From Devosia sp. XK-2 (lineage in GTDB: Bacteria > Pseudomonadota > Alphaproteobacteria > Rhizobiales > Devosiaceae), in the NCBI RefSeq assembly GCF_037113415.1, contig NZ_CP146608.1, positions 2,314,501-2,378,500 of the forward strand: a stretch of DNA of 64,000 nt, written 5' to 3'. Of this stretch, positions 1-64,000 are shown in pieces (positions within the stretch are counted from its first letter, which is position 1; every line of letters starts with the position of its first letter). The translations under genes were made by a program, and so were the position numbers. The notes below the pieces were generated by a model that saw only the letters and a list, made by a program, of their open reading frames with translations, was not told the DNA's origin and made no database searches.

Positions 1-133
1 ATTTTGACGTCCCAATTTGTTATCGGGAGAAATCAAGCGCAGCTTTTTCGGGCATGCAAGCAATTTTCGATCATTAAGGCATCAGTTCTCGCACCTGCAC
101 AAAAATAAGGCAGGTCGCTATCTCTATATCCCG

Positions 134-598
134 TCAAATGGGCAAACCGGAACGCGCCTTGACGAGCCTGATGCTCATATTGGAGTGGATGCGGGCCACG
201 CCCGGCAGTCGGGCGCTAAGGCGGCGATGCAGGTGCTCGAAATCTTCATGGTCCCGGCAGACCACTCGCAGGATGTAATCAGACTGCCCGGCCATCAGAT
301 GGCATTCGAGAACTTCTGGAATGTCCTGCACGGCGGCCTCGAAGGCATCGAGCGCCGCCTCGCTCTGGCTGGTCAGCCCAACCTCGATGAAAAACTGCAT
401 CGTAAAGCCGAGGCTCGCCGCATCGAGATCTGCATGGTAACCGCGAACATAGCCCGCTTCCTCGAGCGCCTTGATACGCCGGTGGCAGGCCGATGGGGAC
501 AGGCCCACAGTATCTCCCAGCACCTGCACGCTACGGTGGGAATCGCGCTGCAACTCGCGCAGCAACTTCCGGTCGGTGGAGTCTGGCAATTGCGGCAC
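134..598 (-). CDS. Lrp/AsnC family transcriptional regulator
   Basis: A DNA-binding regulator of amino-acid or nitrogen metabolism type. The N-terminal helix-turn-helix spans about residues 5-60 (STDRKLLRELQ, then VGLSPSACHRRIKALEEAG), and a RAM ligand-binding domain follows (FFIEVGL, then LMAGQSDYILRV). The open frame continues upstream to a TTG at 661, but I chose the GTG at 598. It has a GGAGG six bases upstream and gives 154 residues, the usual family length, with the HTH at the N-terminus. The gene stands alone, with no partner gene on its left inside the window. The effector cannot be told from sequence. The family call is firm and the start is fairly firm. Confidence 0.88.
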   Translation of the reverse strand: MPQLPDSTDRKLLRELQRDSHRSVQVLGDTVGLSPSACHRRIKALEEAGYVRGYHADLDAASLGFTMQFFIEVGLTSQSEAALDAFEAAVQDIPEVLECHLMAGQSDYILRVVCRDHEDFEHLHRRLSARLPGVARIHSNMSIRLVKARSGLPI

Positions 599-1127
599 GT
601 GCGGCCTCCATGCTGGATCAGCGACGGGCCGAACATGTGATCCAGCGGGACAAAATGACAAGCACCGCGCGCGTTATCCCCACTCGCACGCACGAAACGG
701 TGCGGACTTAGTAAACAAATACTGTAGGATCACGGCTGCTTTTTCGCACCGCAAAGAATCTGCCGGGGCCCTATATGTAGGATGATCGCCCAGCGTCTCT
801 TTTTGCGCACAAAACAGGGCGCGAAGCCGAAGCTTCGCGCCCCTTCGGGGCGACCTGCAAAGGAGCGTCAACCTTTGCGGCCGGCCGCCGATCAAACAGC
901 GGAGGCTCTGTTGGCACACCGCCATAGGCATTCCAGACACTCGACACGTCCGGTTCGCCCACTCAACGATGCAATTGGCGGGGAGTTCCCGCCATTTTTG
1001 GACGGGGCGGAATTGTGATCGCCTGCGGGTGCAATGACGGCCAGGGCAGGTTACCACGAGCCGGGTTCGCGGCGTCCTGGCCAATTTCGAGAGGCCGAAG
1101 AACCGCGCTGGTCCAGCGGGAAACGAT
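599..1127. other. Intergenic gap with overlapping hairpins
   Basis: About 530 bases with no convincing gene; the open frames here have no family signature and no good ribosome site. It holds a perfect 11-bp inverted repeat at 817-842 (arms GGGCGCGAAGC and GCTTCGCGCCC, loop CGAA). A second hairpin at 838-852 (CGCCCC, TTC, GGGGCG) overlaps it, so the two cannot form together. There is a 12-bp palindrome at 877-888 (GCGGCCGGCCGC). An 8-base word, TGTAGGAT, occurs twice near 723 and 776. The first hairpin could end the leftward transcript of the response regulator gene, but the following U-run is weak. Confidence 0.5.
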
Positions 1128-2057
1128 TTAGAGGTCGAACGACGCCTGCAGCGCCTGAATGGCCTTGATTGCTGCCGAAGCGCGGTTCTCGACCCCGAGT
1201 TTGGTATAGACCTGCTCGAGATGCTTGTTCACCGTGCGTGGGCTGAGGCCCAGAATATCGCCGATATCCTTGTTCGACTTGCCTCGCCCGATCCAAAGCA
1301 GCACTTCGCTCTCTCTTTGGGTAAGGCCGAATTGCTGGCGCAACGCATCTTCCTGCCCCTCCTCCTGCGCCCGAGCGATACGGAACAGATACTCATCGCC
1401 GCCCACCACGCCGAGATAGGCAAACTGCAAGCCGGAGGCGGCGCCTGTCTGCAGCTCAAAACCACCGCCAGGGGCCAATTGCTCGCCCTCCGCGACGCGC
1501 CATTGCATGAAGTTCTGCGACATGACCGACTGCGTCGCCGCGCCAATACCCGAGCGCTCCAGCAGCCGGTTCGCCTGCGGCGTAGACCAGAGCACCGCGC
1601 CATCGGCGCCAAAGGCCACCAGATGCCGGCCGGCAGCATCAAGGGCGATGCGGGCGCTCTGGGCGCGGCGCGCATTGGCCAGATGCACGCGGATGCGGGC
1701 GCGCAACTCGTCCACATTGATCGGCTTGCTGAGATAATCGACCCCGCCGCTTTCCAGCGCATGGACCACGTGTTCGGTCTCGGTAAGACCGGTCATGAAG
1801 ATGATCGGCACATGCACCAGCGGCGGCAGCGCCTTCATGCGCTGGCAGGTCTCAAAACCATCCAGGCCCGGCATGACCGCGTCCATCAGCACCACATCGG
1901 GCGTGACGCGTTCGACGATCTTGAGCGCCGCCTCGCCGCTGCGCGCCACCAGCACGGTAACGCCCGCCTGCTCCAGCGCCGTGGTCAAAAAGCCGAGCGA
2001 TTCCGGCGAGTCGTCGACCAGAAGGACGATATCCTGTTCCTGTTCAATCCGGCTCAT
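1128..2057 (-). CDS. LuxR-family response regulator, partner of the adjacent transporter-kinase
   Basis: A two-component response regulator of about 309 residues. It has an N-terminal receiver domain with the acidic pair D15-D16 and phospho-acceptor D59 (VVLMDAVMPG). A middle region of about 100 residues, including DAAGRHLVAFGADGAVLWS, is PAS-like. The C-terminal LuxR-type HTH starts LTQRESEVLLWIGRGKSNKD, at about residues 243-305. I chose the ATG at 2057 over the upstream in-frame ATG at 2084, because it overlaps the kinase stop codon by 14 bases and leaves the receiver at the N-terminus. The overlap implies translational coupling to the kinase gene. Likely targets are the divergent urea-transport genes or the kinase operon itself; that is inference. 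Confidence 0.9.
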   Translation of the reverse strand: MSRIEQEQDIVLLVDDSPESLGFLTTALEQAGVTVLVARSGEAALKIVERVTPDVVLMDAVMPGLDGFETCQRMKALPPLVHVPIIFMTGLTETEHVVHALESGGVDYLSKPINVDELRARIRVHLANARRAQSARIALDAAGRHLVAFGADGAVLWSTPQANRLLERSGIGAATQSVMSQNFMQWRVAEGEQLAPGGGFELQTGAASGLQFAYLGVVGGDEYLFRIARAQEEGQEDALRQQFGLTQRESEVLLWIGRGKSNKDIGDILGLSPRTVNKHLEQVYTKLGVENRASAAIKAIQALQASFDL

Positions 2058-5000
2058 GACCCACCCGCTCCAGCGTTTCGGCAAAGCCGTCGAAGTCGAA
2101 ATCCTGCATATGGCGCCTGAGGGTTTCCACGAGGGGCAGGTTGTCCGGATTGGCGGCCAACTCGCTCAGCTTGGCATCGATCCCCCTGACATGACCGATT
2201 TGCCCGAGCGCGGCCAGATCGCGCAAGTGCTCGGCACCCGGCGACTGTATCTTTTTCGGCGCCCCACTAGGCACATTCGGGGCCGGATGCACCCATTCCA
2301 GCCCCAGATGTCGCCCCAATTTGTCGACAAGCTGGTTGAGGTCGAACGGCTTGGCCAATGTATCGCTATGCCCGGCATCGGCGCTGGTCGGATTGGCGCC
2401 ATCCCCGATATTGGCGGACAGCATGACGATGGGCGCCCCAATGCCGCCAGCGCGCAACCGCTCCACCAGATCCCAGCCGCTCATCCCGGGCATGCGAATA
2501 TCGATGAAGAAGAGGTCGGGTATGGTCGCCTCGACGGCCTGGAGACAGGACGGCCCATCGACCGCCGCCACTATGTCAAAACCGAGCGGCTCGAGCATTT
2601 CGCGCATCATTTGCCGGTGATCCGCATTGTCATCGACCACCATGATGGTGCGGCGCGGCCCCTGATAGCCGACAATATCCTGCACAGGAGCCAGACGCCG
2701 GCTCGGGCGCTCGACCTTGGTCAGCATGAGCCGCGCCTGAAAACGCGTACCAACGCCGACCTCGCTGGACACGGTAATTTCCCCGCCCAGCGTTTCGGTC
2801 AGTAGTTTGGTTATGGTCAGCCCCAGACCCAGTCCGGGGGTAAAACGGTTGCGCTCCGCCTCGCCACGCACGAAGGGCTCGAAGACGTGATCGAGATCGA
2901 CCGGAGCAATGCCGCTGCCGCTATCCTCGACGGTAAAGCTCGCCACCTGCATGCGATAGCTGACAGCGAAGCTGACATGGCCGGCACTGGTGAACTTGAT
3001 GGCATTGGATAGCAGATTGACCAGAATTTGCCGCAGCCGCTTTTCGTCGGTGCGCACATAGACCGGCAGGGCACCGGAACGATGGTGGCGGAATTCGAGC
3101 CCCTTGGCTTCGGCCTGCAGGCGGAACATATCCACGATCTGGTCGAGGAAATCCTGGATGTTGACCTCGCTCGAATAGACCTGCAGCCGCCCCGCCTCGA
3201 TCTTGGAAATATCGAGAAGCCCATCGATCAGCCCGGACAGATGCTCAGCACTGCGCCGGATGACCTGGGCCGATCCGCGCCGGGTCTCCGGCAATTGCGC
3301 ATCGCGTTCGAGGATTTGAGCATAGCCCATCACCGCATTGAGCGGCGTGCGCAATTCATGGCTGAGGCCGACGACATAACGGCTCTTGGCCTGGTTGGCT
3401 GCCTCGGCTTTCTCCTTGGCGCGCTGCAATTCGGCGTCGGTTTTCGAGTGGGCGTCGATTTCCTTTAGAAGCAGGGTGTTCTGCCGCGAGCTTTCCTCTT
3501 CTGCGACGAGCCGGCTGTCATGAGCCAGGACCAGGAACCAGGTCATGACCCCGGCGGCCACCGCCAGCACGAAGAAAACGACAAGCAGGGTGCCGCCCAC
3601 CACGTCGGCGGTATGTGGCGCCGAGCGGCTGGCGAAATAGTAGATGAGACCGAGCATGCCACCCAATATGGCCAGCGCCGAGGCCATGGAGAGCCCGAAA
3701 CGCCCAAGGCGCGACTGCAGTTTTTCGATGGCCCATTCGGGCAGAACGCTGGCCGCCACCGCATGGGTCTGCGCCCGGAAATGCGCATGCGGCTTGCACA
3801 TGTCGTGGCAGCGCGCGTCGAGCGAACAGCACAGTGAACAGATCGGCGCCGCGTAGGCCGGGCACCAGGCCATGTCTTCGGGCTCGAAGGGATGCTCGCA
3901 GATCGAGCAGGTCAGCGTCTCCTTCTCCTGCCACTGTTTGCGAGGCTTCCGCGCCAGGTAATATTTGCCCTTGGTCGCCCAGGCGATGGCAGGAGAGGCA
4001 ATGAGGCAGACGACCAGCGCGATATAGGGCGACAGCGCCGAGGCCATTTCGCCAAAGGCACCGAAATGGGCGGTCAGGGCGATGACCACTGAGAGCAGCA
4101 TCGAGCCGACCCCGACCGGATTGATATCGTAAAGATGCGCGCGCTTGAACTCGATGCCCGGGGGGGCCAGGCCCAGGGGTTTGTTGATGAACAGATCGGC
4201 CGAAATCGAGCAAAGCCAGGCCATGGCAATGATTGAGAAAATGCCCAGGGTCTCTTCCAGCAGCCGATAGATGCCCAATTCCATGAGCAAAAGCGCAATG
4301 CCCACATTGAACAGCAGCCAGACGACACGGCCGGGATGGCTATGGGTCAGGCGGGAGAAGAAGTTCGACCAAGCGAGCGACCCGGCATAGGCATTCATGA
4401 CATTGATCTTGAGCTGACTGACCACCACGAAGACGGCCATGAGCATCAGCGCCACGAATTCATTGGGGATCATATAGCCAAAGGCGACGGCATACATATA
4501 GCCGGGCTCGGACGCATGCTCGGGCGATACGCCGGCCGAAAGGGCAAGAAAGGCCAGGAACGACCCCGCGATCAGCTTGGGCGCCCCCACCACGACCCAG
4601 CCAGCTCCAGCCAGGAAAATGCCCAGCTTGTGCCGCCATTTGGACGCGCCTTCGGCAGGCAAAAAGCGCAGGAAGTCGACTTGCTCGCCGATCTGGGTCA
4701 TCAACGCCAGGATAACGGCTGATGCCGCGCCGAATTTAGCGATTTCAAACGGCGCGATGGAACCTGCCGCACCTTCGGGCTGCCCGAGCCCGGCGAAGGC
4801 GCGCCAGAGATCGAACTTCTCCCAATCCATAAAGGCGATGAAGAAGAAGGGCAGAATGTTGAGCACGATCCAGATCGGCTGGGTCAACATCTGGAACGAG
4901 GAAATCATGCGAATGCCGTGGGTCACCAGCGGAATGACCACCAGCGCCGAAATGATGTGCCCAATCCAGAGTGGAATGCCGAAGGCCAGCTCAAGCGCAC

Positions 5001-5412
5001 TCGACATGATCGAGGCTTCGATGGCGAAGAGGATGAAAGTGAAGCTGGCATAGATCAGCGAGGTGATCGTCGAGCCGATATAACCAAAACTGGCGCCGCG
5101 GGTGAGGAGGTCGACATCGACGCCATGCCGGGTGGCATAGCGCGAGATCGGCACGCCAACGAGCAGAATGGCAATGGAGGCCACCAGAATGGCGATCAGC
5201 GCATTGGAGGTGCCATAGCTCAGCGTAATCGCCCCGCCTATGGCCTCAAGCGCCAGGAAGGAAATGGCACCGATCGCCGTCTGCGAAATGCGGTCGTTGG
5301 AGAAGCGCCTGGCCGATTTGGCGGTGAAGCGAAGCGCGTAGTCTTCCAGCGTCTGGTTGGCCACCCAGCGATTATATTCGCGCCTGACGGGAATGATCCG
5401 CTGCCGTGCCAT
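2044..5412 (-). CDS. NCS1-type transporter fused to histidine kinase and receiver (hybrid sensor)
   Basis: A membrane sensor of about 1122 residues. Residues about 20-500 form a multi-span transporter resembling nucleobase:cation symporter-1 proteins (many hydrophobic segments; LTRGASFGYIGS). A cysteine-rich module follows at about 503-540, with eight Cys spaced CX2C-X11-C-X7-C-X2-CC-X5-C-X3-C. Two further membrane helices lie at about 570-645. The kinase core has the H-box SHELRTPLN near 685 and an N-box NLLSNAIKFT near 800. A receiver follows with MVVDDNADH and FFIDIRMPG (Asp near 970), then an unassigned tail of about 75 residues. The ATG at 5412 has AAGG about ten bases upstream; a TTG at 5421 is the alternative. 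It lies divergent from urtA, so a urea or nitrogen-compound signal is plausible but unproven. Confidence 0.92.
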   Translation of the reverse strand: MARQRIIPVRREYNRWVANQTLEDYALRFTAKSARRFSNDRISQTAIGAISFLALEAIGGAITLSYGTSNALIAILVASIAILLVGVPISRYATRHGVDVDLLTRGASFGYIGSTITSLIYASFTFILFAIEASIMSSALELAFGIPLWIGHIISALVVIPLVTHGIRMISSFQMLTQPIWIVLNILPFFFIAFMDWEKFDLWRAFAGLGQPEGAAGSIAPFEIAKFGAASAVILALMTQIGEQVDFLRFLPAEGASKWRHKLGIFLAGAGWVVVGAPKLIAGSFLAFLALSAGVSPEHASEPGYMYAVAFGYMIPNEFVALMLMAVFVVVSQLKINVMNAYAGSLAWSNFFSRLTHSHPGRVVWLLFNVGIALLLMELGIYRLLEETLGIFSIIAMAWLCSISADLFINKPLGLAPPGIEFKRAHLYDINPVGVGSMLLSVVIALTAHFGAFGEMASALSPYIALVVCLIASPAIAWATKGKYYLARKPRKQWQEKETLTCSICEHPFEPEDMAWCPAYAAPICSLCCSLDARCHDMCKPHAHFRAQTHAVAASVLPEWAIEKLQSRLGRFGLSMASALAILGGMLGLIYYFASRSAPHTADVVGGTLLVVFFVLAVAAGVMTWFLVLAHDSRLVAEEESSRQNTLLLKEIDAHSKTDAELQRAKEKAEAANQAKSRYVVGLSHELRTPLNAVMGYAQILERDAQLPETRRGSAQVIRRSAEHLSGLIDGLLDISKIEAGRLQVYSSEVNIQDFLDQIVDMFRLQAEAKGLEFRHHRSGALPVYVRTDEKRLRQILVNLLSNAIKFTSAGHVSFAVSYRMQVASFTVEDSGSGIAPVDLDHVFEPFVRGEAERNRFTPGLGLGLTITKLLTETLGGEITVSSEVGVGTRFQARLMLTKVERPSRRLAPVQDIVGYQGPRRTIMVVDDNADHRQMMREMLEPLGFDIVAAVDGPSCLQAVEATIPDLFFIDIRMPGMSGWDLVERLRAGGIGAPIVMLSANIGDGANPTSADAGHSDTLAKPFDLNQLVDKLGRHLGLEWVHPAPNVPSGAPKKIQSPGAEHLRDLAALGQIGHVRGIDAKLSELAANPDNLPLVETLRRHMQDFDFDGFAETLERVGHEPD

Positions 5413-5421
5413 GCCGCTCAA

Positions 5422-5646
5422 GCCTTAACCAATTCGCCGCGCTGCCCAAAAAATCGCCAAGCCTTCAATAGCATGGAATGGGCAAAAATCACGCGGTTTT
5501 TCAGGGCCTTCCGTCTGGCTTCGGAATCATTGCGGCAAGCGGTTACGTCAATCGACGTATAGGGCGAACGTTAAAAGCTGTCCCAGTGTGCCCATAGGAC
5601 GCCTCCCGGTGTCTTGAGGGACTCAAACAGGTCTAGAGGGACAAAC
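5422..5646. promoter_or_regulatory. Divergent promoter region, transporter-kinase and urtA
   Basis: These 225 bases separate the leftward sensor operon from the rightward urt operon, so both promoters should lie here. AGAGGGA just before 5647 is the urtA ribosome site. I could not place a convincing sigma-54 element (GG and GC twelve bases apart in good context), although a nitrogen-regulated promoter would be expected for urt. Confidence 0.5.
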
Positions 5647-6942
5647 ATGAAGAACTTCAGCGCCAAGAGCGCTTTGCTCGCCGCCGCTCTCGCTGGCAGC
5701 GTTTCGCTGACCGCCGCGCCGGCCATGGCACAGGACGACACCATCAAGGTGGGTATCCTCCATTCGCTTTCGGGCACGATGGCGATTTCCGAAACCACGC
5801 TCAAGGACACCATGCTGTTCCTGATCGAGCAGCAGAACGCCAAGGGCGGGGTGATGGGCAAGATGCTCGAACCCGTCGTGGTCGATATCGCCTCGGACTG
5901 GCCGCTGGCCGCCGAACTGGCCCGTCAGCTGATTGAAGTCGATGAAGTCGACGCCGTCTTCGGTTGCTGGACCTCGGTCTGCCGCAAGTCGGTTCTGCCG
6001 GTCTTTGAGGAGCTGAACTCGCTGCTCTTCTACCCCGTCCAGTACGAGGGTGAAGAATCCCAGCGCAATGTGTTCTATACCGGCGCCTCCCCCAACCAGC
6101 AGGCCATTCCGGCCGTCGATTACCTCATGAATGAGGAAGGCGTTGAGCGCTGGGTGCTGGCCGGCACCGACTATGTCTATCCCCAGACCACCAACAAGAT
6201 CCTCGAGCAATATCTGCTCGACAAGGGTGTGGCCGCCGAAGACATCATGATCAATTACACGCCCTTCGGTCACTCCGATTGGCAGACCATCGTTTCCGAC
6301 ATCAAGGCCTTCGGCTCGGCCGGCAAGAAGACCGCCGTGGTTTCGACCATCAATGGCGACGCCAACGTTCCCTTCTACCGCGAACTGGGCAACCAGGGCG
6401 TGATGGCCGAGGATATTCCTGTCGTGGCCTTCTCGGTGGGTGAAGAAGAACTCTCCGGCTTCGACACCACCCCGCTGGTCGGGCACCTGGCCGCCTGGAA
6501 CTACTTCATGTCGGTCGACACCCCTGAGAACGAAGCCTTCATCGCTGATTGGCAGGCCTTCATCGGTTCGGAAGACCGCGTCACCAATGACCCGATGGAA
6601 GCCCACATGATCGGCTTCAACCTCTGGGTGAAGGCCGTCGAGGCCGCTGGCACCACCGATGCCGACGCCGTCATCGACGCCATTGTTGGCCTGGAAACCC
6701 CGAACCTGACCGGTGGCGTCGCCAAGATGCTCCCCAACCACCACATCACCAAGCCGGTGCTGATTGGTGAAATCCAGGACGACGGCCAGTTCTTCGTGGT
6801 CTGGGAAACTGAAGATTTGGTTCCCGGCGATGCATGGTCCGACTACCTGCCCGAGAGCAAGATGCTCGAGGCCGATTGGACCGCCCCGATCAACTGCGGC
6901 AACTACAATACCGAGACCATGAGCTGCGGCTCGGCAATGTAA
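5647..6942 (+). CDS. urtA: Urea ABC transporter, substrate-binding protein UrtA
   Basis: Periplasmic binding protein of the high-affinity urea importer, about 431 residues, the usual family length. The signal peptide is residues 1-29, with a cleavage site after APAMA before QDD. The mature protein opens with IKVGILHSLSGTMAISET, the type I binding fold of the branched-chain amino acid/urea/amide family. DAVFGCWTSVCRKSVLP and LLFYPVQYEGEESQRNVFY are typical of UrtA rather than of leucine-binding proteins. I chose the ATG at 5647, which has AGAGGGA upstream, over an in-frame ATG 33 bases earlier. A GC-rich hairpin follows the stop codon, then urtB. Confidence 0.96.
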   Translation: MKNFSAKSALLAAALAGSVSLTAAPAMAQDDTIKVGILHSLSGTMAISETTLKDTMLFLIEQQNAKGGVMGKMLEPVVVDIASDWPLAAELARQLIEVDEVDAVFGCWTSVCRKSVLPVFEELNSLLFYPVQYEGEESQRNVFYTGASPNQQAIPAVDYLMNEEGVERWVLAGTDYVYPQTTNKILEQYLLDKGVAAEDIMINYTPFGHSDWQTIVSDIKAFGSAGKKTAVVSTINGDANVPFYRELGNQGVMAEDIPVVAFSVGEEELSGFDTTPLVGHLAAWNYFMSVDTPENEAFIADWQAFIGSEDRVTNDPMEAHMIGFNLWVKAVEAAGTTDADAVIDAIVGLETPNLTGGVAKMLPNHHITKPVLIGEIQDDGQFFVVWETEDLVPGDAWSDYLPESKMLEADWTAPINCGNYNTETMSCGSAM

Positions 6943-6960
6943 GGCAGTTTGCCCGCCCCG

Positions 6961-6984
6961 GGCAGGGGCGACACCGCCCCTGCC
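6961..6984 (+). terminator. Intercistronic stem-loop between urtA and urtB
   Basis: Perfect 10-bp stem GGCAGGGGCG / CGCCCCTGCC with an ACAC loop, 18 bases after the urtA stop and without a U-run. Such hairpins after binding-protein genes usually stabilise the upstream message or lower readthrough. Here it would keep urtA expression above that of the permease and ATPase genes. Confidence 0.7.
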
Positions 6985-7021
6985 AGCGCGACTTTCCCGA
7001 ACGACAAGGACTTGCCCTGCG

Positions 7022-8641
7022 ATGCTGACCCTCCGCGCTCTCCGCCTGGTGCTTTTGGCCCTGCCGTTCCTGCTGCTGTCCACAAGCGCGACCCAGGCCC
7101 AGGACACACCCGTTGATATTCCCGCCAGTATCGAAGCCATGGGCGAGGCGAGCCTCAAGGAACTCCAACAGATCGTTGCCGACCTCGCCTCGACCGGCAG
7201 CGATAGTGTCGTGCCGGTCCTGACCGCGCTTGGTGCCGGCAATCTCTATCTCGAAGAAACCACTGGCGCCGTCCTGATCGAGCGTGGCTCGAGCTATATC
7301 CACCCGGTTTCGGGCGAGCCGGTGGAACTGGGCGCCGATGCCGATCTCTCGAAAATTCGCGTCAATAACGGCCTGCGGCGCGACATTGCCGCTGCCCTCG
7401 CTGGAATGACGCTGATGAGCGACAACCCCGCTCGTCGCCTCACGGCCGCGCAGGGCTTTCTGGCTAATCCCGATCCGGCCAATATCCCGCTGCTCGACGA
7501 AGCCATTGCCGCCGAAACCGATGCCAATGTTCTCAAGGTCATGCAAGCGGCGCGCGCCGTAACCATTCTGGGCGACGACGAACAAAGCGTCGAAAATCGC
7601 CAGGCCGCCGTGCCACTGGTCGCCTCGGGCGCCGGTCGCAACGCCCTAACCATCCTCAACTCCGCGCTGGATGGCGCACCCGAGGAATTGGCGCCGACGA
7701 TCCAGTCGGCTATCGCGGGTCTCGAACAGGAGCGCGCCATTTGGGGCGCCCTGCAAAATGTCTGGTTCGGCCTTTCGCTGGGCTCAGTGCTGCTGCTGGC
7801 CGCCATTGGCCTGGCCATCACCTTCGGCGTCATGGGCGTGATTAATATGGCGCATGGCGAAATGGTCATGCTGGGCGCCTACACCACCTTTCTGGTGCAG
7901 CTCGTGATCCGGCAGAACTTCCCTTTCCTGCTCGATTATTCTCTGCTCATCGCCCTGCCCTGCGCATTCTTTGTCACTGGCGCCATAGGGGTAGGCATTG
8001 AACGCGGCATTATCCGCTGGCTCTATGGTCGGCCGCTTGAAACCCTGCTCGCCACCTGGGGCCTGTCGCTCATCCTGCAGCAAACCGTGCGGTCCATATT
8101 CGGCCCAACCAATCAGATGGTGATTGCGCCAACCTGGATGTCCGGCTCGACCGAATTCTTCGGGCTTTCAATCACCTATGGCCGCTTCTGGATCGTCATC
8201 TTCGCGCTGATCGTCTTCTTCATGCTGCTGCTGATCCTCAATCGCACGCCACTGGGCCTGCAGATGCGGGCCGTAACGCAAAACCGCCGTATGGCCTCGG
8301 CAATGGGCATCCGCACCCCCTTTGTGGATGCCATGACCTTCGGCCTTGGCTCGGGCATTGCGGGGCTCGCCGGCGTGGCTCTCACTCAGATCGACAATAT
8401 CTCCCCGAACCTGGGGCAGAACTACATCATCGACAGCTTCATGGTCGTGGTCTTCGGCGGCGTGGGCAATCTCTGGGGCACGCTGGTCGGGGCATTGACT
8501 CTGGGCGTCGCCAACAAATTCCTTGAGCCCTATGCCGGCGCGGTGCTGGGCAAAATCCTGATCCTTGTTCTGATTATTCTCTTCATCCAGCGCCGTCCAC
8601 GTGGGCTCTTCGCCCTCAAGGGAAGGGCGGTGGAACAATGA
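7022..8641 (+). CDS. urtB: Urea ABC transporter, permease UrtB
   Basis: First inner-membrane permease of the urea importer, 539 residues. It has a signal peptide (LLSTSATQAQD), then an exported N-terminal part of about 230 residues that is special to UrtB, with SYIHPVSGEPVELG. The C-terminal half is a LivH-type permease of about eight helices, starting near GLSLGSVLLLAAIGLAITFG, with MGVINMAHGEMVMLGAYTTF and GLQMRAVTQNRRMASAMGI. The exported part and its length separate UrtB from ordinary LivH proteins. It pairs with UrtC to form the channel. Confidence 0.95.
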   Translation: MLTLRALRLVLLALPFLLLSTSATQAQDTPVDIPASIEAMGEASLKELQQIVADLASTGSDSVVPVLTALGAGNLYLEETTGAVLIERGSSYIHPVSGEPVELGADADLSKIRVNNGLRRDIAAALAGMTLMSDNPARRLTAAQGFLANPDPANIPLLDEAIAAETDANVLKVMQAARAVTILGDDEQSVENRQAAVPLVASGAGRNALTILNSALDGAPEELAPTIQSAIAGLEQERAIWGALQNVWFGLSLGSVLLLAAIGLAITFGVMGVINMAHGEMVMLGAYTTFLVQLVIRQNFPFLLDYSLLIALPCAFFVTGAIGVGIERGIIRWLYGRPLETLLATWGLSLILQQTVRSIFGPTNQMVIAPTWMSGSTEFFGLSITYGRFWIVIFALIVFFMLLLILNRTPLGLQMRAVTQNRRMASAMGIRTPFVDAMTFGLGSGIAGLAGVALTQIDNISPNLGQNYIIDSFMVVVFGGVGNLWGTLVGALTLGVANKFLEPYAGAVLGKILILVLIILFIQRRPRGLFALKGRAVEQ

Positions 8642-8819
8642 AGACGGACTTGAACGCGAAGGCAGCGGCCCCGTCGTCCCCTCGCCCCTCAGGGACGGGG
8701 GGCAGGGTGAGGGGTGAAGGCCCATCGTGGGGTCGCACAAGTGACCCCCTCATCCGGCGCTTCGCGCCATCTTCTCCCCTCAGGGGAGAAGGGAACACGC
8801 ACCACCGGAGTGCTTGCCC
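8642..8819. repeat. Palindromic intergenic repeat between urtB and urtC
   Basis: A 178-base spacer in an otherwise tight operon. It contains a perfect 10-bp inverted repeat with a 1-base spacer at 8771-8791 (CTTCTCCCCT / AGGGGAGAAG) and a small hairpin GGCGC-TTC-GCGCC at 8756-8768. Another inverted repeat is GTCCC/GGGAC at 8676-8696, inside a C- and G-run-rich stretch. The CTCATCC...CTTCTCCCCT...GGGGAGAAGG layout resembles dispersed palindromic repeats found in many Rhizobiales genomes. The reading frame across it is not a gene. A GGAG at 8806-8809 serves urtC. Confidence 0.7.
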
Positions 8820-10028
8820 ATGCTGACCCAAGCCCTGTTCCGCGCACTCGACAAAAAGGCCATCTGGGTCATCGGCGTCTTCCTGGCCGTGGCTATCGCC
8901 GTGCCCATGGCCAATCTGCTGATCCCGCCGGGCCAGTTCGGCCACGTGCCGACCTATCTGGTCTCGCTGATGGGCAAATATCTGGCCTATGCGATCCTTG
9001 CTTTGGCGCTCGACCTGGTCTGGGGTTATTGCGGCATTCTCTCGCTCGGCCATGGGGCATTCTTCGCGCTCGGCGGCTATGCCATGGGCATGTATCTGAT
9101 GCGCCAGATCGGCACCCGTGGTGTCTATGGCAATCCGGTCCTGCCCGACTTCATGGTTTTCCTCAATTGGAAGGAATTGCCTTGGTACTGGCTTGGCTTT
9201 GACAATTTCTGGTTCGCCATGGCCATGGTGATCTTCGTGCCGGGCCTATTGGCCTTCATCTTCGGCTTCTTCGCCTTCAGGAGCCGCGTGACCGGGGTCT
9301 ATCTCTCTATCATCACCCAGGCGATGACCTTTGCCCTGCTGCTGGCTTTCTTCCGTAACGATATGGGTTTTGGCGGCAATAACGGCCTGACCGACTTCAA
9401 AGACATTCTGGGCGCTCCCGTGCAGGCCCAATCGACGCGCGCCACCCTCTTTGCGGCGACCGCCATTGCCCTGGCACTCTCGGTGCTGGTTTGTTCGATG
9501 ATCGTCAATTCCAAGCTCGGCAAGGTCATGGTGGCCGTCCGCGACGCGGAAAGCCGCACCAGGTTCCTCGGCTATCGCGTTGAATATGTGAAGCTCTTTG
9601 CCTTCACCGTATCGGCAATCATGGCCGGTATTGCCGGGGCGCTCTATGTGCCGCAGGTCGGCATCATCAACCCGTCCGAATTCGAGCCGGGCAACTCCAT
9701 CGAGGTGGTCATCTGGACTGCCGTGGGTGGGCGCGGCACGCTGATCGGGCCGATCATCGGCGCCATCGTGGTCAATCTGGGTAAGTCCTGGTTCACCACC
9801 ACCCTGCCCGAGCTCTGGCTCTTCGCGCTGGGCGCGCTCTTCGTCTTCACCACGCTCTTCCTGCCCAAGGGCATAGTCGGGCTGTGGCACCAGATCTTCG
9901 GAGCACGGCGCAAGGCCTCGGCAGGCGAGCAGCCTGAAGCCCCGACGCCCGAGCAATCGGCCGATATCGAGCGCGGCGAGGACCCCGCTAGCTTCGGCCA
10001 CGAAGCTCAACCGAAGCCCGCGGAGTAA
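8820..10028 (+). CDS. urtC: Urea ABC transporter, permease UrtC
   Basis: Second inner-membrane permease of the urea importer, LivM type, about 402 residues. ALDLVWGYCGILSLGHGAFF and the following GGYAMGMYLM are family hallmarks, and VAVRDAESRTRFLGYRVEYV is the conserved cytoplasmic loop that meets the ATPases. About eight to ten helices are visible. A hydrophilic tail of roughly 40 residues rich in Glu, Pro and Ala (QPEAPTPEQSAD) follows the last helix; it is probably disordered and of unknown use. The ATG at 8820 is preferred over a TTG six bases upstream. It lies 4 bases before urtD. Confidence 0.94.
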   Translation: MLTQALFRALDKKAIWVIGVFLAVAIAVPMANLLIPPGQFGHVPTYLVSLMGKYLAYAILALALDLVWGYCGILSLGHGAFFALGGYAMGMYLMRQIGTRGVYGNPVLPDFMVFLNWKELPWYWLGFDNFWFAMAMVIFVPGLLAFIFGFFAFRSRVTGVYLSIITQAMTFALLLAFFRNDMGFGGNNGLTDFKDILGAPVQAQSTRATLFAATAIALALSVLVCSMIVNSKLGKVMVAVRDAESRTRFLGYRVEYVKLFAFTVSAIMAGIAGALYVPQVGIINPSEFEPGNSIEVVIWTAVGGRGTLIGPIIGAIVVNLGKSWFTTTLPELWLFALGALFVFTTLFLPKGIVGLWHQIFGARRKASAGEQPEAPTPEQSADIERGEDPASFGHEAQPKPAE

Positions 10029-10032
10029 AGCC

Positions 10033-10782
10033 ATGAGCGCTCATACCGACACCATGCTCTATCTCGACGGCGTCTCGGTTGCCTTCGACGGCTTCAAGGC
10101 CATCAACAATCTCGCCATCATCGTCAGGCCCGCCGAAATGCTGGCCATTATCGGCCCCAATGGCGCGGGCAAGACCACGATGATGGATATCATCACCGGC
10201 AAGACGAGGCCCGATGCAGGTCAGGTTCTGTTCGATGGGCGCACCGACCTCACCAAGCTCGACGAGGCTGCCATCGCCAATCTCGGGATCGGCCGCAAGT
10301 TCCAGAAGCCGACGGTATTCGAGAGCCACACCGTTTGGGACAATCTCGAAATGGCGCTGAAAAAGCCACGCGGCATTTTTTCGACGCTTTTTTATACAGC
10401 CAGCGACAGCGACCGGGACCGGATCACCGAAATCCTTGAAACCGTGCGCCTGATTGCCCGCAAGGACGAATTGGCCGCCAATCTCAGCCATGGCCAGAAA
10501 CAATGGCTCGAAATCGGCATGCTCTTGGCGCAAGACCCCAAGCTCCTGCTGGTCGATGAGCCGGTGGCGGGCATGACCGACAGCGAGACCGAGGAAACAG
10601 CCAAACTGCTGCGCGAGATTTCTCAGACCCGCTCGGTGGTCGTCGTCGAGCACGATATGAGCTTTGTCCGCGATCTGGGCTCCCGCGTCGTTTGCCTGGC
10701 GGAAGGCTCGGTGCTGGCAGAAGGCTCGCTCGACCAGGTCAGCGCCAATCCGGTGGTGATCGAACGTTATCTGGGGAGATAG
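10033..10782 (+). CDS. urtD: Urea ABC transporter, ATPase UrtD
   Basis: Cytoplasmic ATP-binding subunit of the urea importer, LivG type, 249 residues. Walker A is GPNGAGKTT at residues 41-49. The signature is LSHGQKQWLEIG, where the His replaces the usual second Gly, as is common in UrtD. Walker B is LLLVDEPVAGMT. The start is four bases after the urtC stop, with GGAG in the urtC end. With UrtE it forms the ATPase dimer that drives UrtBC. Confidence 0.95.
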   Translation: MSAHTDTMLYLDGVSVAFDGFKAINNLAIIVRPAEMLAIIGPNGAGKTTMMDIITGKTRPDAGQVLFDGRTDLTKLDEAAIANLGIGRKFQKPTVFESHTVWDNLEMALKKPRGIFSTLFYTASDSDRDRITEILETVRLIARKDELAANLSHGQKQWLEIGMLLAQDPKLLLVDEPVAGMTDSETEETAKLLREISQTRSVVVVEHDMSFVRDLGSRVVCLAEGSVLAEGSLDQVSANPVVIERYLGR

Positions 10783-10784
10783 AG

Positions 10785-11489
10785 ATGACCACCGCTCTTT
10801 CGATCAATACCATCGACCTGCACTATGGCGCCGCCCAGGCGCTCAAGGGCGTTTCCATCACCTGCCAGCCTGGCCGCATCACCGCTGTTCTCGGCCGCAA
10901 TGGCGTGGGCAAATCCTCGACCCTTCGGGCGATCACGGGCATCAATCATATCTCGGCGGGCGACATTACCTTTGGTGACGAGGTGTTGAAGCGCACCCCG
11001 CCCTATAAGCGGGCTCGCATGGGCATTGGCTATGTGCCGCAGGGCCGCGAAATCTTTCCGCTGCTGACGGTCAAGGAGAACCTGGAAACCGGCTATGCCG
11101 GGCTGGCACGCTCGGAGCGCAATATCCCCGACTACATTTTCGAGCTGTTCCCGGTGCTAAAATCCATGCTGGGGCGCCGGGGGGGCGACCTCTCGGGAGG
11201 CCAGCAGCAGCAATTGGCCATCGGCCGCGCCCTGGTCACCCGGCCCAAAGTGCTGGTACTCGACGAGCCGACCGAAGGCATTCAGCCCTCGATCATCAAG
11301 GATATCGGCCGGGCGCTGCAATTCCTGCGCGACGAAAAGGACATGACCATTTTGCTGGTCGAACAGTTTCTCGATTTCTGTCGCGAAATTGCCGACGACA
11401 TCTATGTCATGGACCGCGGCGAGATCATGCATGCAGGCCCCGCCAGCGACCTCGACCTCCCCGAGGTCAAGCGGCACCTCATGGTCTAA
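10785..11489 (+). CDS. urtE: Urea ABC transporter, ATPase UrtE
   Basis: Second ATP-binding subunit of the urea importer, LivF type, 234 residues. Walker A is GRNGVGKSS at residues 37-45, the signature LSGGQQQQLAIGRAL, and Walker B VLVLDEPTEGIQPS. The frame is open further upstream inside urtD, but I chose the ATG at 10785, two bases after the urtD stop, because it matches the family N-terminus. It is the last gene of the urt operon; the hairpin at 11494-11515 follows immediately. Confidence 0.95.
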   Translation: MTTALSINTIDLHYGAAQALKGVSITCQPGRITAVLGRNGVGKSSTLRAITGINHISAGDITFGDEVLKRTPPYKRARMGIGYVPQGREIFPLLTVKENLETGYAGLARSERNIPDYIFELFPVLKSMLGRRGGDLSGGQQQQLAIGRALVTRPKVLVLDEPTEGIQPSIIKDIGRALQFLRDEKDMTILLVEQFLDFCREIADDIYVMDRGEIMHAGPASDLDLPEVKRHLMV

Positions 11490-11515
11490 AAAAACGCCCG
11501 TCCTGGGCCGGGCGT
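11489..11515 (-). terminator. Intrinsic terminator between urtE and the acidic secreted protein gene
   Basis: Stem ACGCCCG (11494-11500) / CGGGCGT (11509-11515) with an 8-base loop. Read on the minus strand the stem is followed by six T residues, a good terminator for the small minus-strand gene ending at 11537. On the plus strand it directly follows the urtE stop and may also end the urt transcript, with a weaker U-run. Confidence 0.8.
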
Positions 11516-11536
11516 CTTGGATAAGGATGTGATCCG

Positions 11537-11878
11537 TTACATGTCGAACCAGCCATCGGCCTCGCATTCAGCAAGGGTAATGATGCCCAGATCCACCGAC
11601 GTGGCGGTCTCGGAATCGGTGGCTGGCACCTCCTCCATGTCCGCATCGCCCGCAACCGAATCATCGGCAGTGGTTTCGTCATCGGTGTCGTTGTCGGGAC
11701 TGCTCGAAAGCGACGCCGTCTCATCGGCAAGCTTGAGGTCAGCGCAGCGGGCCTTCACGGCCGCCACATCGGTCTCCGCCACAGTCTGCGTACCGATCAT
11801 CATGCCCTGGGCCAAAGCCGGACCGGCAACCAGACCAGCGGCCAGGGCGATAACGGAAAGCGTGGATTTAATGGTCAT
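11537..11878 (-). CDS. Small acidic secreted protein, unknown function
   Basis: A 113-residue protein I do not recognise. Residues 1-24 are a clear signal peptide (KSTLSVIALAAGLVAGPALA). The mature part starts QGMMIGTQTVAETDVAAV and carries a low-complexity stretch of Asp, Glu, Ser and Thr at about 52-93. A more ordered end follows, with LGIITLAECEADGWFDM. One Cys lies on each side of the acidic part (ARCADLK and AECEADG) and they could form a disulfide. The ATG at 11878 has AGAGG about ten bases upstream; longer frames upstream overlap ureD on the opposite strand and are not credible. It is divergent from ureD and ends toward urtE. A role in binding cations is a guess from its charge. Confidence 0.75.
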   Translation of the reverse strand: MTIKSTLSVIALAAGLVAGPALAQGMMIGTQTVAETDVAAVKARCADLKLADETASLSSSPDNDTDDETTADDSVAGDADMEEVPATDSETATSVDLGIITLAECEADGWFDM

Positions 11879-11956
11879 TTGGTATAACCTCTTGAAAATT
11901 ATCTCTGAAAGGGTGTTCGTACACCCCCACAACGAGACGATGGCGGGATCGTTGCA
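11879..11956. promoter_or_regulatory. Divergent promoter region with dyad GGGTGT-N4-ACACCC
   Basis: Only 78 bases separate the minus-strand acidic protein gene from ureD. Inside is a perfect 6-bp dyad at 11911-11926, GGGTGT-TCGT-ACACCC, a plausible operator or mRNA hairpin serving one or both genes. It does not resemble the NikR or Zur boxes I know. Confidence 0.5.
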
Positions 11957-12799
11957 GTGAATTTGGCCAAAGCTGAAAATGTGATCTTGCCTCCGCTCCA
12001 GCGCGCGCGCGGCATTGGGCGCCTGGCCACCAAACAGGACGGCGAGCGCACCCGCCTCGCCAACCTGTTCCAGGAGGGCTGCGGCAAAATCCGCCTGCCC
12101 AATACCCATTCGACGAGCTTGGAAGCTGTGCTCATCAATACAGCGGGCGGCATTACCGGCGGCGACCACCTGCAATGGGGTGCTGAACTGGCGCCAGGCG
12201 GGCATATGGTGCTGACCACCCAGGCCTGCGAGCGCAGCTATCGGTCCACTGGCGATTTTGGCAGGGTTGAAACCGCGCTTCGCGTAGGCGCTGGCGCGCA
12301 TCTGGATTGGCTGCCGCAGGAAACCATCTTATTTGCGGCCAGCAAGCTCGACCGCCGCCTCGAGGTTGATCTCGCAGAGGGCGCCACGCTGACCGCCGTC
12401 GAGGCAGTGCTTCTGGGTCGCGACGCCATGGGCGAGGATGCCGCCGACGCCCTGTTGCGCGACAATTGGCGCATCAGGCGCGAGGGCAAGCTCATACACG
12501 CCGAGGCGACGCAGCTCCTTGCGACAACCGAGGAACGGCGGAGCCTCTCGCTTCTGGCCGGCAACCGGGCCTTTGCTACAATTCTGCATGTTGCGGCGAC
12601 GCCTGACCGGGCCGAGGCCATTTGCGGGCGCATTCGTGCCCAGCTGCCCGTTGGTCAGGCCATTGCCGCCAGCGCCAACCAATCCCGCCTGGTCATACGT
12701 GCCATGGCGCCGACGGGCCTTGCCTTGCGGCGCATGATCGTACCAGTCTTGCTCGAACTCACCGGCGCGGGCAGCCTGCCCCGCCTTTGGCATCTCTAG
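11957..12799 (+). CDS. ureD: Urease accessory protein UreD
   Basis: Accessory protein that, with UreF and UreG, docks on apo-urease and delivers nickel to the active site in the cytoplasm. It has 280 residues, the usual length. Recognisable segments are LINTAGGITGGDHLQW near residue 60, VLTTQACERSYRS near 84, and LDWLPQETILFAASKLDR near 115. The start is GTG with a weak GGGA about nine bases upstream. It is the first gene of the urease cluster and ends 9 bases before ureA. Confidence 0.95.
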   Translation: MNLAKAENVILPPLQRARGIGRLATKQDGERTRLANLFQEGCGKIRLPNTHSTSLEAVLINTAGGITGGDHLQWGAELAPGGHMVLTTQACERSYRSTGDFGRVETALRVGAGAHLDWLPQETILFAASKLDRRLEVDLAEGATLTAVEAVLLGRDAMGEDAADALLRDNWRIRREGKLIHAEATQLLATTEERRSLSLLAGNRAFATILHVAATPDRAEAICGRIRAQLPVGQAIAASANQSRLVIRAMAPTGLALRRMIVPVLLELTGAGSLPRLWHL

Positions 12800-12808
12800 G
12801 ATCGGACG

Positions 12809-13111
<303 letters not shown>

Positions 13112-13122
13112 TGAGGCAATCC

Positions 13123-13701
13123 ATGCTCAAACGCAGTCTCGCCACCCTGGCCATTTCGCTTGCCGCGACGCTCCCCGCCTTTGCCCATCTCGATCCGGGA
13201 GCGCATGGCTCAATCGCGGCCGGCTTCAGCCACCCTCTGTTCGGGCTCGATCATATCCTGGCCATGGTGGCAGTCGGTCTCTGGGCCGCGATGCAGGGCG
13301 GCCGCGCACTCTGGCTGGTCCCCGCCGCCTTTGTCGGCACCATGGCGCTGGGCTTTGCCGCCGCGATAACCGGCATGCCCCTGCCCTTTGTTGAGCCGGT
13401 GATCCTGGCCTCTGTCATCTTTATCGGCATAGCCATTGCGCTGGCCCTGCCGGTTCCCACTACGGCGGTCGCGGCCATGGTCGGCTTTTTTGCCTTCTTC
13501 CATGGGCACGCCCATGGCGGCGAACTGGGCGGCGCCGGCGCCTGGGAATTTGCCATCGGCTTCATTCTCTCCACTGCAACGCTCCACGCTCTGGGCATCG
13601 CCATTGGCCTGCTGCTGGCCCGCACCGGCGGCAAGACCCTTTCCCGCATAGCCGGCGGCGCTACTGCGCTCGGCGGTCTGTGGCTCGCTATTGGCGGCTG
13701 A
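13123..13701 (+). CDS. ureJ: HupE/UreJ family protein, probable nickel permease
   Basis: Inner-membrane protein of about 192 residues thought to bring nickel to urease. It has a signal-like first segment ending LPAFAH, then [19 protein letters not shown], the HupE/UreJ hallmark with its HxxxxDH-like metal-binding pattern. A second histidine patch, [10 protein letters not shown], is also typical. About six helices follow the N-terminal segment. I chose the ATG at 13123, which has GAGG six bases upstream; the ATG at 13111 overlaps the ureA stop and is the alternative. The gene sits between ureA and ureB, as in many Rhizobiales. Confidence 0.9.
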
Positions 13702-13711
13702 GGAGGCAGGC

Positions 13712-14017
13712 ATGATCCCCGGAGAAGTCATCCCCGCCAAGGGCGATATCGAACTCAATGCCGGTGCCGAACAGATCACGCTGGAGGTCGCCAATACCGG
13801 CGACCGCCCGATCCAGGTCGGCTCGCACTATCATTTCTTTGAAACCAATGCCGGTCTGCGCTTCGATCGTGACAAGGCGCGCGGCATGCGGCTCGACATT
13901 GCCGCGGGGACAGCCGTGCGCTTCGAGCCGGGGCAGTCGCGCGAGGTGCGGCTGGTGCCGATATCGGGAGCACGGCGCATTTTCGGTTTCCGGCAACAGA
14001 TCATGGGGGATCTCTGA
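13712..14017 (+). CDS. ureB: Urease subunit beta UreB
   Basis: Structural beta subunit of urease, 101 residues. It begins [18 protein letters not shown] and contains [11 protein letters not shown] and [15 protein letters not shown], all strongly conserved. The ATG at 13712 has GGAGG eight bases upstream; an in-frame upstream ATG lies inside ureJ and is unlikely. It is separated from ureC by about 600 bases that hold a small unknown gene and RNA hairpins, whereas ureB and ureC are often adjacent. Confidence 0.96.
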
Positions 14018-14111
14018 GGATCAGGATCGGGTGTCATTTTGTGCGGCCCGGCCATGGCGCTTGCAGGTGAAAGCTGGTTAAAGGGCACGACCTCCAGTTC
14101 AGGACCGTGCC

Positions 14112-14513
14112 ATGACCACCGAGCCCAGCAGGCAAGCCCAGTTCAAGCAGCGTTTCATCTCCGTCGTTGCCGATTTGCGCCAGGATGGCATCAACGACCC
14201 CGAGGCCATGGCGCTTGTCGGAGGTTTGGCTGCGGACCTCGCCGATGCGCTGAAACGACCGAGCTGGATGGCTCTCAAGCAGGGCCTCACACCCGCTATC
14301 TACGATGAATTGCTGCAGTCTTTCCAAAAGCGCGGCAACGAATATCACAAGGATGGACGAACCAAGCTTGCTTACGCCATCCAGCTTTTGAGTGTTTCGC
14401 TGGTCGCCTTCACCCAGCGCAACGACGCCGACATCGCGGCAGGCGAAGAACTGCTCGACCAGTTGATCGACCGGGCCGCGACCATCTACCGCCAGAACCG
14501 CCCCAGGCACTGA
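14112..14513 (+). CDS. Unknown 133-residue protein inside the urease cluster
   Basis: I do not recognise this gene. It encodes a soluble, mostly helical protein without a signal peptide or membrane segments and with no Cys or His cluster. It starts MTTEPSRQAQFKQRFISVVA, and AYAIQLLSVSLVAFTQRN is its most hydrophobic stretch. The start has AGGA about seven bases upstream and codon use looks like that of its neighbours, so it is probably real. It lies between ureB and ureC on the same strand, which suggests co-expression with urease, but it has no obvious nickel ligands. It could be a passenger. Confidence 0.7.
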   Translation: MTTEPSRQAQFKQRFISVVADLRQDGINDPEAMALVGGLAADLADALKRPSWMALKQGLTPAIYDELLQSFQKRGNEYHKDGRTKLAYAIQLLSVSLVAFTQRNDADIAAGEELLDQLIDRAATIYRQNRPRH

Positions 14514-14519
14514 TCCTGA

Positions 14520-14618
14520 CCGGCGCGCAATGGCAAAACCAATGCGCGCCGGGCCTCTTGCAAGCCCGGCTGCGACAGGCCAAAGTCACGCCCGGGAAAC
14601 CTTTGTTCCGGGCCTTTT
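14520..14618 (+). promoter_or_regulatory. Three hairpins upstream of ureC, attenuator-like
   Basis: Hairpin A: 10-bp stem 14520-14529 / 14543-14552. Hairpin B: 7-bp stem 14548-14554 / 14564-14570, whose left arm uses the last bases of A, so A and B compete. Hairpin C: 8-bp stem with one bulged G, 14590-14598 / 14606-14613, followed by CTTTT, which looks like an intrinsic terminator. The order of competing stems and then a terminator directly before ureC suggests attenuation or tuned readthrough. I recognise no known riboswitch class. Confidence 0.5.
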
Positions 14619-14632
14619 GAACGGGACACGAC

Positions 14633-16342
14633 ATGCCAGCACGGATTTCACGCGCCACCTACGCCGATATGTACGGCCCGACCACGGGTGACCGCGTCCG
14701 CCTCGCCGATACCGAACTCTTCATCGAGGTGGAGAAGGATTTCACCATCTATGGCGAAGAGGTCAAATTCGGTGGTGGAAAGGTCATTCGCGACGGCATG
14801 GGGCAGTCCCAGCGCAGCCGGGCCGAAGGCGCGGTCGACACCGTCATCACCAATGCACTGATCGTCGATCATACCGGCATCTATAAAGCCGATATCGGCC
14901 TCAAGAACGGTCTGATCGCGGGCATCGGCAAGGCCGGCAATCCTGACACCCAGCCGGGCATCGACATCATTATCGGGCCCTCGACCGAAGCCATTGCCGG
15001 CGAGGGCAAGATCCTCACCGCCGGCGGTATGGATGCACATATCCATTTCATCTGCCCCCAGCAGATCGAAGAGGCGTTGATGAGCGGCGTCACCACCATG
15101 CTCGGCGGCGGCACCGGTCCCGCTCATGGCACTTTGGCGACCACCTGCACCGGCGCCTGGCATATCGAGCGCATGATCGAAAGCTTCGACGCTTTTCCCA
15201 TGAACCTGGCCCTCGCCGGCAAAGGCAATGCGGCCCTGGCCGCTCCACTCGAAGAAATGATCCTGGCTGGCGCATCCGCCCTCAAATTGCATGAGGACTG
15301 GGGCACCACGCCGGCCGCCATCGACAATTGCCTCTCGGTCGCGGACGACTATGACGTGCAGGTGATGATCCACACCGACACGCTCAATGAGAGCGGCTTT
15401 GTCGAGGACACGGTGGGGGCCTTCAAGGGCCGCACCATCCACGCCTTCCACACCGAAGGCGCCGGCGGTGGTCACGCCCCGGATATTTTAAAGGTGGCGG
15501 GTCTGCCCAATGTCATCCCGTCTTCGACCAATCCGACTCGGCCCTATACGGTCAATACCATTGCCGAGCATCTCGACATGCTCATGGTCTGCCACCATCT
15601 CGACCAGTCTATTCCCGAGGACGTAGCCTTCGCCGAGAGCCGTATCCGCAAGGAAACCATCGCCGCGGAGGATATCCTGCACGATATGGGCGCGCTTTCG
15701 GTGATTTCATCTGACAGCCAGGCCATGGGCCGCGTCGGCGAAGTGCTGATCCGAACCTGGCAGACAGCCGACAAGATGAAGCGCCAGCGTGGTCGGTTGG
15801 CCGAAGAAACCGGCGACAACGACAATTTCCGTGTCCGCCGCTATGTCGCCAAATACACGATCAATCCCGCCATCGCCCATGGCATGAGCCAGCATATCGG
15901 CTCGGTGGAAGTGGGTAAGCGCGCCGATCTCGTGCTGTGGAATCCCGCCTTTTTCGGCGTGAAGCCGGAAATGGTGCTGCTTGGCGGCTCCATCGCGGCG
16001 GCGCCCATGGGCGACCCCAACGCGTCAATCCCGACACCCCAGCCCATGCATTACCGACCCATGTTCGCCGGCTATGGCAAGCTGGTGAGCCGTTCATCGG
16101 TGGTCTTCATTTCCCAGGCGGCCCATGACGCCGGCCTCCGCAACCGCCTGGACGTCGACAAGCAGCTTCTGCCCGTCTCGAACACCCGTGGCGGCATCGG
16201 CAAGGCAGCCATGAAGCTCAACACAGCCACGCCACAGATCGACGTGCACCCCGAAACCTATGAGGTGCGGGCCGACGGGGAATTGCTCACCTGCGAGCCA
16301 GCCACCGTACTGCCCATGGCGCAGAGATATTTCCTGTTCTGA
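14633..16342 (+). CDS. ureC: Urease subunit alpha UreC (catalytic)
   Basis: Catalytic subunit of urease, 569 residues, full length. Nickel ligands are visible: H136 and H138 in DAHIHF, the carbamylated K218 and H220 in [10 protein letters not shown]247 in [10 protein letters not shown], and the [14 protein letters not shown] segment. The active-site flap Cys is in MVCHHLD. A conserved Asp, probably the remaining nickel ligand, is in [11 protein letters not shown]. The start has GGGA seven bases upstream. A short hairpin, TTGCGCG/CGCGCAA, at 16348-16363 follows the stop. All active-site residues I can check are present, so the enzyme should work if nickel loading works. Confidence 0.98.
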
Positions 16343-16425
16343 GCACCTTGCGCGGTCGCGCAATCGACACGAAGCTGGGGTGGTGTGGGCAGACTAACCC
16401 AAACCATTCCGCCGGAGACTATGCC

Positions 16426-16845
16426 ATGACTGCGCGATTGCCGCTCGCTGCCTTTCTGACCTCCATCCTGGTCGCCCCGGGCTTGGCCCAGGACGATGTC
16501 GCCACCGTTGCAACGGTTCCGACGACGCCGCAGACATCGGCATCCCTCACCCTGACGCTGGAAAGCCAAGGCAATATCGAGCGCACCGTCGTCAACTACC
16601 TCTGCGACAACGATCGGGCGCTGAGCGTGCAGTATATCAACGCCGCGCCAAACTTTCTCGCCATCGTGCCCGTCGAGGGGCAAAATCTGGTCTTTGCCAC
16701 AACCCTCTCGGCTTCCGGCGCTCGCTATGTTTCAGGCCCCTATGAATGGTGGAGCCACCAAGGCGAGGCGACGCTGCGCGACCTGATGCAGGACGAGGAT
16801 GCCGAACCGCTCGCCACCTGCACCGAAGTCAGCAATACGCCCTGA
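16426..16845 (+). CDS. MliC-like secreted protein (lysozyme inhibitor fold)
   Basis: A 139-residue exported protein with a signal peptide ending PGLAQ. The mature part matches the MliC pattern: VVNYLCDNDRALSVQYIN, FLAIVPVEG, then the hallmark LSASGARYVSGPYEWWSH and QGEATLRD. In known members the Ser and Lys near this motif enter the active site of C-type lysozyme and block it. There is no lipobox, so it is probably periplasmic and soluble. The ATG at 16426 has GGAG eight bases upstream. It sits between ureC and ureE with the downstream membrane protein, a place where a lysozyme inhibitor is unexpected. Confidence 0.75.
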   Translation: MTARLPLAAFLTSILVAPGLAQDDVATVATVPTTPQTSASLTLTLESQGNIERTVVNYLCDNDRALSVQYINAAPNFLAIVPVEGQNLVFATTLSASGARYVSGPYEWWSHQGEATLRDLMQDEDAEPLATCTEVSNTP

Positions 16846-16850
16846 TTGCC

Positions 16851-17438
16851 ATGGACCCTTCGCCCGTTGCCGAGCTGTTTCCGCATGTGCGCATCGTCAT
16901 GGGCACGGTTATCGGCCTGGCTATCACGCGTATTCTGATGACCGTGGCCGGCATAATCCAGCATCCACAGCGCGGTAGGCGCTCCCTGCTGCACCTGCTC
17001 TGGATGGGCTCGATGCTGCTCGAACTGGTGCTGTTCTGGTGGTGGGAATTCGCCCTGCATCAGATCGAAGTCTGGCATTTTGGCCTGGTCGTCTTCATCA
17101 TCGGCTATGCCATAACGCTGTTCCTGATGGCCGCTATGCTCTCGCCCGACAGCATTTCGGAATATACCGGCTTTGAGGATTTCTTCATCAAGCGGCGCCA
17201 CTGGTTCTTCGGCCTGCTTGCCGCAACGTTTCTGCTCGATACGATCGATACGCTGATCAAGGGGCAGAACCACTGGAGCCAGTTCGACTGGAGCTATTTC
17301 GGCCAAGTGCCGATCGGTCTTCTTCTCTGCGTTCTGGCCTGGCGCAGCGCCGACCGCCGGCTGCATTTGGGCATTGTCGGCATTCACATCGCCTATCAGG
17401 TCTTTATCATCATCCGCTACTTCAACACGGTCAGCTAA
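16851..17438 (+). CDS. Six-helix membrane protein, unknown function
   Basis: A 195-residue integral membrane protein I do not recognise. About six hydrophobic segments are visible, near residues 14-35, 45-65, 72-96, 115-135, 150-165 and 173-190. The first is GTVIGLAITRILMTVAG; aromatic residues are frequent (LELVLFWWWEFALHQ). It starts six bases after the MliC-like gene and ends just before ureE, so it is part of the urease transcript. There is no clear ribosome site, which is consistent with coupling. A nickel or ammonium role would be a guess. Confidence 0.75.
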   Translation: MDPSPVAELFPHVRIVMGTVIGLAITRILMTVAGIIQHPQRGRRSLLHLLWMGSMLLELVLFWWWEFALHQIEVWHFGLVVFIIGYAITLFLMAAMLSPDSISEYTGFEDFFIKRRHWFFGLLAATFLLDTIDTLIKGQNHWSQFDWSYFGQVPIGLLLCVLAWRSADRRLHLGIVGIHIAYQVFIIIRYFNTVS

Positions 17439-17444
17439 TTGCCC

Positions 17445-17918
17445 ATGCGTCGCGCCATTGCTCATTTGCCTGCCAATCACGGCAAGTCCCCCATAATCGA
17501 CACAGTCACCCTCGCCCATGACGAGCGACGCCTGCGCCGCAAGCTCCTGGTTGGTGCGGCCGGCACCGAGGTCATGGTCGATTTTCCCAGCACCGTGACG
17601 CTGGACCACAATGGCGCACTGGAACTGGACAATGGCGAACTGATCGGCGTGACTGCCGCACAGGAACCGCTCTACGAAATTCGCGCCAAAGACACCGGAC
17701 ACTTGCTGCGCCTCGCCTGGCATATCGGCAATCGCCATACCCCGGCCCAGCTCGAGCAGGGGCGCATCCTGATCAAGCGCGACCATGTTCTCAAAACCAT
17801 GCTGGAGGGCCTGGGCGCGACGGTCAGCAATATTACCGAACCCTTCTTTGCCGAGCATGGCGCCTATCACAGCCATTCCCATGGCGATGGCACCCATGCG
17901 CTCTTGAATCGCAAGTGA
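17445..17918 (+). CDS. ureE: Urease accessory protein UreE (nickel metallochaperone)
   Basis: Cytoplasmic nickel-binding chaperone that hands nickel to UreG and the UreDF complex; 157 residues. The N-terminal peptide-binding half has VTLAHDERRLRRKLLV. The C-terminal metal-binding half has RLAWHIGNRHTPAQL and KRDHVLKTMLEGLGA. The C-terminus is His-rich (HGAYHSHSHGDGTH), a nickel-storage tail. The ATG at 17445 is chosen; a TTG at 17439, directly after the preceding stop, is the alternative. It overlaps ureF by four bases (GTGA). Confidence 0.95.
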   Translation: MRRAIAHLPANHGKSPIIDTVTLAHDERRLRRKLLVGAAGTEVMVDFPSTVTLDHNGALELDNGELIGVTAAQEPLYEIRAKDTGHLLRLAWHIGNRHTPAQLEQGRILIKRDHVLKTMLEGLGATVSNITEPFFAEHGAYHSHSHGDGTHALLNRK

Positions 17919-18571
17919 GCACGGACCTGCAAAGACTGCTGACCTGGATGTCGCCGGCCTTTCCGGTCGGGGCGTTTGCCTGGTCTGCGGGCCTGGAAAC
18001 CGCCATTGACCAGGGCAAGGTCACCGACCGCGCAACAGCGCAGGATTGGATCTCCGGCCTACTGCACCATGGCGGCCTAAAGACCGATGCCATTCTGCTC
18101 GCCCATGCCCATGCGAGGCACGCAGAAGCGGCAGCTCTGTCCGATCTGGCCGACCTCTGCCTGGCACTGAGCGCGGCGCCCGAGCGGCATGCCGAGACCA
18201 CGATAACCGGCAATGCCTTTGCGCTGGCCAGCGCCGCCTGGCCGACAGAGGGACTGCTTTCGTTGCCCGATCCCTGCCCCTACCCCATTGCCGTGGGTGC
18301 GATCGCGGGCGCCCATGGCATAGAGCGGCGTGATACGCTCGTCGCCTTCCTCACCTCGGCGGTTCATAATCAGGTGTCGGTTGCCGTGCGGCTGGTGCCC
18401 ATCGGCCAGAGTGATGGCCTGGCCGTTATGGCGGCGCTCGAACCGGCCATCGCGCAACAAGCCGATCTGTGCCTTCATGCCGCACTGGACGACATTGGCA
18501 GCCTGGCCTATGGCGCAGATATTGCCCAGATGCGGCACGAAACCCAGATAACGAGGATTTTCCGCTCATGA
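17915..18571 (+). CDS. ureF: Urease accessory protein UreF
   Basis: All-helical accessory protein, 218 residues, that joins UreD and UreG in the nickel-insertion complex and gates the GTPase. MSPAFPVGAFAWSAGLETAI is the typical N-terminus, and VGAIAGAHGIERRDTLVAFL is the conserved core. The GTG start overlaps the ureE stop. Its own stop overlaps the next start as ATGA, so the genes ureE to the DUF3995 gene are tightly coupled. Confidence 0.94.
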   Translation: MSTDLQRLLTWMSPAFPVGAFAWSAGLETAIDQGKVTDRATAQDWISGLLHHGGLKTDAILLAHAHARHAEAAALSDLADLCLALSAAPERHAETTITGNAFALASAAWPTEGLLSLPDPCPYPIAVGAIAGAHGIERRDTLVAFLTSAVHNQVSVAVRLVPIGQSDGLAVMAALEPAIAQQADLCLHAALDDIGSLAYGADIAQMRHETQITRIFRS

Positions 18572-18999
18572 ACATGCTCTTTGCCTCCTTCATGTTCATT
18601 GGCCTGTTTGCCGTCTCCATTGCCCATCTGATGTGGGCTTTTGGCCGCACCTGGCCCATTCGGGACGAAAAACTGCTGGCTCAGACCGTTGTCGGCTTCA
18701 AGGATATCGAACGCATGCCGCCCAGGCTGGCATCCCTGGCGGTGGCCGTGGCAACGTTCACCGCCGGCTGCTTCGCCTTGGCGCTGGCCGATCACGATAG
18801 TGGCGGCTGGCAGCTCAACCTTGCCGGTTTGTTGTTTGCCGCCGTTTTCCTGGCCCGGGGCATTATCGGCTACACACCCTGGTGGGCGGCCTTGACCCCC
18901 GAGCCCAATTTCCGGCTCAATGACCGCCGGGTCTATTCGCCGCTTTGCCTGTTTCTGGGCATCGGCTTTCTGATCCTGATCTATCTGCGCCTCACCTGA
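18568..18999 (+). CDS. DUF3995 family membrane protein
   Basis: A 143-residue membrane protein with about four helices. The second half carries the pattern I associate with DUF3995: [17 protein letters not shown], then [19 protein letters not shown]. The function of this family is unknown. The ATGA overlap with ureF and the 17-base gap to ureG place it inside the urease operon, so it may matter for nickel, urea or ammonia at the membrane; that is inference. Members of this family are found far from urease too. Confidence 0.8.
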
Positions 19000-19016
19000 C
19001 ACCAAGGAGTATGTTC

Positions 19017-19649
19017 ATGTCCAAGAGCCTTAATGGACCCCTGCGCATTGGCATTGGCGGACCCGTCGGCTCGGGCAAGACGACCCTGTGCGAAATGCTG
19101 CTCAAGGCCATGCGCGAGCGCTATTCCATGGCCGTGGTCACCAATGACATCTATACCCAGGAGGATGCGCTGATCCTCGCTCGCGCTCAGGCGATCTCCG
19201 AAGACCGCATTGTGGGTGTCGAAACCGGCGGCTGCCCGCACACCGCCATTCGCGAGGACGCTTCGCTCAACCTGGCGGCCATAGACGATCTCAACCGCAA
19301 ATTTCCCGATCTCGACATCGTCCTGATCGAAAGCGGCGGCGACAACCTGGCGGCGACCTTCTCGCCCGACCTGGCGGACCTGACCATTTATGTGATCTCG
19401 GTCGCCCAGGGCGAGAAAGTGCCGCGCAAGGGCGGACCTGCCATTTCCCGCTCGGACTTGCTGGTCATTACCCACACCGATCTAGCACCCCATGTCGGGG
19501 CCAGCCTGGAGGTGATGGAGAGCGACACGCAAAAGGTGCGCGAAGGCCGACCCTATGTCTTCACCGACCTGCTGCGCCGCGAAAGTCTGGACCAGATCAT
19601 CGGTTTTATCGAGAGGCACGGGGGATTCGTGGCCGAGGCGGCGGAGTAA
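19017..19649 (+). CDS. ureG: Urease accessory GTPase UreG
   Basis: SIMIBI-class GTPase that drives nickel transfer into urease, 210 residues. The P-loop GPVGSGKTT is at residues 15-23. The metal motif region [14 protein letters not shown] has the conserved Cys-Pro-His that binds nickel between the two protomers. [17 protein letters not shown] is the switch region. Of the two ATGs, 19011 and 19017, I chose 19017 because AAGGAG lies seven bases upstream of it. It is the last urease gene and ends ten bases from the convergent SDR gene. Confidence 0.96.
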
Positions 19650-19658
19650 ACTTCGCCG

Positions 19659-20582
19659 TCAGGCATCCTCAGCCACGCGCAGACTGGTCATTTCCTCCGA
19701 CAGCGCCCACAGCCGTGCCGATGCCGCGGCATCGAGCGCCTGGGGAGGAATGGATGCTGGTTTGGGATAGCCTCGGGTTTCAGACAGCCCATTGGGGCCG
19801 TAGTATCCGCCGCCTTCGGCACCCGGTGCCGTCGCCGCATAAAGCGTCGGCAGGGCGCCCTGTGCCGCCGGCTGGAACAGGAACCACAGATAGGTACGAA
19901 CCAACCCCTGCAGGCTCATTCGCCCGGGGGCGTTGTGAAGCAAATCCGTGCGGGAAATGCCGGGGTGGGCGGCAATGCTGGTGACTCCCCAATTGCCCGC
20001 CAAGCTCCTGCGCTGCAACTCAAACGCAAACATCAGACAGGCCAGTTTGGACTGGCTATAGGCGTCCATCGGCACATATTTGGACATGTATTGCAGGTCG
20101 GCAAAATTGATATGACCGTTGCGAACCGCAACACTGGAGAGGGTCACCACGCGCGACTCCCTGCCCTCGCGCAGAAGCGGCATCAACCCCATCGTCAGAG
20201 CGAAGTGCCCAAGATAGTTGGTCCCCAACTGCAACTCGAAACCATCTACGGTTTGCTTGCGCTGCGGCGGCACCATCACCCCGGCATTGTTGATCAGAAG
20301 GTCGATATGGCTCCGCTGCTGCTTGAGCCGCTCGACAAAATTCGCGACCGATTTGAGGTTCGCTAGGTCGATTTCGCCGAATTGCACTTTTACGCCAGGT
20401 ACCTCGCTGCGGACTTTCGCCACGGCCTCCGCGCCCTTGCGGGGGTTGCGACCTGCAATGATCACATCCGCTCCGGCCCGCCCCAGGGCCAACGCATCCT
20501 CCAGCCCCAGACCACCTGTCCCTGTGACCACTGCCACACGCCCATTCTGCGGAGGAATGTCCGCTGCCGTCCACCTTTTCAT
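19659..20582 (-). CDS. Short-chain dehydrogenase/reductase (SDR)
   Basis: NAD(P)-dependent oxidoreductase of about 307 residues, close to the retinol-dehydrogenase/WW-domain oxidoreductase branch of SDRs. The nucleotide motif reads VVTGTGGLGLEDA where TGANSGIG is typical, so the usual Ala-Asn-Ser is replaced. LINNAGVMVPP, VTLSSVAV (catalytic Ser) and the YSQSK Tyr-Lys pair are intact. The substrate is unknown. Of the two near ATGs, 20591 and 20582, I chose 20582, because AGGG lies nine bases upstream of it. It is divergent from a TetR gene across a large inverted repeat and is almost surely that repressor's target. Confidence 0.88.
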   Translation of the reverse strand: MKRWTAADIPPQNGRVAVVTGTGGLGLEDALALGRAGADVIIAGRNPRKGAEAVAKVRSEVPGVKVQFGEIDLANLKSVANFVERLKQQRSHIDLLINNAGVMVPPQRKQTVDGFELQLGTNYLGHFALTMGLMPLLREGRESRVVTLSSVAVRNGHINFADLQYMSKYVPMDAYSQSKLACLMFAFELQRRSLAGNWGVTSIAAHPGISRTDLLHNAPGRMSLQGLVRTYLWFLFQPAAQGALPTLYAATAPGAEGGGYYGPNGLSETRGYPKPASIPPQALDAAASARLWALSEEMTSLRVAEDA

Positions 20583-20597
20583 CTGTCGCATCCCTAT

Positions 20598-20644
20598 AAT
20601 TATGCACTGAGTGCAGAATTATATATTGCACTCAGTGCATAATT
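20598..20644. promoter_or_regulatory. TetR-type operator, 18-bp inverted arms
   Basis: Arms AATTATGCACTGAGTGCA (20598-20615) and TGCACTCAGTGCATAATT (20627-20644) are perfect reverse complements, 11 bases apart. Each arm itself holds a 13-bp palindrome of the form TGCACT-N-AGTGCA. The site starts 15 bases before the SDR start and lies about 50 bases before the TetR start, so a bound repressor would cover both promoters. Confidence 0.85.
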
Positions 20645-20695
20645 GCAAGGAGGTGATTTCCGCGGTACGACAGCGCCAGCACACTCGGGAGAAAA

Positions 20696-21271
20696 ATGGG
20701 AACTCGGGAAGAAAATCGGCGACAGACCCTCAAGCGCATCACCCAGAGCGCAATGAGCCTGTTTGCCAAGCAGGGTTACGAGGCGACGACACTCGACGCC
20801 ATTGCGGCGGCCGCCGGCATTTCTCGGCGGACCTTTTTTCACTATTTCAAGTCCAAGGACGATATCCTGCTGTCCCAGCAGGCCGGCCTCGGCGAGCAAT
20901 TGATAGAGGCCCTCGCAGCGGAGCCTACATGCGGCACGCCGACCGAAACCCTGCAAGCGGCCATGCGGCGGATCGCGGCGTCCTATCCGCTGGAAGAACT
21001 GATAACGATAGACAAGCTAATGATGTCGATCGAAGCCGTGCAGGCGCGCAAACAGGCCAACTATATCCGCGACGAACATCTGCTGCTCGAGGCCCTGCGC
21101 CAGCGCTGGCCCGAAGAAAGCGACATGTCCCTGCGGCTCGCCGCACAAATGGCCATCGGCCTTACGCGTCTATCCCTCGACGCCTGGCGCAGCGAAGGCG
21201 GTACAAAGCCGATCGTCGACTATCTCGACCTTGCCATCGCCGAATTGCGTCAGGAATTTGGAGGCTCCTAG
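20696..21271 (+). CDS. TetR family transcriptional regulator
   Basis: A 191-residue repressor. The N-terminal HTH spans about residues 8-55, with AKQGYEATTLDAIAAAAGIS and RRTFFHYFKSKDDIL, the classic TetR recognition region. The C-terminal ligand domain has no feature that names an inducer. The ATG has GGGAG upstream. It is divergent from the SDR gene, with a double palindrome between them, so it likely represses itself and the SDR. It overlaps the end of glgX by four bases, tail to tail. Confidence 0.93.
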   Translation: MGTREENRRQTLKRITQSAMSLFAKQGYEATTLDAIAAAAGISRRTFFHYFKSKDDILLSQQAGLGEQLIEALAAEPTCGTPTETLQAAMRRIAASYPLEELITIDKLMMSIEAVQARKQANYIRDEHLLLEALRQRWPEESDMSLRLAAQMAIGLTRLSLDAWRSEGGTKPIVDYLDLAIAELRQEFGGS

Positions 21272-23280
21272 CCTACCTTGGGCCGCACCAATGCCACCAC
21301 CGACCGCGGCGGCAGGGTCGCCGTTCCCTCGGTGAATTGCACTTCGGCACTATCGTCCGATTGCAGGCCAACCGCCCACTCGCCCTCTGGCAGTCGCGCC
21401 ACGACCGGCTCTATTCGCCGATTGAACCAGACCAGCACCTCGTCGTCCTTGTGCCGAAGCTGCATGCCCAGCACGGAGGCGCCGCCCGCGTTCCAGTCGC
21501 CCTCGGTCATCTCGCGGCCTTCCGGATGGCGCCAGACCACGTCACGCACGCCATTACGCTCCAGACCCGTCAACCAGTGATCGTGGCTGACCGCAGGATG
21601 GGCCTTGCGGAACGCGCTCGCGGCGGCCACGAAATCGACCAGCGAACCGTCTGCGGCCTCCCAGTCGACCCAGGTGATCTCATTGTCCTGGGCATAGGCG
21701 TTATTGTTGCCCTGCTGGGTGCGATACGTCTCGTCGCCCTGCTGGATCAGCGGAATGCCGCGCGACATGAACAAGGTGGCCAGCAAAGCCCGCACATCGC
21801 GTTTGCGCACCGCATTGATAGTTTCGTCGTCGGTTTCCCCTTCAACGCCGCAGTTCCAGGAGGAATTGTGGTTGTGCCCGTCGCGATTGTCCTCGCCATT
21901 CGCCTCGTTGTGCTTGTCGTAATAGCTGACGAGATCCCGGAGGGTGAACCCGTCATGCACCGCCAGCATATTGACGCCGGCGCTGGGCTTGCGGCCCTCG
22001 ATATCGAAGATCTCGGCTGAACCGGAAATCTTGCCGGCCAGGGCGCCGATCTTGCCGTTCTCGCCTTTCCAGAAGGCCCGCACCTCGTCGCGATAGGTGT
22101 CGTTATGCTCGGCAAATTCCTTGCCGAATTTGCCCAGACCATAACCGCCCGGACCGGGATCCCAGGGTTCGGCAACCAAAATGCATTTGCTCAGCACCGG
22201 ATCGGCCTTGATCTTGTTGAGCATTTCTGCCTGGGGATTGAACCCGGGGTCGCGGCCCAACACGGTGGCCAGATCGAAGCGAAAGCCGGAGACGCCCAGC
22301 TCTTCCACGTAATAGCGCAAGCTCTCGATCACCAGCCGCTGCACGGCCGGATGATCGCAGCGCAGCGTATTGCCCGTGCCGGTATCGTTGACGAGATGCT
22401 TTTTGCCATCCACCTCAACCCAGCGATAATAGGTCTGCGGATCGAGTCCCATCATCGAGAGGATCGGTCCCTGGCTGTCGCCTTCTCCAGTGTGATTATA
22501 GACCACGTCCAGGATCACCGAGATGCCGGCCTTGCGATAGGCGTCTGTCATCACCCGCAATTCCTGCGGACCGCGTGGGGCCAGACGCGGATCGACGGCG
22601 AAATAGGCGACCGGATTATAGCCCCAGGCATTGGTCAGGCCCAAAGCCGGCAAATGCCCCTCGTCGATCCAGGCCGCCGTCGGCATGAGCTGGACGGTAT
22701 CGACGCCCAGATGCCTGAAATAGTCGATCACCCGTCGTGTCGTTAGCGCCGCCACAGTGCCGCGCAGCGGACCCTGAACGCCGGGATGGCGCATGGTGAA
22801 GCCACGCACATTAAGTTCGTAGTAGAGGCCAGGCGCCTTCTTGCGCGGCTGCGCCGCATCATTCTCGCTGCCATGTACAATGGCTTTGGGCACGAGCTCT
22901 GCGGTATCCACCGCATCCTCTCGCGCCAACCGCAGGCGCGGCGAGCGCACGAACACCCGGTCGAGATGCCGCGCATAGGGATCAACGAGTAGTTTGTGCG
23001 GATCGAAGAAATAGCCCTGGTCGGGATCATAGGGTCCGTCGGCCCTGAGCCCGTAGCGGGCCCCTGCTCCGATATTGGCGATGAGGCCCGCATGGATACT
23101 ATTCTCATGCACATCGAGTTCGAACCGCTCGATCTGCCTATCCTGTTCATCGAACAGACAGACCCAGATCGCCGAGGCGCTCTCCGAATAGACGGCAAAA
23201 TTGACGCCATCCGCCGTGATGGTGGCGCCAAGATGATCCGTGCGCCCGGCATGGGGCACCAATTGCGGTTGAGTGGACAA
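21268..23280 (-). CDS. glgX: Glycogen debranching enzyme GlgX
   Basis: GH13 isoamylase-type enzyme that cuts alpha-1,6 branches of glycogen after phosphorylase has shortened the chains. It has about 670 residues. An N-terminal CBM48-like domain (VNFAVYSESASAIWVCLFDE) precedes the barrel. VILDVVYNHTGEGD, the nucleophile in GFRFDLATVLG, the acid in ILVAEPWDPGP and VHDGFTLRDLV give the four GH13 regions. The frame is open far into pgm, but the TTG at 23280, eight bases past the pgm stop with AGGG upstream, gives the normal N-terminus. Last gene of the glycogen operon. Confidence 0.93.
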   Translation of the reverse strand: MSTQPQLVPHAGRTDHLGATITADGVNFAVYSESASAIWVCLFDEQDRQIERFELDVHENSIHAGLIANIGAGARYGLRADGPYDPDQGYFFDPHKLLVDPYARHLDRVFVRSPRLRLAREDAVDTAELVPKAIVHGSENDAAQPRKKAPGLYYELNVRGFTMRHPGVQGPLRGTVAALTTRRVIDYFRHLGVDTVQLMPTAAWIDEGHLPALGLTNAWGYNPVAYFAVDPRLAPRGPQELRVMTDAYRKAGISVILDVVYNHTGEGDSQGPILSMMGLDPQTYYRWVEVDGKKHLVNDTGTGNTLRCDHPAVQRLVIESLRYYVEELGVSGFRFDLATVLGRDPGFNPQAEMLNKIKADPVLSKCILVAEPWDPGPGGYGLGKFGKEFAEHNDTYRDEVRAFWKGENGKIGALAGKISGSAEIFDIEGRKPSAGVNMLAVHDGFTLRDLVSYYDKHNEANGEDNRDGHNHNSSWNCGVEGETDDETINAVRKRDVRALLATLFMSRGIPLIQQGDETYRTQQGNNNAYAQDNEITWVDWEAADGSLVDFVAAASAFRKAHPAVSHDHWLTGLERNGVRDVVWRHPEGREMTEGDWNAGGASVLGMQLRHKDDEVLVWFNRRIEPVVARLPEGEWAVGLQSDDSAEVQFTEGTATLPPRSVVALVRPKVG

Positions 23281-23287
23281 GGCGACC

Positions 23288-26362
<3,075 letters not shown>

Positions 26363-26366
<4 letters not shown>

Positions 26367-27634
26367 CTGTCCGCCAGATATTTGTTGACCATGGATTGGG
26401 TGATCAGGGTCACACCCTCGTCGGTGCGGCGGAACCATTTGGCGTCAAATTCGGGGTCTTCGCCGACCACAAGGCCTTCGGGAATGTTGACGCCGCGGTC
26501 GATCACCACTTTCTTGAGGCGCGCGTTCCGCCCGATATCGCAATAGGGCAAGACCACCGCTTCATCGAGCATGGAATAGGAATGGACCCGGCTACCGGTC
26601 GAGAGCAGCGTCCGCTGCAGATGGCCGCCAGAAATGATGCAGTCGCCCGAGACCAGAGAATTAACCGCCGAACCGCGCCGCCCGTCAAAATCATGCACGA
26701 ATTTGGCCGGCGGGGTGATCTCGGCATAGGTCCAGATCGGCCAGTCCCGGTCATAAAGATCGAGCTGGGGATTGATATCGGTGAGGTCGATATTGGCCTT
26801 CCAATAGGCATCGACCGTCCCCACATCCCGCCAATAGGACACTTTCTCGTTGCTCGAGCGCACGCAGGAGCGGTTGAACCGATGTGCCCAAGCGGTGCCG
26901 TTCTTGACGATATAGGGAATGATGTCCTTGCCGAAATCGCGATTGGAGCCCTCGGTCGCCGCATCGCGCTTGAGCTGCTCCATCAGGAACCTGGTCTCGA
27001 ACACGTAAATGCCCATCGAGGCCAGCGCCATGTCGGGCTTATCCGGAATGCCCGGCGGGTCCTTGGGCTTTTCGACAAAATCGACCACCCGGTCGCGCCC
27101 GTCCACATGCATCACACCAAAGCCCGTGGCTTCCATGCGCGGCACTTCCAGACATCCGATGGTGACGTCCGCGCCCGTGTCGACGTGCTGACGGAGCATG
27201 ATTTCATAGTCCATCTTGTAGATGTGGTCGCCCGCCAGGATCACGATATAGCGCGCGCCGTAATCCTCGATGATGTCCATGTTCTGGTAGACCGCATCGG
27301 CCGTGCCGGCATACCACATATCCTCGGCCACGCGCTGGGACGCGGGCAGCACGTCGAAACTCTCGTTACGCTCCTGCCGGAGGAAGTTCCAGCCACGCGA
27401 CAAGTGGCGGATAAGGCTATGCGCCTGATACTGCGTGGCCACCGAAATGCGGCGAATGCCCGAGTTGATGGCATTGGACAGCGCAAAGTCGATAATGCGT
27501 GCCTTGCCGCCGAAATAGACTGCCGGCTTGGCGCGCCGGTCGGTCAACTCCATTAGCCGGGTGCCGCGTCCGCCCGCCAGCACATAGGCCATGGCCTCGC
27601 GCGCCAGTGGCGATGGTACTCGATAATCAGCCAT
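26363..27634 (-). CDS. glgC: Glucose-1-phosphate adenylyltransferase GlgC
   Basis: Makes ADP-glucose from ATP and glucose-1-phosphate, the controlled step of bacterial glycogen synthesis. It has 423 residues. The nucleotide loop [16 protein letters not shown] and [18 protein letters not shown] form the N-terminal catalytic site. [14 protein letters not shown] and FVEKPKDPP are further conserved segments, and the C-terminal part is the left-handed beta-helix. The ATG has GGAGGG upstream. It couples to glgA through ATGA. Confidence 0.97.
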
Positions 27635-27691
27635 TAAATGTCCCTCCGCATATGCCCGGCTTCTGCCGGGTCTTTTGTCACCCGAGCCGCG

Positions 27692-29887
27692 TCACGCCGG
27701 CTCGTATTTCAGAAACAGGGTCGCCAAAGGCGGCAGGAACAGCTCTGCCTCCGCCGGCCAATGCTGCCCCTCGACAGCCTTGGCCACGACGCCCCCCTGA
27801 TTGCCGGTATTCCCACCCGAATACCAACCGGCATCGGTATTGACCCGTTCCACCCAGCGCCCGGCATGCGGCAGCGGCACCTTGTAGCCGCTGCGTGGCA
27901 CGGGGGTAAAATTGGAGATGACCAGAACCGGATCGGCGCCGGGCGCCTTGCGGATCCAGGCCAGGACCGAATTGGCCTGATCGTTGCCGATTATCCATTC
28001 AAAGCCATCCGGCTCGCAGTCCCGCTCATAGAGAGCCGGCAGGCTGCGATAGGCCGCGTTGAGATCGGCCACCAGCCGGCGCATCCCCTCATGGGGCGGG
28101 GAATCGAGCAGCCACCAGTCGAGCGACTTGCTTTCGCTCCACTCCTCGCGCTGCGCGAATTCCTGCCCCATGAACAACAGTTTCTTGCCCGGATGTCCCC
28201 ACATGAAGGCCAGATAGGCCCTGAGATTGGCAAATTGCTGCCAGTCATCGCCCGGCATTTTCGCGAGCAGCGCCCCCTTGCCATGCACCACTTCATCATG
28301 GCTGAGCGGCAAAACGAAATTCTCGGAAAAGGCGTACATGAGCCCGAAAGTCATATCATTGTGGTGGAAACGGCGATGTACCGGCGCCCGGCTCATGAAG
28401 CGCAGCGTGTCGTTCATGAAGCCCATATTCCACTTGAAGCCGAACCCGAGCCCGCCGGCATAGGTCGGTGCGCTAACGCCCGGCCAGGCGGTCGATTCCT
28501 CGGCGATCATGAAAGCGCCGGGAAACTGCCGATAGACCTCGGCATTCACCCGCTGCAGGAAGGCGACGGCCTCCAGGTTCTGGTTACCGCCATGCTGATT
28601 GGGCACCCATTCGCCCGGCTGGCGCGAATAGTCGAGATAGAGCATCGAAGCGACGGCATCGACCCGCAGCCCATCGATATGGAACTGATCGAACCAATAA
28701 AGGGCGTTATTGGTTAGGAAGGCCGAAACCTCCTTGCGCCCGAAATTGTAGATCGCCGTGTTCCAGTCCGGATGGAAGCCCTGGCGCGGGTCCTCATGCT
28801 CATAAAGCGCCGTGCCGTCGAAATGGCTAAGACCATGCTCATCGGTGGGGAAATGCGCTGGCACCCAATCCAGGATCACGCCAAGCCCGGCCTCATGCGC
28901 CGCATTGACCAGCCGCGCAAAGCCGGCCGGGTCGCCGAAGCGCGCGGTCGGCGCGTACAGGCCGGTGGGCTGATACCCCCAGCTTGGATCGAAAGGATGC
29001 TCGGAAATCGGCAGGAATTCGAGATGGGTATAGCCCATATCGGCGGCGTAAGGCACGAGCTGTTCGGCGAGCTGATCATAGCTCATGAAGCTGCCATCGG
29101 GACGGCGCCGCCATGATCCCAGATGCACCTCGTAGATCGACATCGGCGTGCGCCGCCAATCCCGGCTGGCGCGTTCCTCCATATATTGCTGATCGGTCCA
29201 GGCGAAGGGCGTCGGATCGGGCACGACCGAAGCCGTACGCGGCCGCAACTCGGCCTGGCGGGCAAACGGATCGGCCTTTAAAGGCAGCACCTGCCCGTTC
29301 GGCCCCACAATCTCGTATTTGTAGATCGTGCCCGTTCCCAGCACCGGGATGAACACTTCCCAGATACCGTTGCGATTGCGCATGGGGTGGCGGCGCCCAT
29401 CCCATTCGTTCCAGGGGCCAACAACCGAGACGCGCTGCGCATTGGGGGCCCAGACGGCGAAATGGGTGCCGTGAATGCCCTCGAACTCCATTTCATGGGC
29501 GCCCAGCTTGTCGAACAGCCGCAAATGGCTGCCTTCGCCGATGTAATAATCGTCCATGGGACCGAGCACCGGCCCGAAGGAATAGGGGTCGAATACCGAC
29601 CAGGAGCCGCCAGCGTTTTTGGCCTCATAGCGAATGGGCTGGCGCTCTGCGATCTCGACCCTGGCTTCGAAAAACCCGGCGGCATGGCGCGGGATCATGT
29701 GTCCCAGCGGCGTTCCATCGAGCGTAAAGGCATTGAGCGTTTCGGCATGCGGCACAAAGGCCCTGAGCACCCAGTGTCCGGCGACCTCATGCAGACCCAG
29801 AAAGGCAAAGGCATTGCTGTGGCGACCGGCCACGATGGCCTCTACCTCCCACGCATCTGCCTGCCAGTTTTCCTTGCTCACGCTCAA
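27692..29887 (-). CDS. glgB: 1,4-alpha-glucan branching enzyme GlgB
   Basis: GH13 enzyme that adds alpha-1,6 branches to glycogen; about 731 residues, the usual size. Two N-terminal domains precede the barrel, including the CBM48-type FAVWAPNAQRVSVVG. The nucleophile region is DGLRVDAVASMLYLDYSR, the acid is in MIAEESTAWPG, and LSHDEVVHGKG is the substrate loop. No ATG starts the frame. The TTG at 29887 has GGGAG about seven bases upstream; a TTG at 29917 and a GTG at 29881 are alternatives, so the start is uncertain by up to ten residues. Confidence 0.94.
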   Translation of the reverse strand: MSVSKENWQADAWEVEAIVAGRHSNAFAFLGLHEVAGHWVLRAFVPHAETLNAFTLDGTPLGHMIPRHAAGFFEARVEIAERQPIRYEAKNAGGSWSVFDPYSFGPVLGPMDDYYIGEGSHLRLFDKLGAHEMEFEGIHGTHFAVWAPNAQRVSVVGPWNEWDGRRHPMRNRNGIWEVFIPVLGTGTIYKYEIVGPNGQVLPLKADPFARQAELRPRTASVVPDPTPFAWTDQQYMEERASRDWRRTPMSIYEVHLGSWRRRPDGSFMSYDQLAEQLVPYAADMGYTHLEFLPISEHPFDPSWGYQPTGLYAPTARFGDPAGFARLVNAAHEAGLGVILDWVPAHFPTDEHGLSHFDGTALYEHEDPRQGFHPDWNTAIYNFGRKEVSAFLTNNALYWFDQFHIDGLRVDAVASMLYLDYSRQPGEWVPNQHGGNQNLEAVAFLQRVNAEVYRQFPGAFMIAEESTAWPGVSAPTYAGGLGFGFKWNMGFMNDTLRFMSRAPVHRRFHHNDMTFGLMYAFSENFVLPLSHDEVVHGKGALLAKMPGDDWQQFANLRAYLAFMWGHPGKKLLFMGQEFAQREEWSESKSLDWWLLDSPPHEGMRRLVADLNAAYRSLPALYERDCEPDGFEWIIGNDQANSVLAWIRKAPGADPVLVISNFTPVPRSGYKVPLPHAGRWVERVNTDAGWYSGGNTGNQGGVVAKAVEGQHWPAEAELFLPPLATLFLKYEPA

Positions 29888-30045
29888 AACCACACTCCCC
29901 CACGCGCCAACCGTCAAAGGCCGGCTGGCCTAACCTCTACGGCCCCGGCCCGGTCATGCCTGCCGGGACCTTCTTTGCGCCATATCGTCCACCTGGCCAG
30001 CAAAGCCGCTTGGGCATCTGCCGGTCAACCTCATCCCTGACCACG

Positions 30046-32517
30046 CTAGGCGGTCGGAACGTCCCATATCTCCTGTGCATATTGCCGGATCGTCCTGTCC
30101 GACGAGAAAAAGCCTACGCTGGCCGTGTTGCGGATGGCCATGGCGGCCCACTTCTTCTTGTCGCGCCAGATGGCATCCACCTTGCCCTGCGCGGCGACAT
30201 AGGCATCGAAGTCCCGCGCCACCATGAACCAGTCATGATCGTAAAGGCCCCCGATCAGATCGCGATAGCGATGCGGATCGTCCGGCGAAAACACGCCAGA
30301 GGCAATCGAATCGAGGGCCTCGCGTAGCCGCGGCGAAGCGTCGATGGCCGCGCGCGGTACTTCTGAACGGGCCCGCTTGTCCTCGACCTGCTCGGCCGTC
30401 AGACCGAAGATGACGATATTGTCGGCACCCACTTCCTTGTGCATCTCGACATTGGCGCCATCCATAGTGCCAATGGTAATGGCGCCATTGGCCATGAACT
30501 TCATATTGCCGGTGCCCGATGCCTCCATGCCGGCCGTCGAAATCTGCTCGGAGAGGTCGGCCGCCGGCACGATCACCTCGGCCAGGCTGACATTGTAATT
30601 GGGCAGGAAGACCACCTTGAGCAGGCCCCGCACCGCCGGATCATTGTTGATGACCCGCGCCACATCATTGATCAGCTTGATGATCAGCTTGGCATTCCAG
30701 TAGCTCGGCGCGGCCTTGCCGGCGAAAATCTTGACGCGCGGAACCCATTCCTTTTCGGGATGCGCCCGGATCTCGTCATAGAGCGCTACGGCATGAATAA
30801 TATTGAGCAATTGCCGCTTATATTCATGAATGCGCTTGATCTGCACATCGAACATTGCGTCTGGCGAGACGGTAATGTTCAGTCGGTCCTTGATCAGCTT
30901 GGCCAGCTTCTTCTTGTTCTTGAGCTTGACCTCGGTGAACTGCTTCTGGAAGCCGGGATCCTCGGCATGCGGCAAGAGGCCGTGCAGCTTTTCCACATCG
31001 TCGAGAAAGTCGGGACCGATGCGTTCCGACACCAGTTTTGTCAGCCCCGGATTGCACTGCATCAGCCATCGGCGCGGGGTGATGCCATTGGTCTTGTTGT
31101 TGATGCGCTCGGGATAGAGCTTGTGCAGATCGGCAAACACGGTCTGCTTCATCAATTCGGTATGCAGCGCCGAAACACCATTGATCGAATGGGAACCGAC
31201 AAAGGCCAATTGGCCCATTCGCACGCGCCGCCCGCCATGTTCATCGATCAGCGACACAGCCGCGATCTGCTGGTCGCTGAACCCCTTCTTGGCCCGGGCC
31301 TCGGTCAGAATATCGGCGTTGATCTGATAGACGATCTGCATATGCCGCGGCAGCAGCCGCTCCAGCAGCGCCACCGGCCAGCTTTCCAGCGCCTCGGGCA
31401 GCAGCGTATGGTTGGTGTAACCGAACGTGCCCTTGGCAATCTGCCAGGCCTTGGCCCATTTGATCCCGTTCTCATCGACCAGGATGCGCATGAGCTCGGC
31501 CACGGAAATGGCAGGATGGGTATCGTTGAGCTGGATGGCCACCTTGTCGGCCAGCGAGCCCAGATCGCCATATTGCTGCAAATGGCGCCGGACGATGTCC
31601 TGCAGCGACGCCGAAGAGAAGAAAAATTCCTGCCGCAGCCGCAATTCCTGCCCGGCCGCAGTGGAGTCTGCGGGATAGAGCACCCGCGTGATCGCCTCGG
31701 CCCTGGCACTCTCCTCCAGCGCGCCGATATGATCGCCCGAATTGAACTTGTCGAGAAGGATGGGGTCGATCGGCTGCGCGCTCCAAAGCCGAAGCGTGTT
31801 CACCCGCGCCCCGCGCCAGCCAACGATCGGGGTGTCATACGCCACCGCCAGCAGATGCTCATTGGGCCGCCATTCCTGCCGCTCGGTCCCGTCGGGATCG
31901 GTGACCGGCTCGACATGACCACCAAAGCCGACCTCATAGGCGCTTTCGCGACGCTCGAATTCCCAGGGATTGCCATGGGCAAGCCATTCCTCGGGCAATT
32001 CGACCTGCCATCCCTCGCTCATTTCCTGCCGGAAAAGCCCATGCACGTAGCGGATGCCATAGCCATAGGCCGGGATTTTCACCGAGGACATGGATTCGAG
32101 AAAGCACGCCGCCAGACGGCCCAAACCGCCATTGCCCAGCGCCGCATCGGGCTCGAGATTGATCAGGTCGCCCAGGTCGACATCGAGGTTTTTCAGCGCC
32201 TCGGCAACGGGCTCCATCAGCCCCACATTGCTCATCGCGTCACGCATGAGCCGGCCGATCAGGAATTCCAGGCTGAGATAGTAGACGCGCTTATTGGAGG
32301 TTCGCCAGGTCTCGCGCGAGCTCTCCATCCACCGGTCCATGATCCGGTCACGCACGGCCAGGATGGTGGCACGCAGCCAATCATGCGGCCGGGCGACAAT
32401 GGGGTCCTTGCCGACGGAATAGATCAGCTTTTCAAGGATTTCGGCCTGAAGGGCCTCAACCGTAATTGCGCGGGGTTCGGGCGTGGGCGCATCGTAAACG
32501 ATCGGCTTTTGCGGCAT
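30046..32517 (-). CDS. glgP: Glycogen phosphorylase GlgP
   Basis: GT35 phosphorylase that releases glucose-1-phosphate from glycogen ends; 823 residues. The pyridoxal-phosphate Lys lies in EASGTGNMKFMANGAITIG. LEPDAALGNGGLGRLAACFL, IQLNDTHPAISVAEL and IKRIHEYKRQLLNI are family hallmarks. It is the first gene of the cluster, about 160 bases before glgB. The run glgP-B-C-A-pgm-X places synthesis and breakdown under one transcript, so enzyme control (allostery of GlgC and GlgP) must set the direction of flux. Confidence 0.97.
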   Translation of the reverse strand: MPQKPIVYDAPTPEPRAITVEALQAEILEKLIYSVGKDPIVARPHDWLRATILAVRDRIMDRWMESSRETWRTSNKRVYYLSLEFLIGRLMRDAMSNVGLMEPVAEALKNLDVDLGDLINLEPDAALGNGGLGRLAACFLESMSSVKIPAYGYGIRYVHGLFRQEMSEGWQVELPEEWLAHGNPWEFERRESAYEVGFGGHVEPVTDPDGTERQEWRPNEHLLAVAYDTPIVGWRGARVNTLRLWSAQPIDPILLDKFNSGDHIGALEESARAEAITRVLYPADSTAAGQELRLRQEFFFSSASLQDIVRRHLQQYGDLGSLADKVAIQLNDTHPAISVAELMRILVDENGIKWAKAWQIAKGTFGYTNHTLLPEALESWPVALLERLLPRHMQIVYQINADILTEARAKKGFSDQQIAAVSLIDEHGGRRVRMGQLAFVGSHSINGVSALHTELMKQTVFADLHKLYPERINNKTNGITPRRWLMQCNPGLTKLVSERIGPDFLDDVEKLHGLLPHAEDPGFQKQFTEVKLKNKKKLAKLIKDRLNITVSPDAMFDVQIKRIHEYKRQLLNIIHAVALYDEIRAHPEKEWVPRVKIFAGKAAPSYWNAKLIIKLINDVARVINNDPAVRGLLKVVFLPNYNVSLAEVIVPAADLSEQISTAGMEASGTGNMKFMANGAITIGTMDGANVEMHKEVGADNIVIFGLTAEQVEDKRARSEVPRAAIDASPRLREALDSIASGVFSPDDPHRYRDLIGGLYDHDWFMVARDFDAYVAAQGKVDAIWRDKKKWAAMAIRNTASVGFFSSDRTIRQYAQEIWDVPTA

Positions 32518-32608
32518 CTCGCAATCCAGAGTTCATGACGATGTTCCCCTCAGAATAGATGCAGTCTTGCACTAATTTTGTGCAGGGGAAAGCCCCCGCG
32601 TTCGCATG

Positions 32609-34468
32609 CTACGGACTGCCCTGAATTTGCTGCGAGGACTTGTTGGCGGCAGCCTCCGCCTCGTCTTCGGCCACGGACACGCCACCCTCACGCGCTTGAT
32701 CGCGGGCATTGCTGATCAAAAGCTGGGTCAGGTTACGCCAGTCTTCACCCCCCAGTTGCAGTTCAAACCGCTGCCGGTCGCGGCTGCGCACGCCCTCCAC
32801 CACCTCATCGGCTTCTTCGTCGGTCGCGCCCAGCATCCGCACGGCTTCGCCGCCAAAGGTGATCGCCGACTCGAAAGTCTCGCGGATCTGATATTCCACG
32901 CCGGCCCGCACCAGCGCGATACCATGCGGCCGGTCGAAGGCCCGCGCCATTACCCGCGCCAGTGGGAACTCGTCGCGCAGCAGTTCGGCAATCCGCGTCG
33001 TCTGCTCCTTCTGGTCGGTACACACAAGGATCAGGTCCGCGGTGGCGGCACCGGCAGCGCGCAGAATGTCCAGCCGCGTCCCGTCGCCATAATAGACCTT
33101 GAAGCCGATCTGCGCGGCGGCCCGGATCATGTCGGTATCATTATCGATGATTGAAACCGTGTGCCGGAGCGCCAGGAGCGGCTGGCTGACGATCTGGCCG
33201 AAACGGCCAAAGCCGATGATCAACACCTTGCCGCTCAGCCCATCCGCCTCCTCGACGCCATCCATGGATTGGGCGACCTTGGGCATCAGGTAGCGCATGC
33301 CGATAATGGCAAAAGGCGTGATGACCATGGAGATGATGACGGTGGCGGTAAAGATGGCATTGGTGGGCGCGTCGATCAGCCCGCTGCTGGCCGCCGTCGT
33401 ATAGAGCACGAAGGCAAATTCGCCGCCCTGCCCCATCAACACGGCACGCTCCAGCGCCTCGCCGTGATCTGACCGCATGAGCCGCGCAATGACGTAGATG
33501 GCAACGGCCTTGATCAGCATATAGGCCACGACGCTGACCGCGATGATCCCCAGATTCTCGGCCACTACGCCCAGATCGAGCGACATGCCCACCGCCAGGA
33601 AGAATAATCCCAGCAACAGCCCCCTGAATGGCTCCACATCCGCCTCGAGCTGGTGCTTGAAAGTGGAGGTGGAGAGCAGCACGCCGGCCAGGAACGCCCC
33701 CATCGCCATGGACAGGCCGCTCACCTGGAACAATAGCGCAGCTCCCAGTACCACGAGCAGGGCCGCGGCAGTCATCACCTCGCGCACCTTGGCCTGGGCC
33801 AAAAGTGCAAAGAACGGGTTCATGATCCGCTGCCCCAGGAAGATCAGCAGCAAGATGGCGCCTACCGCCACCCCGAAGGAAATCACCCGCGCCAGCATGC
33901 TTACATCGTCGGCGGAGGGGGCCAGGAGGGCCACGACGGCCAGCAGCGGCACAATGGCCAGGTCTTCGAGCAACAGCACGGACACCATCTTCTGGCCGCC
34001 CGGCGTCGCCAACTCGCCCCGCTCACCCAGGATCTGCATGACAATGGCCGTCGAGGTCAGCACGAAGCCCATGCCGAAAACAAAGGCGACCACCGGCGCA
34101 AAGCCCAGCACTATGCCAGCGCCCGTCAACAGGGCGCCGCTGACGGCAACCTGAATGACCCCCAGGCCGAAAATCTGCTTGCGCAGCGACCAGAGCCGGT
34201 TCGGCTCCATCTCCAGCCCGATGATGAACAAGAACAGCACCACGCCTAGTTCGGCCGCGTGCAGCACCGAAGCCGGGTCCGAGATCAGCCCGATGCCTGA
34301 GGGACCGAGCAGCAGCCCGGCAGCCAGATAGCCTAGAACGGATCCCAGGCCGATGCGCTTGAAGAGTGGAACCGCAACGGTCCCCGCCGCCAGCAAGGCA
34401 ACGACCGGCACCAGATCCAGTCCGTGCTGCGCGGCCTCGGCTGCATGTGTTACAACGTCACCAGCCAT
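32609..34468 (-). CDS. Kef-type monovalent cation:proton antiporter (CPA2)
   Basis: Inner-membrane potassium-efflux type antiporter of 619 residues. About twelve helices span residues 20-400, with LGYLAAGLLLGPSGIGLI, VVLFLFIIGLEMEP and MLGERGE-like QILGERGELATPGG. A TrkA-N nucleotide-binding domain follows at about 425-540, with VLIIGFGRFGQIVSQPL and the acidic IIDNDTD. The acidic tail is variable. It is KefB/KefC-like, but I see no ancillary KefF/KefG oxidoreductase nearby, so glutathione-gated control cannot be assumed. It lies on the minus strand upstream of glgP and downstream of the AI-2E family gene. Confidence 0.9.
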   Translation of the reverse strand: MAGDVVTHAAEAAQHGLDLVPVVALLAAGTVAVPLFKRIGLGSVLGYLAAGLLLGPSGIGLISDPASVLHAAELGVVLFLFIIGLEMEPNRLWSLRKQIFGLGVIQVAVSGALLTGAGIVLGFAPVVAFVFGMGFVLTSTAIVMQILGERGELATPGGQKMVSVLLLEDLAIVPLLAVVALLAPSADDVSMLARVISFGVAVGAILLLIFLGQRIMNPFFALLAQAKVREVMTAAALLVVLGAALLFQVSGLSMAMGAFLAGVLLSTSTFKHQLEADVEPFRGLLLGLFFLAVGMSLDLGVVAENLGIIAVSVVAYMLIKAVAIYVIARLMRSDHGEALERAVLMGQGGEFAFVLYTTAASSGLIDAPTNAIFTATVIISMVITPFAIIGMRYLMPKVAQSMDGVEEADGLSGKVLIIGFGRFGQIVSQPLLALRHTVSIIDNDTDMIRAAAQIGFKVYYGDGTRLDILRAAGAATADLILVCTDQKEQTTRIAELLRDEFPLARVMARAFDRPHGIALVRAGVEYQIRETFESAITFGGEAVRMLGATDEEADEVVEGVRSRDRQRFELQLGGEDWRNLTQLLISNARDQAREGGVSVAEDEAEAAANKSSQQIQGSP

Positions 34469-34546
34469 CGCACAGTCTCCGAACCAATCGGCCTAAAGAC
34501 TGATGGGGCCGCGCCTCCCCGTCAAGCTGTTCGGAACGGTGCGGCC

Positions 34547-35797
34547 TCAACCGGCAGTCGGTTCCACCCCGGTTGGCCCGGTGCCCTGCGGTGGTTCCTC
34601 GCGCCCCTGTTTGCGCGCCTCCCCTTCTTCATCCCGCCGCTTCTCGCGGATGGCCTGGGCAGCATTTGCCAGCAGTTCCTCCCGAGCCGTCATATGCGCC
34701 GTTCTGCGCACCGGGCGGCGCGGTGCAACCGGCCTGCTCGGCAGGATATGGGCAATTACCGACTGGGCAATCAACAAGGTGGGAACAGCCACCAAACCGC
34801 CCACCGGGCCCCAGGTCCAGATCCAGAACGTGATGGAAAGAAAGATGATGAAGGGATTGATCGTCAGCGTGCGCCCGATGAAATGCGGCGTGAAAATCTG
34901 ACCTTCGACGAAATTGATGCCCGCATAGCAGGCCACCGGCAGCAGGATCTGGAATAATTCGGTCTGCGTACCCAGTCCCACCGCGAGCAGCACGGTCACC
35001 ATGATCGCCTGCCCCACATAGGGAATGTAGTTCAGGACGGCGGCCATCGCCCCCCACAGGAGCGGCGAGGGCATGCCAATGGCCCACATGGCCAGGGACA
35101 CCGCCGTCCCTACGCACAGATTGATCACGGTCACCGACAGCAGGAACCGGCTGACCTTATATTCCACATCGCGAAACACATGCGCCGTGCGCCAGCGCAT
35201 GCGCCGGGTAACGCACATGGAGAGAACCGAGGTACGGATATGGTCGCGCGTGGCAACGAAGAAGTAGAGGCTGGCCAGGAAAATGGCGATCTGCGCCAGA
35301 ATGGCTGGGGCCAGCATGGCCACACCGGTGACCGCGCTACCGTCTTCCACCTGCACGGACATGGCACCGCCCGAGCCCAGTGCCGTACCGATTTGCTCCT
35401 GAAAATCGCCGATGGACTGGAGCGGTTCTTTCAGGCTCGCCAATTGCGCCTGCAGCTTCTCCCAGATCAATGGCGCCCGGGCCACCCATTCGCTCAGCGG
35501 AACCGCAAACAGCATGGCGAAGCCGAAAATGACGGCGAGCAGCAGCAGTACGACCACGGCAGCCGACAGGGCAGGCGGCACGCCCGCGCTTTCGACCCGG
35601 TCCGCCACCGGCCCGAACATCAGCCCGACCACGATGGCCAGCGTGACCGGCGCCAGAAACACCTGGCCGACCTGCAACAAGGCGAGCAGCACTGCAAGGC
35701 CCACCCCGACCATCGCGAGACGAGCCGCATTGTTCAGCACACGCTCGAACTGGCTTTCGTCTAGCTGGGCGGTGTGACCGGACAAGGGGTGACGCAT
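34547..35797 (-). CDS. AI-2E family transporter
   Basis: Integral membrane protein of 416 residues with about eight helices in the PerM/AI-2E exporter layout. An N-terminal pair of helices (LLALLQVGQVFLAPVTLAIVV) comes first, then a large loop, and then the conserved C-terminal block LNYIPYVGQAIM, FVEGQIFTPHFIGRTLTINP and FLSITFWIWTWGPVGG. The C-terminal 55 residues are charged and probably disordered. The family name is historical; members export diverse small molecules or sodium, so the substrate is unknown. I chose the ATG at 35797; the longer open frame upstream runs antisense to the nucleoside hydrolase gene. Confidence 0.88.
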   Translation of the reverse strand: MRHPLSGHTAQLDESQFERVLNNAARLAMVGVGLAVLLALLQVGQVFLAPVTLAIVVGLMFGPVADRVESAGVPPALSAAVVVLLLLAVIFGFAMLFAVPLSEWVARAPLIWEKLQAQLASLKEPLQSIGDFQEQIGTALGSGGAMSVQVEDGSAVTGVAMLAPAILAQIAIFLASLYFFVATRDHIRTSVLSMCVTRRMRWRTAHVFRDVEYKVSRFLLSVTVINLCVGTAVSLAMWAIGMPSPLLWGAMAAVLNYIPYVGQAIMVTVLLAVGLGTQTELFQILLPVACYAGINFVEGQIFTPHFIGRTLTINPFIIFLSITFWIWTWGPVGGLVAVPTLLIAQSVIAHILPSRPVAPRRPVRRTAHMTAREELLANAAQAIREKRRDEEGEARKQGREEPPQGTGPTGVEPTAG

Positions 35798-35935
35798 TTG
35801 GATTTCCGTGGTGGGGCTGAGAAAAACGCGCAGGCCACAACTTTCGTTCCGCCTGCTGCCGCTAATCCATCGACCGCGCCAGGGGGCTTGGATAAGGTTC
35901 GGCCGCAACACAATTTTGAGTCTCTTGGATTTGCC

Positions 35936-36877
35936 ATGTCCCGCAAGATCATCATCGATACCGACCCCGGCCAGGACGATGCCGTCGCCATTCTGATGGC
36001 CCTGGCCTCCCCTGAAGATTTCGAGGTTCTGGGGATCGTTGCGGTGGCCGGCAATGTCGGCCTGCACCACAATGCCAGCAATGCCCGCAAGGTGGTCGAG
36101 CTGTCCGGCCGCACCGACGTGCCTGTCTATGCCGGCTGCGCGCGCCCCATGCGCCGGCATCTGGTGACGGCTGAACATGTGCATGGCGATACCGGCCTCA
36201 ACGGTCCCGACCTGCCCGAACCGACCATTGCCCTGCAGGATCAGCATGGCGTCGACTTCATCATCGAAACCCTGATGAATGCCGAGCCCAAGACCATCAC
36301 CCTGTGCACGCTCGGCCCCCTGACCAATATCGCCATGGCCCTGGTCAAGCAGCCGGCCATCGCCGAGCGCATCCAGGAAATCGTCATGATGGGCGGGGCC
36401 TATTTCGAGGTGGGCAACATCACCCCGGCGGCCGAATTCAATATCTATGTCGATCCCGAAGCGGCCGATGTGGTGATGCGCTGCGGCGCCCCGATCACGA
36501 TCCTGTCGCTCGATGTGACCCACATGATCCAGTCGACGCCGGCGCGGCTCGACGCGATAAAGGCGCTGGGCAACCGAACAGGGGAAGCCGTGCATGCCAT
36601 GCTGAGCTTTTCCGAGACCTTCGACCTGGAAAAATACGGTTGGGACGGTGCACCGCTGCACGACCCCACAGTCATCGCCTATCTGCTCCAGCCCGACCTG
36701 TTCGAGGGCCGCCACTGCAATGTCACCATCGAGACCGCCAGCGAACTGACCATGGGCATGACCGTGGTGGATTACTGGCACGTCACCGGCCGCAGCTACA
36801 ACGCCACCTGGTTGCGCACCGGCAATGCCGAAGGATTTTACACTCTTCTCAATGAGCGGCTGGCGCGCCTGCCATAA
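35936..36877 (+). CDS. Nucleoside hydrolase (first paralogue)
   Basis: Inosine/uridine-preferring type hydrolase that splits nucleosides to base and ribose; 313 residues. The calcium-binding motif DTDPGQDDA is at residues 8-16. LGPLTNIAMAL, IVMMGGAYFEVGNITPAAEFNIYVDPEAA and the late APLHDPTVIAYLL all match the IUNH family. The ATG at 35936 is divergent from the AI-2E gene across 138 bases. A second paralogue lies at 46226-47116 inside a nucleoside locus, so this cell has at least two. Base preference cannot be read from sequence. Confidence 0.93.
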   Translation: MSRKIIIDTDPGQDDAVAILMALASPEDFEVLGIVAVAGNVGLHHNASNARKVVELSGRTDVPVYAGCARPMRRHLVTAEHVHGDTGLNGPDLPEPTIALQDQHGVDFIIETLMNAEPKTITLCTLGPLTNIAMALVKQPAIAERIQEIVMMGGAYFEVGNITPAAEFNIYVDPEAADVVMRCGAPITILSLDVTHMIQSTPARLDAIKALGNRTGEAVHAMLSFSETFDLEKYGWDGAPLHDPTVIAYLLQPDLFEGRHCNVTIETASELTMGMTVVDYWHVTGRSYNATWLRTGNAEGFYTLLNERLARLP

Positions 36878-36922
36878 AAGCTCCGGCAGCGCCCGTTCCT
36901 CACTCCATCAGGAAGAAGGGGA

Positions 36923-38503
36923 TCAACCGCCCAGCCGCACCTCCCGGGTGACCTCGATATTGTCCAGAAAGGCCCGGTCGTGGCTGATGACCAGCAGGGC
37001 GCCATCATAGGCACGGAGCCCAGCCTCGACGACTTCGATCGCCTCGATGTCGAGATGATTGGTCGGCTCGTCCAGCACCACCAGCATGGGTGGCGTCTTG
37101 CCGCCCAGCACGCAGGCCAGCGCTGCCCGCAGCATTTCCCCGCCGCTGAGCGTTCCGACCACCTGCAGCGCCGCATCATTGCGAAATTTGAACGCCGCCA
37201 GAATCGAGCGGCAATCATTGATCGAACCGCCCGGGTTGAGGCGACGGAAATTGTCCAGAATGCTTTCATGCCGGTCGAGCAGTGCCACCTGCTGGTCGAG
37301 AAGGGCGATTGGACCACCCATCTGCACCTGGCCATTCATCGGCGTCAGCGACCCGGTCAGCAGCTTGAGCAGAGTCGTCTTGCCCGCACCATTCGGCCCT
37401 GAAATGGCGACGCGCTCGGGCCCGATAATCTCCAGATGCGCATCCCGGATGATCGGACGCTCGGCGTCATAACCGCCGGTCAGGCCGCTGGCCCGGAGGA
37501 CCACCTTGCCCGCCGGTAGTCCGCTTGGTGCCAGTTTCACCGCAAAGGGCGTCAGCACCTCGATCTTCGAGCGCGCTTCGGCCGCCTGCAATTGGGCGGC
37601 GTCGGCCTGCTTTTCGGCCAGGCGGTCCAATCCGCCCGCTGTCGCCTCGGCGCGCCGCTTCATCCCGCCCAGCATGATTTTGGGCGTGTCGCCCTTGGCC
37701 GCCTTCCGTCGCCCGTCGGCATCGCGCCGGTCTTGCTTCTCGCGGGCCTCCTGTGCCGCGCGTGCCGCGTCGCGCACCTGCCGGTCGGCCACGGCAAGAT
37801 CGCGCTGGGCATTGACCAGCTCCAGCGCCTTGCGTTCCCGGTAATGGGTCCAATTGCCACCATAGCTGCTGGCCCCCAGGCCCGTCAGCTCAACAATGAC
37901 ATCCATGCTGTCGAGCAAATCCCGATCATGACTGATCACAATGGCCGCGCCGCGCCATTGTCTCAGCATCAGCGTCACCGCTGCGCGCCCATCTGTGTCG
38001 AGATTATTTGTCGGCTCATCGAGCAGGATCAGGTCGGGCGCGTCAAACACCAGCGCTGCCAAGGCCGCCCGCGTCCGCTGCCCGCCCGAAAGAGTCGATA
38101 AGAGCGTTGCCGGACCGATATCGAGCGCCAGCGTCGCCAACGCCTCGTTGAGCCTGTTGTCCAATGTCCAATCGGCATTTGCCAGCTCGTCATTGTCGGC
38201 CTCGCCGGCCATGGCGCGCTCGAGCAGGTCCAGACCAGCCCGCGCGCCGAACAGGTCCGCTATGGTCTCGTCCGGCCCCGGCTGCACCGATTGGCGCAGC
38301 ACACCGATGCGACCAGCGACGGTCACGCTGCCCGAAGATGGCAGCAGCTCACCGGTGATCAGTCGCAAAAGCGTGGTCTTGCCAACGCCATTGCGGCCCA
38401 CAAGCCCAGTGCGGCCTGTGCCGAAACTCAGATCGAGATTGGAAAAAAGCGTCCGGCCGTCAGGGCCGGCATAAGTTAGATGCGAAAGCGTCACGGAAGG
38501 CAT
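36923..38503 (-). CDS. ABC-F family ATPase
   Basis: Soluble protein of 526 residues with two ATP-binding cassettes and no membrane part, a ribosome-associated ABC-F type. The first Walker A is GRNGVGKTT at residues 36-44 and the second GPNGAGKTT near 365. Signatures are LSGGQRTRAALAAL and LSGGEMLRAALACVL; Walker B motifs are ILLDEPTNNLD and VVLDEPTNHLD. The linker of about 80 residues between cassettes is charged and helical (AREKQDRRDADGRRKAA), as expected for the P-site tRNA interaction motif. It may act in translation or antibiotic resistance; which subfamily is not clear. Confidence 0.92.
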   Translation of the reverse strand: MPSVTLSHLTYAGPDGRTLFSNLDLSFGTGRTGLVGRNGVGKTTLLRLITGELLPSSGSVTVAGRIGVLRQSVQPGPDETIADLFGARAGLDLLERAMAGEADNDELANADWTLDNRLNEALATLALDIGPATLLSTLSGGQRTRAALAALVFDAPDLILLDEPTNNLDTDGRAAVTLMLRQWRGAAIVISHDRDLLDSMDVIVELTGLGASSYGGNWTHYRERKALELVNAQRDLAVADRQVRDAARAAQEAREKQDRRDADGRRKAAKGDTPKIMLGGMKRRAEATAGGLDRLAEKQADAAQLQAAEARSKIEVLTPFAVKLAPSGLPAGKVVLRASGLTGGYDAERPIIRDAHLEIIGPERVAISGPNGAGKTTLLKLLTGSLTPMNGQVQMGGPIALLDQQVALLDRHESILDNFRRLNPGGSINDCRSILAAFKFRNDAALQVVGTLSGGEMLRAALACVLGGKTPPMLVVLDEPTNHLDIEAIEVVEAGLRAYDGALLVISHDRAFLDNIEVTREVRLGG

Positions 38504-38686
38504 GAATCGAAAAATCCTCAGGGGCAAGGCAGGTCGGCATTGCTGTGAGGATGCGATCCATGGGAACCGTCCGGTCGGGTTGCGATAAGAGCAAAATAAT
38601 GCCGCAGCCGCGCCGGTCAAGTGCAGGCTGGCAAATTGGCGTCAGCAGGCGTAGTGTCCGCGCGCTCGATTGCCGGATATCGCTCC

Positions 38687-39298
38687 ATGGACCTCTTCAC
38701 GCTCCTCGCCTTCACCCTCGCCTACGCCATTGCGGTCCTGGTGCCGGGGCCCGGCGTGGCGGCTGTTGTCGCGCGCGCCCTGGGCGGCGGCTTCAGAGGC
38801 GCTTTCCCCATGGTGTTGGGCATTCTCGCCGGCGATCTGGTCTATTTTTTCTTTGCCGTTTTCGGGCTGGCGGCCATCGCCACCTGGTTCGGACCGATCT
38901 TCACGATCATTCGCTGGGCCGGCGCCGCTTACCTGCTCTATATCGCCTATAGATTCTGGACGGCCCGTCCCGGCTCGGAGCAGATGAAGCCCAAGAATGA
39001 GGGGCGCTGGAAGACTTTCCTCGCTGGCTTCTCGCTGACCATGGGCAACCCCAAGACCATCGTTTTCTATCTCGCCATCCTGCCAACGGTCGTGCCGCTG
39101 GGCGAAATGAACCCGGTCGCCTTTATCGAGCTGACTGCCATTGTGATCGTCGTCTTGCTGCTCATCGGCTGCGGTTATGCCTGGCTGGCATCCGCCGCCC
39201 GCGATATGTTCCGCAGCGAAAAGGCTCTCGGCCGCCTCAACAAGACGGCCGGAGCGATGATGGCCGGAGCCGCCGGCCTGGTCGTCATGCAGCACTAG
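38687..39298 (+). CDS. LysE/RhtB family amino-acid exporter
   Basis: Inner-membrane exporter of 203 residues with about six helices. AVLVPGPGVAAVVARALGGG near the N-terminus and FLAGFSLTMGNPKTIVFYLA in the middle are the family marks. The substrate is an amino acid or derivative, not resolvable here. The ATG at 38687 has only a weak GGA upstream. It is divergent from the ABC-F gene and followed by two small genes that have their own promoter. Confidence 0.9.
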   Translation: MDLFTLLAFTLAYAIAVLVPGPGVAAVVARALGGGFRGAFPMVLGILAGDLVYFFFAVFGLAAIATWFGPIFTIIRWAGAAYLLYIAYRFWTARPGSEQMKPKNEGRWKTFLAGFSLTMGNPKTIVFYLAILPTVVPLGEMNPVAFIELTAIVIVVLLLIGCGYAWLASAARDMFRSEKALGRLNKTAGAMMAGAAGLVVMQH

Positions 39299-39304
39299 TC
39301 GGCA

Positions 39305-39338
39305 TTAACCCGCCGCTAACCTTTAACGCCTGATTAAC
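39305..39338 (+). promoter_or_regulatory. CtrA-type binding sites before the first small paralogue
   Basis: An exact TTAA-N7-TTAAC match at 39323-39338 is preceded by a near match, TTAA-N7-CTAAC, at 39305-39320. The second half-site continues as TTAACCAT. The pair ends 22 bases before the start codon at 39361. CtrA is the alphaproteobacterial cell-cycle and motility regulator that binds this motif. Confidence 0.65.
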
Positions 39339-39360
39339 CATAATCGGCCAAGCTTCCCGC

Positions 39361-39582
39361 ATGGCCTATGGCAGCACCAAGATCACCCGATACAACATGC
39401 ATCAGCTCTCGGCCTACGAGCGGATGCAGTATCAACGCGAGCGCCGTGCCCAGGCCGCGGAAATCGCCCAGAAACAAGCCAGTACCGCCAATAGCTTCGC
39501 CAATATTCAGGCCACCAACGCGGTCGAGATGGGCAATCTCTTCTCCAAGATCGCGATGCAGCGGATTTCCAAGACCGCCTGA
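39361..39582 (+). CDS. Small basic protein, tandem paralogue A
   Basis: A 73-residue protein I do not recognise. It is hydrophilic, basic and helical, with no signal peptide. It shares about 60% identity with the next small gene: ITRYNMHQLSAYER, the Arg/Gln-rich middle and the end MGNLFSKIAMQRI are conserved. The ribosome site is weak. A perfect CtrA-type motif lies just upstream, which suggests cell-cycle or motility-linked expression. Conservation across two copies argues that it is real. There are no Cys residues or known motifs. Confidence 0.8.
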   Translation: MAYGSTKITRYNMHQLSAYERMQYQRERRAQAAEIAQKQASTANSFANIQATNAVEMGNLFSKIAMQRISKTA

Positions 39583-39674
39583 GCCAAAATTCTCAGACAA
39601 GCCGAGCGTGGCCCTTAACCTGGCGTAAGCTCTCCTTGGCCTAGCCTGCCCTGGGCATCATCCAGAGTAGTGTC

Positions 39675-39893
39675 ATGGCTATTGGCGGCAAGATTACCCG
39701 CTTCAACATGTATCAGCTATCGCCTTACGACCGCATCCAGCACCAGCGCAGCCGCCGAGCGGAAGCGGCCGCGATGGGCGCCAAACAGGCTGCATTTGCC
39801 GGTAGCTTTGCCAGCATCCAGCGGAACAATGCGACCGAATTGGGCAACCTGATCTCTAAGGTCGCCATGCAGCGGATTTTCAAAAAGGTCTGA
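39675..39893 (+). CDS. Small basic protein, tandem paralogue B
   Basis: A 72-residue paralogue of the preceding gene. It aligns over its full length with one single-residue gap; conserved parts are ITRFNMYQLSPYDR, RRAEAA, SFASIQ and LGNLISKVAMQRIFK. It lies 92 bases downstream of copy A on the same strand. Upstream is TTAACC with a degraded second half-site, TTAA-N7-TAAGC at 39615-39630, so it may share the same regulation more weakly. The function is unknown. The pair looks like a local duplication kept under selection. Confidence 0.8.
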   Translation: MAIGGKITRFNMYQLSPYDRIQHQRSRRAEAAAMGAKQAAFAGSFASIQRNNATELGNLISKVAMQRIFKKV

Positions 39894-39981
39894 GCACCCT
39901 CGGATGGTATTGCCGGCTTCCGCACAGGCCGCGCGCCGTCGCAATCGACAGTGTCATTGGCCATTCTCCGCGACGTTGCGT

Positions 39982-40503
39982 TCAGGCCGGCTGGCGTGTG
40001 ATGCGCTTGAGCAGCGCCGATAGCTCGGCGGGCGGCTTCTGCTCGATCCGCCGATAGGTTCGGCCATCGGGCGTGCGGGCCACATAGCCCATATCCACCA
40101 GGGCTCGTCGCAAGAGCGCGTGATCGCCAAAACTGGCCCAGCCATTGAGCAGTTCGGTGTTGTCGCGGTCGGTATAGTCGCGCCCCGGTTCCATGCGCGC
40201 CCAGAGCGCCCAAAGGCAGAGCGGTTGCAGGCTGTTCTTAGATGGCCAGCGCAGCAAAATGCCATCGGCGTCGAAATGGCGGCTGACCCTCTCCACCAGG
40301 GTCATATCCACCGGTTCGACGGGCGGGGCATCATCGCTCACCGACTTGAAATGCTGGTAATTGCGAAAACCCGCCGACCGCGCCAGCATGTTGAGCATCT
40401 CGACATGACTGGGATTGGCGTCGGCCTTGGCGATCTGCAGGCGCAGCGCTTTGGCAAAAGCGGAGAGATCAGGAATGACCAGGGATTGAATGGATTTTGA
40501 CAT
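39982..40503 (-). CDS. DUF2087 domain protein
   Basis: A cytoplasmic protein of 173 residues. The C-terminal two thirds match DUF2087: RVSRHFDADGILLRWPSKNSL, then DYTDRDNTELLNGW, FGDHALLRRALVDMGYVAR and DGRTYRRIE. In other proteins this domain sits next to HTH domains and is thought to bind nucleic acid, but its role is unknown. The N-terminal 50 residues (PDLSAFAKALRLQIAKADAN) have no domain I can name. The ATG at 40503 has GAGGAAGAG upstream and is preferred to a longer in-frame start. Confidence 0.8.
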   Translation of the reverse strand: MSKSIQSLVIPDLSAFAKALRLQIAKADANPSHVEMLNMLARSAGFRNYQHFKSVSDDAPPVEPVDMTLVERVSRHFDADGILLRWPSKNSLQPLCLWALWARMEPGRDYTDRDNTELLNGWASFGDHALLRRALVDMGYVARTPDGRTYRRIEQKPPAELSALLKRITRQPA

Positions 40504-40930
40504 AGCTCTTCCTCGAGCGTGCCCCACGCCGCAAAAAAGCGGTGTCACTGGTCGCCGGCTTGCGACGGGCACGAGAGAAAGTGCGAGTCCAAGAGAATTG
40601 TCAGTGCAGGTTTAGCTTCCCTGGTCGGGACGGCGACGCCTCGGTAAACTGCAGACCGTGCGATCTAGATACAGCGCCCTTATCGCCGAGGCAATGCCGA
40701 CCAGCAGACCTGACGAGGGCTGGAACCTCCATCCCGACCCTTGCACAAGGTTGCGGCTTACCCGGTTTCCCGCCCGCCGACCGCAGGTGGTTGATAAACC
40801 ATTGCACGACACCCACGAGCCTAAAGAATGGGCTTGCGGACACCACGCCACAAAAATAGGCTCCAATGGCACACGCCATGCAAATTGGTCGTCGGCGCCC
40901 CCTCGCGACGCAACAAGGAAACCCCCGTCA
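40504..40930. other. Intergenic region upstream of the PotD-like gene
   Basis: About 430 bases between a leftward and a rightward gene, so it holds both promoters. I see no gene here and no recognisable riboswitch. There are small dyads, for example GGTT-GATA-AACC near 40790 and AGCC/GGCT around 40820-40833, with no strong terminator. AAGGAA about ten bases before 40931 is the ribosome site of the binding-protein gene. Confidence 0.45.
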
Positions 40931-41965
40931 ATGAACAAGATTCTGGTCACCACGCTGGCGATTTCGGCCACCGCCCTGATGTCTGCCGCCCCTGCCACGG
41001 CACAGGGCAAGACTCTCACCATTTCGTGGTGGGGCTTCAACGGTGAAAAGCTCGAATCCATTGTGCTCGCGCCATTCCGCGAACAATGCGGCTGCGAGAT
41101 TGTTTTTGAAACCGGCAATAACGGAGAGCGCCTCAACAAGCTCCAGATTCGCAACGGCGCCGGCGTCGATGTCGCCTATTTCTCCGACAGCTTCAGCCAG
41201 CAGGGCATTGAAGCAGGCCTGTTCCAGAAGATCGATCCGGCCCGAATCCCGAACCTTGACGGCATCTACGATCTGGCCAAGGACCCCCAAGGCGGTTATG
41301 GCCCGGCCTACACAATTGGCCGCGTCGGCATCGTCTATGACGAGACCAAGGTAACGCCCCCGATCACCTCCTGGAACGACCTTTGGCGCGAAGACCTGGC
41401 CGCATCGCTGTCGCTGCCGGGCATCACCACAACGGCCGGTCCGATGGTGGTCATGAAGGCCGGCGACCATGCGGGCGTCGACGCCTTCGCCGATGAAGAT
41501 GCGGCTTTCGCCGCCATTGGCGAATTGAAGCCGAACGTGGTCAAGAACTACAATACCGGCTCGGAAATGATCAATCTGTTCTCCACCGGCGAAGTCTCGG
41601 TCGCCGTGGCGCAGGACTTCACCCTTGGTCAGATACAGGCAGCCGTTCCCTCCGTCAAATGGGCTGATCTCGCCGAAGGCTCGATCGCCACGCTCAACAC
41701 GGTCAATATCCCGACCGGCGCCGCCGAGCCGGACCTGGCCTATGAGTTCATCAACTTCATTCTGTCCAAGGACATCCAGCAGCAACTGGCCGAACAGGGT
41801 GTCGATGCCCCGGTCAATACGGCAGTGGACCTCACGCCGGAACAGGCTGCGCTCTGGACCTATGGTGCCGATCTGATCGCCGGCCTGCAGCGCATCGACT
41901 ACGCCAAGATGAATGCCGCCAAGGGTGGCTGGGTCGACCGCTGGAACGAAATCTTCGGTATGTAA
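40931..41965 (+). CDS. ABC transporter substrate-binding protein (PotD-like)
   Basis: Exported solute-binding protein of 344 residues, type II fold of the iron/spermidine/thiamine group. The signal peptide ends AAPATAQ. LTISWWGFNGEKLESIVLAPF opens the mature part; IGRVGIVYDETKV and SWNDLWREDL are typical of the PotD/PotF group. The two Cys in EQCGCEIVF are unusual. Annotation pipelines would say spermidine/putrescine, but the neighbours are nucleoside-metabolism enzymes, so a nucleoside, nucleobase or related heterocycle is a fair alternative. A strong hairpin follows the stop. Confidence 0.85.
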   Translation: MNKILVTTLAISATALMSAAPATAQGKTLTISWWGFNGEKLESIVLAPFREQCGCEIVFETGNNGERLNKLQIRNGAGVDVAYFSDSFSQQGIEAGLFQKIDPARIPNLDGIYDLAKDPQGGYGPAYTIGRVGIVYDETKVTPPITSWNDLWREDLAASLSLPGITTTAGPMVVMKAGDHAGVDAFADEDAAFAAIGELKPNVVKNYNTGSEMINLFSTGEVSVAVAQDFTLGQIQAAVPSVKWADLAEGSIATLNTVNIPTGAAEPDLAYEFINFILSKDIQQQLAEQGVDAPVNTAVDLTPEQAALWTYGADLIAGLQRIDYAKMNAAKGGWVDRWNEIFGM

Positions 41966-41972
41966 TATGCTG

Positions 41973-41996
41973 GGCGCCGGGTCCAACCCCGGCGCC
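41973..41996 (+). terminator. Intercistronic stem-loop after the PotD-like gene
   Basis: Perfect 9-bp stem GGCGCCGGG / CCCGGCGCC with a 6-base loop, 8 bases after the stop codon and without a proper U-run. Position and form match the hairpins after urtA and pstS. It probably reduces readthrough into the permease genes or protects the 3' end of the binding-protein message. Confidence 0.75.
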
Positions 41997-42099
41997 TTGC
42001 CTTGACCAGGCGTGTCTCTGCCCCAGGGTCCATGGCGTCCTCGCGATTGATGCCATATCCGCAGCGGTAGGGCAGGCTCGTGCAATGAAAGCCTGACAC

Positions 42100-42924
42100 A
42101 TGAAACGCTTTGCCGGCTGGCCTCTGGCTGCTCCTGCGACACTATTGGTCGTCGTCTTTCTGGTGCTGCCGGTCCTGGCGACGATCTGGACCACCTTCAC
42201 CACGCCATCTGGCCCCTTCGCCACCTATCTGTCCTTCTTCGGCAGCAGCTTCCGCCGGACGGTATTACTCCGCACCATTCAGGTGTCGCTGGTCACCACC
42301 GCCATCGCGTTGGTCATCGGTTTTCTCACCGCCTATGTGATTTCTCGGGCCCCCGGCTGGCTCAAATCCACCTTGATCATCGCCGCCGTCTTCCCCCTGC
42401 TCACCGGTGTCGTGGTGCGTTCCTTTGCCTGGCTGATCATTCTGGGCAAGAACGGTATTCTCAACACGACGCTGCTCAATCTGGGCTTGATCGGCGAGCC
42501 GCTCAGCATGCTCTACACCCAGGGTGCGGTCATCGTCGCCATGGTCTATCTCTTCGTGCCGCTGATGATCCTGACGCTGGTCGGCGTTCTCGAATCGATC
42601 CCCGACGACCTGATCCAGGCATCCTCGTCGCTGGGCGCCACGCCCAGGGCGACATTCATGCAGGTCACCCTGCCCCTGGCGGTGCCCGGCCTCATCGTCG
42701 GTGCGGTGCTGGTCTTTACCGGCAGCTTTACCTCCTATGCCACCCCGCAACTGCTCGGCGGCGAACAGGTCATGATGATGGGCACGCTGATGTACCAGCA
42801 GGCCATGGTGACCTTCGACTGGGTCGCCGCTTCCACCATTGCCGCCGTCATGGTCGTGATCACCATTGCCATCGTGGCGCTGATGAATGCCATGGCGCGC
42901 CGCCTCAACCCGATGACCGTGTGA
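42100..42924 (+). CDS. ABC transporter permease (PotB-like)
   Basis: First permease of the importer, 274 residues and about six helices. VLESIPDDLIQASSSLGATPRATFMQVTLPL holds the EAA-type loop that contacts the ATPase. APATLLVVVFLVLPVLATIW is the first helix. It starts 134 bases after the binding-protein gene, past the hairpin, and its stop overlaps the next start (TGATG), so the two permeases are translated together. Confidence 0.92.
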   Translation: MKRFAGWPLAAPATLLVVVFLVLPVLATIWTTFTTPSGPFATYLSFFGSSFRRTVLLRTIQVSLVTTAIALVIGFLTAYVISRAPGWLKSTLIIAAVFPLLTGVVVRSFAWLIILGKNGILNTTLLNLGLIGEPLSMLYTQGAVIVAMVYLFVPLMILTLVGVLESIPDDLIQASSSLGATPRATFMQVTLPLAVPGLIVGAVLVFTGSFTSYATPQLLGGEQVMMMGTLMYQQAMVTFDWVAASTIAAVMVVITIAIVALMNAMARRLNPMTV

Positions 42925-43712
42925 TGACCCGCAATATCCATCCCCTGCTCATTGCCGGCACGGCGCTGGTCTTCATCTTCCTTGTCGGGCCGCTGATCAT
43001 CGTGCTCGGCGCCGCGCTCAGTGACACCACCTATCTGACCTTCCCGCCGCAGGGCCTGTCGCTGCGCTGGTTCGAAAACATCTTCCAGATCGAAGCGTTC
43101 CGCCACACCATCCTGACCAGCCTGCAGGTCGCGCTGCTTTCCACAATCATGGCGTTGATCATCGGCATACCTGCCGCCTACGCGCTCAACCGCTATCGCG
43201 TGCAATTGCCGGGCTGGCTCTCGACGCTCTTCGTGCTGCCGGTGCTCGTGCCCGAATTGGTGCTGGGCTTCTCGCTGCTCAAGAATCTGGCCGTACAGCT
43301 CAATGGCCCGATCTATGTCGCCCTGCTATTCGGCCACGCGCTGCTGGTACTGCCCTATGTGATCCGGGTGATCGGCGCCTCGCTGGCGTCGTTTGATTTC
43401 TCCGTCGAAGAAGCCGCGATCAGTCTCGGCTCGCCGCCGCTCAAGACCTTTTTCACCATCCTCCTGCCCAATGTGCGTTCCGGCGTCATCGCCGCCTTCA
43501 TCCTCGCCTTCATCACCTCGATCAATGACGTCTCCATCTCGATCTTCCTGACCGGCCCGGGCCTATCCACCCTGCCGATCCAGTTGCTCGCCCATATGGA
43601 ACAATTCTTCGACCCCACCGTCGCCTCGGTTTCGGTGCTGCTGATGATCCTTACCGTGGCCGTTATGGCCATTGTCGAGCGTACGCTCGGCCTGACCTTC
43701 CTGGCCAAATGA
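42924..43712 (+). CDS. ABC transporter permease (PotC-like)
   Basis: Second permease, 262 residues and about six helices. IGIPAAYALNRYRVQLPGW and the EAA loop FSVEEAAISLGSPPLKTFFT are typical of PotC. The ATG at 42924 overlaps the preceding stop; a GTG at 42921 is possible. It forms the membrane channel together with the preceding PotB-like protein. Confidence 0.92.
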   Translation: MTRNIHPLLIAGTALVFIFLVGPLIIVLGAALSDTTYLTFPPQGLSLRWFENIFQIEAFRHTILTSLQVALLSTIMALIIGIPAAYALNRYRVQLPGWLSTLFVLPVLVPELVLGFSLLKNLAVQLNGPIYVALLFGHALLVLPYVIRVIGASLASFDFSVEEAAISLGSPPLKTFFTILLPNVRSGVIAAFILAFITSINDVSISIFLTGPGLSTLPIQLLAHMEQFFDPTVASVSVLLMILTVAVMAIVERTLGLTFLAK

Positions 43713-43716
43713 TCCC

Positions 43717-44778
43717 ATGACCCTGCCTCTCACCCTCAATGCCGTTTCCGCCCATTATGGCGCCACTCAGGTGCTGGAAAATCTGTCGCTCGCCGTTGCA
43801 GAAGGCGAGCTCGTCTCGCTGCTCGGCGCCTCGGGCTGCGGCAAGACCACCACGCTCCGCCTTGTCGCCGGTTTTCTGCAGCCCACGGCGGGCACGATCA
43901 CACTTGGCGGCCGCGATCTGACCCGCCTGCCGCCGCATCAGCGCGATATCGGCCTGGTTTTCCAGAACTATGCACTTTTCCCGCACCTGTCGGTGGCCGA
44001 CAATGTCGGCTTCGGCCTCAAACAGCGCGGCATTGCGGGTGATGCCAGAGCAAAGCGCGTGCAGGCCATGCTGGAACGCGTTGGCCTCGTGCATCTTGCC
44101 AATCGTTTGCCGGGGGCCCTGTCCGGCGGGCAGAAGCAGCGCGTCGCGTTGGCGCGCGCCCTGGTCATCGAGCCACCGCTGCTGATGTTTGATGAACCGC
44201 TCAGCAATCTCGACGCGAAGCTGCGCATCGATATGCGCGTCGAAATCCGCCAACTGCAGCGTGCCAATGGCACGACCTCGGTCTATGTCACGCACGATCA
44301 GGAAGAAGCCTTTTCCATTTCCGATCGCGTCGCCATCATGCATCAGGGCCGCATCATGCAGCTCGATACCCCGGAGCGTCTGTATCAGCGTCCCGCCAAT
44401 GCATTCGTGGCGCGCTTCGTCGGCTTCGAAAATCTCATCGCCATGACCGTTGTCGACCGCAGCGGCGCCAAGGTCACGGCCGAAGCCGCTGGCGGCGTGC
44501 GCCTCACCCTGCCGATAGAACAGTTCGGCGAAATCCCCGACAGCTTCATCCTGGCCTGTCGGGCCGATGGTCTCGTCGTCACCGAAAATACGCAGACGGA
44601 CGGCATTCCAGCGACGCTTGGTCTGCGCACCTATCTTGGCCGGGCCTATCAATATCAGGCCCAAACTCCGGCGGGCACGCTGATTGCCAATGGTCCGCTG
44701 ACCCGCCCGCTCGAGGCCGGCGCAGTGGCCAAACTGGTGCCCGTGCCCGAACAATGCACCATCCTGGCGCCAGAATGA
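43717..44778 (+). CDS. ABC transporter ATP-binding protein (PotA-like)
   Basis: Cytoplasmic ATPase of 353 residues. Walker A is GASGCGKTT at residues 37-45, the signature LSGGQKQRVALARAL, and Walker B LLMFDEPLSNLDAKLR. A C-terminal TOBE-like regulatory domain of about 120 residues follows (YLGRAYQYQAQTPAG). It starts four bases after the permease stop and overlaps the amidohydrolase start as ATGA. Importer and enzyme are therefore translationally coupled, a strong hint that the imported compound is the enzyme's substrate. Confidence 0.93.
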   Translation: MTLPLTLNAVSAHYGATQVLENLSLAVAEGELVSLLGASGCGKTTTLRLVAGFLQPTAGTITLGGRDLTRLPPHQRDIGLVFQNYALFPHLSVADNVGFGLKQRGIAGDARAKRVQAMLERVGLVHLANRLPGALSGGQKQRVALARALVIEPPLLMFDEPLSNLDAKLRIDMRVEIRQLQRANGTTSVYVTHDQEEAFSISDRVAIMHQGRIMQLDTPERLYQRPANAFVARFVGFENLIAMTVVDRSGAKVTAEAAGGVRLTLPIEQFGEIPDSFILACRADGLVVTENTQTDGIPATLGLRTYLGRAYQYQAQTPAGTLIANGPLTRPLEAGAVAKLVPVPEQCTILAPE

Positions 44779-46100
44779 CGATTCTCCTCACCAATGCCTG
44801 GGTGCTGACCATCGATGACGCCCTGACCGAGCACAATCGCGGTTGGGTGCAGATAGACGGTACAACCATCACCGCCCTGGGTGCCGGCGCACCCCCAGAC
44901 GTGCCGGACGCCGAGGTGGTCGATTGTGGTGGCGACGTCGTCATGCCCGGCATGGTCAATACGCATTGCCACATGGGCATGTCGGTGTTCCGCGGCCTTG
45001 CCGAGGATATCGATGACCGGCTCTATAGATATATCCTGCCGCTCGAACGCAAATTCGTCACCCCCGAAATGGTGCGGATCGGCTCCGCCCTCTCGGCACT
45101 GGAGCTTATACAGGGCGGCGTTACCACAATTGCCGACATGTACTATTTCGAAACCGAAGTAGCCCGCGTCTGCGACATGGCCGGTCTGCGCGCCATTGTC
45201 GGCCAGACGCTCGCCGATTTCGATCCACCCGACCACGGGGATTTCGACGAGGGTTTTGCCCTGGTGGAAGAGCTGTTCGATACCTTTCGCGACAATCCCC
45301 TGGTTGCCCCCTCGATTGCGCCTCACGCCCCCTACTCGACCGGCCTGAAGACCATGGAGCGCGTCGCGCACTGGTTGGCCGACCACCCCGACGTGCCGGT
45401 ACAGATGCATCTGGCTGAGAGCGCCCTGGAAGTGGCCTGGGCTCGAGACAATTACGGCAAATCCACGATTGCCGTGACACGTGATGCCGGCCTGCTCAAA
45501 CCTGGCTTGATTTGCGCCCATTGTCTGCAATTGGACGACGCAGACATCGCCATGATGGCCGAGGCGCAGGTCTGCGTCGCGACCAATCCACGCTCCAACG
45601 GCAAAGCCGGTCGCGGCGTCGCACCGGTCGAAAAACTGCGCCATGCCGGCCTGCCTGTCGGCATCGGCAGCGATGGCGCTATGAGTGGCAATACGCTGGA
45701 CCTTTTCAGCCAGTTCGCCCCCGTTTCGATGTTTGCAAAACTGCTGGCCGGTTCACGCAAGCCACTGCCTGCCACCGAGGTCGTCCGCATGGGCACCATT
45801 GAGGGCGCGCGCGTACTGAACCGCGATCTGGTGACCGGTTCGCTCGAAGTAGGCAAGCAGGCGGACATCATCCGCATCAACCTGGACGCACCCCGCCTCC
45901 ACCCGATCTATGATCCCTATTCCATGCTGGTATTTGCAGCCATGCCCAGCGATGTGACCCACTCCATGGTGGCCGGTCGCTGGCTGATGCGGGACCGTCA
46001 GGTCACCACGCTCGACGCCCGCAAGACCGTTGCCGACGCCAACCAGATCGCCCGCCAGTTCAAGGCCGAGATGGCGCGAATAGACAGCCAGGCGCCATGA
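44775..46100 (+). CDS. Amidohydrolase, nucleobase/nucleoside deaminase type
   Basis: Metal-dependent hydrolase of 441 residues in the ATZ/TRZ-SAH deaminase group. The fold begins with the small beta domain (LLTNAWVLTIDD). The metal ligands H64 and H66 are in VNTHCHMGMS, the substrate Glu in QMHLAES, a His in ICAHCLQLDDADI near 248, and the metal Asp in GIGSDGAMSGN near 299. Close relatives deaminate adenosine-like compounds, S-adenosylhomocysteine, 8-oxoguanine or triazines. It is coupled to the importer and followed by a nucleoside hydrolase, so a purine or pyrimidine derivative is the likely substrate. Confidence 0.88.
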   Translation: MTILLTNAWVLTIDDALTEHNRGWVQIDGTTITALGAGAPPDVPDAEVVDCGGDVVMPGMVNTHCHMGMSVFRGLAEDIDDRLYRYILPLERKFVTPEMVRIGSALSALELIQGGVTTIADMYYFETEVARVCDMAGLRAIVGQTLADFDPPDHGDFDEGFALVEELFDTFRDNPLVAPSIAPHAPYSTGLKTMERVAHWLADHPDVPVQMHLAESALEVAWARDNYGKSTIAVTRDAGLLKPGLICAHCLQLDDADIAMMAEAQVCVATNPRSNGKAGRGVAPVEKLRHAGLPVGIGSDGAMSGNTLDLFSQFAPVSMFAKLLAGSRKPLPATEVVRMGTIEGARVLNRDLVTGSLEVGKQADIIRINLDAPRLHPIYDPYSMLVFAAMPSDVTHSMVAGRWLMRDRQVTTLDARKTVADANQIARQFKAEMARIDSQAP

Positions 46101-46122
46101 TAGTTCTCCAAATCGCCCCTTG

Positions 46123-46147
46123 GGCCGCCAGCCAGCCTCAGGCGGCC
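46123..46147 (+). terminator. Stem-loop between amidohydrolase and nucleoside hydrolase genes
   Basis: Perfect 7-bp stem GGCCGCC / GGCGGCC with an 11-base loop, 22 bases after the amidohydrolase stop. No U-run follows, so it looks like an intercistronic stabiliser or a weak terminator. Confidence 0.5.
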
Positions 46148-46225
46148 TGGATTGTCTGTTCGAACCGACCGGCATGACCGCAAAAGGGCTTGTAAAGGTC
46201 CCCCAAATGATGCTGGCTCCGCTCC

Positions 46226-47116
46226 ATGAATAGACGGGTTATTATCGATACCGATCCGGGGCTCGATGACGCAATGGCCATCCTCTTCGCGCTGGCGTCC
46301 GGCAAGTTCGAGGTTCTGGGCCTGACCACAGTGGCCGGCAATATCGGCCTGGACCGGACCACCAGGAACGCCGGCGGTCTGCTGGCGGTGATGGGGCGTA
46401 GCGATATTCCCGTCATCGCCGGCGCCGCCACCGCCCTTATGCGCGACAATATCGACGCCATTGTCATCCATGGCGACGACGGTCTACGGGGTGTGGCGCT
46501 GCCAGCGCCGCTGGTGCAAGCGGGTGACGACGCCGTCGGCTGGATGGCGCAGACATTGCTGGCCGCCCCCAGCAGTACGATCGATGTTCTGGCGCTCGGT
46601 CCGCTCACCAATATCGCCCGCCTCATTAACGACCATCCCCAGGCGGCGGGCCGCATCGGCCATCTCATCATCATGGGCGGGGCAATTGAGGAACCGGGCA
46701 ATGCCGGGCCGGTCTCCGAGTTCAATTTCGCCTCTGACCCGGAGGCAACCGCAGTCGCGCTGCGGGCTGGTATCAAGACAACCATTGTGCCGCTCGATGT
46801 CACGCGGCGCGTGCGGGCAAACCGCAGCTATGGTGAGGCTCTACGCGGAACCGCCGCGGGAGACGCGGCAGCGGACCTGCTGGCGGCCTATCTGGTCGAC
46901 GGCGAGCAGAGCCGGCCACTGCATGACCCGTGTGTCATGCTGCTCGCGTTGGCGCCCGAGCTTTTCGGCATCGAGCTCTTTCACCTGTCGGTCAATCTTG
47001 GTGATGACGGGGACGCCGGTGCCCTGACACGCCGCGACAGCGGTTCGCCGATATTGGTCGCCATGACTGTCGACGTTCCGGCAGCCTTGGCCCTGCTCGC
47101 CGGCGGTTTCCGCTAA
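46226..47116 (+). CDS. Nucleoside hydrolase (second paralogue)
   Basis: IUNH-type hydrolase of 296 residues. The calcium motif DTDPGLDDA is at residues 8-16. LGPLTNIARLI, LIIMGGAIEEPGNAGPVSEFNFASDPEA and RPLHDPCVMLLAL are the family segments. It differs clearly from the paralogue at 35936, so the two probably have different base preferences. It follows the amidohydrolase by 125 bases on the same strand and ends four bases into the convergent M20 gene. Confidence 0.93.
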   Translation: MNRRVIIDTDPGLDDAMAILFALASGKFEVLGLTTVAGNIGLDRTTRNAGGLLAVMGRSDIPVIAGAATALMRDNIDAIVIHGDDGLRGVALPAPLVQAGDDAVGWMAQTLLAAPSSTIDVLALGPLTNIARLINDHPQAAGRIGHLIIMGGAIEEPGNAGPVSEFNFASDPEATAVALRAGIKTTIVPLDVTRRVRANRSYGEALRGTAAGDAAADLLAAYLVDGEQSRPLHDPCVMLLALAPELFGIELFHLSVNLGDDGDAGALTRRDSGSPILVAMTVDVPAALALLAGGFR

Positions 47117-48279
47117 CGCAATTCCCCCTCCACCAGCGCCGTCCAATAGCGGGCACCGGTGGCGATGGCATCATCGTTGAAATCGTAGCGGGAATTGTGG
47201 TGCAGTGCGCCGTCCACCGCCGGGCCATTGCCCAGCCACACATAGCATCCAGGCACGCGGCTGCCGAACTCGGAAAAATCGTCCCCGGCGGTCGAGGGCG
47301 GGAAGGTCGTCACCACCGGCCGCCCCGACGCGAGCTGTGCAGCGGCCAGCGCGGCCCTGGTGGCGCTGTCGTCATTGATGACCGGTGCGATGCGGCGCTG
47401 AAATGCATAATCGGAAGCGATACCAAACGTGTTCGCAACGCCCCGCGCGAGTTCGCCGATAGCCGCTTCAAGCTGGTCGCGCACCTGGGCCGAATAGGCT
47501 CGCGCCGTGCCACCGATGCGAACGGCATCGGGGATGACATTGAGCGCGCGAAAATCGCCGCCGGTAATGGCGCAGGCACTGACCACTGCGGGCTGTAGCG
47601 GATCGACCTTCCGCGCCACGATGGTGTGAACCATGGTGAGGAAATGCGCCGCCGCGGTCATCGCGTCTCGCCCCAGATGCGGCTTGGCGCCATGTGTCCC
47701 GATGCCGGTGAAAGTCACCTCCCAGCTGTCGGATGACGCCAGTTGCGGTCCAGGAACCACGGCCATCTCATCGGGCGCCAGGCCCGGCATATTGTGCAGG
47801 CCATAAACCGCATCGATCGGAAAGCGCTCAAGGAACCCGTCATCCAGCATGGCCTTTGCCCCGCCCCGACCTTCCTCGGCCGGTTGGAAAACGAAATGGA
47901 CCGTGCCCGAAAATCGTCGAGTCCGCGCCAGGTGCCGCGCCGCCGCCAGCAGCATCACCGTGTGGCCGTCATGACCACAGGCATGCATGGTGTTCTCGAT
48001 CTGCGATTTATAGGCAACAGCACCCAGCTCCGGCATGGCCAGTGCATCCATATCGGCCCGCAGGGCGATTGAGCGTTTTCCCTCGCCTGCCCGCAAGGTG
48101 CCGACGACTCCGGTCTTGCCAATGCCGCGATGCACTTCGATGCCAGCGTCCTCGAGCCATTTGGCCACAATGCCGCTCGTGCGAACTTCCTCAAAGCCAA
48201 GTTCTGGATGGGCATGCAGATCGCGGCGCAACGCGACCATCGCCTCAAGTTCGAACGGATCATTGTCTCCGCGGTTCAT
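47113..48279 (-). CDS. M20 family metallo-amidohydrolase
   Basis: Zinc-dependent amide hydrolase of 388 residues, in the hippurate hydrolase/N-acyl-amino-acid amidohydrolase group. LRRDLHAHPELGFEE is the N-terminal mark. Metal ligands are in MHACGHDGHTVMLL near 98-110 and in FQPAEEGRGGAKAM near 135, and the late GDDFSEFG and HHNSRYDFND segments complete the site. Family substrates include N-acyl amino acids, hippurate and indole-3-acetyl conjugates. In this locus an opened base or ureido compound is conceivable but not shown. Confidence 0.9.
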   Translation of the reverse strand: MNRGDNDPFELEAMVALRRDLHAHPELGFEEVRTSGIVAKWLEDAGIEVHRGIGKTGVVGTLRAGEGKRSIALRADMDALAMPELGAVAYKSQIENTMHACGHDGHTVMLLAAARHLARTRRFSGTVHFVFQPAEEGRGGAKAMLDDGFLERFPIDAVYGLHNMPGLAPDEMAVVPGPQLASSDSWEVTFTGIGTHGAKPHLGRDAMTAAAHFLTMVHTIVARKVDPLQPAVVSACAITGGDFRALNVIPDAVRIGGTARAYSAQVRDQLEAAIGELARGVANTFGIASDYAFQRRIAPVINDDSATRAALAAAQLASGRPVVTTFPPSTAGDDFSEFGSRVPGCYVWLGNGPAVDGALHHNSRYDFNDDAIATGARYWTALVEGELR

Positions 48280-48355
48280 CGCTTGCTAAGCTCTTGATAT
48301 TCAACAAAGCTGCAGCATCCACCATTTGGGACTGCCAAGCAAGGAAAGCCGGTCA

Positions 48356-49036
48356 ATGCCACTCGAACCTCACCAGTTCTGGCAAAGCGTGGATGCCCCG
48401 GGCACCCATGTCAGCAATATCCAGGGTTGGCTCGACAGCTATCCGGCCACCCTGCCCGACGGCAGGCAAATCCTGCTCCCCATCCGCATTCTACCCGGCG
48501 ACGGCAAGAGCGCGGTGGCCTCGCTGATCATAAATCAGGCCAGTTTCGTCGTAGAGGACGCCATTGCCGCCGCCATGGCAGGCCTGCTCGGACCGTTCGA
48601 ACCGGACATCATCATTGGCGTGCCGACCCTTGGCCTGCCGCTGGCCAATAATGTAGCGCGCAGGCTGGACCATAGCCGCATGGTAGCGCTCGGTACGTCG
48701 CGGAAATTCTGGTACCGCGATGACCTGTCGACCCCTATGTCCTCGATCACCAGCCCCGAACAGGTGAAAACGATCTTTCTCGATCCCCGCTTGCTGCCAT
48801 TGCTCGAAGGCAAACGGGTAGCCGTGATCGATGACGTCATCAGTTCCGGCACATCTATGGCCGCCGTTATGGCCCTGCTGGACCGGATCGGGGTGGCACC
48901 GGTAGCCGTAGCTGCGGCCATGCTTCAAGGCACGTTCTGGCAGGACAAGCTGGACCATTGGGGTGACAGGATCGTTGCGCCCCTTGCCTCTCCACGCCTG
49001 GCCAGAACCGCCTCCGGCCATTGGCTACCCGCCTAG
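48356..49036 (+). CDS. Phosphoribosyltransferase family protein
   Basis: A 226-residue PRPP-binding enzyme. The PRPP loop VAVIDDVISSGTSMAAV lies at about residues 155-171, and IIIGVPTLGLPLANNVAR near 85 is the pyrophosphate-side segment. It resembles adenine/xanthine-type phosphoribosyltransferases, which join a free base to PRPP to form a nucleotide, the natural next step after nucleoside hydrolase. Divergent from the M20 gene across 76 bases. The ATG at 48356 has AAGGAA upstream. The substrate base is not certain. Confidence 0.82.
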   Translation: MPLEPHQFWQSVDAPGTHVSNIQGWLDSYPATLPDGRQILLPIRILPGDGKSAVASLIINQASFVVEDAIAAAMAGLLGPFEPDIIIGVPTLGLPLANNVARRLDHSRMVALGTSRKFWYRDDLSTPMSSITSPEQVKTIFLDPRLLPLLEGKRVAVIDDVISSGTSMAAVMALLDRIGVAPVAVAAAMLQGTFWQDKLDHWGDRIVAPLASPRLARTASGHWLPA

Positions 49037-49050
49037 CATACCGGCAATTC

Positions 49051-49096
49051 AGCGGCTCCTTCGCCGCTTACGGGGTTCCGGCCGCTCCGCCGGACC
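49051..49096. terminator. Two hairpins between convergent genes
   Basis: AGCGGC/GCCGCT (49051-49056, 49063-49068) and GGTTCCGGC/GCCGGACC (49074-49082, 49089-49096, one bulged T). They fill the 67-base gap between the phosphoribosyltransferase and the leftward MalK-like gene, and can act as terminators for both strands. Confidence 0.55.
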
Positions 49097-49103
49097 GGCC
49101 CTC

Positions 49104-50183
49104 TCAGGCGCCAAGCCGATGCCCGTCTTCCCCGAAGAGCAGCAGGTGTCGCGGATCGAAGCCCAGCGAGATCGTCTGTCTGGGTTCGATTTGCTCCTGC
49201 CCGGCCAGCGCGGCGGTCAGTTCCTGCCCCGATGGCAGGCCAACCCTGACCAGGGTTTCATTGCCGAGCCGCTCGACCAGTTGCACCTCACCGCCAATTG
49301 GTCCGTTCGGGTCGAGGACCAGTGCGTGGGGCCGCAGGCCAACCCGAAGCTTCATGCCCGCTTCCAGACCCGGCATCGACGGAAAATCGAGCGGAGTGTC
49401 GGCCAGCTCTGATCGCAGAGCTAGGCCGCCGCCGGTCCTGGCTGCCACCGTCGCCTCGACAATATTCATCTTCGGCGACCCGATGAAACCGGCGACAAAC
49501 AGATTGGCTGGACTGTTATAGAGTTCCAGCGGCGAGCCGACCTGCTGCACGACGCCGCCATCGAGCACGACGATCTTGTCGGCCAGCGTCATGGCCTCGA
49601 CCTGATCATGCGTCACATAGATCATCGTGGCGCCAAGATCGGTATGCAGCCGCGCCAGCTCCATGCGCATGTCGCCACGCAAGGCCGCGTCGAGATTGGA
49701 CAAAGGTTCGTCGAACAGGAACACATCCGGCTCCCGCACAATGGCCCGGCCAATCGCCACACGCTGGCGTTGACCACCCGAAAGCTGAGCCGGACGGCGA
49801 TCGAGCAAATGTTCCATCTGCAGAACCCTGGCCGCGGCCCAAATTTTCGCGTCGCGAACGTCCTTGGGGGTGCCGGCCAGTTTGAGGCCAAAGCCAACAT
49901 TGTCGTAGACAGACATGTGCGGATAGAGCGCGTAGGACTGGAACACCATGGCAACGCCACGGTCACGCGGTTCAACATCGTTGACCACTCGGTCGCCGAT
50001 GCGGATTTCGCCGCCGGTAATGTCTTCAAGACCAGCAATCATGCGCAGCAATGTCGACTTGCCACAGCCCGAAGGGCCGACAAAGACCACGAATTGGCCG
50101 TGCTCGATGTCGAGATCCACACCCTTGATGACGGGCACATCGCCATAGGCCTTGTGGACGGAACGGAGGGTGAGCCCTGCCAT
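49104..50183 (-). CDS. Carbohydrate ABC transporter ATPase (MalK/UgpC-like)
   Basis: Cytoplasmic ATPase of 359 residues that powers a sugar importer. Walker A is GPSGCGKST at residues 36-44, the signature LSGGQRQRVAIGRAI, and Walker B FLFDEPLSNLDAALR. The C-terminal MalK-type regulatory domain carries RVGLRPHALVL and VQLVERLGNETLVRV. The ATG at 50183 has AAGGAG upstream; the longer open frame lies inside the permease gene. Last gene of the sugar operon. Confidence 0.94.
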   Translation of the reverse strand: MAGLTLRSVHKAYGDVPVIKGVDLDIEHGQFVVFVGPSGCGKSTLLRMIAGLEDITGGEIRIGDRVVNDVEPRDRGVAMVFQSYALYPHMSVYDNVGFGLKLAGTPKDVRDAKIWAAARVLQMEHLLDRRPAQLSGGQRQRVAIGRAIVREPDVFLFDEPLSNLDAALRGDMRMELARLHTDLGATMIYVTHDQVEAMTLADKIVVLDGGVVQQVGSPLELYNSPANLFVAGFIGSPKMNIVEATVAARTGGGLALRSELADTPLDFPSMPGLEAGMKLRVGLRPHALVLDPNGPIGGEVQLVERLGNETLVRVGLPSGQELTAALAGQEQIEPRQTISLGFDPRHLLLFGEDGHRLGA

Positions 50184-50197
50184 TTGCGAAACTCCTT

Positions 50198-51022
50198 TTA
50201 GCCTTTGACCGCGCCCTGCATCAGGGCGGCCACAAATTGGCGCTGGAAGACGAGGAACAACGCCACGGTCGGCGCGAGAATGAGAAGCGAGCCGGCACAA
50301 AGCAGGGGAATATCGGTGCCCCACTGTCCCTGGAAGGCGCCGAGAGCACCGGCCATGGTCCGCTGCATCGGGTCCTGCACCAAGACCACTGGCAACAGGA
50401 ACTGGTTCCAGGTCCAGAGGAAGAGCAGGATGGTCAGCGACATGATCGCCGGACGGGCCAGCGGCACCTGAACGAGCCAGAATTCCTTCCAGCGGGTTGC
50501 ACCGTCTAGCTGGGCGGCCTCGGTCAGGTCGTGCGGCACATTGAGGAAATGCGCGCGCATCCAATAGACCGAAAAGGGCATATAGAGCCCGATCAGCGGC
50601 AGGATAATTGCAAAGCGCGTATTGAGCAGACCCAGCGCCCGCACTTCATAGTAAAGCGGGGTAATCACAGCCTCGAATGGCAGGGTCAGACCGAACACAA
50701 AGATGAGGTACAACCATTTGTATTTGTTGCTTGTGAGCTTGGCGAGACCATAACCGGCCATGGTTGCAATCAACACCGAGACCGGCACCACGCCCAGAAC
50801 GATCAGCGTGCTCGAAAGCAGCAATTGATCCATCCTGGCCACTTCAAAGGCGCGGACGAAATTGCCCCATTGCGGATCGGTCGGCCATTGCAAACCGTTG
50901 GGATAGCTGCCTTGCGGTGCCAATGCAGCCGAAAGCATTGACAGGAATGGTAGCAGCGTCACGATCATCAGGACGATGATCAGCCCACGGGCGAGCAGCG
51001 TGTTTGGTGCGGTGGTCTTCAT
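50198..51022 (-). CDS. Carbohydrate ABC transporter permease (MalG-like)
   Basis: Inner-membrane permease of 274 residues, CUT1 type, with about six helices. The EAA loop is VPHDLTEAAQLDGATRWKEFW; VYWMRAHFLNVP just before it and TWNQFLLPVVL after it are typical MalG features. The ATG at 51022 overlaps the preceding permease stop as ATGA. It pairs with the MalF-like protein. Confidence 0.93.
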   Translation of the reverse strand: MKTTAPNTLLARGLIIVLMIVTLLPFLSMLSAALAPQGSYPNGLQWPTDPQWGNFVRAFEVARMDQLLLSSTLIVLGVVPVSVLIATMAGYGLAKLTSNKYKWLYLIFVFGLTLPFEAVITPLYYEVRALGLLNTRFAIILPLIGLYMPFSVYWMRAHFLNVPHDLTEAAQLDGATRWKEFWLVQVPLARPAIMSLTILLFLWTWNQFLLPVVLVQDPMQRTMAGALGAFQGQWGTDIPLLCAGSLLILAPTVALFLVFQRQFVAALMQGAVKG

Positions 51023-51954
51023 TTCTTGTCCCGCGTGAACCATTGAACGGGAGCGATGGTGATCAGAACCAGCACCATGAGCACGATGGCCAGCGCCGAG
51101 GCCAGACCAACCTGGCGGTGAGCGAATGCCAGGCGATAGATCTCAAGGCCCGGCACGGTCGTGGTGATGCCCGGCCCTCCCTGGGTGGAGATGTAGACAA
51201 TGTCGAAACTGGCAAGCGCCGCGATCACAGTGACAGTAATGCACACACCGATTTCCTGCCGCAGACCAGGCAGCGTGATGTAGCGGAACTCGTGCCAGGG
51301 CCGCGCACCATCGAGACGTGCGGCCTCGTAAAGGCTCGGGTCGATCTTGGTGATGCCGGTGACCAGCAGCATGGTGCACAGACCCAGCAAGACCCAGGCG
51401 CCGATAATGCCGACGGCGGGCAGCGCCCAGACGAAGTCGCCCAGCCAGCCACGCGCCCAGTCCGACAGGCCAATGGCCTTGAGGGTCTGATTGACCAGCC
51501 CGGTCGAGGCAAACATCCAGCTCCAGGCGATACCGGCAGCGACCAAGGGAATGACCTGGGGGAGAAACAGGACGGTGCGCGTGATGGTGCCGAAACGCCC
51601 ATCCATATGGCTGCGAATGGCCGCCGCGACAGCCAGTCCAAGCAATACCGGGATCAGCGTGAAATAGAGAACGAGCTGGAAGGCATTGCCGATGATCTGC
51701 AAGAGATCATTGTCCGTCAGCACCGTCAGATAATTGGTCAGGCCATGAAAGCGTGCCTTGCCGATGCCGTCCCAGCGCAGCAACGAATAATAGATGCTCA
51801 TGCCCAGCGGCACGAGCACGAAGGCGGCATAAGCGACAAAGGCGGGCGCCACGAAAAGCCAGGCCGCACGCCGTGTTTTGCGGCTCCCTCTGGATGGAGG
51901 GAGCCGCTTAATTGACCCAGTGGCGTCCGGAACGGACGTCGTTTCTTCAGTCAT
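51019..51954 (-). CDS. Carbohydrate ABC transporter permease (MalF-like)
   Basis: Inner-membrane permease of 311 residues, CUT1 type, about six helices after a basic N-terminus of 30 residues (RLPPSRGSRKTRR). The EAA loop is DPSLYEAARLDGARPWHEFR. It lies 38 bases after the binding-protein gene with no GC-rich hairpin between, only an AAGAAGCTTCTT palindrome at 51983-51994. This differs from the other three transporters in the window. Confidence 0.93.
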   Translation of the reverse strand: MTEETTSVPDATGSIKRLPPSRGSRKTRRAAWLFVAPAFVAYAAFVLVPLGMSIYYSLLRWDGIGKARFHGLTNYLTVLTDNDLLQIIGNAFQLVLYFTLIPVLLGLAVAAAIRSHMDGRFGTITRTVLFLPQVIPLVAAGIAWSWMFASTGLVNQTLKAIGLSDWARGWLGDFVWALPAVGIIGAWVLLGLCTMLLVTGITKIDPSLYEAARLDGARPWHEFRYITLPGLRQEIGVCITVTVIAALASFDIVYISTQGGPGITTTVPGLEIYRLAFAHRQVGLASALAIVLMVLVLITIAPVQWFTRDKK

Positions 51955-51992
51955 GATTCATTCCGGTTCGCATGGGGCGTTCAAGAAGCTTC

Positions 51993-53297
51993 TTAACGGG
52001 ACAGCTGGGTCTCGTATTCCTCTTGGACGGCCTCGAGAAGGCCTTCTGGCGTCTGCTGACCACCAACCATTTTCTGCAGCTCGGGCGTCCAGCCAGCGGC
52101 AAAAATAGCGCCGGTCGCATTGGCGATAAAGTCCATGGCGCCATTGTCCTCAGCCAGGGTTTGGCCGGCAGCAAGCGACTGCTCGGTCACCGAACCAGGC
52201 TCGACGGCCGGCATGGGCAGATCAGTCGGACCACCCGGGTTCGAGCCGCCAACAGCAACGTTGATCTTGCGTGCCTCTTCATTGGTGGCAACCCAGTCAA
52301 GGAAGAAGGCGGCGCAGTCGGGATGCTCTGCATTGGCGGCAATACCAAAGGTCAGCGGCGCCGACATGGTGGCATGTCGCCCGCCCTCTTCAGCGCTGGG
52401 CATGATGAAGAAGCCGAATTTGCCGGCGGCATTGGCATCGAGATTGCCCGACTCCCAATCGCCATTGAACATGAACAGGCCTTCGCCACCAATGAACCGG
52501 CTCATCATCTGGAAATATTCGATCGCGTTAGCATCGGACGGGAAGTATCCGGCCTTGATCCAGGCATCGAGATGCTGCGCAGCTTCGAGATTGTCCGGCG
52601 TATTGATGGTGGCGCCGTCCTTCTGGAAGATCCAGTCATTGATCGGCTCGGGTGCGCCATAGGCACCCATCAGGTTCTGCAGCGGGAAGGCGAGACCAGC
52701 CGTACCCTTGTTCCACTGCATAATCGGCTGGATACCAGCTTCCTTTGCAGCCGCCATCAATGTGTCGAGTTCTGCCAGGGTCTTGGGCGGCTCGGTCATG
52801 CCAAGCTGGGCAGCCAGTTCCTTATTATAGAACACGCCGGTCATCGAATAATTGAGGCCCATGGCGTAGAGAGAGCCGGTGCCGCGCGGGCGACCACCCT
52901 CTTCCACACGCAACTGCACCAATTGGCCGGCCGGGAAAGCATCCCAGCCGAAATCGGCAAAATAGCCGTCGAGGTTCAGCAGCAACTCATTTGCGACGAG
53001 GTCAGTCAATGAAGGCAGGCGGATCAGGTCAGGCGCATTGGCCTCGGACAGTATGCGCGGCGAGTTCTCCATCATATTGGCGAACTGGTCTTCCTTGATG
53101 TCAAACGTGACATTGGGGAACTGCTTGGTGAACTCTTCCGCCAGACGAGACGGCAGCGGAAAGCCAGTCTCGAAATAGGAATTGAGGACGACAGGGTCAG
53201 TGCCGCAGCTCGGTGCGGCCACAGCCACGCCGGCCGTCGCGGCAACGCTCAGGCTCAGGGCGGCGATACGAAGTGCGTGGCGGGATGAATTTCTCAC
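51993..53297 (-). CDS. Carbohydrate ABC transporter substrate-binding protein
   Basis: Exported sugar-binding protein of 434 residues, CUT1 type. The signal peptide ends AGVAVA before APSCGTD. The mature part has VVLNSYFETGFPLPSRLAEEF, APDLIRLPSLTDL, YNKELAAQLGMTEPPKTLAEL and GLFMFNGDWESGNL, typical of oligosaccharide-binding proteins. The start is GTG with GGAGG about seven bases upstream. A LacI-type operator lies 45 bases upstream. The neighbouring GH32-like enzyme suggests a fructose-containing sugar, which is inference. Confidence 0.92.
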   Translation of the reverse strand: MRNSSRHALRIAALSLSVAATAGVAVAAPSCGTDPVVLNSYFETGFPLPSRLAEEFTKQFPNVTFDIKEDQFANMMENSPRILSEANAPDLIRLPSLTDLVANELLLNLDGYFADFGWDAFPAGQLVQLRVEEGGRPRGTGSLYAMGLNYSMTGVFYNKELAAQLGMTEPPKTLAELDTLMAAAKEAGIQPIMQWNKGTAGLAFPLQNLMGAYGAPEPINDWIFQKDGATINTPDNLEAAQHLDAWIKAGYFPSDANAIEYFQMMSRFIGGEGLFMFNGDWESGNLDANAAGKFGFFIMPSAEEGGRHATMSAPLTFGIAANAEHPDCAAFFLDWVATNEEARKINVAVGGSNPGGPTDLPMPAVEPGSVTEQSLAAGQTLAEDNGAMDFIANATGAIFAAGWTPELQKMVGGQQTPEGLLEAVQEEYETQLSR

Positions 53298-53341
53298 GAC
53301 TACCTCCTCCAGGGTAAAGTCTGCAGTGGATGTTTCCGTCT

Positions 53342-53357
53342 GCTAAATGGATTTAGC
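53342..53357. promoter_or_regulatory. LacI-type operator before the sugar transporter genes
   Basis: Palindrome GCTAAATGGATTTAGC, 16 bases, with perfect 6-bp arms GCTAAA/TTTAGC. It lies between the serine hydrolase gene and the binding-protein gene, 45 bases upstream of the latter's GTG. It matches the site at 55570-55585 in both arms and spacing. Confidence 0.85.
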
Positions 53358-53394
53358 GCATGTGCACAAAGCGGTGTCAATATGCCCTTTATGC

Positions 53395-54564
53395 TCAGCG
53401 CGGCGAAGAAACGACCTCACGCAAGGCCGAGATGATCCCGGTCGCGCGCTGGTCTTCCGGCCCCATCATCCAATTGGTGACAAAGCCGAAACCGATCTGG
53501 CGCTGGGGGTCGGCAAAGCCAACCTGCCCCCCGGCGCCATCATGTCCGAAACAACTCTCGCCAAGATAGCGCCGCGCTTCGGAGTCAAGCTGGAAACCGT
53601 AGCCCCAGCGGGAATAGGGTGGGTCGCCGCCAAACACCGACACACCCTCGCTCTGCGTTTGGGTGGCCTGGGCGATTACCGCATCGTCGACAAGGCGCAC
53701 ACCATTGGTCTCGACCACCGTGGCCGACCAGATGGTGGCAAGGGCCTTGGCCGTAGCAATGCCACCAGCCCCCGGAATTTCTGCGGCGCGGATACGCTGT
53801 CGGTTAAAACCACCATCATCCGTGACCAGATCGGCTGGCAGAGCATCGCCCAGCGTCATGGCCCGACAGGGCCAGTTCGGCGCCGGCTTGCTGGCTTCGT
53901 CGGCCCACAAGGCGCTCAAAGGTGCGCTGACCTGCAAATGCGCCGGCCGGTCGGCAAGTTCATCGGGCAGTCCGATCCATGCATCGGCCTTGAGCGGCTC
54001 TGTTATGACCTCGCGGAAATAGGTGCCGGCGGACATGCCGGTAACCCTGCGCACCAGTTCCCCGGTAAGCCAGCCATGGGTCAATGCGTGATAGGCATAG
54101 CCCTTACCGGGCGGCCAAAGCGGTTCCTGCGCGGCCAGAATGGCGACGACGCGGCCCCAATCGACGATATCGCTTTCCGTCAGCGTCTCACGCGGAGCCG
54201 AAAGTCCAGCCTGATGCGCAAGGGTCTGACCGACCGTGACATCACCTTTACCTGCAACGGCAAATTCGGGCCAGTAACGTGCCACGGGCGCCGCGTAATC
54301 CAGCCGCCCCTGCTCAACCAGACGGGCGACCAGGATCGACATCAAACCCTTGGTGCAGGAAAAAATGACAGACGGCGTATCCTGCGTCCAGGTCCGTCCC
54401 GTTCTCTCATCGGCAATACCCGCCCAGAGATCGACGACGCTTTGCCCGCCTATCATCACATGTAGGGCGCCGCCCATGGTCGGCCGCCCATCGAAGGCCT
54501 TGGCAAAGGCTCCGGCCACCGATTCAAACGCTGGCTCAACCGAGCCGTGCACATGGATGGTCAT
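53395..54564 (-). CDS. Serine hydrolase, beta-lactamase/EstB family
   Basis: Cytoplasmic serine hydrolase of 389 residues, class C beta-lactamase fold. The nucleophile motif is SCTK at residues 69-72. The Tyr motif is AYHALTHGW, where YxN becomes YHA, and the usual KTG appears as HDGAGG. These changes fit esterases such as EstB and exclude a typical beta-lactamase. There is no signal peptide. It overlaps the GH32-like gene by four bases (ATGA) and precedes the transporter genes, so it may remove an acyl group from the imported sugar. Confidence 0.88.
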   Translation of the reverse strand: MTIHVHGSVEPAFESVAGAFAKAFDGRPTMGGALHVMIGGQSVVDLWAGIADERTGRTWTQDTPSVIFSCTKGLMSILVARLVEQGRLDYAAPVARYWPEFAVAGKGDVTVGQTLAHQAGLSAPRETLTESDIVDWGRVVAILAAQEPLWPPGKGYAYHALTHGWLTGELVRRVTGMSAGTYFREVITEPLKADAWIGLPDELADRPAHLQVSAPLSALWADEASKPAPNWPCRAMTLGDALPADLVTDDGGFNRQRIRAAEIPGAGGIATAKALATIWSATVVETNGVRLVDDAVIAQATQTQSEGVSVFGGDPPYSRWGYGFQLDSEARRYLGESCFGHDGAGGQVGFADPQRQIGFGFVTNWMMGPEDQRATGIISALREVVSSPR

Positions 54565-55517
54565 GACGGATCCACCTGCAAATAGCCATCAGAACTGGTC
54601 GAAATGGCCAGCGGATCGCAGATGCCACCGATAAAATCGCCGTCAGCGCTGACATTGTTGAACGCCAGAAGCCAAGGCTTGCCTTGGCGATCCATGGCAA
54701 TGCGCCCGGCATAGAGTTTCTCATCAACCAGCAGGCGCGCCGCGCGGAAATCGACGATGCTAGGCATATCGCCAATTGGCTGGCTCCAAACCCCGCCAAT
54801 GCCCCCTGCCCGATCGCCACAAAGCTTTGCCCCGTCGCAGCAGAAAACTATGTGGTTCTGCCCCTCGACCTGCACGATCTGGAACACTTCGAGATGGGCA
54901 AAACCGCATCCCGGCGCGCTGAGGGCAGGCTGCACGGTCCAATTCGCAAGATCAGGCGAAGTGGCATGAGCCATCACGCCACGATCCGGCTCAGCGCCGT
55001 CCTTGGCGCGCGCCGTAATCAACATATGCCAGAGTTGGTCCGCCTGGCGCCAGAATACCCATGGATCGCGCCAGGCCTCTTCCGGCCAGGACGACGTCCC
55101 CAGCGTTTCATAAAGGTCCCCATCGGCCACGCAGACCGGCACGGGATGCTTTTTCCAGGTGAACAGATCCTCTGAGGTAGCCATGCCGACGGTTTCAATA
55201 TTTGCGAAACTGTCGGGGGAGAGAAAGCGCGAGCCGGTATAGAACATGCGCCAAAGCCCATCCGGGCCGTGCACCACACTGCCGGTCCAGGTCGCGGAAC
55301 CATCAAAGCTCCCCGGTGTACCGGCATCGAAAATCTGGCCATGGTCGGTCCAATTCCGCATATCGCGCGAAGTGGCATGGCCAATACGCGCATTGCGGTG
55401 ACGCAGATTGGGGTCGCCAAGCGATTTGGGCGCGTGAAGATAGAACATGTGGTGCTGTTCGCCATCGTCGGCGAACCAGAAGTCCCACACCCAATGATCC
55501 GGCAGATGGAATGCCAC
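54561..55517 (-). CDS. GH32-like glycoside hydrolase (five-bladed propeller)
   Basis: Predicted beta-fructosidase-type enzyme of 318 residues, clan GH-J/GH-F propeller. The N-terminal nucleophile region reads WVWDFWFADDG (Asp 12), the transition-state motif is AWRDPWVFW near 150, and a candidate acid is the Glu of HLEVFQIV near 208. There is no signal peptide, so the substrate is imported first. It lacks the C-terminal beta-sandwich of classical GH32 invertases and the NDPNG form of the first motif, so GH43 or GH68 relatives remain possible. The ATG has GAGGAG upstream and follows a LacI operator. Confidence 0.8.
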   Translation of the reverse strand: MAFHLPDHWVWDFWFADDGEQHHMFYLHAPKSLGDPNLRHRNARIGHATSRDMRNWTDHGQIFDAGTPGSFDGSATWTGSVVHGPDGLWRMFYTGSRFLSPDSFANIETVGMATSEDLFTWKKHPVPVCVADGDLYETLGTSSWPEEAWRDPWVFWRQADQLWHMLITARAKDGAEPDRGVMAHATSPDLANWTVQPALSAPGCGFAHLEVFQIVQVEGQNHIVFCCDGAKLCGDRAGGIGGVWSQPIGDMPSIVDFRAARLLVDEKLYAGRIAMDRQGKPWLLAFNNVSADGDFIGGICDPLAISTSSDGYLQVDPS

Positions 55518-55569
55518 TCCTCAAGCCCCTTTCCGAGGTCTTCATGAAACGCGCAGCAATTGCTGCTTT

Positions 55570-55585
55570 GCTAAAACCATTTAGC
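55570..55585. promoter_or_regulatory. LacI-type operator between the glycosidase and regulator genes
   Basis: Palindrome GCTAAAACCATTTAGC with arms GCTAAA/TTTAGC. It lies in the divergent gap, 52 bases before the leftward glycosidase gene and upstream of the rightward lacI-type gene. One bound regulator could control both. Together with the site at 53342 it gives the consensus GCTAAATGGWTTTAGC (read on one strand). Confidence 0.85.
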
Positions 55586-55676
55586 ACATGCTATGATCGA
55601 CCAATCTTGTCAAGCGGGAGTCGCATGGATATCCAGTCCATCAACGACCCGGCGGTCGTGGGAGGACTTGAGGCCC

Positions 55677-56699
55677 TTGGGAAAGAAGCGCGTAACATTG
55701 GCCGATGTCGCCCGCCTGGCAGGCTTGTCGACGACGGCGGCGTCAATGATCCTGACCGGTAGACCCGATACACGCCTCTCCCCCGAAGCTCACAAGAAGG
55801 TTCACGATGCCGCTGCCAGCCTGGGCTACAGGCCCAATGTGGCAGCCAGGGCGCTGCGTACGGACAAATCGCGTTCCATCGCCTTCATCTCCGATTATGT
55901 GGCCACCACCCGCTTTGCCAGCGGCCTGATCAGAGGCGCCCTCGCCGCCGCCGAGGATGCCAAGCACGTCATGCTCCTGCTTGAGACGGGGGGCGAGCCG
56001 GCGCGGGAAATCCAGGCCGTGGAGGCCGCCATTGACCGGCAGGTCGATGGCCTGATCTTTGCCGCAATGCGCGCCCGCGAGGTGTTCGTGCCGGACATTT
56101 CCATCACCGTTCCCGTCGTCATGCTCAACGGGACCAGCGCCCGGTTCCCCGTATCGGTGCTGCCGGACGAATATCAAGGCGGCCGCATGGCGGTGCAATT
56201 GCTGCAAGACGCGGACATTGCCGAGGGCATTGTCCTGCTTGGCCACAATGCCAAACAGGAGGAAGGCCTGTTCCGCTCGGAAACCATATCCCGCCGCTTC
56301 GAGGGCATCAGGGATGCCATGGCCGATGCCGGACTGGCTTTCCTGGCCGAACTGAGCTGCTGGAACTGGGAGCCGAATTTCGGCTATGAACTAACGCGAA
56401 AACAGATCAAATCGCAGCGCCCCCGCGCGCTTTTGTGCCTGAACGATCGCTTGGCCTTCGGTGCCTATCAGGCCTTGGCCGAAGCTGGCCTCAGAATTCC
56501 TGAAGATGTCGCGCTTGTGTCTTTCGACAATGACGAGATCGCCTCCTATCTGCGCCCGGGCCTGACCACCATCGGCCTCCCGCATGAGCAAATGGGACGC
56601 CGCGCGGTGGAATTGCTGCTCGGCGCCGCCGAGACAACACAGCCACACCTGCTGGAAATGCCAACGATCATGCGCGGCTCCCTGCCCCGCACCCTTTAG
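55677..56699 (+). CDS. LacI family transcriptional regulator
   Basis: Sugar-responsive repressor of about 340 residues. The N-terminal HTH reads VTLADVARLAGLSTTAASMIL and is followed by the hinge GYRPNVAARALRTDKS. The periplasmic-binding-protein fold runs through DGLIFAAMR, ALLCLNDRLAFGAYQAL and VALVSFDNDEIASYLRPGLTTI. The only in-frame ATG is at 55593, which would add 28 residues with no family match and has no ribosome site. The TTG at 55677, with GAGG close upstream, fits the family start, so I use it with reservation. Divergent from the glycosidase across a matching operator. Confidence 0.9.
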   Translation: MGKKRVTLADVARLAGLSTTAASMILTGRPDTRLSPEAHKKVHDAAASLGYRPNVAARALRTDKSRSIAFISDYVATTRFASGLIRGALAAAEDAKHVMLLLETGGEPAREIQAVEAAIDRQVDGLIFAAMRAREVFVPDISITVPVVMLNGTSARFPVSVLPDEYQGGRMAVQLLQDADIAEGIVLLGHNAKQEEGLFRSETISRRFEGIRDAMADAGLAFLAELSCWNWEPNFGYELTRKQIKSQRPRALLCLNDRLAFGAYQALAEAGLRIPEDVALVSFDNDEIASYLRPGLTTIGLPHEQMGRRAVELLLGAAETTQPHLLEMPTIMRGSLPRTL

Positions 56700-56784
56700 C
56701 CCCGCCTCCCGCGCAGGCCTTCAGGCGCACACGCAACCGCCGACAAGATCGGCAATATCTGCACCAGGCAAGAAAAGCGGAGAA

Positions 56785-56860
56785 TGGTGGGCCCACCAGG
56801 ACTCGAACCTGGAACCAGACCGTTATGAGCGGTCGGCTCTAACCATTGAGCTATAGGCCC
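56785..56860 (-). tRNA. tRNA with anticodon CAT, probably tRNA-Ile2
   Basis: A full cloverleaf on the minus strand: acceptor GGGCCTA pairing with TGGGCCC (one G-T pair), discriminator A and an encoded CCA. The T-arm is CCAGG-TTCGAGT-CCTGG and the anticodon loop CTCATAA. Automatic tools call CAT tRNAs methionine. The GGTTAGAGC D-arm and CCGCTCATAACGG anticodon arm resemble bacterial tRNA-Ile2, whose C34 is changed to lysidine to read AUA. It differs from initiator tRNA, which has three G-C pairs in the anticodon stem and a mismatched first pair. Confidence 0.92.
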
Positions 56861-57008
56861 CCTGCCGCGTCATATCAGGGTCGTGGCCACTGTCAAACCC
56901 TGTTTATACCGGGCCGGGAAACGGCGTCGCGGCGTGATCCGCCCACTTCCCCGGCCAGGTGGATTTGAGTAGCTTGTGCGCCAACCGAACAATATCCGGA
57001 AAGCGCCC

Positions 57009-57764
57009 ATGCGGGACGGCGACATCATACACGGTCTCATTCGCGGCCTCTCGGTCATCGAATGTTTCGATGAAGACCACGACCGTATGTCGATCACCGA
57101 CGTGTCGCAACGCACCGGCCTCGAACGCGCCACCGCGCGCCGATGCCTGCTGACGCTCGTGCATCTGGGCTACGCCACCTATGACGGCAAGTTTTTTCAG
57201 TTAACGCCACGCGTGCTCAATCTGGGACATTCCTACCTCGCAGCCACGCCCCTGCCGCGATTGATCCAACCCTTCCTGGAAGACCTCTCGCGCGCCACCG
57301 GCGAAAGCACCTCGGCGGCGGTGCTCGAAGGCACCGACATTCTTTACGTCGCCCGGGCCTCGACCCGTAGGGTCATGTCGATCAATCTGGGCGCCGGCGC
57401 GCGCCTGCCTGCCTATTGCACCTCGATGGGCCGTACCCTGCTCGCCGCCCTGCCGCCGGATGAGGCCCAGGCGATTCTCGATCGCTCAGAGATTGTGGCC
57501 TATACCGCGCGCACCAAGGCCGACAAGGCAACCATAACCACCGAGTTGGCCGTAGTGGCCGCGCAAGGCTTTGCCGTCATCGACCAGGAACTCGAATTGG
57601 GCCTGTGCTCAATTGCAGTGCCGCTCTTCAACGCCGCAGGTCAGGTCGTCGCGGCCATCAATATTGGCGCACATACGGCGCGCGCGCCGACCTCGCGCAT
57701 GATCGCGCACTTCCTGCCATTGATGCGCAAGGTTCAGGCCGAGGTCCGGCCGCTCCTGCGCTAG
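57009..57764 (+). CDS. IclR family transcriptional regulator
   Basis: A regulator of about 251 residues in the PcaR/PcaU/PobR branch. The N-terminal winged HTH includes IHGLIRGLSVIECFDEDHDR and SQRTGLERATARRCLLTL. The effector domain includes GRTLLAALPPDEAQAIL and DQELELGLCSIAVPLFN. The ATG at 57009 has GGAAAG upstream; a GTG at 56976 is possible. No catabolic genes are nearby in the window, so its target is unknown. It lies between the tRNA and the pst promoter. Confidence 0.9.
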   Translation: MRDGDIIHGLIRGLSVIECFDEDHDRMSITDVSQRTGLERATARRCLLTLVHLGYATYDGKFFQLTPRVLNLGHSYLAATPLPRLIQPFLEDLSRATGESTSAAVLEGTDILYVARASTRRVMSINLGAGARLPAYCTSMGRTLLAALPPDEAQAILDRSEIVAYTARTKADKATITTELAVVAAQGFAVIDQELELGLCSIAVPLFNAAGQVVAAINIGAHTARAPTSRMIAHFLPLMRKVQAEVRPLLR

Positions 57765-58119
57765 GAAGCGCACCCTTTCGTCCGCGCCAAGGCAACGTCA
57801 CGGACCTCCCGCATGGCTCCCCGGGCAATCCTGCCACTGTCCGACAACTGTCATACGGGCTCGCTACGGTCGGCTTCGCGCCGCGCGACAGAGTCCCTTG
57901 GGGCCACTGTGACAATCGTCACTCAGGGCCCTGTCATCTTTGCCCAAATATGGTCAGGCCCGTAAATTAACCACTTTATTTACAACACATTAGACTGTCA
58001 CAAATCAGTCAACCAACTGAAATAAAACTGTCGCCAGGCGCTCCTATGGTCTGCCGCGTCTGAGGGCCGCCCGTGAATGGCTGGCCAGGCTTGCAAATGA
58101 ATTCCGGAAGGGACATTCC
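57765..58119 (+). promoter_or_regulatory. pst promoter region with Pho boxes
   Basis: These 355 bases hold no gene. At 57995-58034 four 7-base repeats of the CTGTCAT type follow with exact 4-base spacers: CTGTCAC, CAGTCAA, CTGAAAT, CTGTCGC. This is two Pho boxes in tandem with an 11-bp period. A further two-repeat box, CTGTCCG-ACAA-CTGTCAT, lies at 57837-57854. A single CTGTCAT is at 57931. PhoB binding here would switch on pstSCAB-phoU in low phosphate. Confidence 0.85.
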
Positions 58120-59157
58120 ATGAAGACCGCACTCTACGCCAGTGCCGCCGTTATCGCTCTTGCCGCGTTCGGCACCACCGCTGCCTACGCCCAGTCGCGC
58201 GACACCATCCAGATCGCCGGCTCCTCCACCGTGCTTCCCTTCGCGTCTATCGTTGCCGAAGAATTTGGCGCCGCTTACCCCGAATTCAACACCCCCGTCG
58301 TCGGTTCGGGCGGCTCTTCGGGCGGCCTGCGCCAGTTCTGTGAAGGCGTCGGCGAAAACACCATTGATATCGCCAATGCTTCGCGTCGCATCAAGGCCAG
58401 CGAAATCGAAGCCTGTAACGCCGCTGGCGTGAACGACATCCGCGAAATCCAGATCGGCTACGACGGCATCGTCTTTGCGGCCGCTGCTGACAAGGGTGAC
58501 TTCGCTCTCGAGCCCATCCACGTCTACAAGGCCATTGCCGCTCAGGTTCCGGTCGATGGTGAAATGGTCGACAACCCCTACACCAATTGGTCCGAAATCG
58601 ACGCTTCGCTGCCCGATCAGGCCATTGCCCTGGCCATCCCCGCTTCCAACCACGGCACCCGCGAAGTCTTCGAGGAAAAGGTTGTGCTGGAAGGCTGCGA
58701 AGCCGCTGAGCTGCCCGAGATGGACGAAGACGCGATGGAAACAGCCTGCCTGACCTTCCGCCAGGACGTGGTGGTCGAAATCGCCGGTGATTACACCGAG
58801 ACCCTGGCTCGCCTCTCGGCCAATCCGGACACCATCGGCGTGTTTGGCCTCTCCTTCTACGAACAGAACCGCGACACTCTCAAGGTTGCCACCGTCGAAG
58901 GCGTCACGCCCTCGCTGGAAACCGTTGCTGCCGGTGAGTATCCGGTTTCGCGTCCGCTGTTCTTCTACGTCAAGGGCGAACATATCGGCGTCGTTCCCGG
59001 CATTGAAGACTATGTCCAGTTCTTCATGTCCGATGCCATTGCCGGCAATGGCGGCATCCTGGAAGCTGCTGGCATGATCCCGCAGCCGGCCGAAAAGACC
59101 GCCGAAGTCATCTCGAACTTCGAGAACGGCGTCTCGCTGACCGCGGCCGATCTCTAA
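58120..59157 (+). CDS. pstS: Phosphate-binding protein PstS
   Basis: Periplasmic phosphate receptor of the Pst importer, 345 residues. The signal peptide ends TTAAYAQ. IQIAGSSTVLPF and VVGSGGSSGGLRQFCEG are the phosphate-binding loops, and IANASRRIKASE is also typical. GGAAGGG precedes the ATG. It is first in the operon behind tandem Pho boxes, and a GC-rich hairpin follows it. Confidence 0.96.
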   Translation: MKTALYASAAVIALAAFGTTAAYAQSRDTIQIAGSSTVLPFASIVAEEFGAAYPEFNTPVVGSGGSSGGLRQFCEGVGENTIDIANASRRIKASEIEACNAAGVNDIREIQIGYDGIVFAAAADKGDFALEPIHVYKAIAAQVPVDGEMVDNPYTNWSEIDASLPDQAIALAIPASNHGTREVFEEKVVLEGCEAAELPEMDEDAMETACLTFRQDVVVEIAGDYTETLARLSANPDTIGVFGLSFYEQNRDTLKVATVEGVTPSLETVAAGEYPVSRPLFFYVKGEHIGVVPGIEDYVQFFMSDAIAGNGGILEAAGMIPQPAEKTAEVISNFENGVSLTAADL

Positions 59158-59172
59158 AGATCGACAAGTTCC

Positions 59173-59193
59173 GGGAGGCGCCTGGCGCCTCCC
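59173..59193 (+). terminator. Intercistronic stem-loop after pstS
   Basis: Inverted repeat GGGAGGCGCC-T-GGCGCCTCCC, 15 bases after the pstS stop; about 8-9 bp pair in practice. No U-run follows directly. It likely stabilises the pstS message and sets a high ratio of PstS over PstCAB. Confidence 0.75.
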
Positions 59194-59235
59194 ACGCCCT
59201 TTATTGCTTGCCACTCCAGACAGGAGTTCAGTGAC

Positions 59236-60618
59236 GTGAACGCGTGGATCATTGCAGCCCTGCTGCTCGTCCTTCTCAGCCTGAGCTACTCTTTGGGTTG
59301 GTCCAAGGCCAAGGCCTTTGCCTCTGGCAGCGCCACCGCCACGCGCGCCCATTCCCGCCCGCAATATCATGGTGCGCGCCTCGCGATCTGGACCCTGGTC
59401 CCCGCCATTGCCGTGCTGGTCGTCTGGGGCCTGTTCGGTGAGGCCATCAGCCGCTCATACATTATGGGCCTGCTGCCCGCCGATATGACCAGCCAGACCG
59501 GCCCCGCGCTTGAAACAGCCATTCAGCGCGTTCGCTCGATTGCCTCGGGCTTCGGCGTCGCCGGCGAACTGGCTCCCTATGAACAGGATGCCGGTGACGC
59601 TCTGAGCCAGTTCAACCTGATGGCCACGCTGCTGGTCGTTCTGGCCGCAGCCGGTCTGGGCATTGCCGGCCTGCTGATCGCCCGGTCACGCATCACCCCG
59701 AGGCTGCGCGCCCGCAATCAGGTCGAGCGGGTGGTTGGCATCCTGCTTCTGGCTTGCTCGGCCGTGGCCATCCTGACCACGGTGGGCATCGTTGTGTCCC
59801 TGCTCACCGAGGCGCTGCGCTTCTTCAGCTTCGTCAATCCGCTGGACTTCTTCTTCGGCACTGTCTGGCAACCTGGCTTCTCGACTACCAGCAATGCTGC
59901 CTCGGGCGGCTACGGCATCCTGCCGCTGCTCTGGGGCACCATCATGGTCAGCGCCATTGCCATGCTGGTCGCTCTGCCGGTCGGGTTGATGTCGGCCATC
60001 TGGCTCAACCAATATGCGCCGGCCCGCATTCGCGGCTTGGTCAAGCCGGTCATCGAAATTCTCGCCGGCATCCCGACCATCGTCTATGGCTTTTTCGCCC
60101 TGGTCACGGTCGGCCCCTTCCTTGCCGGTTTCGGTGATGCCATCGGCATCGACATTCGCGCCACCAGCGCGCTGACGGCCGGTGTGGTTATGGGCGTAAT
60201 GATTATTCCCTTCATCTCCTCGCTCAGCGACGACATTCTGAACCAGGTTCCGCGCGCCATGCGCGACGGCGCCTATGGTCTTGGCGCTACGCAGTCTGAA
60301 ACCATCCGCAATGTACTGATCCCCGCGGCCCTGCCCGGCATTGTCGGTGCCTTCCTGCTGGCCGTCAGCCGGGCCATCGGCGAAACCATGATCGTCGTGC
60401 TGGCCGCCGGCAATGCGCCCATCCTGCGCGCCAATCCTTTCGAGCCGACCTCCACGGTCACCGTCTCCATCGTCAACCAATTGACCGGCGACACCGATTT
60501 TGCCGGACCACAATCGCTGGTCGCATTTGCCCTTGGCCTGACACTCTTCGCCATGACGCTCGTGCTCAACATTGTTGCCCTCTACATCGTCCGTCGCTTC
60601 CGGGAGCAGTACGAATAA
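59236..60618 (+). CDS. pstC: Phosphate ABC transporter permease PstC
   Basis: Inner-membrane permease of the phosphate importer, 460 residues, the long form. An N-terminal extension of about 170 residues with three helices and a charged loop precedes the core. In the core, GYGILPLLWGTIMVSAIAML, EILAGIPTIVYGFFAL and VPRAMRDGAYGLGATQSETI (the ATPase-contact loop) are PstC hallmarks. The start is GTG with AGGAG upstream. Its stop overlaps the pstA start (TAATG). Confidence 0.95.
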   Translation: MNAWIIAALLLVLLSLSYSLGWSKAKAFASGSATATRAHSRPQYHGARLAIWTLVPAIAVLVVWGLFGEAISRSYIMGLLPADMTSQTGPALETAIQRVRSIASGFGVAGELAPYEQDAGDALSQFNLMATLLVVLAAAGLGIAGLLIARSRITPRLRARNQVERVVGILLLACSAVAILTTVGIVVSLLTEALRFFSFVNPLDFFFGTVWQPGFSTTSNAASGGYGILPLLWGTIMVSAIAMLVALPVGLMSAIWLNQYAPARIRGLVKPVIEILAGIPTIVYGFFALVTVGPFLAGFGDAIGIDIRATSALTAGVVMGVMIIPFISSLSDDILNQVPRAMRDGAYGLGATQSETIRNVLIPAALPGIVGAFLLAVSRAIGETMIVVLAAGNAPILRANPFEPTSTVTVSIVNQLTGDTDFAGPQSLVAFALGLTLFAMTLVLNIVALYIVRRFREQYE

Positions 60619-61988
60619 TGTCCGACACCACTCTGACATCGGGCCAGACCAGCCCGGGCGCTGCAACCAAAGAACGTGTGCGGGCCGGGTTGGGCCGCCG
60701 CCATCGCGGCGAAGCCATCTTCCGGGGCATCGGCATTGCCGCCGTGGTGCTTGCTCTGGGCTTCGTGGCGATCCTGTTCACCACGATCATTTCCAAGGGT
60801 CTGCCCTCCTTCCAGCAGTCCAAGCTGCATATGGAGGTCTTCTTCGACCCGGCCGTTATCGATGTGGGCCCTGCCCCCGAGCACCAGGCCGGCCAGTCCG
60901 ATGCTGACTACCACGCAGCCAGCCTCAAATGGCAACGCGACCTGGCCCTGGTGAACTGGAACCGTATCGTCGAAGACGCTATCCGCCGCGCCGCGCCGGA
61001 GGGATTTGAGATCGACAGCCGCCAGGCCCTGTCCATCCCCGAAACCAGCGAACGTCACACTTTGCGCGAACAATTCGTGCGTGATCCCGGCCTGCTGGGT
61101 CAGACCGTCCCGGTCACCCTTCTCGCATCGGCCAATGTCGACAATTGGCTCAAGGGCACCATCGACCGCTCGCTGGGCGATGGCCAGCAGCAATTGTCGG
61201 CTCCAGCTCGCGAACTGGCCGATATTTTTGCCCAGAACGGCACCATCACCCGCGACTTCGCCTGGACCCTGTTCTTCAATGTCGACAGCCGCGCTGCGCC
61301 TGCGGCCGCAGGCCTGGCCGGTGCGTTCATGGGCTCAGTCTATATGATGCTGGTGGTCATCGTCCTGGCCGTGCCGATCGGGGTGGCCAGCGCCATTTAC
61401 CTCGAAGAATTTGCCCCCAAGACCCACCTGACCGATCTCATCGAGGTCAATATCAACAATCTGGCGGCGGTGCCTTCCATTGTCTTCGGCCTGCTCGGCG
61501 CCGCGGTCTTCATCAATGTCCTGCACCTGCCCCTGTCCGCGCCCTTCGTCGGCGGTCTGGTGCTGACGCTGATGACCCTGCCCACCATCATCATTGCCAC
61601 CCGCGCCGCACTCAAGGGTGTACCGCCCTCCCTGCGCCAGGCCGCGCTGGGCATGGGCGCATCAAAGACGCAGATGGTGTTCCACCACGTGCTGCCGGTG
61701 ACATTCCCCTCCATCCTGACCGCCACCATTATCGGCGTCGCGCAGGCCCTGGGCGAAACCGCCCCGCTCCTGCTGATCGGCATGAACGCCTTTGTGGCCG
61801 CCGTCCCGGCAACGCCCATGGACCAGGCAACCGCTCTGCCCGTCCAGATCTATCTCTGGCAGGGCAATGAAAACCGAAACTTCTTTGAGGCGCGGACTTC
61901 GGCTGCCATCATGGTGCTGCTGGCGCTCATGATCACCCTCAATGCGATCGCCATCTTCCTGCGGTCCCGCCTCGAAAAGCGCGCTTAA
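60618..61988 (+). CDS. pstA: Phosphate ABC transporter permease PstA
   Basis: Second phosphate permease, 456 residues, long form. A DUF3333-like exported loop fills about residues 60-220 between the first helix and the core. The core carries IYLEEFAPKTHLTDLIEVNI, LAAVPSIVFGLLGAAVF and VPPSLRQAALGMGASKTQMV, then IIGVAQALGETAPLLLIGM. It is coupled to pstC by a one-base overlap and ends 12 bases before pstB. Confidence 0.95.
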   Translation: MSDTTLTSGQTSPGAATKERVRAGLGRRHRGEAIFRGIGIAAVVLALGFVAILFTTIISKGLPSFQQSKLHMEVFFDPAVIDVGPAPEHQAGQSDADYHAASLKWQRDLALVNWNRIVEDAIRRAAPEGFEIDSRQALSIPETSERHTLREQFVRDPGLLGQTVPVTLLASANVDNWLKGTIDRSLGDGQQQLSAPARELADIFAQNGTITRDFAWTLFFNVDSRAAPAAAGLAGAFMGSVYMMLVVIVLAVPIGVASAIYLEEFAPKTHLTDLIEVNINNLAAVPSIVFGLLGAAVFINVLHLPLSAPFVGGLVLTLMTLPTIIIATRAALKGVPPSLRQAALGMGASKTQMVFHHVLPVTFPSILTATIIGVAQALGETAPLLLIGMNAFVAAVPATPMDQATALPVQIYLWQGNENRNFFEARTSAAIMVLLALMITLNAIAIFLRSRLEKRA

Positions 61989-62000
61989 GGAGACACCGAA

Positions 62001-62837
62001 ATGGACGTGCTCGCCGGCCAGGTTAAAGTGACCCAAAAGACATTGGATCAGACAATGAATCCCGCTGAATTGATGGACCATCCGATCCGTCTTACTGCCC
62101 GCGACGTGACCGTGCATTATGGAGCCAAGCAGGCTCTGCACGGCATCTCTATCGACATTCCCGACCGCGCCGTCACCGCCTTTATCGGCCCCTCGGGCTG
62201 CGGCAAGTCGACCTTCCTGCGCTGCATCAACCGCATGAACGATACCATCGAAGGGGCCAGGGTTGGCGGTCGCATCGAACTCGATGGCGAAGACATCTAT
62301 GATCCCAAGCTCGATGTGGTCGAGTTGCGTGCCCGCGTCGGCATGGTCTTCCAGAAGCCCAATCCCTTTCCCAAATCCATCTATGACAATGTCGCCTATG
62401 GCCCCCGCATTCATGGGCTGGCCCGCAACAAGGCCGATCTGGACGAGATCGTCATTTCCTCGCTGCGCAAGGCGGGCCTTTTCGAGGAGGTCAAGGATCG
62501 CCTCAATGAGCCCGGCACCGGTCTTTCGGGCGGCCAGCAGCAACGCCTCTGCATCGCGCGCGCCATTGCCGTCGGCCCCGAAGTCATTCTGATGGATGAG
62601 CCCTGCTCGGCCCTGGACCCCATTGCCACCGCGATCATCGAAGAGCTGATCGACGAATTGCGCGAAAACTACACCATCGTCATCGTCACCCACTCCATGC
62701 AGCAGGCGGCCCGTGTGAGCCAGAAGACCGCCTTCTTCCACTTGGGCAATCTGATTGAACATGGTGATACCGAGGACATTTTCACCAATCCGGTGAACAA
62801 GCAGACCCAGGACTACATCATGGGCCGTATCGGCTGA
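62001..62837 (+). CDS. pstB: Phosphate ABC transporter ATPase PstB
   Basis: ATPase of the phosphate importer, 278 residues. Walker A is GPSGCGKST at residues 63-71, followed by [10 protein letters not shown], a PstB hallmark. [19 protein letters not shown] is the Q-loop, [15 protein letters not shown] the signature, and [15 protein letters not shown] Walker B. AAGGAG precedes the ATG. The N-terminal 30 residues are an extension before the usual start of the domain. Confidence 0.97.
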
Positions 62838-62864
62838 CCGGCGAGCCATAAAAGGACGTAGCAA

Positions 62865-63575
62865 ATGCCCAATACCGGCACCGACCACATCGTCACCGCC
62901 TATAATGAAGAGCTGCTTTCCCTGGCGCAGGCCATTGCCGAAATGGGCGGTCAGGTCGAGGTCGCCATCGAAAATGGCACCCGCTCTCTGCTCAAGCTCG
63001 ACCGCGAATTGGCCGACCTGACCATCATCGCCGACCAGCGCATCGACGACATGCAGCGCCATATCGACGAGATGGCCGTCTCCATGATCGCCCGTCGTCA
63101 GCCTATGGCCAGCGACCTGCGCGCCATTGTCACATCGATCCACGTCGCCAGCGATCTGGAACGCATTGGCGACATGGCCAAGCAGCTTGCCCGCCGCTCG
63201 CTCAAGCTCGAAGGCCTCAACCTGCAGCCGACCTTCTATAATGGCGTCAAAAACATGACCGCCCTGGTCATGCGCCAGGTCAAGGACGCGCTCGACGCCT
63301 ACGGCAATCGCGAAGCGGCCGCATCGGTGGACGTATGCAACCGCGACGACGAGGTGGACGCCATGTATACCTCGCTTTTCCGCGAACTCCTGACCTATAT
63401 GCTGGAGGATCCGCGCAACATCACCACCTGCACCCATCTTCTGTTCTGCGCGAAAAGCCTGGAGCGCGTGGGCGACCATGCCACCAATATCGCCGAGCGC
63501 GCCTATTATCTGGCCACCGGCAAACAGCTCACCAGCGACGTCCAGGAACTGCAACGCCAGCAGATCAAGGCTTAG
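62865..63575 (+). CDS. phoU: Phosphate signalling protein PhoU
   Basis: Cytoplasmic metal-binding protein of 236 residues that links the Pst importer to phosphate signalling. It has two three-helix repeats. The first carries ADQRIDDMQRHIDEM and MASDLRAIVTSIHVASDLERIGD; the second carries CNRDDEVDAMYTSLFRELL and CTHLLFCAKSLERVGDHATNIAE. AAGGA precedes the ATG. It holds the Pho response off when phosphate is plentiful, probably through PhoR, which is not in this window. Confidence 0.95.
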   Translation: MPNTGTDHIVTAYNEELLSLAQAIAEMGGQVEVAIENGTRSLLKLDRELADLTIIADQRIDDMQRHIDEMAVSMIARRQPMASDLRAIVTSIHVASDLERIGDMAKQLARRSLKLEGLNLQPTFYNGVKNMTALVMRQVKDALDAYGNREAAASVDVCNRDDEVDAMYTSLFRELLTYMLEDPRNITTCTHLLFCAKSLERVGDHATNIAERAYYLATGKQLTSDVQELQRQQIKA

Positions 63576-63594
63576 AGGCGTGCTGCGCAGCAGA

Positions 63595-63619
63595 TGAAAG
63601 GCTCCGGTGGAGCCTTTCA
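63595..63619 (+). terminator. Stem-loop between phoU and phoB
   Basis: Perfect 11-bp stem TGAAAGGCTCC / GGAGCCTTTCA with a 3-base loop, 20 bases after the phoU stop. No U-run follows, so it may only lower readthrough into phoB, which could also have a promoter in the next 110 bases. Confidence 0.65.
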
Positions 63620-63731
63620 AGCCGAGACGGCCATGAGACCTACGGTCGAGTGGCGCGAAGGTGGGATGACCACCACCATAATTCAACGCCCGGCTCCTGC
63701 CACGGGCAGCCGACCGACGGAGCACATCCAT

Positions 63732-64000
63732 ATGCCCGCGACGATTCTTGTTGTCGAAGACGAAGGCGATATCGCCATCCTGCTGCGCTATAACCTGGAA
63801 GCCGAGGGATTCCGGGTCGTCACGGCCGAAAGTGGCGACGAGGCCCAGCAAGCCATCGCCGAAAAGCTCCCGGACCTGATCCTGCTCGACTGGATGCTGC
63901 CCGAAATCTCCGGCATCGAACTTTGCCGCCGTCTGCGGGCTCGCGAGGAAACCTCGCGCGTCCCGATCATCATGCTCACCGCCCGCGGCGAAGAGGAGGA
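63732..64000 (+). CDS. phoB: Phosphate response regulator PhoB (5' part, cut by window edge)
   Basis: Only the first 89 residues are present. They form a receiver domain: MPATILVVEDEGDIAILLRY, the phospho-acceptor D53 in LILLDWMLPE, and the Thr in IIMLTARGEEEE. Its place after pstSCAB-phoU and its similarity to PhoB make the call. An in-frame ATG at 63594 would add 46 residues, but it falls in the hairpin and does not fit the family. CGGAG lies ten bases before 63732. The DNA-binding half lies outside the window. Confidence 0.92.
   Translation, partial: MPATILVVEDEGDIAILLRYNLEAEGFRVVTAESGDEAQQAIAEKLPDLILLDWMLPEISGIELCRRLRAREETSRVPIIMLTARGEEE

Follow-up and report, generated by a model that had tools for sequence, protein, structure and literature searches.

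The window analysed here, a 64,000-nucleotide stretch of the 3.8 Mb genome of Devosia sp. XK-2, encodes a hybrid histidine kinase whose sensor derives from a transporter. Judged from sequence and gene context, it is likely to be a transceptor-type two-component system for urea or short amides, controlling the urea importer genes urt through a predicted palindromic operator. The features of the locus are listed in Table 1. The original prediction of a permease fused to a complete kinase and a receiver, with a LuxR-type regulator as partner, urtABCDE divergent from it and urease further downstream, was confirmed by the open reading frames, by Pfam and NCBIfam models and by tblastn. The feature had been drawn as 2044-5646, an end that takes in the whole 234-bp intergenic gap up to the urtA ATG. 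The kinase reading frame opens with a TTG; the likely start is the ATG at 5412, which agrees with the starts of relatives. The regulator reading frame overlaps the kinase stop, and an alternative regulator start is possible at the ATG at 2057.

Table 1. Features of the kinase-urt locus, with positions in the window. ORF, open reading frame.
Feature	Position	Strand	Basis or remark
Response regulator: receiver, middle domain, LuxR/GerE helix-turn-helix	1128-2084	-	Pfam Response_reg and GerE
Hybrid sensor kinase	2044-5421	-	1125-aa ORF: NCS1-like domain, Cys8 module, helix pair, HisKA, HATPase, receiver
Response_reg receiver (residues 926-1035), Asp974	2317-2646	-	Pfam
HATPase_c catalytic domain (residues 791-900)	2722-3051	-	Pfam
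HisKA (residues 679-744), phospho-acceptor His688	3190-3387	-	Pfam
Two hydrophobic helices (about residues 575-632), N-terminal to the kinase part	3526-3699	-	Kyte-Doolittle scan
Eight-cysteine (Cys8) module	3796-3909	-	C505, C508, C520, C528, C531, C532, C538, C542
NCS1-like membrane sensor domain (residues 4-495)	3937-5412	-	hhalign, Mhp1 mapping and conservation in 77 sequences
Predicted regulator operator TACGTCAATCGACGTA	5544-5559		No other perfect TACGTCnnnnGACGTA in the genome; lies 87 nt ahead of the urtA ATG
urtA, urea ABC substrate-binding protein	5647-6942	+	TIGR03407, 538 bits, over cut-off; ATG 5647 inside ORF 5614-6942
urtB	7022-8641	+	TIGR03409, above cut-off
urtC	8814-10028	+	TIGR03408, above cut-off
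urtD	10033-10782	+	TIGR03411, above cut-off
urtE	10782-11489	+	TIGR03410, above cut-off
Urease region: ureD, ureA, ureC	11957-16342	+	ORF list; tblastn to relatives and annotated urease operons

A divergent NCS1 domain fused to a kinase

By its HisKA, HATPase and receiver domains and its conserved phosphorylation residues the protein is a hybrid histidine kinase. His688 is kept in all 77 kinases aligned and Asp974 in 75, the remaining two having gaps. Its partner, with a receiver plus a GerE helix-turn-helix by Pfam, fits the NarL/FixJ type. The fusion is not a chance arrangement; it is widespread across Pseudomonadota, and GTDB genomes contain at least 534 relatives.

On sequence comparison the sensor domain is a divergent member of the NCS1 family, because a profile of 34 sensor domains matched one of 24 NCS1 transporters (hhalign profile-profile comparison; 99.5%, E 4.3e-23, 415 columns) and because a distant unfused relative, L156, passes the Pfam NCS1 model PF02133 at 36.4 bits. 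L156 is 27% identical to the sensor domain over 490 aligned columns and is the only one to pass. An NCS1-like permease had been called originally, rightly, though this identity is not obvious: PF02133, at the Pfam gathering cut-off, is unmatched by the window kinase and by all 50 sensor domains, so that profile-profile comparison was needed. Searches of Pfam, NCBIfam and PDB sequences with the sensor domain likewise gave no significant NCS1 match, and no NCS1 (PF02133) or SSF protein was found by Pfam anywhere in the genome. An SLC5 origin was ruled out by the value of 0.8% obtained with hhalign against 20 SSF (SLC5) proteins; that against UrtB or UrtC was 0.2%. Two AlphaFold models, made with close relatives in the alignment, were weak (pLDDT 53 and 56, with a pTM of 0.54 for the better one). 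The low-confidence model with pLDDT 56 has SGLT2, Mhp1 and CodB as its top PDB matches, all at E about 1e-4; these lend some support to a LeuT fold and do not by themselves single out a family.

The sensor domain was mapped by sequence onto the Mhp1 residues which we take to be substrate or Na+ contacts in the Mhp1 structure. Four residues, E135, K338, N340 and N343, are invariant in the 77 sequences. The first of these replaces Mhp1 Q121, and Asn343 corresponds to a retained N318. The stacking residue W117 of Mhp1 has become Phe or Leu and Q42 is also replaced, while at the Na+ site Ser312 has become Lys338, A38 Gly and I41 Ser. By this mapping, in which W220 is unaligned, both the Mhp1-type Na+ site and the aromatic substrate sandwich are absent. 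Residues separating the urea from the formamide clades described below gave weak signals, eg at positions 329, 342 and 395.

Standalone relatives of about 535 amino acids, which are annotated as cytosine or allantoin permeases and show approximately 40% identity to the sensor, share most of the mapped pocket residues, the exceptions being S54 to Ala and F55 to Tyr. In Klebsiella the gene is the last of a urease operon (ureDABCEFG order), and in Acinetobacter it is the first of one. The Moraxella gene is divergent from fmdA and that of Arthrobacter adjoins an aliphatic amidase, while the more distant L156 adjoins AmiC/AmiR-type genes; no urease or amidase neighbour was found for the Streptomyces relatives. 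In A. baumannii the genes of a kinase-regulator pair and of such a permease face away from each other, and palindrome-like sites lie between them. The standalone proteins are likely to be permeases for urea or short amides, and the pocket, taken with their neighbours, fits a small amide (urea, formamide) and no Na+ dependence.

Between permease and kinase, where Pfam finds no recognisable domain, lie the Cys8 module and the helix pair, both of which the original prediction had missed. All eight cysteines (residues 505-542) are conserved in 77 of 77 kinases, and in a search of 299 genomes confident matches to the module were confined to this kinase family, five extra matches at E 0.002-0.009 being of chance quality. 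Most of the unfused permeases examined carry a shorter C-terminal tail with four of the eight cysteines, and the module may therefore have evolved from such a tail. Five of the cysteines occur in the Streptomyces copies, one in Arthrobacter and none in L156. Metal binding by the module is the obvious guess.

Gene neighbourhoods and the predicted operator

A genome search for the fusion had been proposed as a test of its link to urea, which would have been refuted had the fusion proved to lie mostly elsewhere; the outcome was the opposite. In 78 of the 80 closest GTDB relatives urtABCDE adjoins the kinase; the pair is separate from urt in the Ensifer loci L067 and L076. A more diverse set of 70 loci was drawn from order- and phylum-wide samples, counting the second copy in the present genome, and 67 of these adjoin urea ABC or urease genes or a formamidase, the other three being fragments at contig ends. 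The formamidase-type loci comprise 35 with a urt-like ABC transporter and two with fmdA only. A formamidase-linked, urt-like transporter of Bradyrhizobium has been argued, in the SIMBAL paper, to carry another amide (PMC3098086). Among 398 Pseudomonadota genomes a UrtA-type gene is present in 51 of 52 that bear the kinase, compared with 121 of 346 that do not (p 7e-20, a statistic that ignores phylogeny). On the kinase tree the urea or formamide cargo requires 4 parsimony changes, against at least 16 when the labels are shuffled. Urea partners form one clade of 25 (support 1.0) and one of 7 (0.998) and were gained several times; the formamide association is more scattered, and some deep branches are poorly supported. 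Linkage of this kind would by itself be compatible with a sensor of urea and equally with one that detects a product, for example ammonia. Genes for nucleobases, allantoin or uric acid were not noticed among the neighbours read, an observation made in passing and not by systematic search.

The present genome also holds a second kinase-regulator pair (L009), which adds to what was originally described. Its kinase is 53% identical to that of the window, and the pair lies back to back with a urt-like ABC operon whose last gene encodes the formamidase FmdA (NF045496, 767 bits).

The candidate operator is a 16-bp palindrome, TACGTCnnnnGACGTA. It emerged from a count, made with no prior motif, of perfect 5-bp dyads in the DNA preceding the kinase genes, in which TACGT-N6-ACGTA ranked top. 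Of 68 upstream regions, 32 contain the full form with at most one mismatch, where shuffled sequences predict none, and a looser form is present in 47 of 68 (1.35 expected). When three mismatches are tolerated, the window contains no more matches than chance would give. The palindrome stays with urtA when the kinase lies 0.8-4 kb away (L116, L120, L127, L167, L035, L052 and L072), and in L164 and L172 it precedes a urtA far from the kinase start. In the 500 bp preceding UrtA-type genes the palindrome or a near variant of it was found at 47 of 59 kinase-bearing and 0 of 20 kinase-lacking loci; the pattern had been slightly widened after variants were seen in the urease clade, and the earlier pattern also gave 0 of 20. 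Sigma-54 sites showed the opposite distribution (0 of 59 kinase-bearing loci, 14 of 20 kinase-lacking). At the level of upstream sequence this indicates that the kinase system replaces sigma-54, ie general nitrogen, control of urt where it is present. Members close to urease have mostly a degenerate palindrome or none near the kinase. The L009 cassette lacks a full palindrome and has just a half-like site, also present in the related L134; this could serve to keep the two paralogous systems apart.

Proposed mechanism and alternatives

In the mechanism we favour, urea (formamide in the sister members) would bind in the NCS1 pocket and the resulting conformational change in the membrane domain would switch the kinase on. 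His688 would be phosphorylated and the phosphate would reach the LuxR-type regulator, which in its phosphorylated form would bind the palindrome and activate the divergent urtABCDE operon, and possibly its own. We infer the ligand, activation as the direction of control, the phosphotransfer, the binding of the regulator to the palindrome and the role of the cysteine module.

A refinement of this mechanism, in which the sensor domain is itself an active urea permease that signals while transporting and so backs up the ABC importer, is quite possible, though on balance we doubt it. Most mapped pocket residues are common to the sensor and the likely transporting standalone relatives, and CbrA both transports and signals (PMC7096432; PMC13022988); a sensor can, however, retain its binding site and yet lose transport. 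More speculative, and in our view rather unlikely, is a two-input sensor in which urea or an amide is detected in a Na+-independent NCS1 pocket, where Lys338 substitutes for Na+, and metal or redox state (eg zinc or nickel) is detected by a Cys8 module grown from a four-cysteine tail. Such a device would have urt expressed only when the substrate is usable. Urease depends on nickel.

The NCS1 domain might instead sense a common downstream signal, such as ammonia, internal nitrogen status or the proton motive force. Ammonia is a product of both cargoes, the kinase takes the place of sigma-54 sites, and the invariant lysine at the Na+-site position recalls K196, in the Na+ site of the proton-coupled transceptor CbrA (PMC13022988). 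The matching of sensor to cargo by clade and the occurrence of two copies in one genome are nevertheless better explained by substrate sensing, and the unfused relatives resemble permeases for urea or formamide, so that a downstream signal seems unlikely.

Less probable still is a domain whose ligand is allantoin, uric acid or a pyrimidine, urt being induced because urea is the breakdown product. NCS1 members of known structure do transport hydantoin and cytosine, and some unfused relatives are annotated as allantoin or cytosine permeases, but formamidase, the alternative cargo, lies outside purine and pyrimidine pathways, no nucleobase-degradation genes were noticed in the loci read, the standalone relatives are located in urease or amide operons, and W117 and Q42 of Mhp1 are replaced. 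The original prediction had left the choice between urea and a purine or purine breakdown product. Its permease-derived sensor for urea, switching urea uptake, agrees with the neighbourhoods and with an operator that tracks urtA; the purine alternative fares badly against the formamidase partner, the urease and amidase settings of the unfused relatives and the replaced W117. Finally, that the link to urt is merely positional and the pair regulates something else is hardly credible, in spite of the two Ensifer loci apart from urt, given the conservation across classes, the repeated switching of cargo and the palindrome that remains with urtA even at loci where the kinase lies kilobases off.

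Significance and comparison with known systems

Transporter-kinase fusions are considered rare, and those we found described use SLC5 or Amt domains. In the literature searched, with subscription papers mostly outside its scope, no description was found of a urt-linked, formamidase-linked or NCS1-fused histidine kinase. The present family is widespread and NCS1-based; its ligand, its target and its DNA site are all predicted, which makes it testable in ordinary rhizobia. One copy lies on pSymB of Sinorhizobium meliloti (L260). The family suggests a way in which urea uptake has escaped general nitrogen control in many bacteria, and it gives a likely function, as urea or short-amide permeases, to the "cytosine/allantoin permease" proteins of urease operons. 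It also names a likely regulator for a urt-like cluster on hospital Klebsiella plasmids. The cluster on pKPN-307 plasmids has been described as a urea transporter, in texts that do not mention a histidine kinase (PMC5506382, PMC13060141), and the binding protein it encodes shares 77% identity with the formamide-type protein of the present genome.

The closest parallels are the SLC5-STAC histidine kinases CbrA/CbrB, CrbS/CrbR and RpuS/RpuR, in which a transporter domain is likewise fused to a histidine kinase. CrbS, too, is a hybrid kinase, and its regulator, of the LuxR family, works through an inverted repeat; CbrA also has a lysine at the Na+ site (PMC13022988). In the present family, however, the transporter domain is NCS1 and not SLC5, the Cys8 module and two helices apparently stand where those proteins have STAC, the cargo is urea or formamide as against histidine, acetate and pyruvate, and the palindrome differs. 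The Amt-HK ammonium sensor of Kuenenia, as described (PMC5764959), similarly joins a nitrogen-source transporter to a histidine kinase, but with the unrelated Amt fold and ammonium as ligand. AmsSR of Acinetobacter, a 14-TM hybrid kinase, was considered as a counterpart and rejected, as its paper shows no urea link.

Among transporters, Mhp1 and CodB are homologous to the sensor over about 415 columns, in which the DxxR and FGxxG motifs are shared; the sensor differs from them in being unmatched by PF02133, in the changes of Q121 to Glu, W117 to Phe/Leu and Ser312 to Lys, and in its fusion to a kinase. Where UrtABCDE is preceded by sigma-54-type promoters the ABC importer is the same, whereas kinase-bearing loci have the palindrome and no sigma-54 sites. 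AmiC/AmiR resembles the present system in its substrate-specific control of amide use and in having a UrtA-like protein as sensor, but it works by antitermination with a soluble receptor and is not a two-component system.

Kinases in other settings and flanking genes

Shorter kinases of the same family (about 885 aa) lie close to the formamidase gene fmdA at loci L123 and L158; no urt-like ABC adjoins them, and they branch outside the remaining family members. In Ensifer (loci L067 and L076) the kinase-regulator pair is separate from urt, and at L067 it adjoins an apparent sugar ABC transporter. An Lrp/AsnC regulator is found close to the pair at several Devosia loci, but not at most Rhizobium loci. 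Flanking genes are included in the table.

Coordinates of permeases, flanking genes and the plasmid sequence
Feature	Location	Strand
4-Cys-tail permease	L261:8956-10563	
4-Cys-tail permease	L258:5663-7270	
4-Cys-tail permease	L262:8926-10569	
Distant unfused NCS1 permease, then CN-hydrolase, UrtA/AmiC-like protein, AmiR	L156:8949-13984	
NMT1/THI5-type ABC transporter and molybdopterin oxidoreductase, left of window	L010:4513-9500	
Similar NMT1-type ABC, adjoining formamidase cassette	L009:13659-16197	
Lrp/AsnC regulator, downstream of response regulator gene	window 134-661	-
TACGTCATTTAACGTA, Klebsiella pneumoniae plasmid	L257:9870	

Unfused permeases

The three 4-Cys-tail permeases, labelled cytosine or allantoin permeases, are set in urease operons or next to formamidase, and look like urea/short-amide permeases. 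The CN-hydrolase of L156 is of the nitrilase/amidase type.

Klebsiella plasmids

A relative of the sensor kinase occurs in 342 Klebsiella plasmid records, labelled, where annotation was seen, as ATP-binding protein or ArcB. In K. pneumoniae plasmid NZ_CP098162.1 (L257) it is divergent from a urtABCDE-formamidase cluster. Because the binding protein of this cluster is of the formamide type (77%), the published Klebsiella plasmid 'urea transport system' may import formamide or other amides.
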